42,269 nt of DNA. Origin: Candidatus Bathyarchaeota archaeon (GTDB taxonomy: Archaea > Thermoproteota > Bathyarchaeia > Bathyarchaeales > Bathycorpusculaceae). The notes under the pieces are model-generated. The model was not told the DNA's origin. It made no database searches and saw nothing but the letters and a program-made list of their open reading frames with translations. Both the position numbers and the translations under genes were made by a program. Positions 1 to 42,269 of this stretch are shown here, one piece after another (the stretch's first letter is position 1; the number at the start of each line of letters is the position of its first letter). The stretch spans positions 1 through 42,269 of the forward strand of contig JACAEI010000043.1 of NCBI GenBank assembly GCA_013388905.1, written 5' to 3'.

Positions 1-1
1 G

Positions 2-694
2 GAAATTGAAAGGCTCCAACAAAAAATATCCATATTGGTTATTGATGATTCAAGCCCAGACGGAACAGCAAATATTGTAAGATCTCTCCAAAAAGAGTAT
101 AACAATATTCTGCTCTTAGTCAGACCGAAAAAATCTGGGCTCGGAACAGCCATAACAGACGGTTTTCGCACTTTTCTATCGTTAAAGCACCCTCCCCAAT
201 GCATAGTTACCATGGACGCTGACTATTCACACAACCCCAAAGACATTATAAGATTAGTTTCGGCGCTAAAAAAAGCAAGTAGTCTAGTTATTGGAAGCAG
301 ATATTGTCCTCAAGGCAAAACAGTAGATTGGAGCATCATGCGACGCGCTACAAGTAAAATAGCCAATTTTATGGCGTTGCTGATTATAGGAGCCAAAATA
401 CGTGATTACACAAGTGGAATGCGTTGCTATTCAACAAAACTGGTTCAAAACATTATAGAGGATTTACATAGCCAAACTTATGAGATACAGATTGAAACAA
501 TAAGACAAGCAAATATTCGCGGATTTAGAATAAAGGAGGTTCCAATAACTTTTATAAATCGGAAAAAAGGAAAATCGAAACTGGCTTTTAACGAGATTAA
601 ACAGTTTTGCTCCTATATTGTTATCAAAGTGATATTCAGAGAAAAATTAAGGCATCTTTTCTTTGGACAAGTGAAGAGAGAATATACTTCCTAA
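2..694 (+). CDS. Polyprenol-phosphate mannosyltransferase-like GT2 (5' truncated by window edge)
   Basis: Family 2 glycosyltransferase resembling dolichol-phosphate mannose synthase (DPM1), which transfers mannose or glucose from a nucleotide sugar to a polyprenyl phosphate on the cytoplasmic membrane face. The reading frame is open to the first base, so the start lies upstream and the N-terminal strand is missing. Visible motifs are VIDDSSPDGT near the cut end, RPKKSGLGTA, and the metal-binding MDADYSHNP (DxD type). There is no long C-terminal membrane domain, as in single-domain archaeal DPM1 homologues. It heads a block of glycan genes, which fits a role in lipid-linked sugar donors. Family is confident; the sugar is not known. 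Confidence 0.85.
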   Translation, partial: EIERLQQKISILVIDDSSPDGTANIVRSLQKEYNNILLLVRPKKSGLGTAITDGFRTFLSLKHPPQCIVTMDADYSHNPKDIIRLVSALKKASSLVIGSRYCPQGKTVDWSIMRRATSKIANFMALLIIGAKIRDYTSGMRCYSTKLVQNIIEDLHSQTYEIQIETIRQANIRGFRIKEVPITFINRKKGKSKLAFNEIKQFCSYIVIKVIFREKLRHLFFGQVKREYTS

Positions 695-708
695 GAACTA
701 GTTTTATG

Positions 709-741
709 CATATGCAAAATGAAGCATAGCGAATGCATATG
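709..741. repeat. Intergenic inverted repeat, 8-bp arms
   Basis: CATATGCA (709-716) and TGCATATG (734-741) are perfect inverted copies separated by 17 bases, just after the stop of the glycosyltransferase. ATGCATATG also occurs twice as a direct repeat. It could form a hairpin in the 3' UTR or be an operator for the downstream radical SAM gene. No T-run follows immediately. Confidence 0.35.
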
Positions 742-823
742 TATTTAACTAGGAAGCAAATTAATTAAAGGTACAGAGTTATGGTTCTAAAAATATGCTC
801 TAGCATTGAAGGCTGTGAATGCG

Positions 824-1903
824 ATGAGTAAATTGATCGAAGCACTTAGCGCTTTCACCAAAATTATGGCTGCTTACCACAGAGACAAGTTATTTAAATT
901 GAACTTCGCCGTAACGTACAAGTGCAACTCAAGATGCAAAATGTGCAATATATGGAAGTATACCATTAAAAATCCTCAAACTATGAAAGAAGAGCTTGAA
1001 ACTGATGAAATAGGACAAATCTTCAAGGGTCTTGGTAAACTTGTATGGATTAGTCTCACTGGTGGGGAACCGTTCCTTAGAAATGACTTAGTGGAAATTG
1101 TTCAGTCGGCAAAAGATTACTGTAAGATAAAGATGCTGAATATAACATCTAATGGCTTTAACTCTGAACTTGTTGCAGATAAAACGCAGAGTATTGCAGA
1201 AGTCCATGTTCCTTTAACATTCATAAATGTTAGTTTAGATGGTGTTGCAATTATTCATGACCAATTGCGTGGGGTCAAAGGTGCTTACGACAATGCTATT
1301 AGAACTCTTGAATCGTTGCATAAAATTAGCAACAAGCACAGCAATTTGTTAGTTGGATTTGAATACACTATAACTCCTTTTAATGTCGGTTACTTCAAAG
1401 CGCTAATTGACAAGTTAAAGAAGGATAGTTTAGAATGGCTAGCGAAAAACTCGACAATCACAATATATCATCAAGGAAATCTGTATAAGAATTTAGAGCT
1501 AAACACTAACCAGCAAACCGTTGATGATTTGTTCAAATCTGGCGCTTTTAGTGACATAGGAAATGCATTGAAGCTTACAAATTCTTGGTCAATCCTAGCA
1601 TGGATTAAGAAAACATACCTTAAGCATGCCAGAAAATACATAATAAACGGATATTCATCGCTAAAATGTACAGCATTACACCATTCCCTGTTTTTAGATC
1701 CATATGGAAACGTATATCCATGTGTCATACTTCAAAACAAACTTGGTAATCTTCGCGACCACCAATATGACTTGCTGAAACTTCTAAAATCTGAAAACGC
1801 AATGAAACTAAAACAAACAGTTGAGGCTTGCAGAAAATGCTGGACACCATGTGAAGCTTATCCATCAATCCTTACTAATTTGGTTAGCATAGTTACAACT
1901 TAG
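824..1903 (+). CDS. Radical SAM protein with SPASM-like C-terminus
   Basis: Radical SAM enzyme. The CxxxCxxC motif for the [4Fe-4S]-SAM cluster is CNSRCKMC, followed by NIW, about 35 residues from the start; the glycine-rich SAM-binding motif is LTGGEPFLR. The C-terminal part holds more cysteines (KCTALHH, VYPCVIL, CRKCWTPC) arranged like a SPASM/twitch auxiliary-cluster domain, the type found in peptide- and sugar-modifying radical SAM enzymes. I chose ATG 824 (GTGA just upstream); in-frame TTG 806 and GTG 815 are alternatives. The substrate is unknown. Its place between glycosyltransferase genes suggests modification of a sugar, lipid carrier or surface peptide, but that is inference. Its 3' end overlaps the convergent gene by 11 bp. 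Confidence 0.85.
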   Translation: MSKLIEALSAFTKIMAAYHRDKLFKLNFAVTYKCNSRCKMCNIWKYTIKNPQTMKEELETDEIGQIFKGLGKLVWISLTGGEPFLRNDLVEIVQSAKDYCKIKMLNITSNGFNSELVADKTQSIAEVHVPLTFINVSLDGVAIIHDQLRGVKGAYDNAIRTLESLHKISNKHSNLLVGFEYTITPFNVGYFKALIDKLKKDSLEWLAKNSTITIYHQGNLYKNLELNTNQQTVDDLFKSGAFSDIGNALKLTNSWSILAWIKKTYLKHARKYIINGYSSLKCTALHHSLFLDPYGNVYPCVILQNKLGNLRDHQYDLLKLLKSENAMKLKQTVEACRKCWTPCEAYPSILTNLVSIVTT

Positions 1904-2930
1904 TATGCTTATTAACACGCCACACAACCGATAAAATGCCCCTCAAGCGTCCTAATAGATAAATAAAAATAAATAGGGACGCAACTATTAAGGCTGGTAG
2001 AACATTTTTCTTCTTCCTAAAATTGAAATTCAATATGGTGAACACCGCACTTCCAGTCAATAACATGAAAACTCCACATAATAGAAACCAAATAATAGAT
2101 CCAGGATCCAGCAAAGTTCCAAAAATAACGGCAACAAAAATAAATGCTAAAAAAACCAAAAATGCCACATCTTGCGATTTGAGTTTCCGATATCTAATAA
2201 ACAGCAATGTTCCAGCGCGACCGTGTGAGAATGATCGCTTCATAAGAGATTTTATGCTTGGTCGGACGTAGTGTTTACATATGAGGTCTTCTATAAAGCA
2301 AATTTTGAGTTTTTTATGGAGTATACGGTAGCCCAAATCAGTATCTTCTCCGTCTGGCAAATTAACATTGAACCCTCCTAATTCTCGAATAATTGCAGTC
2401 TTGCAGAGCATGTTGCTTCCATGAATATTATTTGTCGGTCGTTTTGGAATAACTTGAACATCAAAGAGTTCTGAGAAATGGGAAAGATATCCGTCTGGCT
2501 GAACACTAGTACTAACACATGCTATTCTGTTATCTTGAAATTTCTTAATGCAGCTTTCTAACCACTTCGAAGGCAATTCCACATCAGAATCTACAAATGC
2601 TACATAAGGAGTTTGAACTCGACTCAGACCAATATTGCGTGTCGCGGCACGACCCATAGTATACTCATTTCGAATCAATTGAACATCTGTAGTTTTATTT
2701 CGTGATTTAAACTGCGCAACTCTTTTCGCGGAATCATCTTGAGAATTATCATTCACTATTACAATTTTAATTTCGTTGTTGACAGTTTGTGCTTGTGCAC
2801 AGATGGATCTTAAACATGCTTCTATTGTTTGTTCAGCATTTTTCATTGGAACTACAAAAGTTATTCTTTTGTCATTCTCATCAAACTCACGTTTTTCGTT
2901 CAATCTTGATTCGCCCTCCACCATAATCAT
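1893..2930 (-). CDS. GT2 family glycosyltransferase with C-terminal membrane segments
   Basis: GT-A fold family 2 glycosyltransferase of 345 aa. The N-terminal half shows the nucleotide-binding start ITFVVPMKNAEQTIEACL, then IVIVNDNSQDDS and the metal-binding AFVDSDVELP (DxD). GEDTDLGYR is the usual ED motif before the acceptor site. The C-terminal third has two or three hydrophobic helices (about residues 250-300 and 313-335), so the enzyme is membrane-bound with a cytoplasmic catalytic domain. It probably adds a sugar to a lipid-linked or surface glycan. It lies on the minus strand with the GT4 and DUF2079 genes. MVEGES (third residue) is an alternative start. Confidence 0.85.
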   Translation of the reverse strand: MIMVEGESRLNEKREFDENDKRITFVVPMKNAEQTIEACLRSICAQAQTVNNEIKIVIVNDNSQDDSAKRVAQFKSRNKTTDVQLIRNEYTMGRAATRNIGLSRVQTPYVAFVDSDVELPSKWLESCIKKFQDNRIACVSTSVQPDGYLSHFSELFDVQVIPKRPTNNIHGSNMLCKTAIIRELGGFNVNLPDGEDTDLGYRILHKKLKICFIEDLICKHYVRPSIKSLMKRSFSHGRAGTLLFIRYRKLKSQDVAFLVFLAFIFVAVIFGTLLDPGSIIWFLLCGVFMLLTGSAVFTILNFNFRKKKNVLPALIVASLFIFIYLLGRLRGILSVVWRVNKHTKL

Positions 2931-3014
2931 AAGGCATTGATAATTTATGAATGTGTTCTTCCTCCTAAGAGCAGCGTTACAAAGTTAAATTTTTCGATAT
3001 GTGCTGAAAGATAA

Positions 3015-3034
3015 GCTCTACCTTGCTCTACCTT
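3015..3034. repeat. Tandem duplication of a 10-bp unit
   Basis: GCTCTACCTT is repeated perfectly twice, head to tail, in the 125-bp spacer between the GT4 stop and the GT2 start. It is probably a slippage duplication. No other structure stands out in this spacer. Confidence 0.6.
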
Positions 3035-3055
3035 GCAAACACGAGATTGTCATAT

Positions 3056-4222
3056 TTACCCCAGTTTCTTTAGGCTTTTCAAAAGTTTGTCAGCAAAGAT
3101 TTTTTTATCAAAATTTTTCTTCACATGATTTACACATAAAGTTCGCATGTTTGGATCATATTTTAATTTCCAAAGCTTTTTAGCCATTTTCACCATCTCA
3201 TGGTCGTCCTCTACAAGCCAACCTGTTCTGTCATTCAACACTGTTTCCGCAGGTCCTTGCCGACCAAAACTTAAAACTGGAGTACCGCAAGACATGCTCT
3301 CTACAGGAATATACCCAAACGGCTCGTTTGTAAATGGAAAAAAGGTAAACAAAGCATTTGAATAGAGATCTATGAGCTGATCATCATCAACAGCGCCTAA
3401 AAACTCTATGTTACGGTGAGTAAGCATTTCTTTTGATAAAGGCGTAATTTTACCTCCAAACGCCTTTATTTTAATTCCCTCGTCAGCTACTTTTTTGACC
3501 GTAGAATACTTCGTTTCTTTGCCAAAATAAGTCAAGATGTAATCGTTAGAGGGAGTTCTCGCTGTAGGTCTGAACTTTTCCATGTCAACAGGTGGAAAAA
3601 TGACCCCATCTATCTTTAATCCTATCGATTTGAATAGTACAGCAGTGTATCGAGAATTGGCAAACATCATTTTAGAAGCGCGCGCTGTATTATAAACAAA
3701 TTTAGCATCTAATAAATCAATAAGAGGCCGGGCAAATTTATATGGCACCTTGTAGCGCCACGGCATCTCACTATAAATGCTGTCAACAGTTACAGTAATT
3801 AAAACCGGACCTTGTATATACCAAACATGAGAAGCAAATAAAAGGCAGCTGGACAAGTTTATGGTAAGTCCAGCGAATTCGGTAATTTTCCTTGGTTCAC
3901 TTCTAAAAAAAGTTTCACGAATCCAAGTTTCAAAAAGTGTTGAAGTGTCACCACTAAACATATATTTGAAACCAAGATCAATCAATTCTACATTAGGCTC
4001 CTCAAGTTTTCTTCTCATAGATAGTGAAACTATTGGCGCGACAACCTTTACCCTATAACCTTTTGTTGCAAGTGTTCTCAAAAGAAGCACTACAGGACGT
4101 GTAGGGCCGCGATCGCTAAGCAAGGGATCAGAGATAATAGTTATTCTTCCCTCTACACTATCTATAATAGAAGTAGCTGCTCTGCTCTCGGCATCAGTTT
4201 TATTTGAATATGATAGGCTCAT
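3056..4222 (-). CDS. GT4 family glycosyltransferase
   Basis: Retaining GT-B glycosyltransferase. The N-terminal Rossmann domain begins at RITIISDPLLSDRGPTRPV; the C-terminal domain carries the family signature FFPFTNEPFGYIPVESMSCGTPVLSFGRQGPAETV, an E-x7-E pattern that binds the sugar-nucleotide ribose and diphosphate. Soluble or membrane-associated, it probably extends a surface or lipid-linked glycan. The frame is open to GTG 4285, which would overlap the upstream DUF2079 gene by 86 bp. I prefer ATG 4222, which has GAAGG about 9 bases upstream and leaves a 23-bp overlap; ATG 4255 is possible. The order DUF2079-GT4-GT2 on one strand looks like an operon. Confidence 0.85.
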   Translation of the reverse strand: MSLSYSNKTDAESRAATSIIDSVEGRITIISDPLLSDRGPTRPVVLLLRTLATKGYRVKVVAPIVSLSMRRKLEEPNVELIDLGFKYMFSGDTSTLFETWIRETFFRSEPRKITEFAGLTINLSSCLLFASHVWYIQGPVLITVTVDSIYSEMPWRYKVPYKFARPLIDLLDAKFVYNTARASKMMFANSRYTAVLFKSIGLKIDGVIFPPVDMEKFRPTARTPSNDYILTYFGKETKYSTVKKVADEGIKIKAFGGKITPLSKEMLTHRNIEFLGAVDDDQLIDLYSNALFTFFPFTNEPFGYIPVESMSCGTPVLSFGRQGPAETVLNDRTGWLVEDDHEMVKMAKKLWKLKYDPNMRTLCVNHVKKNFDKKIFADKLLKSLKKLG

Positions 4223-5762
4223 CTCTATAGCCTTCTTTGAAGAGATAAATTCCATCCCAATATATGAGCAAACCATATTTTCCACTAGTTAATATTCCCT
4301 CAACGTATTCTGGGAATGGCGGTTGTTCACCGTACATCATTTGATATTCTTTGGCCAATGCGGAATTCTCGTACCAATAAGACGCCGTATCAATGAGGAT
4401 GTACTCGACAGGTGTAGTATTGTAATAGACGTATGCAGGTAACCTATGACTTAGATGTGGAAAAATCTCTCGCTGCGTCAAAACGCTGGCATTTGGTGGT
4501 ATATAACTAAGAGTTTCCAATAACGCTAGCCTATGATAATTGATTATTGGCTTACTTTGCTCATCAGTTCCCAAAAGGCCCGAGATAGACGGAACCAAGC
4601 TAAAAAAGATTACACCCATAACAACAGCGCTGATCAATAGCAGTCTAGTATGCGAATGTATCCATTCAATATTTAAAGCGCCAAGCCTGCTTTTGTTGAA
4701 ACCAAGCTTTTTCATTCCATAAATTGCTGATATAAAAATGCCGGGTACAAGTAAGCCAGAATATTGATAAGAAATTGAATAATAGTTTGGGCTATCTGCT
4801 AATAGATATATCATAAGTGTAGGCGAAAAAAGTAGTATGGTTTTGATGTCAACAAATGAGAGAAATGCGACAGGTAAAAATAGAGCTAACAAGAAAATAA
4901 TCTTTGTTAAGTAGTCAGAAAACAGAACTTGAAAAAAAAGAAGAGGATTTGTAACTACGGTTTTAACTATGTTTAACAATCCTCCATTACCGCCAAGACG
5001 CCCAAATGCATTTCCGAAATGGACATACCCACTGGAAGTTAAACCAGCGTAACCGTCAACTTGAAGGAAATACTGTATTATTTGTAGCGAAAATAAAAAC
5101 CATAAAAAGCCTAAAATTATGGTGACCAACGGTGTCAAGATCTCCTTGGATACAGGACGTTTAAAGAGCAATTTTCTATTAACTATAAGAAAATACAAGC
5201 CTAAAGAAATTATTACTAAAGAAACGTCTTCTTTGGTCATTAAGGCCAAAAGTAAAAAGAAGAAATATGGAAGAGTTTTGTCTTTTTTGTAATAGTAGAA
5301 CGACATCAAAATGAAGAAAGGTACGAAGTTTTCTGGATGAAAATCGAACCAGTTTGCTCCATGTAAAGCTGGATAAAGCAAGTATAAGAAGGGAAATAAT
5401 ATCGCGAAGTGGTTTTTCAACTCTTGCTTACTTATTAAATACAAGGGTATAGCTCCAAATCCTAGAAGAATCGACTTTAAAACAAGTAATGTGACTGGGC
5501 TCTCGAATAGTGCATATATGGGCAGAAGTAGGAACAATATTGGTCTGAAGTGAACGTGGAAATGGCTCCCAAACTCGACATTATTATAGAACAATTTCTT
5601 TGCGTGCAGAGTTGTCCACATCGATTGGGAAAATTCTCCTAGATCCCATGCCGTTGCAACAAAAGAATAATATCTGAGAGTAGTTAAAAATGAAAATACT
5701 GATATATAGACTATTGTGGCTAAAAAAACTGGAGATTTAATGAAATTTTTGTCAATTCTCAA
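4200..5762 (-). CDS. DUF2079 multi-pass membrane protein
   Basis: Polytopic membrane protein of 520 aa matching DUF2079, a family regarded as GT-C-like. Seen: an N-terminal helix, then AWDLGEFSQSMW with its acidic residue just after the first transmembrane segment, as expected for the GT-C first loop; HFHVHFRP; WFDFHPENFVPFF; TKEDVS; then about nine more hydrophobic helices and a soluble C-terminal tail of about 120 residues containing LTQREIFPHLSHR. GT-C enzymes use polyprenyl-phosphate sugars on the outer membrane face, matching the DPM1-like gene nearby, but no reaction is proven for the family. The start is TTG with GGAAAGG about 11 bases upstream; a TATA-like GGTTATAAAC lies near 5801-5810 on this strand. 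Confidence 0.82.
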   Translation of the reverse strand: MRIDKNFIKSPVFLATIVYISVFSFLTTLRYYSFVATAWDLGEFSQSMWTTLHAKKLFYNNVEFGSHFHVHFRPILFLLLPIYALFESPVTLLVLKSILLGFGAIPLYLISKQELKNHFAILFPFLYLLYPALHGANWFDFHPENFVPFFILMSFYYYKKDKTLPYFFFLLLALMTKEDVSLVIISLGLYFLIVNRKLLFKRPVSKEILTPLVTIILGFLWFLFSLQIIQYFLQVDGYAGLTSSGYVHFGNAFGRLGGNGGLLNIVKTVVTNPLLFFQVLFSDYLTKIIFLLALFLPVAFLSFVDIKTILLFSPTLMIYLLADSPNYYSISYQYSGLLVPGIFISAIYGMKKLGFNKSRLGALNIEWIHSHTRLLLISAVVMGVIFFSLVPSISGLLGTDEQSKPIINYHRLALLETLSYIPPNASVLTQREIFPHLSHRLPAYVYYNTTPVEYILIDTASYWYENSALAKEYQMMYGEQPPFPEYVEGILTSGKYGLLIYWDGIYLFKEGYRDEPIIFK

Positions 5763-5883
5763 TGGTATTACGCCTTTCCTTTTTATTGACCAACAAATGA
5801 GTTTATAACCTTTTACGATTGTTAACTTTACTTAAAAACCATCTAATTGCTATATATCATTTTAACATGCCCGTAAATTAAGA

Positions 5884-5892
5884 TATTTATAA
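5884..5892 (+). promoter_or_regulatory. TATA box for priS-gins51
   Basis: TATTTATAA lies about 80 bases upstream of the priS start in a divergent intergenic region with the DUF2079 gene. A transcript starting about 25 bases downstream would have a leader of roughly 50 bases, consistent with the GGTGA ribosome-binding site at 5953-5957. Confidence 0.5.
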
Positions 5893-5966
5893 GCCAGCAT
5901 CTTTAATATCAAGTGTGCTCTTAATACGCGAGTCATCAACTGCGAGAACAGTGGTGAATAGTAAAA

Positions 5967-7214
5967 GTGTGCTCATTCTCGTCGCGTTTTGTGAACGACA
6001 AGTTTTCTGAATACTATAAGGGTCAATCTTCTACTATTCAACCTCCAAGTTCTATTGAAAAACGTGAATTTGGTTTTCTTCTATTTGACGAGAAAATCAT
6101 GTTGAGACATAAACGCTTTAAAACTCCAGATGCCTTGCGAGTCTTTTTTTCATCATTTGCTTTCTCTGACGCCTATTATTCGTGTGCTTATTACGAGGAT
6201 CCAGAGGCGGAGATGGAAAAGAAAGGTTGGTTGGGCGCTGACTTAATTTTCGACATAGATGCGGATCATATTCCAGCTGGTTGTAGTAAAACCCATGATA
6301 GATGGGCTTGCAACAATTGCGGTTTCACTGGTAGGGGCGTATCGCCTGAAAGATGCCCAATTTGCGGTAGTCAAAAGTTTAAGGTTGACACATGGCTTTG
6401 TGACATCTGTTTAGGATCTGCAAAGACTGAAACTTTGAAACTTTTTGGCATGTTAACGATGGATTTTGGCTTCCATGAAAGTGAGGTTAAATTGTTTTTT
6501 TCAGGGCATCGTGGTTATCACGTGCATATTGAAAACGAGACGGTTAAGACACTTGATTCCTCTGCTCGAAAAGAAATTGTTGACTATGTTTGCGGATTAG
6601 GAATCGACGCTGCTTTTCGAAGAAACTATGAGAGAGGTTTGAAATCGCCAAGTATTTTGAAAAGTCTAAGCTCGAATAGTTCTGGCTGGCATAGGCGAAT
6701 CGTCAGTGGTATACGCAATCTTATTCTTAATATCGATATTCAAAATTACAAGAACATGGGACTGAAAAAGAATATTACTGAAATAATAGTGAAAAATAAG
6801 GATATGTTACTGAAGAAATTGGAAAATGGAAAAACAATCGATTTAATAAGGGAAATAAGCTTAAAGAATTGGGAGAAAATCATCAAGTGCTGCATAAACT
6901 TTCAATCAGTAAAAGTAGACACTGTTGTTACAACGGATATCCATCGCTTGATTAGGCTGGCTAATACTTTACATGGTAAGACGGGGCTTAAAAAAGTTCA
7001 AGTTCCATTTTCAAACATTGAAGATTTTGATCCTTTTAAAAGTGCAGTAGCCTTTAATCATGGACGCGTAAGCGTGTTTGTTTCTGATGTACCTGAGTTT
7101 AGAATGGGCGATGAAACATTTGGACCTTATAAGAACCAAAAGGTGGAATTACCAACTGCGGCAGCTGTGTTGCTCATTTGTAAAGGTAGGGCTGAGGTGT
7201 TAACGGATGTATAA
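5967..7214 (+). CDS. priS: DNA primase catalytic (small) subunit PriS
   Basis: Archaeo-eukaryotic primase catalytic subunit of 415 aa, which makes RNA or DNA primers for replication with PriL (not in this window). The catalytic acidic motif is FDIDAD (D96, D98). A zinc-binding insert follows with CNNC (115/118), CPIC (130/133) and a further CDIC pair (145/148). SGHRGYHVHIEN at 179-190 is the nucleotide-binding SxH motif region. The GTG start has a good GGTGA site 9 bases upstream. Length and motif order are normal. It overlaps gins51 by 8 bp, so the two are almost certainly co-translated. Confidence 0.95.
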   Translation: MCSFSSRFVNDKFSEYYKGQSSTIQPPSSIEKREFGFLLFDEKIMLRHKRFKTPDALRVFFSSFAFSDAYYSCAYYEDPEAEMEKKGWLGADLIFDIDADHIPAGCSKTHDRWACNNCGFTGRGVSPERCPICGSQKFKVDTWLCDICLGSAKTETLKLFGMLTMDFGFHESEVKLFFSGHRGYHVHIENETVKTLDSSARKEIVDYVCGLGIDAAFRRNYERGLKSPSILKSLSSNSSGWHRRIVSGIRNLILNIDIQNYKNMGLKKNITEIIVKNKDMLLKKLENGKTIDLIREISLKNWEKIIKCCINFQSVKVDTVVTTDIHRLIRLANTLHGKTGLKKVQVPFSNIEDFDPFKSAVAFNHGRVSVFVSDVPEFRMGDETFGPYKNQKVELPTAAAVLLICKGRAEVLTDV

Positions 7215-7761
7215 TGAATTATACTATGCATGGAAAAGAGAGCTTGAAAACACAGAACTGCAAAAACTTTCTTCCGATTTCTATTCCAAAATTGCTGATT
7301 ATGTGATGAAATCTAGAGAAGAAAGTCGGATGCTTGACAAAAGAACGGTAAAGGCATATCTTCTTAGGAAAGAGATGGAGAATGCTAAACGTATGATTAA
7401 TGATTTGGTTTGGATGCGTTACAAAAAATTGATTAGAAAGGTTTCTATTGGCGCAAGAATTCCTGTTGATGCTCTGACAACAGAAGAAGCGAAAATTTTC
7501 GCGGGAATATCCCCTTTCACTGAGGCTTATATTAGACTTACTAAAGACATCCTTAGCGGTCATATGTTGCAGGGAATTGCTGAACAAAGCCGCAAACGAG
7601 ATGTCTTACGTTTCTTAAGGGAGATTCCAGCAATAATTGGTGTAGACATGAAGACTTATGGACATTTCAAACCTGATGATGTCGCATCATTACCTATAGA
7701 GAATGCCAAAATCATGGTCACACAAAAATTAGCTGAAAGAATCGAAATTAACTATGCGTGA
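7207..7761 (+). CDS. gins51: GINS complex subunit Gins51 (Gins15 type)
   Basis: 184-aa protein with the A-then-B domain order of archaeal Gins51/Gins15. The first about 120 residues are an alpha-helical A domain; the C-terminal B domain reads FLREIPAIIGVDMKTYGHFKPDDVASLP and ends in an I-V-type strand and AERI, the typical Psf1/Sld5-like small beta domain. GINS joins MCM and a Cdc45/RecJ-like protein in the replicative helicase and contacts primase. GAGGTG sits 7 bases before the ATG, inside the end of priS, and the genes overlap by 8 bp. It is convergent with the next gene (14-bp overlap). The family call comes from pattern recognition plus linkage to priS. Confidence 0.85.
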   Translation: MYNELYYAWKRELENTELQKLSSDFYSKIADYVMKSREESRMLDKRTVKAYLLRKEMENAKRMINDLVWMRYKKLIRKVSIGARIPVDALTTEEAKIFAGISPFTEAYIRLTKDILSGHMLQGIAEQSRKRDVLRFLREIPAIIGVDMKTYGHFKPDDVASLPIENAKIMVTQKLAERIEINYA

Positions 7762-8773
7762 TCAGCAGGCTGCCTATCCTAAAGCTCTGTTTCTTGATTT
7801 TTCCCCATAATGTTCGACTTCCAATTATGATTAATGGGTAAGATGTGATCCAAGTTATCGAATATAGTTGACCATAAAAATCATGAAAACTCATAAAATC
7901 ACCTTTGTTTATTGCAATAAGAAAAATCGTAACTATCCTTAAAATGTTAATAAAATATGTTATTACAGCACCAATTGCGAAATATGCTATCTTTTGTTTT
8001 AATGGGATAGAACTCTGCCTCAAAAAAAGGAGAATTATAATAGTATAGACTATTAGACTTTCTATACCAGCACATGGCCAACCTATCCCAAAGCTAGCTA
8101 CCATTGATGGATTTTTTGGGTTCCAAGCAGCTAAACGTGGTAGCCAACCGTAGTAAGAACTTGTTATGAAAGTGACGCTTGTTTCATATCCTATAAAATT
8201 GAGAAGGCCTGCCGAGAGTTGGGTTGTTGCCGGAACAAGGAGTTGAAATGGAGTGAACCTTCCCCAAGGATAAAGAGTATCTATTGTATATATGATTCCA
8301 ATAATGCCTAAGAAAGATATAGGTACATAGAAGTTAAGTAAACCATCAATTCCATGCATGAGCGCAATAGTTAGGACAAAGAGTACTGTGAAAACCAGAT
8401 ACTCCATAGAAAGTGGCAACCAATATATCCAATCTACCTTTATAACTCTAGCTAAATCCAGGATCCTAGCGTACAATCCACCATAGTTTACAATAATTGT
8501 GTATAATGTGGGAAGTGCTAAAGATATAATGAAAGCGGCGGTTCGCAACGATTTGAATTTGCTCAACTTGATTGTTTGGTTTTCTCCCCAACTTAATATA
8601 ATCTCCAGAGAAACTAGCCATAAAAAGAAAAGATAGTAGGTTCGCCCTTTCCATGTTGTCTCGAAAGACGCTGAGTCTACAAAGTACAAAATTAGAAACG
8701 GTATAATAAACAATAACAATGGCGTAATCTTTAGGATTAAAATCTTTCGTGATGTTGCACTTTGCATCAGCAT
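7748..8773 (-). CDS. Archaeosortase/exosortase family protein
   Basis: Multi-pass membrane protein (341 aa, about eight helices) with the three conserved catalytic residues of the exosortase/archaeosortase family: Cys234 in GWPCAGIESL, Arg279 in FINILRI and His297 in FHDFYGQ. These transpeptidase-like enzymes process proteins carrying a C-terminal sorting tripartite tail (motif, one helix, basic cluster), often coupled to lipid attachment, at the outer membrane face. GWPCAGxxSL most resembles the thaumarchaeal-type subgroup, by recollection rather than alignment. No sorted substrate is adjacent; it sits alone, convergent with gins51. ATG 8773 and ATG 8767 are both possible starts. Confidence 0.85.
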   Translation of the reverse strand: MLMQSATSRKILILKITPLLLFIIPFLILYFVDSASFETTWKGRTYYLFFLWLVSLEIILSWGENQTIKLSKFKSLRTAAFIISLALPTLYTIIVNYGGLYARILDLARVIKVDWIYWLPLSMEYLVFTVLFVLTIALMHGIDGLLNFYVPISFLGIIGIIYTIDTLYPWGRFTPFQLLVPATTQLSAGLLNFIGYETSVTFITSSYYGWLPRLAAWNPKNPSMVASFGIGWPCAGIESLIVYTIIILLFLRQSSIPLKQKIAYFAIGAVITYFINILRIVTIFLIAINKGDFMSFHDFYGQLYSITWITSYPLIIIGSRTLWGKIKKQSFRIGSLLITHS

Positions 8774-8951
8774 TTTCCCGCTTAAAGATTCTATATAATT
8801 CTTTAGCAGTTATTTAAATGATATCTAGTTATTATTTGCATTATAAATTTTCGTTAGTTTTACCATCGTTTGAAAACAGCTTATCTTAGATTGGAAAATC
8901 TTTAATGTAAGGGCTGTTCAATACTAGTAATTTGATTGAGGATAATTGAAA

Positions 8952-9212
8952 ATGCAAGTGAAACAAATCTCCATAGGCGGATTTCTAGTTTTAGGATTTG
9001 CAATCTTTATAGCTGGGCTTCTAACTGGAATTGTAGCGGTCGCGTTAATGCCTGTGAGATCAGACCAGACTGTAATAGAGCTTATTATTTTCATTTTCGG
9101 ATTTATAACAGGGATAGTCACAATAGCTTTAACTCTTGTAACAGTAAAGTTTATGGGTTTATCGCATAAGTCTCCGCAGACCACGATCGTTTATAATGGT
9201 GAAAAAGTATAA
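8952..9212 (+). CDS. Small two-helix membrane protein, unknown function
   Basis: Hypothetical protein of 86 aa. Two hydrophobic helices (about residues 6-33 and 43-70) are separated by a short loop with PVRSDQ; both contain a glycine-rich TGIV stretch (LLTGIVAVAL, FITGIVTIAL), suggesting an internal duplication or a packed hairpin. The tail is short and polar. ATG 8952 has GAGG (8938-8941) about 10 bases upstream; an in-frame TTG at 8946 is an alternative. It lies 42 bases before rpl44e on the same strand, so it may be the first gene of the translation operon. I do not recognise the family; overlapping minus-strand frames are considered shadows. Confidence 0.55.
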   Translation: MQVKQISIGGFLVLGFAIFIAGLLTGIVAVALMPVRSDQTVIELIIFIFGFITGIVTIALTLVTVKFMGLSHKSPQTTIVYNGEKV

Positions 9213-9254
9213 GAGTATGTGTGTTTTCTTTATGCAAAGCTGGATGTGATTGGA

Positions 9255-9530
9255 GTGAACGTTCCTAAGGAAATCAAAACTTACTGCCCAAGATGTAAGA
9301 AGCACCAGATTCACACGGTGGCTCTTTACAAGGCTGGAAAAAGAAGGGCCTTAGCAAAGGGTGAAAGGCATCATGAACGAGAAAAGAAGGGTTATGGTGG
9401 ACAGAAATATCCTCTTCAGAGAGAGTTTTCGAAGACAACTAAAAAGCAAACTTTAAAGTTAAAGTGTAAAGTTTGTGGTTATACAAGACATAAAGATGGA
9501 ATTAGATTGAGAAAATTAGTAATTGCGTAA
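9255..9530 (+). CDS. rpl44e: Ribosomal protein L44e
   Basis: 91-aa zinc-binding protein of the large ribosomal subunit. Begins NVPKEIKTYCPRCKKHQIHTV and ends with KCKVCGYTRHKDGIRLRKL; the zinc cysteines are C11, C14, C71 and C74. The middle is very basic, with GERHHEREKKGYGGQKYP typical of L44e near the tRNA E site. The frame extends upstream to 9219, but the GTG at 9255 gives the canonical family N-terminus and is preceded by GGATGTGAT. Followed 15 bases later by rps27e, the common archaeal pairing. Confidence 0.96.
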   Translation: MNVPKEIKTYCPRCKKHQIHTVALYKAGKRRALAKGERHHEREKKGYGGQKYPLQREFSKTTKKQTLKLKCKVCGYTRHKDGIRLRKLVIA

Positions 9531-9545
9531 ATTGAGGTTGATATT

Positions 9546-9743
9546 ATGTTTGAATGGGAGAAACTTTTGCCGAGACCGCGAAGCAGTTTTCTCAGAGTGA
9601 AGTGTTTAAAATGTGGAAATGAACAAATAGTTTACAGTCACGCAACAAACAAAGTTAATTGCAATGTTTGCGGGGCTGAAATTGCAGAGGCATCTGGCGG
9701 AAAAGCAAAAATTAAAGGCGAAATTGTTGCGGTTTTTGAGTAG
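9546..9743 (+). CDS. rps27e: Ribosomal protein S27e
   Basis: 65-aa zinc-ribbon protein of the small ribosomal subunit. C20/C23 (KCLKCGNEQIVYSHA) and C39/C42 (NCNVCG) form the zinc site; SGGKAKIKGEIV is the conserved C-terminal strand. Size and motifs are normal. ATG start, 8 bases before the aIF2-alpha start codon, in an evident operon. Confidence 0.96.
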   Translation: MFEWEKLLPRPRSSFLRVKCLKCGNEQIVYSHATNKVNCNVCGAEIAEASGGKAKIKGEIVAVFE

Positions 9744-9751
9744 GGATTAAG

Positions 9752-10540
9752 ATGGCTTTAAGAAAACCAGAATGGCCAGAGGTAGGTGATTTAGTAGTAG
9801 CCACTGTTCAAGAAGTTACTGATTTTGGTGCTTATGTGAAGCTTGATGAGTATGATAAAAAAGGTTTATTGCATATTTCCGAGATATCTTCTTCTTGGAT
9901 TCGAAACATTCGTGATTTTATCCGTGAAGGACAAAAAGTTGTTTTGAAAGTTTTAAGAGTTGACGCAGAAAAAGGGCATATAGATTTGTCCCTTAGAAGA
10001 GTCACAAAGCGAGAGAGAATCGAGAAAATTTTGTCTTGGAAACGGGAGAGAAAAGCAGAAACTTTGCTTAGGACTGTTGCTGAAAAGACTGGTTTGTCTT
10101 TTGATGAAGTTTATGAAAAAGTTGGGGTGCCTATTGAAAAAGAATACGGATTGTATGAGGGCTTCGAAAAAGTTGTAAAAGAAGGCAAAGCAACCTTAAC
10201 GAAAATAGGTATACCAGAAGAACTTGCCACTGCCATTGCTGAAATTGCAGAGGAAAGAATGCGTGTTCCAATGGTTAAAGTAAAAGGCATAGTTGAGCTT
10301 CGCTGTATGAAACCAGAAGGAGTGAAAATTATTAAAGAAGCATTTCTAAATGCCAAAAAAGCTGAAAAATCTCGAGAAGCAAAATTTCGTTTTTATGTAA
10401 TTGCTACACCAAAATATGCTATTGAGGTTATGGCAGACAACTATAAACATGCCGAAACCATTTTGCAGAAAGTTGGTGAAAATATTGTTTCAAATGTTAC
10501 CAAAGCTGGTGGGCAAGGTTCTTTTAGGAGAGAAAAATGA
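9752..10540 (+). CDS. eif2a: Translation initiation factor aIF2 alpha subunit
   Basis: 262-aa alpha subunit of the heterotrimeric aIF2, which brings initiator Met-tRNA to the ribosome. Residues 1-85 are an S1/OB RNA-binding domain (GDLVVATVQEVTDFGAYVKL, GLLHISEISSSWIRN, GHIDLSLRRV). A helical middle domain follows (about 90-170), then a C-terminal alpha-beta domain that binds the gamma subunit (KFRFYVIATPKYAIEV). Full length. The stop overlaps the nop10 start by 4 bp (ATGA), indicating translational coupling. Position between rps27e and nop10 is a well-known archaeal gene order. Confidence 0.96.
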   Translation: MALRKPEWPEVGDLVVATVQEVTDFGAYVKLDEYDKKGLLHISEISSSWIRNIRDFIREGQKVVLKVLRVDAEKGHIDLSLRRVTKRERIEKILSWKRERKAETLLRTVAEKTGLSFDEVYEKVGVPIEKEYGLYEGFEKVVKEGKATLTKIGIPEELATAIAEIAEERMRVPMVKVKGIVELRCMKPEGVKIIKEAFLNAKKAEKSREAKFRFYVIATPKYAIEVMADNYKHAETILQKVGENIVSNVTKAGGQGSFRREK

Positions 10541-10725
10541 TGGTCTGGCATCTAAGAAAATGCGAAAAATGTGGAAAGTATACATTAAAAAGAGAACAAT
10601 GCCCTTATTGTGGCGGAAAGGCTCGAGTGCCACATCCACCTAAATTCTCGCCGGATGACAAGTATCTTAAGTATAGAATGATCCTTAAAAAGGAGGCTCA
10701 AACAAGTGAAGGAGACATTTGTTAA
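10537..10725 (+). CDS. nop10: H/ACA RNP component Nop10
   Basis: 62-aa Nop10, which with Cbf5, Gar1 and L7Ae forms H/ACA particles that guide rRNA pseudouridylation. The zinc ribbon is CEKCGKYTLKREQCPYCGG (C9, C12, C22, C25), followed by the linker RVPHPPKFSPDDKY and a C-terminal helix KYRMILKKE. A double ATG (10537 and 10540) leaves the exact start open. Overlaps aIF2-alpha by 4 bp and the PAC2 gene by 20 bp. Confidence 0.95.
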   Translation: MMVWHLRKCEKCGKYTLKREQCPYCGGKARVPHPPKFSPDDKYLKYRMILKKEAQTSEGDIC

Positions 10726-11479
10726 AGAACTCGTAAAAGTTGACTTAAACAATCCAATTTTAGTTGTAGGTTTTCCTGGTTTGGGACTTGTTGGCAAGAT
10801 TGCCATACGATATCTTGCTAGACAGTTAAAGGCAGAAAGGTTGGCATACCTTTATTCCCCTCACTTTCCATATTTTGTTCACGTTAACAAAAAAGGAAGT
10901 GTTAGACTTCTTCGTGGAACGTTTTACTTTTGGAAAAATAAAAACGCAAAAAACGATCTAGTTTTTTTCACTGGGGATAGCCAAGCACAAACAATTGAAG
11001 GGCAATACGAGATTTCTGGTTGTATCCTAGATTTTGCTAAAGAACACGATGTAAAATTAATTGTTACTATTGGTGGCTATAGAACTGAAGCTAAGGATAA
11101 GCCCAAAGTAATTGCGGCCGCAACTAATTCTGAACTTTTAGACAGGGCATTAGAGGCTAAAGCAATGATTAGCGCTATTGAAAGTCCCATTGTCGGTACA
11201 GCGGGCTTGATTTTGGGCTTGTCTCGTTTCAAAAAAGTTAATGCTGTCTGCCTTTTGGGCGAAACCAGAGGATATTTGCCAGATCCAAGGGCTGCTAAAA
11301 GCGTTCTAGAAGTATTAAGAACAATGCTCAATCTTGATATTGACTTGACAAGTTTGGAAGAGGAAGTTGCTAAGGCTGAAAAAATAGTTACACGTCTGCA
11401 GAAAATTGAAGAAAAAAGAACATTACAAGCTGAAGAAATGCGGAAAGAGGAAGATAAAAAAGTTTCATACATTTCTTAG
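10706..11479 (+). CDS. PAC2 family protein (proteasome assembly chaperone-like)
   Basis: 257-aa member of the PAC2 family (homologues of eukaryotic proteasome assembly chaperone 2; archaeal members are proposed proteasome-assembly or ATP-grasp-associated proteins). Seen: NPILVVGFPGLGLVGKIAIRYL at the N-terminus, YSPHFPYF, FFTGDSQAQTIEGQYE, IVTIGGYRTE and GTAGLILGLSR, then a coiled-coil-like acidic/basic C-terminus rich in E and K. The GTG start has a strong AGGAGG 9 bases upstream (10691-10696). It is the last gene of the ribosomal/aIF2-alpha/Nop10 operon, the usual archaeal neighbourhood. The molecular role is not established. Confidence 0.9.
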   Translation: MKETFVKELVKVDLNNPILVVGFPGLGLVGKIAIRYLARQLKAERLAYLYSPHFPYFVHVNKKGSVRLLRGTFYFWKNKNAKNDLVFFTGDSQAQTIEGQYEISGCILDFAKEHDVKLIVTIGGYRTEAKDKPKVIAAATNSELLDRALEAKAMISAIESPIVGTAGLILGLSRFKKVNAVCLLGETRGYLPDPRAAKSVLEVLRTMLNLDIDLTSLEEEVAKAEKIVTRLQKIEEKRTLQAEEMRKEEDKKVSYIS

Positions 11480-11485
11480 ATTAAG

Positions 11486-12577
11486 CTAAAAATCCAATTC
11501 TTCCTTGATTATTCTTGTAATATTTTCAGCAGCATCTCCATCCCCGTAAGGAGATTTGCCTGACATTTTTTTAGGCTGTTTCAACGTTCTCTCTATCGCT
11601 TTCACTATCTTGTCCTTTTCTACTCCGACAACTTCAGCAAAACCGGCTTTGACTGCTTCCGGCCTCTCGGTTGAAAGACGTATAACTAAAACGGGTTTTC
11701 GAATGGGCGGCGCTGTTGCTTCTTCCTGTATCCCGCCAGAATCTGTGATTATCATTTCACATTTCTCCATTAGAACCAAGAAGTCCAGATAGCCAAGTGG
11801 TGACAAAATTTCCAGGTTTTTGATTTTTCTAACTTTTGCGTAGATTTTGTTTTGTCGCAGTCTCTTTTTTGTGCGTGGGTGCATGGGATAAACAACTGGT
11901 ATAGGGGCTTCTGCAAAGGCTTCTACGAAATTTTTTAGAACTGTAAGATCATCTACGTTTTCTGCTCTGTGAGCTGTTGCTAACGCGAATTTTTTAAAGT
12001 GAACGCTTTCCAATATTTTTGATTTCTTTTTCGCTATTGGCAAATGCTGGATTACAGCGTCTATAACCGTGTTTCCGGTAACGTATATCTTTCCCCACAC
12101 GTTCTCTTTCTCCAAGTTGTTTTTAGCCGTCTCTGTTGGTGCGAAAAGATAAGAAGAAATGTGGTCGGTTAGGCGTCTGTTGTGTTCTTCTGGCATGCGA
12201 AAGTCAAAGCTTCTCAATCCGGCTTCAACATGTCCAACGGATACTCCGAGCTTAACTGCTGCTAGGGCTGTAGCCAGGACACCGTTGGTGTCGCCTTCTA
12301 CCAGAACGAGCTTAGGCGTTGTCTTTTTCAGCAGTTTTTCCATATAAGTTATTATGCGAGCTGTTTGTATTCCTTGAGAATAAGCCCTAAGCTTGTAGCT
12401 AAAATCAGGTTTTGGTAGCTCAAGTTCCTCGATGAATTGCTGAGACATGTTATAATCATAATGTTGACCGCAATGGGTAAAAATCAGTGGAATCTTGTTT
12501 GCTTGTAAAGCCCTGATAAGCGGTGCCATCTTTATGATTTCGGGACGTGTACCTACAACAACCATTACTGTTTTCAT
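11486..12577 (-). CDS. wecB: UDP-N-acetylglucosamine 2-epimerase
   Basis: 363-aa non-hydrolysing epimerase converting UDP-GlcNAc to UDP-ManNAc. Motifs: VVVGTRPEIIKMAPLIRAL at the start, VEGDTNGVLA, GHVEAGLRSFDFRMPEEHNRRLTDHIS, ATAHRAENVD, YPMHPRTKKRL and TDSGGIQEEA with the catalytic acidic and histidine residues of the GT-B-like fold. Length is normal. It feeds surface or N-glycan synthesis. It stands alone here, ending 6 bases from the convergent PAC2 gene. The usual partner, a UDP-ManNAc dehydrogenase, is represented only by a degenerate homologue at 33773-35146. Confidence 0.93.
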   Translation of the reverse strand: MKTVMVVVGTRPEIIKMAPLIRALQANKIPLIFTHCGQHYDYNMSQQFIEELELPKPDFSYKLRAYSQGIQTARIITYMEKLLKKTTPKLVLVEGDTNGVLATALAAVKLGVSVGHVEAGLRSFDFRMPEEHNRRLTDHISSYLFAPTETAKNNLEKENVWGKIYVTGNTVIDAVIQHLPIAKKKSKILESVHFKKFALATAHRAENVDDLTVLKNFVEAFAEAPIPVVYPMHPRTKKRLRQNKIYAKVRKIKNLEILSPLGYLDFLVLMEKCEMIITDSGGIQEEATAPPIRKPVLVIRLSTERPEAVKAGFAEVVGVEKDKIVKAIERTLKQPKKMSGKSPYGDGDAAENITRIIKEELDF

Positions 12578-12806
12578 TGACTTGTCACTTTAACATTTGA
12601 GAGCTTATGGTTACATTATTTTTAACTTTTGTCTGTAGTTAAAAACAGTTTTTTAAAATTGATTTAGAATGTTTTGGTAAGGTTTTAACTCTTAATCAAC
12701 CATGTAAATAATAATTTTTAGATTGCGTTATTTTCTGACACATACAAATGTTCTTACTTTTGCATTTCAATTAAAATCTAAAACAATTCGAATTGGGATG
12801 AATCCT

Positions 12807-13367
12807 ATGCACCTGTTAAAAAATAAAAAAGGATTGAGCGTAGTTGTTACGACGCTCATAATATTAGTGGTTTCAGTATTGCTGGCGACCGTAGTTACTT
12901 TCTACGCTATCAACGTGACTACCACGAGAGTGCAAGAAGAAAGCATTCAAATCTACAAACTTCATACATGGCATAATGGCACAAACTTCGCTGAAACAAC
13001 ATTTTTGATAATTAACACTGGCGGACGCGATCTTGTCATTGACAAAATTGCAGTTAGAGGTCAAGAATGTGCATGGACAACAGTTTATTACAACAAGACA
13101 ACCGACACAATAAATAGTGATTTGCCATACATTACTCCAAATGCAGATAGCACATTGATAGGCAAAAATGTAACATTAGGTTCTAGCACGTACGTGCTCA
13201 CCCAAGCTACTGATGATTTAATTCTGAAGTCTGGTTGGAGCATGGTACTTTACATAACTAATCCGGACCACATATCGGTAAGCGACATCGGAGTTACCGT
13301 CGGAATAACAGTGTTTACTGCTAACGCTCAATACTACAAAGAAGGCAACGTTGAAGCTTCCTCATAA
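12807..13367 (+). CDS. Type IV pilin/archaellin-like secreted protein
   Basis: Protein of about 186 aa with a class III (prepilin) signal: a short basic leader ending KNKKG, then LSVVVTTLIILVVSVLLATVV. Cleavage by the archaeal prepilin peptidase would fall after Gly9 (KKG|LS). The mature part has a hydrophobic assembly helix and a beta-rich extracellular domain with sequons (NVT, NGT, NKT). Such proteins form pili, archaella or adhesins; no assembly ATPase or membrane platform gene is in the window, so which filament is unknown. The frame opens at 12723, but that would put a long tail before the signal; ATG 12807, preceded by GGGATGA, or ATG 12798 is preferred. Confidence 0.75.
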   Translation: MHLLKNKKGLSVVVTTLIILVVSVLLATVVTFYAINVTTTRVQEESIQIYKLHTWHNGTNFAETTFLIINTGGRDLVIDKIAVRGQECAWTTVYYNKTTDTINSDLPYITPNADSTLIGKNVTLGSSTYVLTQATDDLILKSGWSMVLYITNPDHISVSDIGVTVGITVFTANAQYYKEGNVEASS

Positions 13368-13387
13368 GGGCTTCTTCTTTTTCTTCA

Positions 13388-13401
13388 TCGATTTTTATCG
13401 A
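13388..13401. terminator. Small hairpin and T-rich tract between convergent genes
   Basis: TCGAT-TTTT-ATCGA forms a short stem-loop 20 bases after the pilin stop, within a plus-strand tract rich in T (CTTCTTTTTCTTC). It may end pilin transcription and face the convergent mcm gene. The stem is only 5 bp, so this is weak. Confidence 0.3.
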
Positions 13402-13405
13402 AATT

Positions 13406-15454
13406 TTACGTCTTCTTTAAGTAGCCTTCCCTAGGCTCGTAGATAGTTCCTTCTCGTAATAACTGTGCAATTAGGCGTTCTGTTTCGCCTCTCGCAATCG
13501 AATAGCGTGCCTCGAGCTCATTTAAAAGTGCTGTTTTTTCCACTATTCCAGTTTCCTTTTCCATTTGCGTCAAGACTGAAAGCACTGTCTGCAGTTTGTC
13601 ACGCATACTTTTTGGTTTTCCCGTCATTATGATGTCTATGTCTATTTTGTATGAAGACAAGTCTATCCCAACCTCTTCAAGAGACTTTTTCATAATAGCT
13701 ATTGATGCTTCTGCATCCTCGGCTAAGACTTCTTTTCGGAGAGCTGCACGGGCTCTTGCTTCCGCAATACGTACAAGAGACTCGAGCTGGCGTGCAGTTA
13801 TCGCAACTGGTGAGCCTTCAGATTCGCTTGCGGAACGCATTGCCAAATAGAAATCCTTTAGACGTTGCATGGCTTCCTGAGTTAAAACAGGCTTAATTCC
13901 TTTAGCATAGCTTATGTATTTTCGCAGAAGTTCCAAAGGTATAGGTGATTCTACAGGGCTTAAGCCTTTTCTGTGCATTTCCAGAATGTGCTCTGACATT
14001 TTACCATCAGTTTCTTTATTTGGCACATCTCTTAAAACGAAGATTAAATCAAACCTCGAAAGTATTGTGACTGGTAATGAAATGTTATCAGCCACTGTGC
14101 GATGAGGCTCGTACCTTCCAAGAGAAGGATTGGCTGCTGCAAGTATGGCTGTTCTGGCATTTAGTGTTGCGACAATGCCACCTTTTGCAACTGAAACCGT
14201 ATGCTGCTCCATGGCTTCATGAATGGCAACTCTGTCTTCCGGACGCATTTTGTCCATTTCGTCGATGCATGCGATTCCTTTGTCTGCCAGCACTAGGGCT
14301 CCGGCTTCTAAGCTCATTCCGCCGCCTTTCTCACGTATAACCGCGGCTGTCAAACCCGCTGCTGTTGTGCCACGTCCTGAAGTGTATAGTCCACGCGGGG
14401 CAATCCTTGCTACATATTGCAGAAGTTGAGATTTTGCAGTTCCCGGGTCGCCTATGAAGAGAGCGTTCATTTCTCCTCTTATGGTTATATCTGGAAGATT
14501 TTTGGGGACTCCTCCGAACAGTAGATACATTATTGCTTCTTTGACATGATCGTAGCCGTAAATAGATGGGGCAATCGAGTTCATGATTTTCCGATGTATC
14601 CATGGGTCTTTTGCGAGTTCAAGGATTTTTTCCTCTTCTTCAGGTGATGGAAGCGCTATTTCTGGTTCTTTGCCCAAAACTTCAACTGAATTGGCGTCTA
14701 TGTGCAAGGCAAAGGTGCGCAGCTTTCCAACTCCTGGGAGAGATGGAGCTATGGCACGAACTAATCCAACAATGGATACGTGGTCTCCTGGTCTTGCAAC
14801 GTCAACTATTTCGCTTCCCACAAGCTTAACATGTAGGGTTCTGGGAAGCTGTCCCGGTGGAAGATCTTCTGGTCTCTCTTGTATACGAAGGTCTTGAGAA
14901 TCAATGAACGTGGATTCTTCTTGGACAAATTCAAATAGACCTTTTGCAACGCAAGAGGAATTAGCACATGCGAAAGGTGCTTTGAGGAATTGGCCTGTTT
15001 GGTTTATAGGGGTTATTTCTCCGCATCTTTTGCATTTGAATGCGGCTCGCATGACCATAGGTCGCACTGGTGTGGAACGGACAACTATTCCTTCGACCAT
15101 TACAAGTTTTCCGATGTGATATGAGCCAAGTTTACGCAATTGCGTGGCATGCCATAACCGTACTATTCTGACAGTTATCATTTCTGTTATATCAGCGATT
15201 TTCTCAGCGTATTCCGGATCCTCTATTTGAAGCTGCGCATATGCTGCATTATTAGCATGTTTCAAATACTCTTCTGGTGCTTCCAGTAAATTTTCAGCAA
15301 GTTTTTGGTCAAAAGCCAAAAGTTCTTCAAAATTCACCAGTAAGGATGTCTTATCAGTTACTGCCATCTGTGAGATTTTTTGTCTATATTTTTCTGTTTT
15401 GAAAAATTCTTGGAAACGTTCTTGCGGATCTATGGCTTCTAGTTCTTCAGTCAT
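13406..15454 (-). CDS. mcm: Replicative DNA helicase MCM
   Basis: 682-aa minichromosome maintenance helicase, the hexameric 3'-5' motor of the archaeal replisome. The N-terminal domain has a zinc site (C141, C144, C162, C168) followed by the OB-fold and hairpin region. The AAA+ core shows Walker A GDPGTAKS (335-342), Walker B CIDEMDKM (396-403), sensor-1 AANPSLGRYEP, and the arginine finger SRFD (R467). The C-terminus is a winged-helix region (GETERLIAQLLREGTIYEPREGYLKK). No intein or truncation. Its ATG overlaps the end of gins23 by 4 bp, so gins23-mcm is one unit. Confidence 0.97.
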   Translation of the reverse strand: MTEELEAIDPQERFQEFFKTEKYRQKISQMAVTDKTSLLVNFEELLAFDQKLAENLLEAPEEYLKHANNAAYAQLQIEDPEYAEKIADITEMITVRIVRLWHATQLRKLGSYHIGKLVMVEGIVVRSTPVRPMVMRAAFKCKRCGEITPINQTGQFLKAPFACANSSCVAKGLFEFVQEESTFIDSQDLRIQERPEDLPPGQLPRTLHVKLVGSEIVDVARPGDHVSIVGLVRAIAPSLPGVGKLRTFALHIDANSVEVLGKEPEIALPSPEEEEKILELAKDPWIHRKIMNSIAPSIYGYDHVKEAIMYLLFGGVPKNLPDITIRGEMNALFIGDPGTAKSQLLQYVARIAPRGLYTSGRGTTAAGLTAAVIREKGGGMSLEAGALVLADKGIACIDEMDKMRPEDRVAIHEAMEQHTVSVAKGGIVATLNARTAILAAANPSLGRYEPHRTVADNISLPVTILSRFDLIFVLRDVPNKETDGKMSEHILEMHRKGLSPVESPIPLELLRKYISYAKGIKPVLTQEAMQRLKDFYLAMRSASESEGSPVAITARQLESLVRIAEARARAALRKEVLAEDAEASIAIMKKSLEEVGIDLSSYKIDIDIIMTGKPKSMRDKLQTVLSVLTQMEKETGIVEKTALLNELEARYSIARGETERLIAQLLREGTIYEPREGYLKKT

Positions 15455-16017
15455 TCTTTATCTCCCTTGTATTCTAGTACTTTAGTTCTCCATTCGCTGA
15501 TAAAATTGTGGAGCTCCTCGTAGAGAAACCTTTCCTCTTGTGACAGATTTTTTAATAATTGTTCAGTTTGATCTGGAGCAGAAGCAAGCGAAACAATCTT
15601 TTTCAATCGCGAATTAATCGTGTCTCTTGTTAAATGTCTAATTTTTTCATACTCCCGCAATTTTTCGGGAGCTTTAGCAGCGTCAGTTCTAAGTTCCTCA
15701 AGGTATCTTCGAAGTTTTGGGTAAAAATTTTCAGGTAATTTAGATATCTGACCAGCTGTCTGAACACGTTCTGTCCATTGTATTTTGTAAAGCTTACTTG
15801 CGTCTAATACTTCTTCTTCATGAAAACGAGCAATTCCTGTTTTTTCTAATTCTTGGGCTATCCAAAACGGAACCTCGTAGTCATTTCCTTCTTCAAAAGG
15901 GCCGGTGACCAATCCAGCTAGCTTAATTTCTGGACAATTTCTATTTGCAGTAATTTTTACTGGCGAGTGTTCAAAACTAAAATCCAAATTTCCAATGGTC
16001 TTTGAAACCGTTTTCAA
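15451..16017 (-). CDS. gins23: GINS complex subunit Gins23
   Basis: 188-aa protein with the B-then-A domain order of Gins23 (Psf2/Psf3-like). The N-terminal small beta domain reads PVKITANRNCPEIKLAGLVTGPFEEGNDYEVPFWIAQELEKTGIARF, typical of the Psf2/Psf3 entry into the helical domain; the rest is alpha-helical. A GINS tetramer would form with Gins51 (7207-7761). It precedes mcm with a 4-bp ATGA overlap, as in Sulfolobus and relatives. A purine-rich AGGGGGAAG lies upstream of the ATG. Confidence 0.85.
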   Translation of the reverse strand: MKTVSKTIGNLDFSFEHSPVKITANRNCPEIKLAGLVTGPFEEGNDYEVPFWIAQELEKTGIARFHEEEVLDASKLYKIQWTERVQTAGQISKLPENFYPKLRRYLEELRTDAAKAPEKLREYEKIRHLTRDTINSRLKKIVSLASAPDQTEQLLKNLSQEERFLYEELHNFISEWRTKVLEYKGDKE

Positions 16018-16170
16018 TGTTCTCTTCTTCCCCCTTCTCAGTTGTAAGAGTAACCTTATTTTAAAGATATAAGAGCAACAGTTTAAAAACTTAGATTAAG
16101 AGTTTAAGAAATTCGAGAAATTGGCGAAATTTATGACATTGGGCAAAAAATAAAGTGTGAATCTTGGTTT

Positions 16171-17421
16171 TTATGGCCATAAGCCGAGTGTTCTTATTGC
16201 GTCAGCTACCCTTCCAACGCCCAACATTAATGCTGCCGTTCTCATGTCGCTGTTTTCTTTCTTTGCTAAGTTGCAAACGTCATTGAACGCCTTAACCATT
16301 TTAATTTCTAATTTTCTGTTTACTTCTTCTAGAGTCCAGTGCTCCCGTGTTAGATTTTGCACCCATTCGAAATAACTTGCCGTCACGCCTCCTGCATTCG
16401 CCAATATATCTGGAACGAGAGTTATTCCTTTTTCATAAAGTGCCTTGTCTGCGTGTGGGGTTGTGGGTCCGTTTGCGCCTTCTGCAACAATCTTGGCTTT
16501 TATTCTATCTGCGTTCGCCTTCGTTATCTGATTCTCCAAAGCAGCAGGCACTAATATATCACATTTTGTTTCAAGCAATTCCTCGTTCGTTATTTTTTTG
16601 CATCCCTTATAATTAACTACCGAGCCTGTTTTGGATTTATGTTCGTAGACTTTTCTGGGGTCTAGTCCCTTTGGATTATAGATTCCACCCACCGAATCAC
16701 TTACTGCTACGATTTTCCAGCCCATATCATGTGCCATTTTAGCTGCGTTCCAACCTACGTTGCCAAATCCTTGCACTGCAAGAGTGGCTCCTTTCAGCTT
16801 TAAACCTATGCGTTTTGCTGCTTCTCGCGCACAAATCACGACGCCAAGAGAAGTGGCTTCTTCTCTTCCTTCTGAACCGCCGATGCTGATAGGTTTTCCA
16901 GTAACACATTCTGGAACGCTGTATCCTTTGAATTGGCTGTATGTATCCATTATCCAAGCCATTGTTTGTGCATCTGTGTAGACATCGGGTGCAGGTACAT
17001 CTCGATATGGTCCGATAAAGTCCAAGAGGAGGCTTGTGTACCGTCTTGTCAGTCTTTCAAGTTCACCTTTAGACATTTTCTTGGGATTGCAGCATACTCC
17101 ACCCTTTGCTCCTCCATAAGGGATGTCTACTACAGCGCATTTCCAAGTCATCCACATTGCTAAGGCTGTTACTTCGCTGAGTGTAACATTTGGGTGGTAT
17201 CTTATGCCTCCTTTAAAAGGTCCTCTTGCATCCCAATGTTGCACACGGCAACCGCTGAAGACGCCTAATCCCCCATCATCCATTTTCACTGTGATAGAAA
17301 CAATGAGTGATCTTTTTGGATATTTCAACATTTCATGTATTTCGGGTTCGAGGCCAAGTTTTTCAGCGGCTATACATAGTTGCTCGCACGCAACATCAAG
17401 TGCTGTTTGTTCTTTCGTCAT
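16171..17421 (-). CDS. gdhA: Glutamate dehydrogenase
   Basis: 416-aa hexameric-type Glu/Leu/Phe/Val dehydrogenase interconverting 2-oxoglutarate plus ammonia and glutamate with NAD(P)H. Seen: the substrate-binding segment KGGIRYHPNVTLSEVTALAMWMTWKCAVVDIPYGGAKGGV with the catalytic lysine, VPAPDVYTD, TGKPISIGGSEGREEAT, and the Rossmann GFGNVGWNAA. C-terminal ANAGGVTASYFEWVQN is typical. ATG 17421 follows AGAAGGA; the in-frame TTG just before it is less likely. A TATA-like TTTTAATAAAG lies at 17461-17472 on this strand. It forms a nitrogen group with the GltS-like gene upstream. Confidence 0.95.
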   Translation of the reverse strand: MTKEQTALDVACEQLCIAAEKLGLEPEIHEMLKYPKRSLIVSITVKMDDGGLGVFSGCRVQHWDARGPFKGGIRYHPNVTLSEVTALAMWMTWKCAVVDIPYGGAKGGVCCNPKKMSKGELERLTRRYTSLLLDFIGPYRDVPAPDVYTDAQTMAWIMDTYSQFKGYSVPECVTGKPISIGGSEGREEATSLGVVICAREAAKRIGLKLKGATLAVQGFGNVGWNAAKMAHDMGWKIVAVSDSVGGIYNPKGLDPRKVYEHKSKTGSVVNYKGCKKITNEELLETKCDILVPAALENQITKANADRIKAKIVAEGANGPTTPHADKALYEKGITLVPDILANAGGVTASYFEWVQNLTREHWTLEEVNRKLEIKMVKAFNDVCNLAKKENSDMRTAALMLGVGRVADAIRTLGLWP

Positions 17422-17460
17422 CAAGTAATCCTTCTTTTTGGTTACCCTATCTATTCATGC

Positions 17461-17472
17461 CTTTATTAAAAG
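17461..17472 (-). promoter_or_regulatory. TATA box for gdhA
   Basis: Read on the minus strand this is TTTTAATAAAG, 40-50 bases before the gdhA ATG, in the 97-bp gap after the GltS-like gene. It suggests gdhA has its own promoter even though the upstream gene runs in the same direction. Confidence 0.45.
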
Positions 17473-17518
17473 TTTAAAGTTAACCTATGGGGCGAGGAAA
17501 AAAAGGGAAAGATGGATG

Positions 17519-19126
17519 CTACTCTAAAATTCTTTCAATTGCGTCTTTTTCTACTTCGTGTGGCATTGGTATATCAGTAACTTTGGCTGCAGTTTCGTTC
17601 AGACTCATCAAGTCGTTTCTGTTGATAAGCTCAAGCTTCCATTTTCTGTTACCTGCTAAGAGTTGTTTTAGTCCCACGCCTATGCGGTCTGTTAAATAGG
17701 TGTAAAGTGCGACAGCTTCCCATGGAATCTCCTTGAATCGCTCACCATACTGTTCTTTTAGCTCTGGCGCTGTAATGAAGAACTTGTCGGGTGTGCTGCC
17801 ATACCTATCAGCAAAAGCCTTTGGCAGTTTACCCTCTTCAGACAACTGCTTAAAGTAGTTTGCCTTCATGACAGCAGTTAGTGGCGAGCGTCCCATTAAA
17901 ACCGCTTTCACAAAAGGGCCGTCTCCAAAGTTGCTCATTGCTATTGCTTTGAAAATCTGAGTTTCACTTATGAAGCCTCCTGCCATAATCAAGTCTGGAA
18001 CATATCGCCCTTTTTTCTTCAATAGTTGTGCGCATTTGAGAACGATTGTTTCCAAATAAACTGTTGGGATGCTCATTTCATCCATCATTGGTACTGGACT
18101 CATGCCTGTTCCACCACCTGCTCCGTCGAAGTATACGGCGTCGATTTTTGCTTGTGATGCTATTTTCATTGTGTAGGCGACTGCTGATGGTCTGTAGGCG
18201 CCAGTTTTTAACGTAATATGCTTTGCGCCCTGTTTTCTCAGCCATTCTATGTCTTCTATCATGTTCTTTTCTTTTGGTATGCCTACTCTGCTGTGGCGTT
18301 CAAAGGATTTGAAAACTCCTTCTTTGAATGCTTTTTGCACTGTTGGGTCTTCTGGGTCAGGAATTACCACATAGCCTCTTTTCTTAAGCATTATTGCTCT
18401 GTCTAAATCTCTTACTCGGACTTCGCCTCCTATGGCTTTTGCTCCTTGACCCCATTTCCTTTCGATGATGTTTACTTCAAGCTTTGAAATAGCGTATACG
18501 TCAACGCCTAGTCTTTGGTCTTCAACGTTTGTTTGCACAGCGACATCTCCGTATTTTCCATCCCAGAACTTCCGGAATGCTTCAACTCTACGTTTTAATT
18601 CTTTTGAGTGCGTGATTTTGCCGTTTGTGATTTGCGCTTCTGGGTCCATGCCGCAAACGTTTTCTCCGACTACTATAATTGCGCCCGAAAGAGCAGTGCC
18701 TATCGCTAAACCATCCCAGTTTAGTCTAGCAACATCGGTTGAGCCAAATGCGCCGTTTAATATTGGAATTTTTAGGGGTATGCCTGCAACTTTGATTTCA
18801 GTGCTAGCATTTGGGAATAAAGCAACATCCGAGTTTTCTTCGATTCCAAGTGCCTCAAATAACCCAGCTTGAATATTGAAGTGGGACCAATCTAATCCAA
18901 AGTCCTTTAAGGCGCCTGCGGTGCTGTATCCGAACTGAACTGGTTCAGGGTAAAGGGCTTCTCTTCCTCTAAAACCTGAGAGACTAATTTCACACAGTAT
19001 TGGGCAATCACGGATGCATATGGGGCACATTCCACTTGTTGGGCTTGTATCTTTGACTCGCGTTGTTGTTCCAGTAGTGGATTTTCCGTTTAAATAAGCG
19101 CTATTTCTGTGTACACGTTCCGACAT
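17519..19126 (-). CDS. Glutamate synthase-like FMN-binding domain protein
   Basis: 535-aa protein related to the FMN/2-oxoglutarate domain of the glutamate synthase large subunit: PILNGAFGSTDVARLNWDGLAIGTALSGA, KWGQGAKAIGGEVRV, GAKHITLKTGAYRPSAVAYTM, DAVYFDGAGGGTGMSPVPMMDE, IMAGGFISETQIFKAIAM and VLMGRSPLTAVMKA. There is no N-terminal Ntn amidotransferase domain and no GXGXG C-terminal domain. An N-terminal cysteine cluster, CPICIRDCPILC (C34, C37, C41, C45), looks like an FeS or zinc site. The usual three-cysteine [3Fe-4S] motif of GltB after the barrel is absent. Start is certain (AGGTGA 7 bases upstream). The neighbour gdhA supports a glutamate link, but the reaction is unproven. Confidence 0.82.
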   Translation of the reverse strand: MSERVHRNSAYLNGKSTTGTTTRVKDTSPTSGMCPICIRDCPILCEISLSGFRGREALYPEPVQFGYSTAGALKDFGLDWSHFNIQAGLFEALGIEENSDVALFPNASTEIKVAGIPLKIPILNGAFGSTDVARLNWDGLAIGTALSGAIIVVGENVCGMDPEAQITNGKITHSKELKRRVEAFRKFWDGKYGDVAVQTNVEDQRLGVDVYAISKLEVNIIERKWGQGAKAIGGEVRVRDLDRAIMLKKRGYVVIPDPEDPTVQKAFKEGVFKSFERHSRVGIPKEKNMIEDIEWLRKQGAKHITLKTGAYRPSAVAYTMKIASQAKIDAVYFDGAGGGTGMSPVPMMDEMSIPTVYLETIVLKCAQLLKKKGRYVPDLIMAGGFISETQIFKAIAMSNFGDGPFVKAVLMGRSPLTAVMKANYFKQLSEEGKLPKAFADRYGSTPDKFFITAPELKEQYGERFKEIPWEAVALYTYLTDRIGVGLKQLLAGNRKWKLELINRNDLMSLNETAAKVTDIPMPHEVEKDAIERILE

Positions 19127-19258
19127 TTTTCTTTCACCTTTACATTTGCAAACCTTTTGAATATGATGGGTATTTTGTGTAGACTTTTAAGCATTACTTA
19201 AAAAGAACTCAAAAATGAACATGCTTGAACATAAAATTTTGGTCGATCTTCCAACTCT

Positions 19259-20000
19259 CTAAAGAATGTCTATTTGGAAGCCTTTCACCACGTACTCACG
19301 CTTCTGATAAGTCTGGGGTCATATCTTCTGCCCGCCTTTCTGATTTCCAAAAAGTTCTTGTTACCTGCCTTAGACAAATCTATAACTACTTGCGTCAAAT
19401 GCTCAATCATTGCACAGAACTCTTTTGGGTGTGCATTTTTAGCCATTGTCCAATAAGCCAAGGTCTTGTACGCATATAATGCTGGGCAAGCATGCCCAAA
19501 GAAAGTTTTAACGACGTCTCTTCCCCAATTGTGCTCCATTAAAGAGAGGCTACTAAAAATAAGTCTTGTACTGAGTGTTACGAATTCTCTTTCAATTCTT
19601 CCGAAAAAGTGGTGAAATCTATCTGATCTTTGGAGCTAGGTACCTTCCTAATCTAGGATGGAGCCTTATCGTAGAAGTCGCTGAAAATAAGTTCCCCTTG
19701 TCCAGCCGCCTCTGAAAAGCAGTCAAGCACAAGCAATTTCTTTTCCCATCCGTCTGGTAACGTTTTGACTAGGAGAGTAAGTTGTATTATCAGCGCTTGT
19801 AGAGGATAGATGAAGTCCAAGTAGATGACTTGATTTCCTTCTATTATGCCTTATCTTATAAAGGCGTAGAGAAATTCTCTGGCAAAAGTTCCAGATTCAA
19901 TTTCCCACAAGATGTTTTCACCTTGAAGTAAACCACCGCCTAGAAGCCGGTCGAGACTTTTTATTTCTGTGGAATAGAAAACTTGTTGCTCGTTTTGCAA
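19259..20000 (-). pseudogene. Decayed KaiC/RecA-like ATPase family gene
   Basis: Reading from TTG 20000 gives QVFYSTEIKSLDRLLGGGLLQGENIL, the entry motif of RecA/KaiC-like archaeal proteins, followed by QVIYLDF and EKKLLVLDCFSEAAGQGELIFSDFYDKAPS. The frame contains TAA (19851-19853) and TAG (19653-19655). Near 19610-19632 it shifts, continuing as DRFHHFFGRIEREFVTLSTRL through MEHNWGRDVVKTFFGHACPALYAYKTL. Near 19310 it shifts again to YQKREYVVKGFQIDIL and a TAG stop at 19259-19261. Two stops plus two frameshifts mean a dead gene. The P-loop is not recognisable. Just upstream the same frame reads QFKSEYGITPFNFVAETSISE before a TAA, possibly more of the same gene or the end of another. Confidence 0.8.
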
Positions 20001-20075
20001 ATATTACTCACTGATGCTTGTCTCTGCAACAAAGTTAAAAGGCGTTATGCCGTATTCGGACTTAAACTGAATGGT

Positions 20076-20091
20076 TGTACATATATGTACA
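20076..20091. promoter_or_regulatory. Perfect 16-bp palindrome, candidate operator
   Basis: TGTACATATATGTACA is identical to its reverse complement. It sits between the decayed KaiC-like gene (minus strand) and the broken plus-strand gene starting at about 20153, in promoter position for both, as expected for a dimeric helix-turn-helix regulator site. No second copy was noticed in the window. Confidence 0.5.
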
Positions 20092-20152
20092 TGATGAACA
20101 TAACGTTTCTATAGTTGAACATTGGTCTAATGTATCTCTGGAGCGTGAAATG

Positions 20153-20547
20153 AGAATGTTAAATTCAGTTGAACTTTCAGTACGAGAATTAGGGATGCTA
20201 AAATTAACGGCTGATTTCTTTGCCGAAAACCCTGGATCAGTTGTTCTTTCGGAAGCAATAATGCAGACACTTATCGATGAAATGTCATGTACAAACTGGC
20301 AAAAACTCAACAGAAAACATGGGAATATGTGATTTCGCGTGTTAGCCACGGTAAAAAAGGCAAAATCAAAATCATAAAATCCTTACTTTTGGATGAACAC
20401 CCGTGTGAATACGCCATATTTCTCAATGGTTTTCTTGAAAAGACGAAAAATGATAGCGTTAAGGTATTTCAAACAGTCATCACTAGAATTATATTAATAA
20501 AAATTCGTTATAGCTTAAGTAAGGAGAAGACTGGCTATGAGTTTTGA
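20153..20547 (+). pseudogene. Probable frameshifted gene of unknown family
   Basis: From ATG 20153 (or 20159) the frame reads LNSVELSVRELGMLKLTADF, then LSEAIMQTLIDEMS, but stops soon after. In another frame from 20287 the text continues YKLAKTQQKTWEYVISRVS, then GKIKIIKSLLLDEHPCEYAIF and LNGFLEKTKNDSVKVFQTVI. The junction GAAATGTCATGTAC looks like a 5-base near-duplication (ATGTC ATGT); deleting five bases joins the two parts as DEM-YKLAK, giving a protein of about 125 aa. I do not recognise it. The last bases overlap the rfcS start, so the original end may have been earlier. Together with the neighbour, this marks a decaying segment. Confidence 0.45.
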
Positions 20548-21514
20548 AATGTGGGCTGAAAAATACCGACCAAAAACGTTAGATGACATGGTGAATCAAA
20601 AAGAGATAGTTGAACGACTGAAGAGTTTTGTCAAGTCGAGAAACGTGCCGCACTGCATCTTTGCTGGACCACCAGGAACAGGAAAAACTACGGCCGCACT
20701 TTGTTTGGCAAGAGATCTTTATGGTGAACCATATAGAGAGCACATTATGGAATTAAATGCAAGCGACGAAAGAGGCATTGATGTTGTTCGGGAGACTGTG
20801 AAAACTTTTGCCAGAGTGCGATCTATCGGTGAAATCCCATTTAAAATAATGATTCTAGACGAAGCAGACAACATGACATCAGACGCGCAGCAAGCATTGA
20901 GGCGCACAATGGAACGCTACACTGAAACATGCAGATTCATTTTATGTGCAAATTACAGTGGAAAAATAATAGAGCCAATTCAATCTAGATGTGCACCATT
21001 CCGTTTCAGTTTTCTACCTAGAGAAGAACACGACAAATATTTGAAACATATATCGGAAAACGAAAACGTCAAGCTTCTGAAAGAGGGGTTAGACGCGGTT
21101 TTTGAGGTTTGTGGTGGGGACCTAAGAAAAGCAATAAATACTTTACAAGCTGCAGCTTCATTGAATAAACCTATAGACGCCAAAGTTGTTTACTCAATCA
21201 CTGGAAAAGCCAGCCCTGCTGATGTGCAGAAAATGCTAGAAATAGCCATGAAAGGCAACTTTATGGAAGCCAGAAAACAACTCCGCGAAATGATACAAAA
21301 ATATGGGGTAGCTGGAAGCGACATAATCCGCCAAATTCACACAGAAATCTTTAGAGCAGACATCCCTGAACAATGGAAGATAAAATTAGCCAACATAGTT
21401 GGCGAAATAGATTACAGGCTTGTTGAAGGAGCAGACGAAGAAGTTCAATTAAGTGCATTATTGGCTAGACTTGTTGAAGCCGCCAACGAATTAGAAAAGA
21501 GCAACAAGGTGTAA
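20537..21514 (+). CDS. rfcS: Replication factor C small subunit
   Basis: 325-aa AAA+ clamp-loader subunit that loads PCNA on primed DNA. Seen: RFC box WAEKYRPKTLDDMVNQ, Walker A GPPGTGKT (44-51), ASDERGIDVVR, Walker B ILDEAD (106-111), sensor ILCANY and the SRC motif (150-152) with the arginine finger. A C-terminal collar domain follows. Length matches archaeal RfcS, and no intein is present. GGAG lies 11 bases before the ATG. Four bases separate it from rfcL, a typical archaeal pair. Confidence 0.97.
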   Translation: MSFEMWAEKYRPKTLDDMVNQKEIVERLKSFVKSRNVPHCIFAGPPGTGKTTAALCLARDLYGEPYREHIMELNASDERGIDVVRETVKTFARVRSIGEIPFKIMILDEADNMTSDAQQALRRTMERYTETCRFILCANYSGKIIEPIQSRCAPFRFSFLPREEHDKYLKHISENENVKLLKEGLDAVFEVCGGDLRKAINTLQAAASLNKPIDAKVVYSITGKASPADVQKMLEIAMKGNFMEARKQLREMIQKYGVAGSDIIRQIHTEIFRADIPEQWKIKLANIVGEIDYRLVEGADEEVQLSALLARLVEAANELEKSNKV

Positions 21515-21518
21515 ACTG

Positions 21519-22778
21519 TTGTATTTCGCTTGGACTGTTAAGCATAAACCTAAGTCTTTGTCGGAAATTGTCGGTAATAAAGAAGCGATTCAAAAGTTTG
21601 TTGATTGGGTTAAATCCTGGGAAAGGGCTGTTCCTAAAAAAAGAGTTGCTTTTCTTTACGGGCCGCCTGGCATTGGAAAAACGGTTACCGTGGAAGCTTT
21701 AGCTAACGATTTAAAGATGGAACTTATAGAGAAAAATGCCAGCGACTATCGAACTGAGGACGCCATAAACCGTTTCGCTGGACTAGCCTCGCAATACAAC
21801 TCGTTGTTTGGTGGAAAAAAGATTGTCTTGCTCGACGAGCTGGATGGGTTGACTGGAACATCTGACAAAGGTGGAGTAAAAGCAATAACTGACATCGCGA
21901 AAACAGCCCAATGCCCAATAGTTTTAATTGCCAACAACGCATATGACCCACGCTTCTCAAATCTTCGCAATTACAGCCTATTAATCGAGTTTAAGAAACC
22001 ACCTACTGGAGAAGTAATGAAACATTTGAAGAGCATATGTGCAAATGAAGGCATTCAAGCCGATGAAGATGCGCTTAAATTCATTGCTCAGCGTTCTGAG
22101 GGCGATGTTCGTTCTGCAGTTAACGATCTACAAGCTTTGTCTCAAGGTAAGAAAAAGCTAACATACGAAGACGTTTCTTGGCTCGGTTACCGGGATAGAC
22201 AAGATACAATTTTCAGTGTGTTAAGAATGATAATCTATGGAAGAACATGCATCAGTGCAAAACAAGCCGTGGACATGGCTGATGTGGACATTGACATGCT
22301 TTTCGAATGGATATACGAGAACGTGCCTGAACATTTGACTGACCCGCATGACTTGGCAGAGGCAATGGATGCGCTTTCTATGGCAGACGTTTATCGCGGT
22401 AGAATTCGCGCAACACAAGATTGGAGTTTGACACGGTATGTAATTGATTTTATGACTGCTGGCGTGGCAATGGCCAGGAGAAACACTAAGACTCACGGCT
22501 GGATACCGTTCAAGTTTCCGGCGCGAATACAAATGTTGTCAAGATCAAAAGCTGAACGTGCAATGCAATTGAACATAGGTTATAAGATTAAGCGCAAATG
22601 CCACATCTCTGCCTACAGAGCCTCGAAAGAAACTCTCCCCTATCTAAAGATAATCTTTAAGAATAACGTATCTATGGCGGCTGGAATTGCAAAATGGCTT
22701 GATTTGGACCCTGAAATGATTGAATATATAACTGGAAATAAGGAAAAAACAGAAGCGATAATCAAACAGTTAAGTTAA
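21519..22778 (+). CDS. rfcL: Replication factor C large subunit
   Basis: 419-aa large clamp-loader subunit. Begins FAWTVKHKPKSLSEIVGN; Walker A GPPGIGKT (48-55); NASDYRTEDAINRFAG; Walker B LLDELDG; sensor LIANNAYDPR and the RSEGDVRSAVNDLQAL segment. The C-terminal collar is helical. The TTG start is supported by AAGGTG 7 bases upstream inside the end of rfcS. No PCNA-interacting motif (Q-x2-L-x2-F-F) is visible at the C-terminus, which ends KTEAIIKQLS, whereas many archaeal large subunits have one. Confidence 0.96.
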   Translation: MYFAWTVKHKPKSLSEIVGNKEAIQKFVDWVKSWERAVPKKRVAFLYGPPGIGKTVTVEALANDLKMELIEKNASDYRTEDAINRFAGLASQYNSLFGGKKIVLLDELDGLTGTSDKGGVKAITDIAKTAQCPIVLIANNAYDPRFSNLRNYSLLIEFKKPPTGEVMKHLKSICANEGIQADEDALKFIAQRSEGDVRSAVNDLQALSQGKKKLTYEDVSWLGYRDRQDTIFSVLRMIIYGRTCISAKQAVDMADVDIDMLFEWIYENVPEHLTDPHDLAEAMDALSMADVYRGRIRATQDWSLTRYVIDFMTAGVAMARRNTKTHGWIPFKFPARIQMLSRSKAERAMQLNIGYKIKRKCHISAYRASKETLPYLKIIFKNNVSMAAGIAKWLDLDPEMIEYITGNKEKTEAIIKQLS

Positions 22779-22795
22779 TAGTCAAGTATACAATG

Positions 22796-23122
22796 CTAGT
22801 GTATTTTGCTTCCTTCGGCAATGTCCTTTTCTGGCTGTAAGCAAACAACGTTTCCATTGTCATCTTCTGCAGCCAAAATCATACATTGCGATTCGACACC
22901 CATCAACTTTCTTCTCTGTAGATTCAGCACAAACGCGTATTTTCTACCTACGAGGGTTTCTGGCTTATACCATTGCAAAAGCCCAGCAACTGCTTGTCTC
23001 TTCTCCGTTCCAAAATCAACTATCATTCTAATTAGGTTTCGTGAACCCGGAATTTGGTTTGCTTCTGTAACTTTTCCAATTCGCATGTCCAATTTTTGAA
23101 ATTCTCCAAATAGTATCTCCAT
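22796..23122 (-). CDS. tRNA-binding OB-fold protein (MetRS-beta/CsaA-like)
   Basis: 108-aa free-standing tRNA_bind (EMAP/Arc1p-like) OB fold: FGEFQKLDMRIGKVTEANQIPGSRNLIRMIVDFG, then RQAVAGLLQWYKPETLVGRKYAFVLNL and RRKLMGVESQCMILAAED. This is the domain at the C-terminus of many methionyl-tRNA synthetases; alone it acts as a tRNA-binding subunit in trans or as a CsaA-like chaperone. ATG with GGTGA 9 bases upstream. Last gene of a minus-strand run starting with translin. Whether it partners MetRS cannot be told here. Confidence 0.88.
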   Translation of the reverse strand: MEILFGEFQKLDMRIGKVTEANQIPGSRNLIRMIVDFGTEKRQAVAGLLQWYKPETLVGRKYAFVLNLQRRKLMGVESQCMILAAEDDNGNVVCLQPEKDIAEGSKIH

Positions 23123-23164
23123 TTTTCATAATCACCTTTTTTTATTTTCCAAAGGTTAATGCAA

Positions 23165-23872
23165 TTAAGCTTTATGTGTTTTTCTTTTGCGCCGTATTTT
23201 TTCAACTGCTTTTGCGACGCCTTCCCAACCTTCGACAGACTTCGAACTAATTATTTCGAGCGCTTCCTTCGAAGTTAATCCAAACAACTCTTCGCCAACA
23301 GCTCTTCTTGCAAGATAACGTGCGGCATTAAGAATTTCCGCGTTTAAACGTGAATCTATTAAATCCGCTAAATGGCAAATTAATGCTTCAACAGTGCGTG
23401 GTCTAATTGGACCATATTCTCCGTGATGTGCAGACACTACATGAATTATTTCTAATGGAAAGTCTCTTCGAACAAGCTCTGAAATTATAATAGATAAGTG
23501 ATCCATGTAATCTGCAAGTCTTGTTTTGCCCAAACTCCCATTTTCATATTTAACATATGTGAGGGGCTTGAAAATGTCATGCAACAAAACGCCAGCCATA
23601 ACAAGGTCACGATTCACCTTCCCCCCATAAATTTTCTCCATAGAGTTACACAATGCTAATGCGATGTCGGCTGATGAAGCAACATGCTCCAAGTAACCGC
23701 CCTGATAGCTGTGATGATGAGATAATCCTGCAGGCGAAATTTCAAGCGGCAAACCAGTATACTTTTTTCCACCTATTTCAAATGTTGGATTTTCTAGTAA
23801 TTCAATAATCTTTTCTCGAAGTTTCTTATCGCGAATCTTATTTGCTAAAGCCTTAAGCTTTGGATGAAGCAA
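23165..23872 (-). CDS. HD-domain metal-dependent phosphohydrolase
   Basis: 235-aa HD-superfamily protein. The metal ligands are visible as HHHSYQGGYLEHVASSADIA, GVLLHDIFKP (the HD pair), HLSIIISELV, SAHHGEYGP and ALICHLADLIDSR (last Asp). The arrangement, including HxxY-G-LxxH before the HD, resembles the catalytic region of YhaM-type 3'-5' exoribonucleases without their N-terminal OB fold, so a nuclease or nucleotide phosphohydrolase is plausible. The TTG start is the only good in-frame choice near the family N-terminus. It lies 39 bases after endonuclease V, in the same operon-like run. Confidence 0.85.
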   Translation of the reverse strand: MLHPKLKALANKIRDKKLREKIIELLENPTFEIGGKKYTGLPLEISPAGLSHHHSYQGGYLEHVASSADIALALCNSMEKIYGGKVNRDLVMAGVLLHDIFKPLTYVKYENGSLGKTRLADYMDHLSIIISELVRRDFPLEIIHVVSAHHGEYGPIRPRTVEALICHLADLIDSRLNAEILNAARYLARRAVGEELFGLTSKEALEIISSKSVEGWEGVAKAVEKIRRKRKTHKA

Positions 23873-23911
23873 TTGAATCGTACTCTTTTCTATTGTTAGG
23901 TTGTTTAGGCA

Positions 23912-24577
23912 TTATTTGATTTTTCGCTTTGCAAGTGTTGCTATCTCGTGGGCTTTTCGAATGGGTTCTGGAACTCGATCATGACGTAGGCAGTGGTTAA
24001 CAATTTTTATAGCTGTTTCTAGAGAAACCATGTGTCCAACACTAACATAAATAGGCTTGCATCCGCATTTAGTCGTAACTATTGCGCCGACAACTTCACC
24101 TTTATGTTCCAGAAAAGCAACATTATCCTCGGTAAATTCTCTAGCTTCTCCGACCAATCTGCTTTTTGCCACCCCCACTGTTGGCTTTCCAATTACCAAC
24201 CCTAGATGGCTGGCAAATCCACAACGGTAAGGATGCGCTAAACCTTGCCCATCAACAAGAAAAACGTCTGGTTGCATCGTCAATCTTTGGATGCTCATAA
24301 GTGCTGGTGGTAATTCTCTGAAGGAAAGCAAGGTCGGAATATATGGCAAGCGAGTTTTGCAGCAAGCGGTTTTTGATTCTACAAGTTTAAGAGAATCGTA
24401 ATCCAAAACTACTACGGCACCTATTGACATTTCTTTTACATAAGCAACATCAACGCCTGCAACAAGCTTGACCTTTCCAGGCATTTTATCCTCCTGAATA
24501 ATCTGTTTGGATAATTGCAGCTGCATTTTATGCGCTTTTTCTACAGAAAAACGCGACGTAATTTTTGATGTGTTCAT
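23912..24577 (-). CDS. nfi: Endonuclease V
   Basis: 221-aa deoxyinosine/inosine-specific endonuclease, cleaving one phosphodiester 3' to the deaminated base in DNA or RNA. Catalytic residues: D43 (AGVDVAYV), E88 in YIPTLLSFRELP, D109 (FLVDGQGLAHPYRCG) and the conserved Lys of VGVAKSRLVG. The Tyr of YIP is the strand-wedge residue. Full length. ATG starts 3 bases after the translin stop, so the genes are very likely co-transcribed. Confidence 0.94.
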   Translation of the reverse strand: MNTSKITSRFSVEKAHKMQLQLSKQIIQEDKMPGKVKLVAGVDVAYVKEMSIGAVVVLDYDSLKLVESKTACCKTRLPYIPTLLSFRELPPALMSIQRLTMQPDVFLVDGQGLAHPYRCGFASHLGLVIGKPTVGVAKSRLVGEAREFTEDNVAFLEHKGEVVGAIVTTKCGCKPIYVSVGHMVSLETAIKIVNHCLRHDRVPEPIRKAHEIATLAKRKIK

Positions 24578-24580
24578 ATT

Positions 24581-25231
24581 CTACTCAGGTTTTGAGGTTC
24601 CTTTTCTTGCTAATTTCTCAAAATTCTTCAAATATTTCTCTAAAGTGTTTCGCCGAATTTCTTGTGTCACATCTCCACGTGTAGCCTCGATAATTTTTCT
24701 TGCTGTGTCACACTTTCTTCTTAGTCCTGAAATGAGCATGTAAGCCTCGTCCATAGCCATAAGTTCGATGTAGATTCCATCCATCGTCTTTAGGCAGTTC
24801 TCACTTTTTTCAACGTCACCCTCACGTAAAGCATCTAAAGCCATGCGCCTATATTCTCCTATCACATCGGCTAATCCAAGCACATAATCAACCGTAGGCA
24901 CATTGATTTCCTTTGGTGTTATGAATCTCGACTCTTTAACTAGCTTAAGAAGTATGTTTGCTTCAGAGTATTCTTGTAGGGCAGCATTGAACAAGCCGCT
25001 GTAAATAATGTTCGGGTGTTCTTCTGATGCGTTGTTAAGCTTTGCAATAATCTTTGCGGCTTTTGCAACAAGTTTTTCTGCTTCTTTTAACTTTTTTTGA
25101 TGAATCATTAATATTGCTTGTTTGGAAAGGCTCGTCGCTTTTCGCATGTCTTTTTGGGCGTTTTCTCGCAATTTTTCTTTTTCTTTTAGTGCTTCTTTTA
25201 TCTCTTCTAGAATATTTTTTAAAGAAGGCAT
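24581..25231 (-). CDS. Translin family protein
   Basis: 216-aa all-helical translin/TRAX-like protein, an archaeal relative of the octameric single-stranded RNA/DNA-binding nuclease complex. Seen: a charged N-terminal helix, LFNAALQEYSEANILLKLV, VDYVLGLADVIGEYRRMALDALREGD, then YIELMAMDEAYMLISGLRRKCDTARKIIEATRGDVTQEIRR, characteristic of the family. The acidic pair in EYSEA and EYRRMALDAL sits where TRAX nuclease residues lie; activity is not certain. I prefer ATG 25231 with GGGTG upstream over GTG 25240. First gene of a run with endonuclease V. Confidence 0.9.
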   Translation of the reverse strand: MPSLKNILEEIKEALKEKEKLRENAQKDMRKATSLSKQAILMIHQKKLKEAEKLVAKAAKIIAKLNNASEEHPNIIYSGLFNAALQEYSEANILLKLVKESRFITPKEINVPTVDYVLGLADVIGEYRRMALDALREGDVEKSENCLKTMDGIYIELMAMDEAYMLISGLRRKCDTARKIIEATRGDVTQEIRRNTLEKYLKNFEKLARKGTSKPE

Positions 25232-25324
25232 GAATTGCACCCTTTTAGTTTAAGATAGAAGCTACAAGTATTTTATTGTATCACTAAAAGATGAGGAATT
25301 GCAACGGTCAGCTGTTTGCCTTTT

Positions 25325-25516
25325 CTATTCTGTTGGAGGTTCTTTCCATTTTTCTACAAGAAGCTTGCTATCTCCGAGCTTGAAGCTTACTTTTACGAAT
25401 ATGGAGTCTGCGCCTTTAAAAGGAAACATGCTGTCTTCAGCGAAGTCTTTCGGTAGGTAAATTAGAAATTTGCCGTCTTTTCTTCTGAATAAGCGTCCTC
25501 TTCCTTCGTTAACCAT
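25325..25516 (-). CDS. Conserved-looking 63-aa protein, unknown function
   Basis: Small basic protein with alternating hydrophobic residues: RGRLFRRKDGKFLIYLPKDFAEDS, then MFPFKGADSIFVKVSFKLGDSKLLVEKW. The RLFRRKDGKFLIYLPK-D pattern suggests a small beta-barrel or swapped-hairpin fold; AbrB-like is one possibility, unproven. ATG with GGAG about 10 bases upstream and a TATA-like stretch in the 140-bp upstream gap. Same strand as translin, 85-100 bases before it. I do not recognise a named family. Confidence 0.65.
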   Translation of the reverse strand: MVNEGRGRLFRRKDGKFLIYLPKDFAEDSMFPFKGADSIFVKVSFKLGDSKLLVEKWKEPPTE

Positions 25517-25657
25517 GTTATTTACGCTCCGTTTAAATCAACGAGTTAAATTATAGGCAAACAATAAATAAGAATTATTTAAGTATTATTATCATCTCAT
25601 TCAGTAAAAAGTAATCTGAAACGGAAGCAAAAGCAGAATTTGAATCATTTACAAATA

Positions 25658-26641
25658 TTATACGCTGCCAAATCTTATGGGGTTCTTAAGTCTGCTTAAC
25701 AACACAACGCGACTTTCCTGCGACTCATCAATTATATTGTAACCTATCTCAATCGCTATTTGCTCTGCAAATTCACGAATTTCTTGATGGCTCGGCATGG
25801 ATTTAAAGCCTAGGCGAAGTCTAGAAAATCCTACATGCATGTAGGATTTTGTTTCAACATATGCTGGATTAGCTTTTCTAATAAGCTTAGCATATTCATC
25901 CACATCTTTCATGTTTAAATTGCGTACAGATGTTATGCGAATCACACAGGGGCATTTGAAACTGGGCAGGAACTCTAAGGTTTCTCTTAGTCTTTCCCAA
26001 GCATTCGGAATTTGAGGACGGCATAAATCTTTAAACGTTTTTTTGTTTGGGGCACAGACAGAAATGTATAACTGTGTTGGTTCTTCACTCAACCTAGCCA
26101 GCGCTGAGGGTATAGTTCCGTTGGATACAAGGAAAGTCGTAAATCCTTTCTTGTGGAAAGTCTGAATTAACTCTCCTATTTGACTGTAAAGCGTTGGCTC
26201 TCCAGTCAAGCTTATCGCTGCATGCTTAGGAGTCAAGGCTTCTTTGAATTTCTGCCGGTTTGCTTTTGGATTGCCTTTATATCCGCTTAAAATTTTTAGC
26301 TGTGCCTTAATGCTTCCTTCAACGATTTCTTCTGGAGAATCCCACCTAGGCAGTTTTAGCTCATCCCATGCAATTTGGAGGTCGCCGCTTTGGGCTTTCC
26401 AACAGAAGAGGCATTGCTGCGTGCAATAGAAAAGTGTAGGTGTCATTTGTAGGCACTGATGCGTTTTAATGCCATAAAATTTCTGTTTATAACATGGTCT
26501 ACCATGAATTAAAGTTTCATACAGCCATCTACATCTTTTAACTGCTGAATGGCGCCCAACAAAATGGTATTTTTGCTTGTCAAGAGCTTGTATAAGCGAT
26601 GAAGGAACAATCTCTTGCAAATATTCACTTTCCTCCCACAT
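25658..26641 (-). CDS. taw1: tRNA 4-demethylwyosine synthase (TYW1/Taw1)
   Basis: 327-aa radical SAM enzyme that condenses pyruvate with N1-methylguanosine-37 of tRNA-Phe to form the tricyclic wyosine base. The radical SAM cluster is CTQQCLFC (C73, C77, C80). The second [4Fe-4S] cluster ligands C37, C50 and C63 are present with the exact 13/13 spacing known for archaeal TYW1. SLTGEPTLYSQI is the SAM-binding motif, and SKSYMHVGFSRLRL-type text lies near the C-terminus. It lacks the flavodoxin domain of eukaryotic TYW1, as expected. A Trm5-like gene for the preceding m1G step is 5 kb away. Confidence 0.94.
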   Translation of the reverse strand: MWEESEYLQEIVPSSLIQALDKQKYHFVGRHSAVKRCRWLYETLIHGRPCYKQKFYGIKTHQCLQMTPTLFYCTQQCLFCWKAQSGDLQIAWDELKLPRWDSPEEIVEGSIKAQLKILSGYKGNPKANRQKFKEALTPKHAAISLTGEPTLYSQIGELIQTFHKKGFTTFLVSNGTIPSALARLSEEPTQLYISVCAPNKKTFKDLCRPQIPNAWERLRETLEFLPSFKCPCVIRITSVRNLNMKDVDEYAKLIRKANPAYVETKSYMHVGFSRLRLGFKSMPSHQEIREFAEQIAIEIGYNIIDESQESRVVLLSRLKNPIRFGSV

Positions 26642-26687
26642 GCAATCTTCACAAAAATAAAAACAAGATAGTTAATAAACTCAATCA

Positions 26688-27866
26688 TTAGGCGAAACAA
26701 TATTCCACTTCTTGAAACGTAGAGCAGAGTTTGGCGATGTCTCTTCGAATTTCTTCTGGTTCTTCCTCGTCAATAATTGCTCTCTTAATTAACTCTGCAA
26801 TTTTCAACATTTCCCCTTCTTTCATTCCATGCCTAGTTACCTCACATGTTCCAATCCTAACAGCGCAATCAACAATAATATTGGAATTCTGAAGTTTTTC
26901 GGCAAATGCTCTGCCTTTCTTGTAATTTCCATAATCTAATATTATCTGATGCGACTGTGTGAATCCTAAGTGTTGGCAAACGACTGGAAAACCATAGTCA
27001 CATAAAGCCTTAGCTAAAGTTTTCGAGTTGCGAACAACTTGCCCAGCGTATGCCTTGCCAAATTTCCTCATTTCTGCTAAAGCCAAAGTCAGCGCCGCTA
27101 TTCGATTCCAGTGGGCGTTATCTACAAAAGTTGGATAGATCTTCTCTTTTATGATTTCTCCATGTTCCCTATCAGCCAGAACCATGCCACCTTGCGGACC
27201 AAAGAAACTTTTGTGGGTTGAGCCAAACAGGGCACATACTCCTTCTCTTAAAGGATCTTGAAACTGTTTTCCGCCAATAAGTCCAAGAACATGTGAACCA
27301 TCATACCCTACGATTGCGCCATTTTCCTTAGCAATTTTTGATAATTCTTTAACTGGATATGGAAAGGTGATGAAGCTTGCACCAAAAATCATAATCTTGG
27401 GCTTAAGTTGTTTTATGACCTTTTTGGATTCTTCCACCTTTATGTTCATGTTATGCTTCGAAAAGGGAAATGGTACTGTTTTAAGCTGCAAAAGTTTTGC
27501 TAATCCCTCGTTCCACATTCCGGGGTATCCGCCAACATTTGGAGATATACACATGAGTATATCTTTTGGTTTTGTAAAAGTGGCTAAGATAATCATGTCG
27601 GCGATATGTCCCGAAAGAGGCCGCAAATCGGCGGTGTCAGCCCCGAAAACTTCTTTTGCCAATTTTTCGCCGCACTGTTCAATCTCGTCTGTGAATTGCG
27701 CACCCATGTAGAAACGGTCTCTTGCAGTGTAACGTTGCCCGAAATCTGAGGAAAGAAGTTTTCTAACAGCTAAACTCATAACGTTTTCAGAGGGAATAAG
27801 ATTCAAGCATTGTTTACCACGCCACTCTTCCTGCTTTTCAACAATACTAAGAATTTCGTCAATCAT
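26688..27866 (-). CDS. glyA: Serine hydroxymethyltransferase (divergent)
   Basis: 392-aa PLP enzyme of the SHMT family, interconverting serine and glycine with a folate or pterin C1 carrier. Seen: CLNLIPSENVMSLAVRKLLSSDFGQRYT (substrate-binding Ser/Glu), LRPLSGHIADMI, YDGSHVLGLIGG, and the PLP-lysine motif GSTHKSFFGPQGG with K219. Bacterial enzymes read TTTTHKTLRGPRGG, so the active-site loop is clearly variant (FFGPQ). Also short (392 versus about 415-430). Broad family is certain; the carrier is unknown. No operon partner is clear; 47 bases separate it from taw1. Confidence 0.85.
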   Translation of the reverse strand: MIDEILSIVEKQEEWRGKQCLNLIPSENVMSLAVRKLLSSDFGQRYTARDRFYMGAQFTDEIEQCGEKLAKEVFGADTADLRPLSGHIADMIILATFTKPKDILMCISPNVGGYPGMWNEGLAKLLQLKTVPFPFSKHNMNIKVEESKKVIKQLKPKIMIFGASFITFPYPVKELSKIAKENGAIVGYDGSHVLGLIGGKQFQDPLREGVCALFGSTHKSFFGPQGGMVLADREHGEIIKEKIYPTFVDNAHWNRIAALTLALAEMRKFGKAYAGQVVRNSKTLAKALCDYGFPVVCQHLGFTQSHQIILDYGNYKKGRAFAEKLQNSNIIVDCAVRIGTCEVTRHGMKEGEMLKIAELIKRAIIDEEEPEEIRRDIAKLCSTFQEVEYCFA

Positions 27867-28028
27867 GCGTATCCCTTAAGCGAGAGCAATATTTGACCCC
27901 TCTTACATTTAAACTATTCATGCTGCAAAGTGTACAACATTCAAAATGGAGACTTCTCTCACGCAATCATCTTTTCATCTTTCAGCCACTAACGAGCCGT
28001 ATTAGCGTTCTACACTTCGCTGGCAATG

Positions 28029-28037
28029 TTTATTAAG
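28029..28037 (+). promoter_or_regulatory. TATA box for the DUF5752 gene
   Basis: TTTATTAAG, about 45 bases before the start and about 35 before GAGGTGA (28067-28073). Spacing suits a short-leader transcript. The rest of the 214-bp gap back to glyA shows nothing else I can support. Confidence 0.45.
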
Positions 28038-28080
28038 TCTCGAGATGCAAGTTACAGCTTACTTTTGAGGTGAACTCAAA

Positions 28081-28512
28081 ATGAAAAAAGCAGTTCCTCC
28101 AAAAAATGAAAAACGAACAAAAAAGAAAAAGACGCAGATTTCAAAGGTTGAAATAGAAGCTAAGAACATCCTAAGAACGGTAAAAGACCATGAGGCCTTC
28201 TACTTCTACGAAACTGTTGGAAAACCAACCGGCGAAATTGCTAGAAACCTCTACGACTTTCTTGATAAAGTAAAGACCGTCAAACCAGAAAGCCTAACTT
28301 TTCATTTTCAGAGAAAAGACTTCCAAAACTGGATTGAGAAAACTCTTGGCGATTCCAAACTTGCTGCAAAACTGGAGAGAATTTCTCCTTCTAACGGTGA
28401 CGATGTTAGAATAAGTATTTACAAGACTGTCGAGAATCGCATCAAGCAACTAAAAGAATCATTAGTACAAATTCATGTTGAAGACTCGGCAGTCCTTGTA
28501 CCTGCTTGTTAA
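28081..28512 (+). CDS. DUF5752 family protein
   Basis: 143-aa soluble protein with a lysine-rich basic N-terminus (first 20 residues) followed by a domain that matches DUF5752 as I recall it: AFYFYETVGKPTGEIARNLYDFLDKVKTVKPESLTFHFQRKDFQNWIEKTLGDSKLAAKLERI. Then a C-terminal helix VENRIKQLKESL. Function unknown; the family occurs widely in archaea, often in small free-standing genes. An almost perfect GAGGTGA Shine-Dalgarno lies 7 bases before the ATG, suggesting high translation. Confidence 0.75.
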   Translation: MKKAVPPKNEKRTKKKKTQISKVEIEAKNILRTVKDHEAFYFYETVGKPTGEIARNLYDFLDKVKTVKPESLTFHFQRKDFQNWIEKTLGDSKLAAKLERISPSNGDDVRISIYKTVENRIKQLKESLVQIHVEDSAVLVPAC

Positions 28513-28840
28513 AGCCACACGTTCTCTGTGTTGAACCTACACAGCGTATTGTAACTGCTGGAATCATAGACAATATGGGAAACAGCCCTATTCCTCCCCA
28601 TAGGTTCACGGCTTTTGTTTGGTATAATACTCTTGTATGTGCAAATCTGTCAAGCCAACAAAAGCGATTATGCCACCAAATTCTGCGTCTCCTTATTGTC
28701 ACCTAGACATCAACAGCAACACCAAAAATCCCTAAAGTCTTTAGAAAGTGAAAATAAAAGGTAAAGTTTAAAATGCTCCATTAATAGTAAATGTGTTCAA
28801 TCTATTGAAACCACATGATGTGCATGGAGAGTAAAATAAT
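28513..28840. other. 328-bp spacer with no supportable gene
   Basis: Contains two overlapping opposite frames (28506-28706 plus; 28442-28702 minus) with unusual Trp/Cys/His-rich composition and no family resemblance. I see neither a tRNA fold nor a repeat. The last about 90 bases hold the A/T-rich promoter region of the surface-protein gene and GGAGAG upstream of its TTG. Confidence 0.5.
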
Positions 28841-30934
28841 TTGAAAAGATCTATAGCAACTATTCTTGCGGTCATGTTGTTTATCGCTTCTGTTGTATTA
28901 ATATTTCTACCAAATGTAGAGGCTGTAGGCGTAGAAATTATCTCTATTACACCATCAAGTCGACGTGGAAAAGTTGGAGAGCCCGTTCATATTAGTGGAA
29001 CCATAAACATAACTAACGGTTTATATCAAATCTGGTTTAACCAAACCAAGGTCATAGAGGCAAATGCCACTGGAAACATTGTGAATGCCACGTTTCCAGT
29101 TCCAACGCTTCCACATGGGAATTATACTGTAACATTGCTTGATTATAGCCTAAACGCTAATGCTACAGACTGGTTTTACATAGACACAGCTTACTATGTT
29201 GAGGCTAAGACGCCTCCACCCCCAGAACAACTGCAAGAGGGGAGCATGATTGAAATTTGGGTAAATGTGACTGGCGGAAAGCCAAACACTATCTACCATG
29301 CCAACATTACAGTCAAATTTCCTGCACCCCGAAACGAAACCTATTGGACTCTTGTTACGCTGACAAATACTACAGATACAGGCAAAGGGTATAACATAAC
29401 AATCGTTTATCCGACCAGTTTTAGCGGAGCAATAAACGCAAATTACGTAGGCATATATAGTGTTACTTTTAACAAAACACTAGCTACAGACACTTTTTTT
29501 ATCGGACTGACAACGCACACAGAATATCATCGATATCAGCTTGTAGATATTAAAGCGACCGGGTACAAGCCAAGTGAAAACGTTACAACAAGAATAATCT
29601 TTGGAGGAAAAACAATCAATTCGACAAACATAACAGCTACACCAGGGGGCATAGTTGCAATGAACTGGAAGATCCCTCCGAATGCTTCTAGGGGTATATA
29701 CATTGTTAACATTACTTCTATATCGCCTGAACCTACGCTGAAGAACCCGCCGGATATCCAAACTTTCAACATTCCAGGCTTTGATGTTAGCATAACTACG
29801 AGGAATCTTGCAGGGGAAATTGTTGCTAATGTAGTTGTCCGAGTTTTCGAGAATGAAAAGTCAATTATTAATCTAACAAGCACTACAAATGGTTTAGCAC
29901 AGACAACGCTTGAAGTTGGAAACTACACTGGTAAAGCATTTTACAAGGGAGAAAATGTTGGCAATTTTCCGATAAATGTTACCAATGGGCCGGTATCTTT
30001 AGGTTTTAACTGTACTCTTACCAATCTCAAAATCTCTGTTTTCGCAAAGGTAGACAGCGCCGAGATTTCTATTCCTGAGGTTAAAATATTCTTAACTTCG
30101 GCGCCTGAAAACAGGACTTTGTTTACCAACATGACAGGAACGACTATTGCGACTTCTTTGCTGCCTAACCATACATACGTTTTAAATGTTTCGAGATACG
30201 GAGTATCATTCCCCAATGTAACAAGCATCCCAACATTGCTTGATAATGGAACTGCAGTTGCATGGTATAATGTAACGTTAATCAGCCCTACATTGACTTT
30301 GCGAGTCAATACAACTAAACCAAATAATGAGCCTATAGGTAATGTTAAAGTGAAAGTGCAAGAATTAATGGGCGGCTTACACTATGAAGATAACACCAAC
30401 GCGGAAGGAATAATTGTTTTTAACTGTGCCTTCGGCAAATACACTGTAGAAGTTTATGATGCAGATGGAATAAAACTAAATGAAACAACTGTGAATCTGT
30501 TCCAGAATCAAAATGTGTCTATAGTCTGCAAACTCTATGGTTTAACCGTTTCATTTAGAATTGTTGATTATCTTGGACAGCCAATTTCAAATGCAAATGT
30601 AACACTTTTACGCGGAAATGTTGTCTTGCGCTCAAACCACACACAAACTAACGGTATAGCTACATTTAACAACATTACTGGAGGTCTTCTTCAAGTAAGC
30701 ACCTATGTATTTAATCAAATACCAAATGTGGTCAAGGTTTTTTATGTTGATACTTCCTCGACAATTGAAATTAGATTGGAAGAATATGTTATATTAGCAG
30801 GTTTTCTTGTGAACACAGCCGTTTTCGCAATAACGTCAATAATTTTGATAGCTGTTCTCCTCGTTCTCTTAATAGAAGTTTATAGACGAAAGCGTTTCAA
30901 GCCACAAAAAATTTCCAAACAAGAGCCGGAATAA
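28841..30934 (+). CDS. Large secreted, membrane-anchored surface protein, heavily sequon-rich
   Basis: 697-aa exported protein. N-terminal signal peptide: positive MKRS then a hydrophobic stretch ending near LPNVEAVG (about residue 30). The body is beta-rich with repeated Ig-like or carboxypeptidase-regulatory-like units, e.g. DVSITTRNLAGEIVANVVVRVFENEK, LTLRVNTTKPNNEPIGNVKVKVQE and VSFRIVDYLGQPISNANVTLLRGN. About 30 N-x-S/T sequons are present. A single C-terminal helix (about residues 655-680) is followed by a basic RRKRFK and an 18-residue tail. TTG start with GGAGAG about 9 bases upstream. Probably an S-layer-associated or adhesive protein; the tail is longer than usual for archaeosortase substrates and lacks a clear PGF-like motif. 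Confidence 0.75.
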   Translation: MKRSIATILAVMLFIASVVLIFLPNVEAVGVEIISITPSSRRGKVGEPVHISGTINITNGLYQIWFNQTKVIEANATGNIVNATFPVPTLPHGNYTVTLLDYSLNANATDWFYIDTAYYVEAKTPPPPEQLQEGSMIEIWVNVTGGKPNTIYHANITVKFPAPRNETYWTLVTLTNTTDTGKGYNITIVYPTSFSGAINANYVGIYSVTFNKTLATDTFFIGLTTHTEYHRYQLVDIKATGYKPSENVTTRIIFGGKTINSTNITATPGGIVAMNWKIPPNASRGIYIVNITSISPEPTLKNPPDIQTFNIPGFDVSITTRNLAGEIVANVVVRVFENEKSIINLTSTTNGLAQTTLEVGNYTGKAFYKGENVGNFPINVTNGPVSLGFNCTLTNLKISVFAKVDSAEISIPEVKIFLTSAPENRTLFTNMTGTTIATSLLPNHTYVLNVSRYGVSFPNVTSIPTLLDNGTAVAWYNVTLISPTLTLRVNTTKPNNEPIGNVKVKVQELMGGLHYEDNTNAEGIIVFNCAFGKYTVEVYDADGIKLNETTVNLFQNQNVSIVCKLYGLTVSFRIVDYLGQPISNANVTLLRGNVVLRSNHTQTNGIATFNNITGGLLQVSTYVFNQIPNVVKVFYVDTSSTIEIRLEEYVILAGFLVNTAVFAITSIILIAVLLVLLIEVYRRKRFKPQKISKQEPE

Positions 30935-30952
30935 GGAGTTTGAAAGAAAAAA

Positions 30953-30961
30953 CTTTATATC
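30953..30961 (+). promoter_or_regulatory. TATA box for the 8-Cys small protein
   Basis: CTTTATATC with A-rich sequence just upstream (GAAAGAAAAAA, BRE-like), about 85 bases before the preferred start. It marks a new transcript after the surface-protein stop. Confidence 0.45.
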
Positions 30962-31042
30962 AAATTTCGTGGAAACATATGTATTAGAGAAGAAGCGTTG
31001 TAATCTAAAATTTTGTTAATAAAGCCAAAGGTTGTGCATGCA

Positions 31043-31330
31043 TTGGCGCAAGTAAAAATTTGTTCTCCTACATGTCAATCCTTCAAATGTGCTAAGAACG
31101 CCGCCCTATACCGTCGAGATAGTGTCTGGTGTAGATGGACCGAAGAAATGTGCAATGTGTCTAACTGCACATATGCCATTTGTGTAAAAAGGCGGCTGCT
31201 TCCGAGAGGAGTCTGCGGAGAAACTGTAAAGAGAAAAACTGTTGAAAGACAGCCAGATGAAGTTGTAGGTCTTACAATCAAACTTCGCGGAAGGGCTATT
31301 CGCAAAATAAAGGACAGAGAAATCTTCTAG
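31043..31330 (+). CDS. Cysteine-rich small protein, unknown function
   Basis: 95-aa protein with eight cysteines (7, 11, 16, 30, 37, 42, 47, 58): KICSPTCQSFKCAKNA, VWCRW, EEMCNVSNCTYAICVKRRLLP, GVCGET, then a basic C-terminal part KLRGRAIRKIKDREIF. The spacing suggests two metal sites (zinc or FeS). The open frame extends to 31013, but TTG 31043 puts the start right before the cysteine domain, with AAGGTTGTG upstream. I recall similar uncharacterised proteins in related archaea but know no function. Beside rpoP and the Trm5-like gene, which hints at a nucleic-acid role; that is inference. Confidence 0.68.
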   Translation: MAQVKICSPTCQSFKCAKNAALYRRDSVWCRWTEEMCNVSNCTYAICVKRRLLPRGVCGETVKRKTVERQPDEVVGLTIKLRGRAIRKIKDREIF

Positions 31331-31395
31331 CGAGATATACGCTCAAACAAATCAAATATACCTTTTTGCTGATTTTGTAGCACGGCATTTATTGA

Positions 31396-31563
31396 TTATT
31401 TTGCTGGGACACGCTTCACAACAGGTGGCTTAACCTTCTTTAGTATTCTATAGCCACAAACTATGCATTTTGTTTCTCCGCCACGAAGTTCTAACTCCTC
31501 TGATGGGACTCTGGCTCCGCATCGCACGCATTCATAAACAATTCCAGTTTGCGTCTTTGCCAT
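31396..31563 (-). CDS. rpoP: DNA-directed RNA polymerase subunit P (Rpo12/Rpb12-like)
   Basis: 55-aa zinc-ribbon subunit of archaeal RNA polymerase. Reads MAKTQTGIVYECVRCGARVP, then SEELELRGGETKCIVCGYRI and LKKVKPPVVKRVPAK. Zinc ligands are C12, C15, C33 and C36; the GYRIL-KKV-PPVVKRV ending is diagnostic of RpoP. ATG with AGAGGA 8 bases upstream on the minus strand. It is a lone minus-strand gene between two plus-strand genes. L37Ae, often its neighbour, is not here. Confidence 0.92.
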   Translation of the reverse strand: MAKTQTGIVYECVRCGARVPSEELELRGGETKCIVCGYRILKKVKPPVVKRVPAK

Positions 31564-31631
31564 GCTAATTTCCTCTCTTAAAAAGAAATTCCATTCTGCT
31601 TTTAAATGTTTCCAGACGTTTATACTTCATA

Positions 31632-32495
31632 GTGTGGCGGAAATTGCGAAAACGCCTAAAGAACATCCTTGCAGGAATTCTTCCCCAAAATGAATTAGTC
31701 TACATTTACAACTCCTATGATATTGTTGGGGACATAGCAATTCTCCGTTTAACTGTCACATCAAAAAAACATGCTCCAACTATTGCAGAAGCTATTATGA
31801 ACGTTCATAAAAATGTTAAAACTGTGCTGGCTCAGACAAGTCCGATTTACGGTGATTTCAAGCTCAGAAAATTGGAATATGTTACTGGCGAAAACAAAAC
31901 TGCCACTGTTCACAGGGAATTTGGCTGTCTCTTCTCTGTTGATGTTGCAAAATGTTATTTTTCGCCTAGACTTTTCCATGAACGAATGCGCATTGCAAAG
32001 CAAGCTAGAAATGGAGAGGTTATTGTGAACATGTTCGCTGGCGTTGGCTGCTTTTCCATAGTTATCGCTAAGCATTCGAGTGTTAAAAAAGTGTATTCAA
32101 TTGATATTAATCCAGAAGCCGTTCAAAACATACGAAAAAGCATCAGTATGAATAGAGTGTATGGAAAAGTTGTGCCGTTGCTTGGAGATGCTAAAGAAGT
32201 TATTGAAAAAAGCCTTCGTCGTATGGCAGACAGGGTTCTGATGCCTCTTCCAGAAAAAGCCTATGAATACTTGCCCTATGCTCTATTAGCTCTTAAAGAG
32301 ACTGGAGGATGGGTTCATTATTATGATTTTGAGCATGCTAGAAAAGGTGAGGATCCAATAGAAAAAGTCAATTCCAAAGTGGCTGAAAGGCTCAAATATT
32401 TGAATGTAAAGTTTGAAATTCCCTTCTGTCGAGTTATTCGAACAACAGGTCCGAATTGGTATCAAATTGTTTTAGACATTAGAATTTTTTCCTAA
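31632..32495 (+). CDS. Trm5-family tRNA (guanine37-N1)-methyltransferase-like
   Basis: 287-aa class I SAM-dependent methyltransferase of the Trm5/Taw22 family, which makes m1G37 in tRNA or modifies wyosine precursors. Seen: SYDIVGDIAILRL (domain 2 start), TVHREFGCLFSVDVAKCYFSPRLFHERMRIA, SAM-binding NMFAGVGCFSIVIA, IDINPEAVQNI, LLGDAKEV and DRVLMPLPEKAYEYL in place of the usual NLP motif, then the C-terminal strand RTTGPNWYQIVLD. The N-terminal D1 recognition domain of Trm5 is short or absent. GTG start. Product specificity (m1G37 versus imG2) cannot be fixed; taw1 in the same window fits wyosine synthesis. Confidence 0.87.
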   Translation: MWRKLRKRLKNILAGILPQNELVYIYNSYDIVGDIAILRLTVTSKKHAPTIAEAIMNVHKNVKTVLAQTSPIYGDFKLRKLEYVTGENKTATVHREFGCLFSVDVAKCYFSPRLFHERMRIAKQARNGEVIVNMFAGVGCFSIVIAKHSSVKKVYSIDINPEAVQNIRKSISMNRVYGKVVPLLGDAKEVIEKSLRRMADRVLMPLPEKAYEYLPYALLALKETGGWVHYYDFEHARKGEDPIEKVNSKVAERLKYLNVKFEIPFCRVIRTTGPNWYQIVLDIRIFS

Positions 32496-32541
32496 AAACG
32501 TTTTATAGTTTAAATGCAAAGATGAATTTGAGGGATGAAAC

Positions 32542-32811
32542 ATTAAAAAGAAGCTGATGGACATACTTGCATGCCCAATTGACAAATACCACCCTCTCGA
32601 ATTACATATTTTCGAAGAAAGAGAAGAGATTGTTGAAGGCTTAATCGTCTGCCCAAAATGTTCAAGATGGTATCCAATACGCGATGAAATCCCAGAAATG
32701 TTGCCAGATGAACTGCGAAAAGAAAATGAGGATCTGCCTTTTCTCAAAAAATGGGAAGAGAAAATTCCTGAAAAGATTCTGAAAGAAGGGAAACCGTTTA
32801 ATCTTAAATAA
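32542..32811 (+). CDS. Trm112-like zinc-binding protein, apparent ATT start
   Basis: About 89-aa Trm112 family protein, the small activator of several RNA and protein methyltransferases: KKLMDILACPIDKYHPLEL, then VEGLIVCPKCSRWYPIRDEIPEMLP. The first in-frame ATG is 32557, but it lies 23 bases after the only good ribosome-binding site (GAGG, 32530-32533). An in-frame ATT at 32542 sits 8 bases after GAGG and restores the family N-terminus (x-KKKLMDILACP), so AUU initiation is likely. 46 bases downstream of the Trm5-like gene, same strand, probable operon; they may form a methyltransferase/activator pair (inference). Confidence 0.82.
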   Translation: MKKKLMDILACPIDKYHPLELHIFEEREEIVEGLIVCPKCSRWYPIRDEIPEMLPDELRKENEDLPFLKKWEEKIPEKILKEGKPFNLK

Positions 32812-32828
32812 TGCTGGTTATACTTATC

Positions 32829-33776
32829 CTACGTGATTCTTATTACCTTTCCTGTTTCTGAAGATTTCAGAGCTGCTTCTGCTATCTGAAGCGTCTTCAA
32901 ACCGTCTATTCCGTTTATCAAGGGTTTTTCCTTTCTCAAAATGCAATTAGCAAAGTGTTGTAGCTCAAGTTTTAAGGGTTCCTGCCATGGATACCTCGGC
33001 TGCATAGTTTCTTTTGCGTCTTCGATTGTTAATTCCTGACTGATATAATCCAATTTCATTATCGCTTTGCTTCCTGTGATTATCAAAGTTCTCGTCTTAT
33101 AAGGTGTTAACCAATTAGATTCAATAAAGGCGCTTCTTCCACCATTAAAGGTTAACATTATTTGAGCGTAATCTTCAAATTTTTTGTATTTCATACTTCC
33201 AGTCTTCGCGTAAACCGCAATTGGTTCTTCATCAAAAAGATATCTAACGACATCTATGTCGTGGATTGCTGTATCCTTGACTACTCCGATATCCCCTATT
33301 CTTTCCGGCCATTCAGAAACTCGCTTTGCAGTTGCACACACAAGGTTGCCTATTATTCTGTTCTCAATAGCTTTTTTCATGTGCTGAATGCCAGGAATAA
33401 ATCGCATCAAAAAGCCCACTGTAAGATGCAATTTTTTTTGTTGGGCTGTTTCTACTAGTTTCCCTGCTTGTTTTACACTTACTGCCATAGGTTTTTCAAC
33501 GAGAACGTGTTTTCCAGTTTTCAAAGCTTTTAATGCTTCGTCAGCAAGTTTTAGAGACCATGTGCAAATGCTCACTGCATCAATATCTTTCCTCCTTAGC
33601 ATTTTTCCCGAGTTTGTATACGCCTTTACACCGAATTGTTTGGCAACATTTTGGGCTCTTTCAGCATTTATGTCACATACAGCCAAAAGCTCCGTTTCTT
33701 CCAATTCTTTAAAGACTCTCGCGTGGTTTCTTCCCCAAAAACCGATACCAATAACTGCTACGCGCAGTTTTTTCAT
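32829..33776 (-). CDS. Gfo/Idh/MocA family sugar oxidoreductase
   Basis: 315-aa NAD(P)-dependent oxidoreductase. The Rossmann motif GIGFWG (10-15), CDIN, then the family signature HVLVEKPMAVS (EKP 94-96), and a C-terminal beta-sheet domain with DTAIHDIDVVRYLF carrying the catalytic His/Asp. Close to UDP-N-acetyl-sugar 3-dehydrogenases in pattern (WlbA-like), but substrate is not fixed. Its ATG overlaps the stop of the upstream dehydrogenase-like gene by 4 bp, so it is the last gene of the nucleotide-sugar operon. Confidence 0.88.
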   Translation of the reverse strand: MKKLRVAVIGIGFWGRNHARVFKELEETELLAVCDINAERAQNVAKQFGVKAYTNSGKMLRRKDIDAVSICTWSLKLADEALKALKTGKHVLVEKPMAVSVKQAGKLVETAQQKKLHLTVGFLMRFIPGIQHMKKAIENRIIGNLVCATAKRVSEWPERIGDIGVVKDTAIHDIDVVRYLFDEEPIAVYAKTGSMKYKKFEDYAQIMLTFNGGRSAFIESNWLTPYKTRTLIITGSKAIMKLDYISQELTIEDAKETMQPRYPWQEPLKLELQHFANCILRKEKPLINGIDGLKTLQIAEAALKSSETGKVIRIT

Positions 33777-35146
33777 TTAGCCCAAACTCCTCTTCCTAAA
33801 CCTCGAAATATGAAACCTTCTTCCTCAACCTTACCACATTCAACAATTCCTGCAAAATCCACTACAGCTGCGGGCATTCGCATAACAACTTTCAACTTTT
33901 TAAGGTTTAATCGTTTAAACTGTTCATGTCCCGTCAGTATTAATAAACAGTCTGCGCCCTCCAAAGCATGTATCATACTTTTCTTGAAACGATTTTGCAT
34001 TTCGACCAATGCCTCGCTTGTAAGATGCGGATCGTAAAGACTGACTTTGGCCCCTTTAGCTTCTAACATTTTAATCAGTTCTTCTACCGTTTTCTTTGGA
34101 GAACTTTGCATATTTGGCATCTGTGAGATTCCAAGTAAGGTAATTCTCGCTCTTCTTAATGGTTTACCACAGTTTTTCAATGCATCCTTAATTAGATTAA
34201 TCGCATGTTTAGCTGTTTCTTCGTTTATTTCTCTTGCAATCGTAGGAATTCGAAATTTTAAGTTCAGATTTTCAGCGTCTTCCAACAAAAGATACGTTTC
34301 TTTGTATATGCTATCGCTAAAAGGTGAAGATAAGGTTGTGAAATTCGTATCGTTTTTTACAAGTTTCTTGACTTCGATATAATCCATGTTTGCTTTTTCA
34401 CAGAAAAGAGCAAGTTCTTTAGCGAGGGCAGTGTTAACATCCTGTCGTACCGCCTGAAAAAGTGTGACTGCTTCTGCGGCTCTTATGTTATGCGTTTTTT
34501 TAATGTTTTTTGCGATTGTTCCTAAAAAAATTGAGGCAGTATCCAAACTTTTTTGGTCAGCTGCAGCTACTAAACGCTCTTGGTTGTAAATGATTTCAGG
34601 CGTTTGGTCGTCTATAAATTGGGTTGGGCAATACGCTAAGCCGAAATCAACTCCCACTTTGAATCCTGATGTGTTTTCCAATGTTTCTTTAACCATGCCT
34701 TGTGTAACTCCAACTCCTACCGAGTCTGCGATAATAATTAGAGTGCCACAGCGAAGGTTCGCGCCTGCCAGCTTGCATGCAGTTTCCAAATTTGAGTAAT
34801 TGACTTTTTTCTTTTCGTCCATTTTAACCGGAATTGCAATGACGATGATATCGCTTTGGGAAACAGCCGCCTTAACGTCAGTTGTTGCATTTAAAACTCC
34901 TGTTTTCACATAATTCTTCATTTTTTGTTCAATTTCACGGGGCAAAAGTAACATCTTCCCTCGCGCAATATTGTTCACTACAGTCTGGTTCGCATCTGCA
35001 TATTTGACTCTGAACCCAACGTCTGCAAACAAATAAGCGTGAAAAACGCCAATTTGCCCACAGCCTATTATGCAAACCGTGCATTTTCTACGTTTTTCCA
35101 CAGTGTCGATGTCTTCTGGTTTTATGTTTAGTATTGGCGAGGACAT
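33773..35146 (-). CDS. UDP-sugar dehydrogenase family protein with expected catalytic residues replaced
   Basis: 457-aa member of the UDP-glucose/GDP-mannose dehydrogenase family with all three domains: Rossmann GCGQIG (28-33), a central helix AEAVTLFQAVRQDVNTALAKELALF, and C-terminal ITLLGISQMPNMQSSP-KKTVEELIKMLEAKGAKVSLYDPHL. In active WecC/UGDH the central motif is AE-x2-K-x3-N; here the Lys is Thr228 and the Asn is Ala232. The nucleophile motif GGxC(F/L)P is replaced by FSDSIYKE (Ile280 at the Cys position), and no Cys occurs at residues 253-312. So normal oxidation to a uronate seems impossible. The frame is intact, so it has probably acquired another role. Not annotated as wecC for this reason. 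Confidence 0.83.
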   Translation of the reverse strand: MSSPILNIKPEDIDTVEKRRKCTVCIIGCGQIGVFHAYLFADVGFRVKYADANQTVVNNIARGKMLLLPREIEQKMKNYVKTGVLNATTDVKAAVSQSDIIVIAIPVKMDEKKKVNYSNLETACKLAGANLRCGTLIIIADSVGVGVTQGMVKETLENTSGFKVGVDFGLAYCPTQFIDDQTPEIIYNQERLVAAADQKSLDTASIFLGTIAKNIKKTHNIRAAEAVTLFQAVRQDVNTALAKELALFCEKANMDYIEVKKLVKNDTNFTTLSSPFSDSIYKETYLLLEDAENLNLKFRIPTIAREINEETAKHAINLIKDALKNCGKPLRRARITLLGISQMPNMQSSPKKTVEELIKMLEAKGAKVSLYDPHLTSEALVEMQNRFKKSMIHALEGADCLLILTGHEQFKRLNLKKLKVVMRMPAAVVDFAGIVECGKVEEEGFIFRGLGRGVWAK

Positions 35147-35181
35147 GTTTATATCTCCTACAATAGTTGAGTTAAGCTACT

Positions 35182-36558
35182 TTAATCTTTTAAACTAGCA
35201 ATTAACCTTCTGAGTTTTAAACAATATTCGTTAACAAGCTGCTTAGCCTTTTGTTCGTTTTTCGCTTCTGCGTATAGTCGGTAAATGGGTTCTGTTCCGC
35301 TTGGTCGTATCAAGATAGCGCTTTTATCTTTGAACCAAACTTTAACTCCGTCAATAGTGCTTATATTAAGCCCTTTCATTTGTTTAATTAAGTTCTCTAA
35401 AGTTTTTTCTTTGAGGTTTTCTGGGCATTCCACTTTTCCTTTTTCAATGAAATATTTTGGCAGTTCTCCTATTAGCTTCGAGAGTTTTTTGCGAGTTTTC
35501 GCCATGATGTCTAAAATTAGGGCTGTAGCCATTGCTCCGTCTCTAACAGATTGGTGGGGACCATAAAAGATTCCTCCGTTTTCTTCTCCACCAAGTTTTG
35601 CCTTTATCTTTTTCATGGTCTGTGAAACAGTTACACTGCCTACTTTTGTCCAAACGAGTTTCCCCTTGTATGTGTCAGCTATGTCTTTAATCAGTGTTGA
35701 GGAGCTTATTGGTGTAACGATTTTTTCATTTGGATTATCTTTTAAAAAGTATTTTCCAATTAGGGCGAAGGTTTTGTCTCCCCAGCAGATTTCTCCATTC
35801 TCATCGACAAAAACGGAACGGTCGGCGTCTCCGTCATATGCTACACCTAAGTCTGCCCCTACAGCCTTAACTGTTGATGCCAATTCTGTCAAATTTTCTA
35901 CTCTAGGCTCAGGCAATCTTCCGGGAAATGTTCCATCAATGTTTCCATTTATAGTCATTACTTTGCATCCCAAATCTCTAAATAAATATGGGGCGGCTAA
36001 ATTGCCTACACTATTTGCGGCATCTATCACGATACGATAGTGTTTCTTGGCTATCATTTCAGTGTTTACATGCTTTTTTATTGCTTCTGTATAATCCTCT
36101 ATTACTCCGGGTAAGTCTCGTGTGGTTCCTATGTTATCCCATTCTGCATATCGCATTTTCCCGTCAAAAAATATGTTTTCAACTGCAATTTCTTGTTCTC
36201 GAGAAAGCTCTATTCCATCATTCCATATGACTTTTATTCCGTTGTATTCTGGCGGGTTATGGGACGCTGTTATTATCACTGCCCCATCTGGCTTGTGATT
36301 TTTTACCGCATATTGCAATGCTGGTGTAGGCGACATTCCAACGAAAAGCACGTCGCATCCTGTTGCATTTAAGCCTGCAATAACAGCCTTTGCGAGCATT
36401 GGACTGCTTGTTCTGGCATCATGTCCAACTATTAGGGTTCCATTTTTAAAGAAAGTCCCTACCGCACTTCCAATTGTGATTGCCATTTCAGAAGTTAATT
36501 CCTTATTAGCAACTCCACGGATTCCATTGGTTCCAAATAAACGCCTTGGACTTAACAT
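35182..36558 (-). CDS. glmM: Phosphoglucosamine mutase-type phosphohexomutase
   Basis: 458-aa alpha-D-phosphohexomutase. FGTNGIRGVAN at the start, phosphoserine loop ITASHNPPEYNGIKV (Ser99), Mg-binding YDGDADRS, sugar loop GGEENGGIF, phosphate-binding RPSGTEPIYRLY at the end. Most likely interconverts GlcN-6-P and GlcN-1-P for UDP-GlcNAc, or Man/Glc phosphates; archaeal members can be bifunctional. Third to second in the operon: nucleotidyltransferase, 15-base gap, glmM, 35-base gap, dehydrogenase-like gene. Confidence 0.9.
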   Translation of the reverse strand: MLSPRRLFGTNGIRGVANKELTSEMAITIGSAVGTFFKNGTLIVGHDARTSSPMLAKAVIAGLNATGCDVLFVGMSPTPALQYAVKNHKPDGAVIITASHNPPEYNGIKVIWNDGIELSREQEIAVENIFFDGKMRYAEWDNIGTTRDLPGVIEDYTEAIKKHVNTEMIAKKHYRIVIDAANSVGNLAAPYLFRDLGCKVMTINGNIDGTFPGRLPEPRVENLTELASTVKAVGADLGVAYDGDADRSVFVDENGEICWGDKTFALIGKYFLKDNPNEKIVTPISSSTLIKDIADTYKGKLVWTKVGSVTVSQTMKKIKAKLGGEENGGIFYGPHQSVRDGAMATALILDIMAKTRKKLSKLIGELPKYFIEKGKVECPENLKEKTLENLIKQMKGLNISTIDGVKVWFKDKSAILIRPSGTEPIYRLYAEAKNEQKAKQLVNEYCLKLRRLIASLKD

Positions 36559-36573
36559 ATTATATCTCCCTTT

Positions 36574-37662
36574 CTAAATTACGCATTTAGGTTTTAACAC
36601 ACTTTCCGAAACCTCTTTTGCTGGACAAATCGAAACTCTGTTGGCGAGTGTTACGTTATCTTCTATTTTCACATTATCGCCCAGTATGCATCCTCTATTA
36701 ATTTTCACTTTCTTCCCAATTACTACGTTTTCCCCAATTATTGCTCCATTTACAATGGAAAAATCAGATATCACAGCATTAGGAAAAACCACGGAATCTT
36801 TTATGTAGACATTGTTTCCAATAGTAACATTTCGCCCCAAAACTGCATATGGACCTACAACAGACTCTTCTCCTATCAAAACATTTTTGTCGAATGCTAC
36901 GGGTTCTTCAATTTTTCCTCTCGTTCTCATTTTATGTTTCTGCAAAAGGGCAGTTGAATTGAGAAGAGTTCTGTTTATTTCCAAAAATTCCTCTGGTTCA
37001 CCTATGTCTATCCATAAATCATCAAAAATATGCCCATAAAGTCTGCCCTCTTCTGCCAATTTAGGAAAAACTTCACGTTCAATAGACACTTTACGACCTT
37101 GTGGGATGTATTCGAAAATTTTTGGGCTGAGAATGTAAACTCCAGCGTTTATTAGATTCGTCGGAGCAAGTTTGCGAGGCGGCTTCTCAACAAATGTTTT
37201 TATACGATTTTCTTTTGTCAGTTCTGCTACGCCATATCTACTTGGATCTTTCACGTTGTGAAGAGCTATTGTCGCTAATGCTTTCTTTTTTTCATGGGTC
37301 TTCAAAATTTCTTTGTAGTCTATGTCGGCAAATATGTCACCGTTTAAAACTAAAAAAGGAGAGTCGCGTCCAACGAGTTTTTCAGCTTTTTTTATTGGAC
37401 CACCTGTTCCTAGAGGTTTTTTAAATAGGTCTCGCGAATAGGTGATTTTAAGCCCGTTTTTTGGGATTTTTTGTTGTTTTATGAGGATTTCAGCTTGGTG
37501 GCTGACTGCAAGTATCACTTCTCTTATACCGTTTTTGACGAGTCTCTCAAAAGTCCACTGTAATAAGGGTTTGTTAAGTATTGGGAAGAGAGCCTTAGGT
37601 CGCGTGCAACTTAGGGGTCTTAATCTTGTGCCGAAGCCACCTACGAGAATCAAAGCTTTCAA
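36574..37662 (-). CDS. Sugar-phosphate nucleotidyltransferase with left-handed beta-helix domain
   Basis: 362-aa two-domain enzyme. N-terminal nucleotidyltransferase: KALILVGGFGTRLRPLSCTRPKALFPILNKPLLQ, VLNGDIFADIDY, FVEKPPRKLAPTNLINAGVY. C-terminal hexapeptide repeats from about residue 250 (VLIGEESVVGPYAVLGRNVTIGNNVYI..., VVIGKKVKINRGCILGDNVKIEDNV). Candidate for a GlmU-like or mannose-1-phosphate guanylyltransferase reaction; adjacency to glmM favours UDP-GlcNAc. The frame runs to 37743, but that would overlap the divergent gene's ATG; TTG 37662 gives the canonical start and has GGTGA 7 bases upstream. First gene of the operon. Confidence 0.87.
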   Translation of the reverse strand: MKALILVGGFGTRLRPLSCTRPKALFPILNKPLLQWTFERLVKNGIREVILAVSHQAEILIKQQKIPKNGLKITYSRDLFKKPLGTGGPIKKAEKLVGRDSPFLVLNGDIFADIDYKEILKTHEKKKALATIALHNVKDPSRYGVAELTKENRIKTFVEKPPRKLAPTNLINAGVYILSPKIFEYIPQGRKVSIEREVFPKLAEEGRLYGHIFDDLWIDIGEPEEFLEINRTLLNSTALLQKHKMRTRGKIEEPVAFDKNVLIGEESVVGPYAVLGRNVTIGNNVYIKDSVVFPNAVISDFSIVNGAIIGENVVIGKKVKINRGCILGDNVKIEDNVTLANRVSICPAKEVSESVLKPKCVI

Positions 37663-37741
37663 AGAGGTTTCACCGTTCTTAACTTGCAAGTTTATATTCA
37701 TTGTCTTGTAATAAAACGATTTCGTGGAAAGGTGAAAGACC

Positions 37742-38500
37742 ATGAAAGTTTTGCTTTATGAAATGAGTTGGGCTGAAGCTAAAGAATATTTCACAAAGAA
37801 CGATATTGCTATTCTTCCTATTGGTGCAAATGAGCAACACGGGCTACAGAATCCGTTGGGAACAGATCATTTAATAGCTAAAGCATTAGCCGAAGAAACA
37901 GCTAAACGAACAGGGGTTCTTTGTCTTCAAATGATTCCCTATGGCATAAGTTCTCATCATAAACAGTTCTGGGGAACCATTAGCATTTCACCTGAAACGT
38001 TCAAGAAATACGTAAATGAGGTGTGCTTATCACTTAACTATTACGGCATCACGAAAATTGTAATAATTAACGCCCATGGAGGAAACTTAAACACTTTGGC
38101 AGAGTTGGCTAGACAGCTTAGAGAAAAGGGATTTTTCACCTCTATATTTCAATGGTGGCCAGCAGCAAACAAGCTTCTACCAGATTTATTTAAACCAGAA
38201 GAAAGACGCCATGCATGTGCAGAAGAAACTTCCGTAAACTTGGCTTTACATCCAGAAATTGTAAACATGGATGCGGCTGTGGATGAAACAGTTCATGAGA
38301 ACATTTTACAATTAGAGGGCATAACGCTTCCATTGGATACTGCAGATTATACAGATGCAGGGGTTTTCGGCAAATCTTCAACAGCTTCTGCAGAAAAGGG
38401 CAAAACAGTATTGGAAGCAGTCATAAATGAGCTTGTAAAACATGAAAACTTGCTCAAAAAGGAAAAGATTGAAAATTTAATGCAGAAACCCAAAGCTTAA
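37742..38500 (+). CDS. Creatininase family amidohydrolase (ArfB candidate)
   Basis: 252-aa metal-dependent hydrolase of the creatininase superfamily: LPIGANEQHGLQNPLGTDHLIA (E31, H33, D42), YGISSHHKQFWGTIS, INAHGGNLNTL (H112) and ACAEETSVNLALHPE with the late glutamate. Archaeal members include ArfB (FAPy deformylase in flavin/F420 precursor synthesis) and other amidases; no arf partner is adjacent, so the reaction is open. Good GGTGA 6 bases before ATG. It faces the nucleotidyltransferase operon across a short divergent region and converges on guaA. Confidence 0.8.
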   Translation: MKVLLYEMSWAEAKEYFTKNDIAILPIGANEQHGLQNPLGTDHLIAKALAEETAKRTGVLCLQMIPYGISSHHKQFWGTISISPETFKKYVNEVCLSLNYYGITKIVIINAHGGNLNTLAELARQLREKGFFTSIFQWWPAANKLLPDLFKPEERRHACAEETSVNLALHPEIVNMDAAVDETVHENILQLEGITLPLDTADYTDAGVFGKSSTASAEKGKTVLEAVINELVKHENLLKKEKIENLMQKPKA

Positions 38501-38505
38501 ACTCT

Positions 38506-40050
38506 CTACTCCCACTCTATTGTTGCTGGAGGCTTATGCGTTATATCATAAACGACTCGGACAACTTCTGGTATCTCGTTAGTTATTCTAGTTGAAATTT
38601 TCTCCAACACTATATACGGAATTTTTGCGAAGCTAGCCGTCATAGCTTCTCTGCTCTCTACAATGCGAATGGCTACAACATAGCCATACGCTCTGGCATC
38701 GCCCTTAACTCCAGTAGCCTTAGTATCCGTCAAAACAGCAAAATACTGCCACAAGTTTTCTTCTAAGCCGCTTCTTTCAATCTCCTCTCTTACAATTTTA
38801 TCCGCCTTTTTTGCAATTCTAATTTTCGTTGTTGTTAATTCTCCGATGATTCTAACTGCTAATCCAGGACCAGGAAAGGGCTGTCTAAAAACTATTTCCT
38901 TTGGTAACCCAAGCATTTTAGCGACTTTTCTAACCTCATCCTTGTATAAATCCCGAAGTGGCTCAACAATCTTCCTAAACTCCATCTTCAAAGGAAGACC
39001 AGCAACATTATGATGAGTCTTTATTTTATCAGAGAATTTTCTAAAGCCTGATTCGATTCTGTCTGGATAAATTGTTCCTTGAACCAAATATTCAGCGCCT
39101 ATCTTTTCGGCTATTTCCTCGAAAACTCTTATGAATTCCTCACCTATAATCTTCCTTTTCTTTTCCGGGTCGATGATTCCTCCAAGTTTTGCTAGGAACC
39201 TCTCTTGTGCGTTTGCAATTACAAAGTTTATGTTGAATTTTTGAAAGGTTTCTTTGACTGATTCTGGCTCGTTTTCTCGCATGAATCCGTGGTCAACGAA
39301 AACTGCCGTGAGTCTGTTGTCCAATGCTTTGGCTGCGATGGCTGTTGCCACGCTTGAGTCTATGCCTCCGCTTAGGGCTATTATGGCTTTTCCTTCACCG
39401 ATATCTGCTTTTACCGATTTTATCATGTTTTCTATAATGTCTTCCATCTTCCAATTAGCTTCGCACCTGCAAACTTCGAATATGAAGTTGTGAAGCATTT
39501 TGGTTCCGTTTTTTGTGTGAATTACCTCTGGATGCCACTGTAAACCGTATAAGGGCTTATGTTTATGTCTAAAGGCGGCAACTGGACAATTTTCTGTGTG
39601 AGCTAAAACCTCAAACTCAGCCGGCATTGAAAAGACAGTGTCGCCATGGCTCATCCAGACTTTTTCCCGCTTATTTAACTCTTTTAAAACACCGATAGGC
39701 TTGTTAATGAGGACGTAAGCTATCCCATATTCTCTTTGCTCAGCTGGCTCAACTTTTCCCCCAACCATCAAAGCTATGAGTTGATGGCCGTAGCATAACC
39801 CTAAAATTGGCAGATCTAAACCAAGAATATGAGGGTCTGGTTTAGGTGCGTTTGGTTCGTAAACGCTAGCCGGGCCTCCAGAAAGAATTATTCCCTTTAC
39901 ATTGAATTTTTCGTTTAGACGCTTGACCTCTTCTGGTTTTATGTCTTGAGCAACTATTTCAGAGTAGACTCCCTGTTCTCGTATTCTTCTTCCTATTAGA
40001 TGACAATATTGTCCTCCGAAGTCAAGGACAAGTATGGTGTCATATTTCAT
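38506..40050 (-). CDS. guaA: GMP synthase (glutamine-hydrolysing)
   Basis: 514-aa single-chain GMP synthase converting XMP, ATP and glutamine to GMP. The N-terminal class I amidotransferase has the nucleophile Cys86 (LGLCYGHQ) and HPE near residue 170. The ATP-pyrophosphatase domain has the P-loop SGGIDSS and the dimerisation domain ends FRQPFPGPGLAVRIIGE, TDTKATGVKGDARAYGY, and ITHKPPATIEWE. It is the fused form, not split as in many euryarchaea. ATG 40050 is preferred over 40068 as it starts at the family N-terminus. Confidence 0.96.
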   Translation of the reverse strand: MKYDTILVLDFGGQYCHLIGRRIREQGVYSEIVAQDIKPEEVKRLNEKFNVKGIILSGGPASVYEPNAPKPDPHILGLDLPILGLCYGHQLIALMVGGKVEPAEQREYGIAYVLINKPIGVLKELNKREKVWMSHGDTVFSMPAEFEVLAHTENCPVAAFRHKHKPLYGLQWHPEVIHTKNGTKMLHNFIFEVCRCEANWKMEDIIENMIKSVKADIGEGKAIIALSGGIDSSVATAIAAKALDNRLTAVFVDHGFMRENEPESVKETFQKFNINFVIANAQERFLAKLGGIIDPEKKRKIIGEEFIRVFEEIAEKIGAEYLVQGTIYPDRIESGFRKFSDKIKTHHNVAGLPLKMEFRKIVEPLRDLYKDEVRKVAKMLGLPKEIVFRQPFPGPGLAVRIIGELTTTKIRIAKKADKIVREEIERSGLEENLWQYFAVLTDTKATGVKGDARAYGYVVAIRIVESREAMTASFAKIPYIVLEKISTRITNEIPEVVRVVYDITHKPPATIEWE

Positions 40051-40115
40051 TGTTGCATCTTCTCGCATTATAGAATAATGTTTCCTAAATAAACAAAGAT
40101 ATTAATATGCTGATT

Positions 40116-41507
40116 TCAAGCGTAAAGATATTTTTGCACTTCCCATTGTGTTACTTCCGCTGTGTTGCTTGGCATGTGTAACTCGTATTCTCTCCATTCT
40201 TGCATTTTAAGCTCTGCATAATTCTCAGCCATCTCGTTGCCTAATGCGTGTATGCAAATTTCATCATTTTTCCATTCTTCTAAGGCTTCTTTCAACGTTT
40301 TTGGCAGAACTTTAATGCCAAGTTTATTGCGTTCAGTATCGCCAAGATGGTAAACATTCACGTCTACAGGTTCTCCGGGCTCAATTTTCTTTCTGATACC
40401 GTCTAATCCAGCCTCGAATATCACTGTATATGCAAGATATGGGTTGCAGAGGGGGTCTGGACATCTAAACTCTATTCTGGCTTCTTTTCCATTCCCGAGA
40501 GAAAATGCTGGAATCCGCACTAGAACCGAGCGATTTCTCTTGCTCCATGCAACATATACAGGTGCCTCGTAGCCTGGTACTAGTCTTTTGTAACTGTTAA
40601 CTGAAGGCGCTACAATTGCGCAAAGGGCTTTGGCGTGTTCTAGGAGGCCGCCGATGAAATAGCGACATTTCTGCGAAATATGCGCATAACCTTTCGAGTC
40701 GTAAAAGGAGTTCTCACCTGTGTTTAGGTCTAACAATCCTAAGTGTACGTGCATGCCGTTGCCAGCTTTGCCGAACCATGGTTTAGGCATGAAAGTTGCT
40801 ATCCACCCATATTTTTTGTCTGCTACGGCTTTGGCTGCAAATTTGTATCGCATGACATTGTCTGCGGTGGTCAGCGGGTTTGAATACTTGAATGTTATTT
40901 CGTTTTGTGCTGAGCCAACTTCATGGTGCATCCGCTCTGTCGTAATTCCCATAGTTGACAACGCATTAGACAAGTCCATTCGATATGATTCCGTGACATC
41001 TCGGCCTGGAGCTATATCAAAGTATCTTTGTTTGTCTGTAAGGTGATTTTCAACCGGATAAATTTCATCTTTTTCGTTTTTCTGCAATAGATAAAATTCT
41101 AATTCTGCGGCAGCCGTAGGTTCATATCCTTCTTTTAATGTTTTATCTATGGCTTTTTTGCAAATATGCCTAGGGTCTTTTTCAAATTGCTTGCCGTCTG
41201 GCTTATGTATGTCGCAGATAAAACTTGCAACGCTTTTGTCATAGAAGTAGTAGGGGCAGACTGTGAATGTGGTTGGGTCTGGCTTCATGATCATGTCGCT
41301 TTCTTCTATGTTTACTCCGCCTAGCATTGAGGAACCATCGAAGCATACGCCTTCTGTTAAAGCGTTTTCCACTTCTTCTAATGGAATAGTTCTGCCCCTC
41401 AAAAATCCGAGAATGTCTGTGAAATGTAGAAGGATATAGTCAGCATTTCTTATCAATTTTAAGTTCGCGTCGAATTTTTTGATTACTTCTGATTTATGAC
41501 GTACCAT
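40116..41507 (-). CDS. glnA: Glutamine synthetase type I
   Basis: 463-aa ammonia-assimilating enzyme. Seen: DGSSMLGGVNIEESDMIMKPDP, AAELEFYLL, MHHEVGSAQNEITFKY, the NGMHVHLGL metal/ATP segment, APSVNSYKRLVPGYEAPVYVAWSKRNRSVLVRIP and ARIEFRCPDPLCNPYLAYTVIFEAG (Glu of the catalytic flap). No adenylylation-type Tyr loop was checked. ATG 41507 has AAAGGAG upstream; TTG 41525 is less likely. TATA-like TTTTATATTTATA lies at 41550-41562 (minus strand). Divergent from an Lrp regulator that may control it. Confidence 0.96.
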   Translation of the reverse strand: MVRHKSEVIKKFDANLKLIRNADYILLHFTDILGFLRGRTIPLEEVENALTEGVCFDGSSMLGGVNIEESDMIMKPDPTTFTVCPYYFYDKSVASFICDIHKPDGKQFEKDPRHICKKAIDKTLKEGYEPTAAAELEFYLLQKNEKDEIYPVENHLTDKQRYFDIAPGRDVTESYRMDLSNALSTMGITTERMHHEVGSAQNEITFKYSNPLTTADNVMRYKFAAKAVADKKYGWIATFMPKPWFGKAGNGMHVHLGLLDLNTGENSFYDSKGYAHISQKCRYFIGGLLEHAKALCAIVAPSVNSYKRLVPGYEAPVYVAWSKRNRSVLVRIPAFSLGNGKEARIEFRCPDPLCNPYLAYTVIFEAGLDGIRKKIEPGEPVDVNVYHLGDTERNKLGIKVLPKTLKEALEEWKNDEICIHALGNEMAENYAELKMQEWREYELHMPSNTAEVTQWEVQKYLYA

Positions 41508-41549
41508 GAGATCTCCTTTAGGCAAGTTTACAGCAAAAGGAAATGTTTC

Positions 41550-41562
41550 TATAAATATAAAA
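41550..41562 (-). promoter_or_regulatory. TATA box for glnA
   Basis: Minus-strand TTTTATATTTATA centred about 50 bases before the glnA ATG. Predicts a leader of roughly 25 bases that includes AAAGGAG. Shares the 111-bp divergent region with the Lrp/AsnC promoter. Confidence 0.5.
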
Positions 41563-41591
41563 ACTTTGTCTCTACTAATAGAAGCAAATGT

Positions 41592-41603
41592 TAAATATAT
41601 AAT
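41592..41603 (+). promoter_or_regulatory. TATA box for the Lrp/AsnC gene
   Basis: TAAATATATAAT lies about 20-27 bases before ATG 41619, the distance from a TATA box to its transcription start. This suggests the Lrp mRNA is nearly leaderless. A GGTGAT just inside the frame would serve only the internal GTG starts. Confidence 0.5.
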
Positions 41604-41618
41604 ACGTTTATTGGATAA

Positions 41619-42086
41619 ATGCTCAGCGTAGGTGATGTGGTGACTCCTTTGGACGAAACAGATGTAAAAATTCTGAAAGCGTTGACTCTTGACTCAAGGC
41701 TTTCTTCGAGGCAAATAGCTAAACAATGCGGAATTTCCATAGGCACAGTGTTGTCGCGGATAAAGAAAATGGAAAAAGAGGGAATAATAAGGGGCTATTC
41801 CGCTCTGCTGGACCATGAGAAGCTTGGATACGAATTGACTGTTGTCAGCGAAATAACGGTTTCTAAAGGTAGACTTTTGGAAGTGGAAAACGAGATTGCG
41901 CGGCTTCCAAATGTGTGTTGCGTTTACGATGTAACTGGCTTAGTTGACGCCATGATAATTGCCAAATTCAAAAGTCGAGATGAACTAGGCAAATTTACTA
42001 AACGTTTGCTTTCCCTTCCATACGTGGAAAGAACCAACACTCACGTTGTACTAACTACTGTAAAGGAAGACTTTCGAATAATCTAA
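41619..42086 (+). CDS. Lrp/AsnC family transcriptional regulator
   Basis: 155-aa feast/famine regulator. The N-terminal winged HTH is LDETDVKILKALTLDSRLSSRQIAKQCGISIGTVLSRIKKMEKEGIIRGYSALLD. The C-terminal RAM/ligand domain follows: LTVVSEITVSKGRLLEVENEIARLPNVCCVYDVTGLVDAMIIAKFKSRDELGKF, with the usual GxxD ligand loop. Divergent from glnA, so a glutamine- or amino-acid-responsive control of glnA is likely but not shown. ATG 41619 fits the TATA position; GTG 41637/41640 are alternatives. Confidence 0.92.
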   Translation: MLSVGDVVTPLDETDVKILKALTLDSRLSSRQIAKQCGISIGTVLSRIKKMEKEGIIRGYSALLDHEKLGYELTVVSEITVSKGRLLEVENEIARLPNVCCVYDVTGLVDAMIIAKFKSRDELGKFTKRLLSLPYVERTNTHVVLTTVKEDFRII

Positions 42087-42181
42087 ACTGTAATCTCCTC
42101 AAATTCCATTTTTTATTTATCTTACTGAAGCAAGACTTAATTTCCACAACAAATTAGAACATAAAACAGATTGCCCCTAAT

Positions 42182-42269
42182 GCGGGGGTTGCCAAGCATG
42201 GCCAAAGGCGTAGGCCTGAGGCGCCTATCCCATAGGGGTTCGTGGGTTCAAATCCCACCCCCCGCACCA
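42182..42269 (+). tRNA. tRNA-Leu (GAG anticodon), 3' CCA encoded
   Basis: Class II tRNA. Acceptor GCGGGGG (42182-42188) pairs with CCCCCGC (42259-42265), discriminator A, then encoded CCA (42267-42269), the last bases of the window. D arm with GCC/GGC stem, anticodon stem TAGGC/GCCTA around loop CTGAGGC giving anticodon GAG (Leu CUU/CUC), long variable arm TCCCATAGGGGTTC with a CCC/GGG stem, T arm GTGGG-TTCAAAT-CCCAC. No intron. The 95 bases before it are A/T-rich and hold no gene. Confidence 0.96.

Follow-up and report, generated by a model that had tools for sequence, protein, structure and literature searches.

The question raised by the locus described here is whether a run of adjacent nuclease and tRNA-related genes in a member of the Bathyarchaeia encodes proteins that work together. 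To our knowledge, neither endonuclease V (EndoV) nor TRAX has a settled physiological role in archaea. The window, by which we mean the whole stretch of 42,269 nucleotides that was analyzed, is one contig of a 1.5-Mb assembly. Its minus strand holds four ORFs, which encode a TRAX-type translin (24581..25231, ATG start at 25231, with a GTG start at 25240 also possible), an EndoV (23912..24577), an HD-domain protein with a YhaM-like catalytic fold (23165..23872, TTG start), and a stand-alone MetRS C-terminal (beta) OB domain (22796..23122). A check of the ORFs returned gaps of 3, 39, and 42 bases; the order and spacing given by the initial annotation are exact, the end that it placed at 25231 is the ATG start, and its four gene identities are borne out by Pfam matches above cut-off to Translin, Endonuclease_5, HD, and tRNA_bind. 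Further upstream on the same strand are orf63, which encodes a conserved 63-aa small protein (25325..25516), TYW1/Taw1, the wyosine radical SAM enzyme for tRNA-Phe (25658..26641), and a serine hydroxymethyltransferase-like (SHMT) gene (26688..27866). Downstream of the OB gene, two RFC genes are convergent to the run. In comparison with a same-genus relative (L131), dN/dS values for the seven genes SHMT to OB range from 0.01 to 0.15, indicative of purifying selection. This Candidatus Bathyarchaeota relative also provides the best TRAX match (88% identity), and the closest relatives are Candidatus Bathyarchaeota. An Rfam search of positions 20000-28000 returned no match.

The TRAX protein matches Pfam Translin (PF01997) with 43.9 bits against a cut-off of 25.9, and its closest solved structure is Archaeoglobus fulgidus AfTrax (3zc1, E 1.7e-23). 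Among 23 diverse homologues, the acidic residues E90 and E93 (QEYSEA) are invariant and D125 (GLADVIGE) is nearly so. All three align with acidic residues of AfTrax, which places the protein with the TRAX-type members of the family and not with inactive translin. We take these residues to be catalytic, partly as an assumption and partly from the Asp of 3zc1 that is Ala in 3zc0. It should be noted that the archaeal translin/TRAX models of NCBIfam (NF011156-NF011161, PRK14562) bear the title 'haloacid dehalogenase superfamily protein', a name under which TRAX genes are likely to go unnoticed in annotated genomes.

EndoV scores 228.6 bits with PF04493 (Endonuclease_5; cut-off 23.4) and 238.1 bits with NF008629 (cut-off 230), has solved relatives in 4xpu and 2w35, and keeps the active-site residues D43, E88, D109, K138, and H182 together with the PYIP wedge. 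The roles of these five residues are presumed here, as is the equivalence of D109 with D110 in T. maritima numbering. Across 75 full-length archaeal EndoVs, the metal-binding Asp (D109 of the window protein, 24251-24253) is Asn in 19, Glu in 1, and Gly in 1, and D43 and E89 are retained in 75 of 75 aligned proteins. The Asp-replaced EndoVs come from loci within L032-L122 and belong to families f3, f8, f12, f16, f17, f19, f20, f26, f28, f29, f33, f41, and f48, with one from f1; judged from their sequences, they may be altered or inactive, yet they are conserved. Broken or partial EndoV remnants adjoin TRAX at L053, L076/L178, L160, and L192 as well as at G150:C26, G165:C136, and G167:C30, and some of these breaks may be contig ends and not decay.

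Gene neighborhoods were surveyed in a union of 325 genomes (G000-G324) made up of relatives, class, and phylum samples. TRAX and EndoV are present in 55 and 49 of the 60 relatives, in 153 and 117 of the 161 class genomes, and in 145 and 136 of the 181 phylum genomes, respectively; Sulfolobus acidocaldarius also matches both. Both genes could be placed in 206 genomes, and in 127 of these EndoV follows TRAX in the same orientation at a distance of no more than 3 kb (gap <400 bp in 99 and 400-3000 bp in 28). In the remainder, the two genes are adjacent and convergent (7), separated by 4-5 kb (3), far apart (38), or on different contigs (31). The both-placed total is at least 206, as TRAX positions are missing for G085, G089, and G100; two of these genomes have EndoV and therefore stand wrongly among 8 scored as 'EndoV only', and the TRAX-only genomes of family f25 were also left out. 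The broken EndoVs of G028, G030, G150, G165, G167, and G099 were scored as EndoV in this linkage count, and all but G028, which is not part of the class sample, were scored as absent in the order and class co-occurrence counts given below. At the named loci, the TRAX-EndoV junction has a median gap of 3 bp and is ≤30 bp in 47 of 53 cases, the EndoV-HD junction is ≤30 bp in 21 of 34, and tight junctions often overlap. The linkage exceeds chance and forms a compact unit that has been stable over evolution. The neighborhood survey proposed in the initial annotation thus found the arrangement not to be unique to this contig, given 127 linked genomes and 7 more with adjacent convergent genes. The linkage is dispensable, since 69 of the 206 genomes have the two genes at distant sites or on separate contigs.

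We infer that the run is carried on a single transcript. Counts of consensus BRE/TATA elements show a clear excess over shuffled sequence upstream of orf63 (0.49 versus 0.09). Weak excesses, in what is a weak test, precede TRAX (0.19/0.12), EndoV (0.25/0.07), HD (0.17/0.09), and OB (0.31/0.15), so these genes may have separate promoters. The initial annotation had named such promoters as an argument against a common unit; no clear one lies between TRAX, EndoV, and HD.

The genes upstream differ in how closely they accompany the run. TYW1 (TIGR03972, 424.1 bits; cut-off 317.95) lies ≤1.3 kb upstream of TRAX on the same strand at 67 of 76 named loci. In the order it does so at 38 of the 50 loci that have room for it, as compared with 15 of 38 loci outside the order. 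The small protein encoded by orf63 has no Pfam family and a poor structure model (pLDDT 59.7). It is found between TYW1 and TRAX in many relatives, with a mean column identity of 65% across the alignment, 97% identity to the same-genus relative, and a dN/dS of 0.01. The SHMT-like gene (PF00464, 133.9 bits; NF000586, 308 bits, under the cut-off of 335) is the next gene upstream in part of the family. At one locus (L086, genome G004), TYW1-orf63-EndoV-HD-OB is kept and TRAX is gone, and no TRAX was found in that genome. The downstream RFC pair has turned from convergent to the operon strand at L049, L155, L156, L162, L164-L168, and others in the family; in the neighborhood tables, many RFC large-subunit genes are labeled RFCS, since the small-subunit model outscored the other.

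The origin of the run is suggested by a cluster already in the literature. TRAX-SepRS-EndoV, at times with TYW1, has been reported for Euryarchaeota, TACK, and Asgard archaea (Mukai et al. 2017, PMC5424206; Front Genet 2022, PMC8762117, section 3.1.2). The initial annotation had not seen its module described; the core linkage is, however, in print. In relatives of the window, SepRS lies in the gap between TRAX and EndoV (624 bits; cut-off 380.65). The gap content was inspected for part of the 28 genomes with 0.4-3 kb spacing, and most of these wider gaps hold SepRS; the exceptions are L095 and L096 (family f17), which are without it, and G150, where the gap contains a decayed EndoV only. SepRS occupies the same position in order mates (L041, L045, L051, L189, and L204) and in families f11, f12, f26, f41, f43, and f49. 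Since the TYW1-TRAX-SepRS-EndoV layout recurs in separate families, it is probably old, and the same antiquity was proposed by Mukai and colleagues from SepRS trees (PMC5424206, PMC8762117).

SepRS exceeds its cut-off in 15 of the 161 class genomes. Weaker matches, most of them at 50-90 bits, were disregarded, as the model also scores below cut-off in control bacteria. The window genome has no SepRS over the cut-off (best 54.8 bits versus 380.65), and none lies between the window's TRAX and EndoV. The window run nevertheless preserves the TYW1-TRAX-[SepRS]-EndoV order of the published cluster. Most of the window's order has lost SepRS, and the TRAX and EndoV genes have moved together; the two are still adjacent after SepRS loss in most of the sampled order genomes. 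From gene content and order, the window run looks like a SepRS-less derivative of the published archaeal cluster. The main text of PMC8762117, as distinct from its supplementary files and figures, mentions no HD domain, phosphohydrolase, exonuclease, or MetRS. Our literature search returned no description of a SepRS-less, HD-bearing form, and it found translin together with Bathyarchaeota only in PMC5424206 and PMC8762117. This form, and the nested pattern of gene loss described below, seem to be new within the literature searched.

The last gene of the run has a different history. The OB protein matches tRNA_bind with 93.7 bits (cut-off 27) and TIGR00399 with 120.3 bits (cut-off 116.65). The genome's own MetRS, located on another contig (C28), covers positions 5-545 of the MetRS profile and the OB ORF covers 535-676. 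As the MetRS ends where OB begins, OB is the detached C-terminal part of a split MetRS, and the MetRS of this genome lacks the domain. MetRS beta joined the run only in the window's family, among the families examined, and at 17 of 65 named loci it remains although EndoV and HD are gone. OB is probably a bystander that is merely co-located with the run. The initial annotation had proposed the OB fold as part of a possible RNA surveillance or decay module; we dropped this assignment, and with it the idea of all four genes as a single module.

The HD gene was recruited within the order, as indicated by its position in genomes that carry both genes: it lies beside EndoV in 53 of 58 order genomes, against 0 of 14 in the rest of the class. 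We rejected an ancient membership of HD in the cluster, since genomes outside the order carry the gene at another site; among the clusters shared by its neighbors there, no tRNA or nuclease gene was recognized. Downstream layouts were scored at the 65 of 80 named loci where TRAX is followed by ≥2.5 kb of sequence, and the same loci were used for the loss tree. The layouts comprise EndoV-HD-OB (21), OB alone (17), EndoV-OB (14), EndoV-HD (8), SepRS-EndoV-HD (2), and one each of EndoV, SepRS, and none, where a broken EndoV can still score as EndoV. The named loci overlap the surveyed genomes (e.g., L131, G001), so the two sets are not independent. HD next to TRAX without EndoV was found at 0 of the 65 loci. 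On a tree built from TRAX and TYW1 only, a Dollo count, which assumes presence at the root, gives 10 losses of EndoV (at one of them, L201, a broken EndoV lies on the other strand beside SepRS) and 6 losses of HD. All 10 EndoV losses fall within HD-less clades, which make up 46% of the tree length; by our own arithmetic, the chance of this nesting is 0.46^10, or ∼4e-4. At the level of whole genomes, HD occurs without intact EndoV in 2 of 60 order genomes, namely G033, where TRAX runs to the contig end, and G122, which is also without TRAX. TRAX is found without intact EndoV in 29 of 114 genomes of the order, and beyond the order EndoV was not detected in 6 of 20 genomes with HD. The same nesting would arise if a common ecological factor, for instance cooler habitats, lay behind the losses, and the pattern thus supports, and does not prove, an EndoV-HD dependence.

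These counts bear on a reading in which the locus reflects operon inertia, that is, a translation housekeeping cluster (SHMT, TYW1, TRAX, SepRS, EndoV, MetRS beta) whose members are co-expressed and whose nucleases share no pathway. MetRS beta and SHMT do come and go independently of EndoV or HD, and the unlinked 69 of 206 genomes are what such a reading would predict. However, TRAX-EndoV adjacency outlasts the loss of SepRS, the pair is also found adjacent in the opposite orientation (7 genomes), and the losses of EndoV are nested in those of HD. We regard inertia as a somewhat unlikely explanation.

What the HD protein does is central to any shared function. It matches PF01966 with 46.6 bits (cut-off 22) and YhaM (9h3f) with an E value of 4.6e-10 in phmmer. 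Its AF2 model (pLDDT 91.8) superimposes on YhaM with a Z score of 19.0 and an rmsd of 3.5 over 182 residues, and the next chain reaches a Z score of 10.7. H54, H63, H98, D99, H125, H150, and D170 are invariant among 20 homologues, and the fold and metal ligands of YhaM are thus both present. The protein (235 aa) aligns to YhaM residues 111-314 only, however, and is missing the N-terminal OB domain; with the NCBIfam YhaM equivalog it scores 47.5 bits against a cut-off of 460. Orthology to YhaM was rejected on these two grounds. The resemblance to YhaM noted in the initial annotation thus extends to the fold and ligands and stops short of the OB domain and the equivalog score. A replacement of the missing domain in trans by the MetRS beta protein was also rejected, as families f2-f9 have HD and no OB in the locus. 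Going by the model, the HD protein is a likely nuclease and looks like the catalytic half of a 3'-5' exonuclease. A small-molecule hydrolase, acting on a nucleotide or cyclic dinucleotide to remove or sense an EndoV/TRAX cleavage product, would instead be no nuclease at all. A YhaM deprived of its N-terminal part reportedly shows no RNase activity (PMC11347170), HD proteins are described as having diverse chemistries (PMC8177086), and PgpH, YfbR, and OxsA are among the weaker fold matches. Still, YhaM stands far above the other folds and matches most of the chain, and all of the metal ligands are kept, so we consider a hydrolase of this kind doubtful.

Our preferred reading, to which we assign a probability of roughly 40%, is that the run descends from the published cluster with loss of SepRS, that HD was added in the ancestor of the window's order, and that TRAX, EndoV, and HD act as a nick-and-trim unit on deaminated (inosine-containing) nucleic acid. 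EndoV would nick one base 3' of inosine, so that the upstream fragment would carry the inosine at its 3' end. This end would then be degraded by the YhaM-like HD enzyme, and TRAX, as an oligomeric endoribonuclease, would cut the leftover RNA fragments, such that the three proteins would share a substrate and act in this order. The OB gene has no part in the scheme. An exonuclease acting after the EndoV nick would need EndoV and not the reverse, which matches the observed pattern. The substrate is most likely RNA and perhaps tRNA, with TRAX and the tRNA neighbors (TYW1 and, in relatives, SepRS) making RNA more likely than DNA. Eukaryotic TRAX-translin is reported to process tRNA precursors (PMC9246224). 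The RNA, perhaps tRNA, decay module of the initial annotation is supported in part, in this reduced form: a stable packed unit is surrounded by tRNA genes (TYW1, SepRS of relatives, MetRS beta), and OB is left out of it.

The main counter-evidence to nick-and-trim is that the HD protein lacks the N-terminal part whose removal reportedly abolishes the RNase activity of YhaM (PMC11347170). The six HD genomes outside the order without EndoV, the unlinked third of genomes (69/206), and the repeated loss of EndoV while TRAX stays also stand against it.

Prokaryotic EndoV is best known for its action on DNA. In a DNA version of the scheme, EndoV would start alternative excision repair of deoxyinosine, HD would be the 3'-5' exonuclease that removes the lesion, TRAX/translin would bind single strands, and the tRNA neighbors would be incidental. 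The E. coli enzyme is described as a DNA repair enzyme, and that of Pyrococcus is reported to cleave inosine in ssRNA and deoxyinosine in DNA, including dsDNA (PMC4693234); the EndoV-HD dependency suits DNA as well as RNA. Against this, the characterized TRAX proteins are RNases and TRAX is the partner most constantly present, TYW1 and SepRS are tRNA genes, and EndoV is frequently lost where TRAX is kept (the 29 of 114 order genomes above). On balance, we think that repair of DNA is unlikely to be the function.

The nick-and-trim reading can be taken further, to a dedicated RNA inosine-excision pathway in Bathyarchaeia, although we would call this extension quite improbable. EndoV would nick deaminated tRNA or other RNA, HD would trim, and homomeric TRAX would destroy the fragments, clearing damaged tRNAs at high temperature; the pathway would have its roots in a SepRS/TYW1 tRNA operon and would have persisted there after SepRS was lost. 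Archaeal tRNA contains a 1-methylinosine, m1I57, which could be a physiological target or a look-alike and for which the deaminase is described as unidentified (PMC7912444).

The published TRAX-EndoV link was drawn by way of SepRS; in the present run the pair has survived the loss of SepRS and has been joined by a third likely nuclease. Since the presence of HD predicts EndoV, the locus offers a concrete, testable set of partners for EndoV and archaeal TRAX. Each component can be compared with a known system. The window's TRAX matches the A. fulgidus TRAX of AfC3PO (3zc1) over its full length and has retained the Glu pair as well as the Asp that is replaced in 3zc0. With YhaM/Cbf1 3'-5' exoribonuclease, the HD protein has in common the HD catalytic fold and the metal ligands, whereas the N-terminal OB domain belongs to YhaM and is absent from the window protein. 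OB is a full match to Trbp111/MetRS beta subunit and completes the genome's split MetRS; in the window its gene ends the operon, a placement seen only in the window's family among the families examined. Finally, the run shares with the TRAX-SepRS-EndoV(-TYW1) cluster, as far as it is set out in the published sections, a layout on one strand with TRAX first, EndoV last, and TYW1 often upstream, and differs from it in having no SepRS and in carrying an HD gene after EndoV.

Follow-up and report, generated by a model that had tools for sequence, protein, structure and literature searches.

In human UGDH, residues 265–280 wrap UDP-glucose and hold Cys276 and Asp280, Lys220 provides charge stabilisation, and without Cys276 the reaction from UDP-glucose cannot be completed (PMC3184952). 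Pseudoenzymes are already known as a kind, and a search of the open-access literature, with subscription papers outside its scope, returned no description of one in this dehydrogenase family, be it an inactive UGDH-like protein or a bathyarchaeal counterpart. The window (the whole 42,269-nucleotide stretch analysed here, which makes up contig C9 in the 1.5-Mb draft genome of a bathyarchaeon) encodes a homologue of 457 aa on the minus strand at 33773–35146, in which the catalytic Glu, Lys, Asn, Cys, Asp and Thr positions are all replaced or deleted. We refer to this pseudo-UDP-sugar dehydrogenase as PDH.

The PDH gene and its active site

The reading frame of PDH is intact, and the NAD-binding, central and UDP-binding domains (PF03721, PF00984 and PF03720) follow one another in order, all above the Pfam cut-offs; an unbroken frame and preserved Rossmann and C-terminal domains had been claimed by a sequence-only reading of this DNA. 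PDH belongs to the nucleotide-sugar dehydrogenase family TIGR03026 (224.1 bits, cut-off 189.8), yet misses every equivalog cut-off of the NCBIfam profiles by far, scoring 179.5 bits against NF040825 (UDP-ManNAc dehydrogenase), where the cut-off is 750. The gene is small and its product soluble-looking, as are those of its operon neighbours. A simple search for poly-T across the window returned nothing informative. The AlphaFold2 model of PDH, based on the family alignment, has a pLDDT of 88.3, and its best PDB matches are CalS8 and the UDP-ManNAc dehydrogenase of P. horikoshii (4r16), the latter at 2.1 Å and a TM score of 0.92 by target.

PDH was aligned with 4r16, other solved enzymes and 16 canonical homologues. 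Within the AE-x2-K-x3-N site (codons 224–235, AEAVTLFQAVRQ; 34441–34476, minus strand), Thr228 aligns with the catalytic Lys204 of 4r16 (Lys220 in human UGDH) and Ala232 with Asn208 (human Asn224), exactly as the sequence-only reading had placed them. That reading had also assigned Ile280 to the position of the catalytic Cys. Here the loss of the Cys is borne out but the exact replacement is not, since Ile280 adjoins the Cys position and the column of Cys258 itself is a gap in the multiple alignment, both in the window's PDH and in 71/71 tabulated order-level members; in a pairwise alignment, Ser279 stands at this position. The Cys loop is at least three residues shorter in all of these proteins, with part of the UDP-sugar loop deleted, and the loop of PDH that matches residues 265–280 of human UGDH is shortened and scrambled. 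The remnant of the Cys-bearing loop spans codons 262–285 (LSSPFSDSIYKETY; 34290–34363, minus strand) and is shortened and unconstrained. This loop is poorly predicted in the PDH model; however, a Cys-bearing deep relative has equally low pLDDT there, so the value is uninformative and was dropped as a sign of a collapsed pocket.

Several further losses had been overlooked. The hydrolysis residues Glu151 and Asp262 of 4r16 (Glu161 and Asp280 in human UGDH) correspond to Thr175 and Glu283 in PDH, Thr119 (human Thr131) corresponds to Ser142, the GG of the Cys-loop motif GGxC(L/F/I) is gone, and Met stands where the canonical AYKGG motif has its UDP-contact Lys. The substituted catalytic sites are near-invariant across 17 canonical references, and the losses in PDH exceed chance. 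A relocated catalytic set was sought in the PDH pocket and none was found. Judged by its residues, PDH very probably lacks UDP-sugar 6-dehydrogenase activity towards UDP-ManNAc or UDP-Glc, and the earlier view that UDP-ManNAc dehydrogenation is unlikely gains support from the missing Cys, Lys, Asn, Glu and Asp. A catalytic role with residues contributed by a partner may be conceivable on the same evidence.

Graded loss and selection across Bathyarchaeia

The homologue set draws on 61 relatives plus 163 genomes of the class, and a few of the matches carry an internal stop. In a tree of 131 proteins, the PDH family forms one clade (87 rows, some 85 relatives; SH-aLRT 99) apart from the canonical enzymes. 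The window genome itself has two intact canonical paralogues elsewhere, which fall outside this clade. Within the window's order, the search table counts 109 PDH-bearing genomes out of 116 searched at E <= 1e-100.

Glu is lost in every tabulated member of the clade. In the deep class members it is replaced by Ile and Asp is mostly lost (to Tyr or Asn), with Thr retained and both Cys and Lys kept in 15/15 tabulated proteins; a further deep member, L197, is without Cys too. At the order level, Glu is gone and Cys deleted in 24/24, with Lys kept in 20 of them. The sister family f7 has Asn in place of Lys in 7/8 members and Glu in place of the first NAD glycine in 8/8. In the window's group, Cys and Lys are absent from all 39 members, Asn is also lost, and the first or second NAD glycine has been lost in 14. 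The order of loss is thus Glu first, then Cys, then Lys and Asn together with the UDP-sugar loop, and then the NAD glycines. The exact Thr/Ala/Ile pattern, whose conservation among homologues had been proposed as a check, is not what is retained: the Lys column of the window's group holds Val (11), Ala (9), Thr (8), Leu (3) and others with no conserved substitute, and it is the loss itself that is conserved. Canonical residues are kept only in other subfamilies and not throughout the PDH clade, which speaks against a sequencing or strain oddity.

Three variants were observed alongside this series. Deep members L185–L195, L200 and L201 keep Cys and Lys but have Glu and Asp replaced, and, to judge from these residues, their reaction may end short of thioester hydrolysis or involve a different acceptor. 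L202 (G159, contig 13), a minus-strand ORF of 660 aa, carries an in-frame insertion of intein-like look directly before the catalytic Cys (GGH/CLPGDEYIF...LIVHN/CIPQNP). Another non-canonical subfamily (L167 from Sulfolobales, L204 and the second copy at L052) keeps Glu, Lys and Cys, with Asn replaced by Gly and Asp by Tyr.

Throughout the window's group the frames are open. Whole-gene dN/dS of PDH is 0.185 (window versus G001), 0.092 and 0.156 in the usable within-genus pairs, where Gfo/Idh, the downstream gene, gives 0.074, 0.093 and 0.053. PDH is thus an enzyme homologue under purifying selection with a conserved loss of catalytic residues, one of two hallmarks of a pseudoenzyme; the other, a non-catalytic function such as the binding or regulation of a partner, is hinted at by gene order and a weak covariation of rates. 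A decaying pseudogene, or an error of sequencing or assembly, might be suspected from the fast divergence of PDH relative to its neighbours (tree length 10.4 versus 3.7–5.0 for Gfo/Idh and GlmM), but is hardly credible and is refuted as a general account by the dozens of independent genomes whose frames are open, by dN/dS of 0.09–0.19 and by the same gene order, with the gene found in 109/116 genomes of the order.

Selection is unevenly distributed along the protein. For residues 254–285, dN/dS rises from 0.018 in deep members (one genome pair) through 0.116 at the order level to 0.457 in the window's family, where the remaining regions lie at 0.115–0.141; for residues 396–457 it falls from 0.265 (deep, one pair) through 0.131 to 0.115, some of these regional comparisons consisting of few pairs and the f7 pair being too close to inform. 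Column conservation follows the same course, the mean top-residue fraction decreasing from 0.79 to 0.41 for residues 254–285 and increasing from about 0.55–0.61 to 0.73–0.74 for residues 396–457. The latter residues form the end of the UDP-binding domain (codons 396–457, DCLLILTGHEQFKRLN...GFIFRGLGRGVWAK; 33776–33961, minus strand), where conservation rose. Together, dN/dS and column conservation indicate that constraint shifted from the active site to the C-terminal domain.

These patterns bear on whether newly acquired residues now let the old pocket run another reaction (a two-electron oxidation, epimerisation or transfer), with Gfo/Idh as partner enzyme. Such neofunctionalisation would suit the intact Rossmann and UDP domains, the protein's own GCGQIG motif and the pocket-near Tyr172, which exceeds 90% in the window's family. 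Altered chemistry is credible in the deep relatives, since a residue set that keeps Cys, Lys and Thr but has lost Glu and mostly Asp could halt the reaction, or send it another way, ahead of thioester hydrolysis. In the window's family, however, the lost catalytic columns show no newly conserved polar set, constraint on the loop wrapping the UDP-sugar has been lifted and 14/39 members have eroded NAD glycines, and we consider this explanation distinctly unlikely. The new oxidation or epimerisation suggested by the sequence-only reading therefore finds no backing, as the lost columns hold no conserved substitute and the active-site loop evolves at a dN/dS of 0.46. Its suggestion of NAD binding fares better for the window's own protein, which has GCGQIG and, after strand 2, the acidic Asp51, but not for the about one third of the window's family, and all of f7, in which the glycines are eroded.

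Operon context and candidate partners

The operon of the window runs nucleotidyltransferase – GlmM – PDH – Gfo/Idh, all on the minus strand. A sugar-1-phosphate nucleotidyltransferase with a left-handed beta-helix domain (GlmU/GMPP-like; 36574–37743) has intact catalytic motifs and is followed by an archaeal phosphoglucosamine mutase GlmM (35182–36558; TIGR03990, 557 bits, above cut-off). Downstream of PDH, a Gfo/Idh/MocA oxidoreductase resembling UDP-GlcNAc 3-dehydrogenase (32829–33776), also with intact catalytic motifs, begins within the end of PDH, confirming the 4-bp overlap described earlier. Across the operons, the catalytic motifs of Gfo/Idh are about 100% conserved and those of the nucleotidyltransferase mostly 90–100%, with a few variable positions; the decay is therefore specific to PDH. 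Beside the operon, a creatininase-family amidohydrolase (PF02633; 37742–38500, plus strand) is kept in place in many relatives. Also on the plus strand are a large surface protein of Ig/macroglobulin-like type that has a membrane helix at its C terminus (28841–30934) and is syntenic in the window's family, and a tRNA-Leu (gag) at the extreme end of the window (42182–42269).

The canonical UDP-ManNAcA route is covered elsewhere in the genome by a UDP-GlcNAc 2-epimerase (window 11486–12577) and an intact dehydrogenase on contig 24. The canonical cluster on that contig (G000, L062) comprises UDP-ManNAc-type and UDP-Glc-type dehydrogenases, an aminotransferase, a hexapeptide acetyltransferase and a second Gfo/Idh, and is likely an acetamido-sugar pathway.

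In the window's group, Gfo/Idh lies directly downstream of PDH at 39/39 loci, an arrangement that the sequence-only reading had put forward for checking, and the gene ends mostly overlap (19 at -4, 15 at -13). Among the 38 loci with room, GlmM is found within 4.5 kb upstream at 37 and the nucleotidyltransferase at 33. Direct adjacency of Gfo/Idh extends to 8/9 loci in f7, compared with 10/25 at the order level and 4/14 among deep members, groups that mostly keep Lys; the two Lys-less groups are related and not phylogenetically independent, and we attach no p-value to this association of catalytic loss with adjacency. Beside some PDH relatives, Gfo/Idh is replaced by a PF00953 GlcNAc-1-P transferase-like gene or a DUF354 gene, and several deep genomes have the order nucleotidyltransferase – GlmM – PF00953 – DUF354 (opposite strand) – PDH – Gfo/Idh. 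The common theme of these neighbourhoods is UDP-HexNAc supply and first use.

One explanation of this arrangement is an ancestral pair of 6- and 3-dehydrogenases (WbpA–WbpB-type), of which the dead 6-dehydrogenase would have been kept as an obligate, non-catalytic binder of Gfo/Idh. Its adjacency in the two Lys-less groups, with mostly overlapping stop and start codons, argues for such a pair; against it, the PDH and Gfo/Idh rates do not covary strongly (partial r 0.07; 0.29) and PDH occurs in genomes without a close Gfo/Idh gene. We regard it as rather doubtful. Because of these genomes, the family as a whole has no obligate partner in Gfo/Idh, and obligate pairing as a family-wide rule is ruled out by them and by the varied neighbours. 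The adjacency to Gfo/Idh on which the sequence-only reading drew thus holds throughout the window's group but is not universal among relatives.

Alternatively, PDH could belong to the nucleotidyltransferase as a subunit for feedback or assembly. GMPPB, a sugar nucleotidyltransferase, is regulated by its dead, non-catalytic paralogue GMPPA (PMC11228364), which offers a precedent, and PDH would act in an analogous mode with an unrelated fold. Branch-rate covariation between PDH and the nucleotidyltransferase in the window's family is the highest among PDH pairs (partial r 0.59, p 1e-5; 0.49, p 1e-4, on a tree made without either protein; 0.41–0.55 on leaving one out), but it is a hint only, because the unrelated control pair GlmM–TRM5 also covaries at a nominally significant 0.42. 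In operons that lack GlmM and Gfo, L048, L057 and L218 among them, the nucleotidyltransferase is immediately upstream of PDH. The UDP-contact residues, however, are gone in the window's family, and as a specific account we find this one, too, somewhat unlikely.

Proposed role and comparison with known systems

With its active site dismantled and the rest of the protein under selection, a helper job for PDH beside co-encoded working sugar enzymes is probable. We favour, with some reserve, the reading that PDH is a pseudoenzyme that lost its catalytic site stepwise and now fills a non-catalytic role among the enzymes of a UDP-N-acetylhexosamine operon. With its nucleotide-sugar 6-dehydrogenase fold, PDH would still form the usual family dimer, and the conserved face at its C terminus would let it join one of the neighbouring enzymes as a subunit, structural or regulatory in function. 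The likeliest such enzymes are the nucleotidyltransferase and Gfo/Idh, at roughly even odds. Deep relatives, which keep most substrate-binding positions, may sense an NDP-sugar or NAD, a capacity probably weakened or gone in the window's family. More tentatively, a dehydrogenase fold might have turned, across the class, into a dedicated subunit that regulates UDP-HexNAc synthesis or helps to assemble its enzymes, serving the nucleotidyltransferase or Gfo/Idh, with intermediates of the loss still extant.

Automated annotation will label PDH a UDP-sugar dehydrogenase in well over 100 bathyarchaeal genomes, and would so predict uronic-acid sugars that PDH probably cannot make. The family also provides an unusually complete natural series from enzyme to pseudoenzyme, along which release of the active-site loop and new C-terminal constraint are measurable in dN/dS, and a pseudo-dehydrogenase kept across a whole class of uncultured archaea, the Bathyarchaeia.

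Among described systems, GMPPA/GMPPB possibly resembles PDH in mode only, in that an inactive sugar-nucleotide protein modulates a nucleotidyltransferase (PMC11228364), and is unrelated in fold. The best NCBIfam match of the neighbouring Gfo/Idh is the archaeal UDP-GlcNAc 3-dehydrogenase (NF040723, 319 bits), with the EKP and HD motifs intact; since this score falls below the 450-bit equivalog cut-off, we assign no exact reaction. PDH has the fold and domain order of human UGDH and its relatives but no retained equivalents of Cys276, Lys220, Asn224, Asp280, Thr131 and the 265–280 loop. Likewise, Glu151, Lys204, Asn208, Cys258, Asp262, Thr119 and most of the Cys loop of P. horikoshii 4r16 are replaced or missing, whereas the whole three-domain fold (26% identity), the C-terminal GxGRG end and the equivalents of R281 and N284 are common to both proteins.
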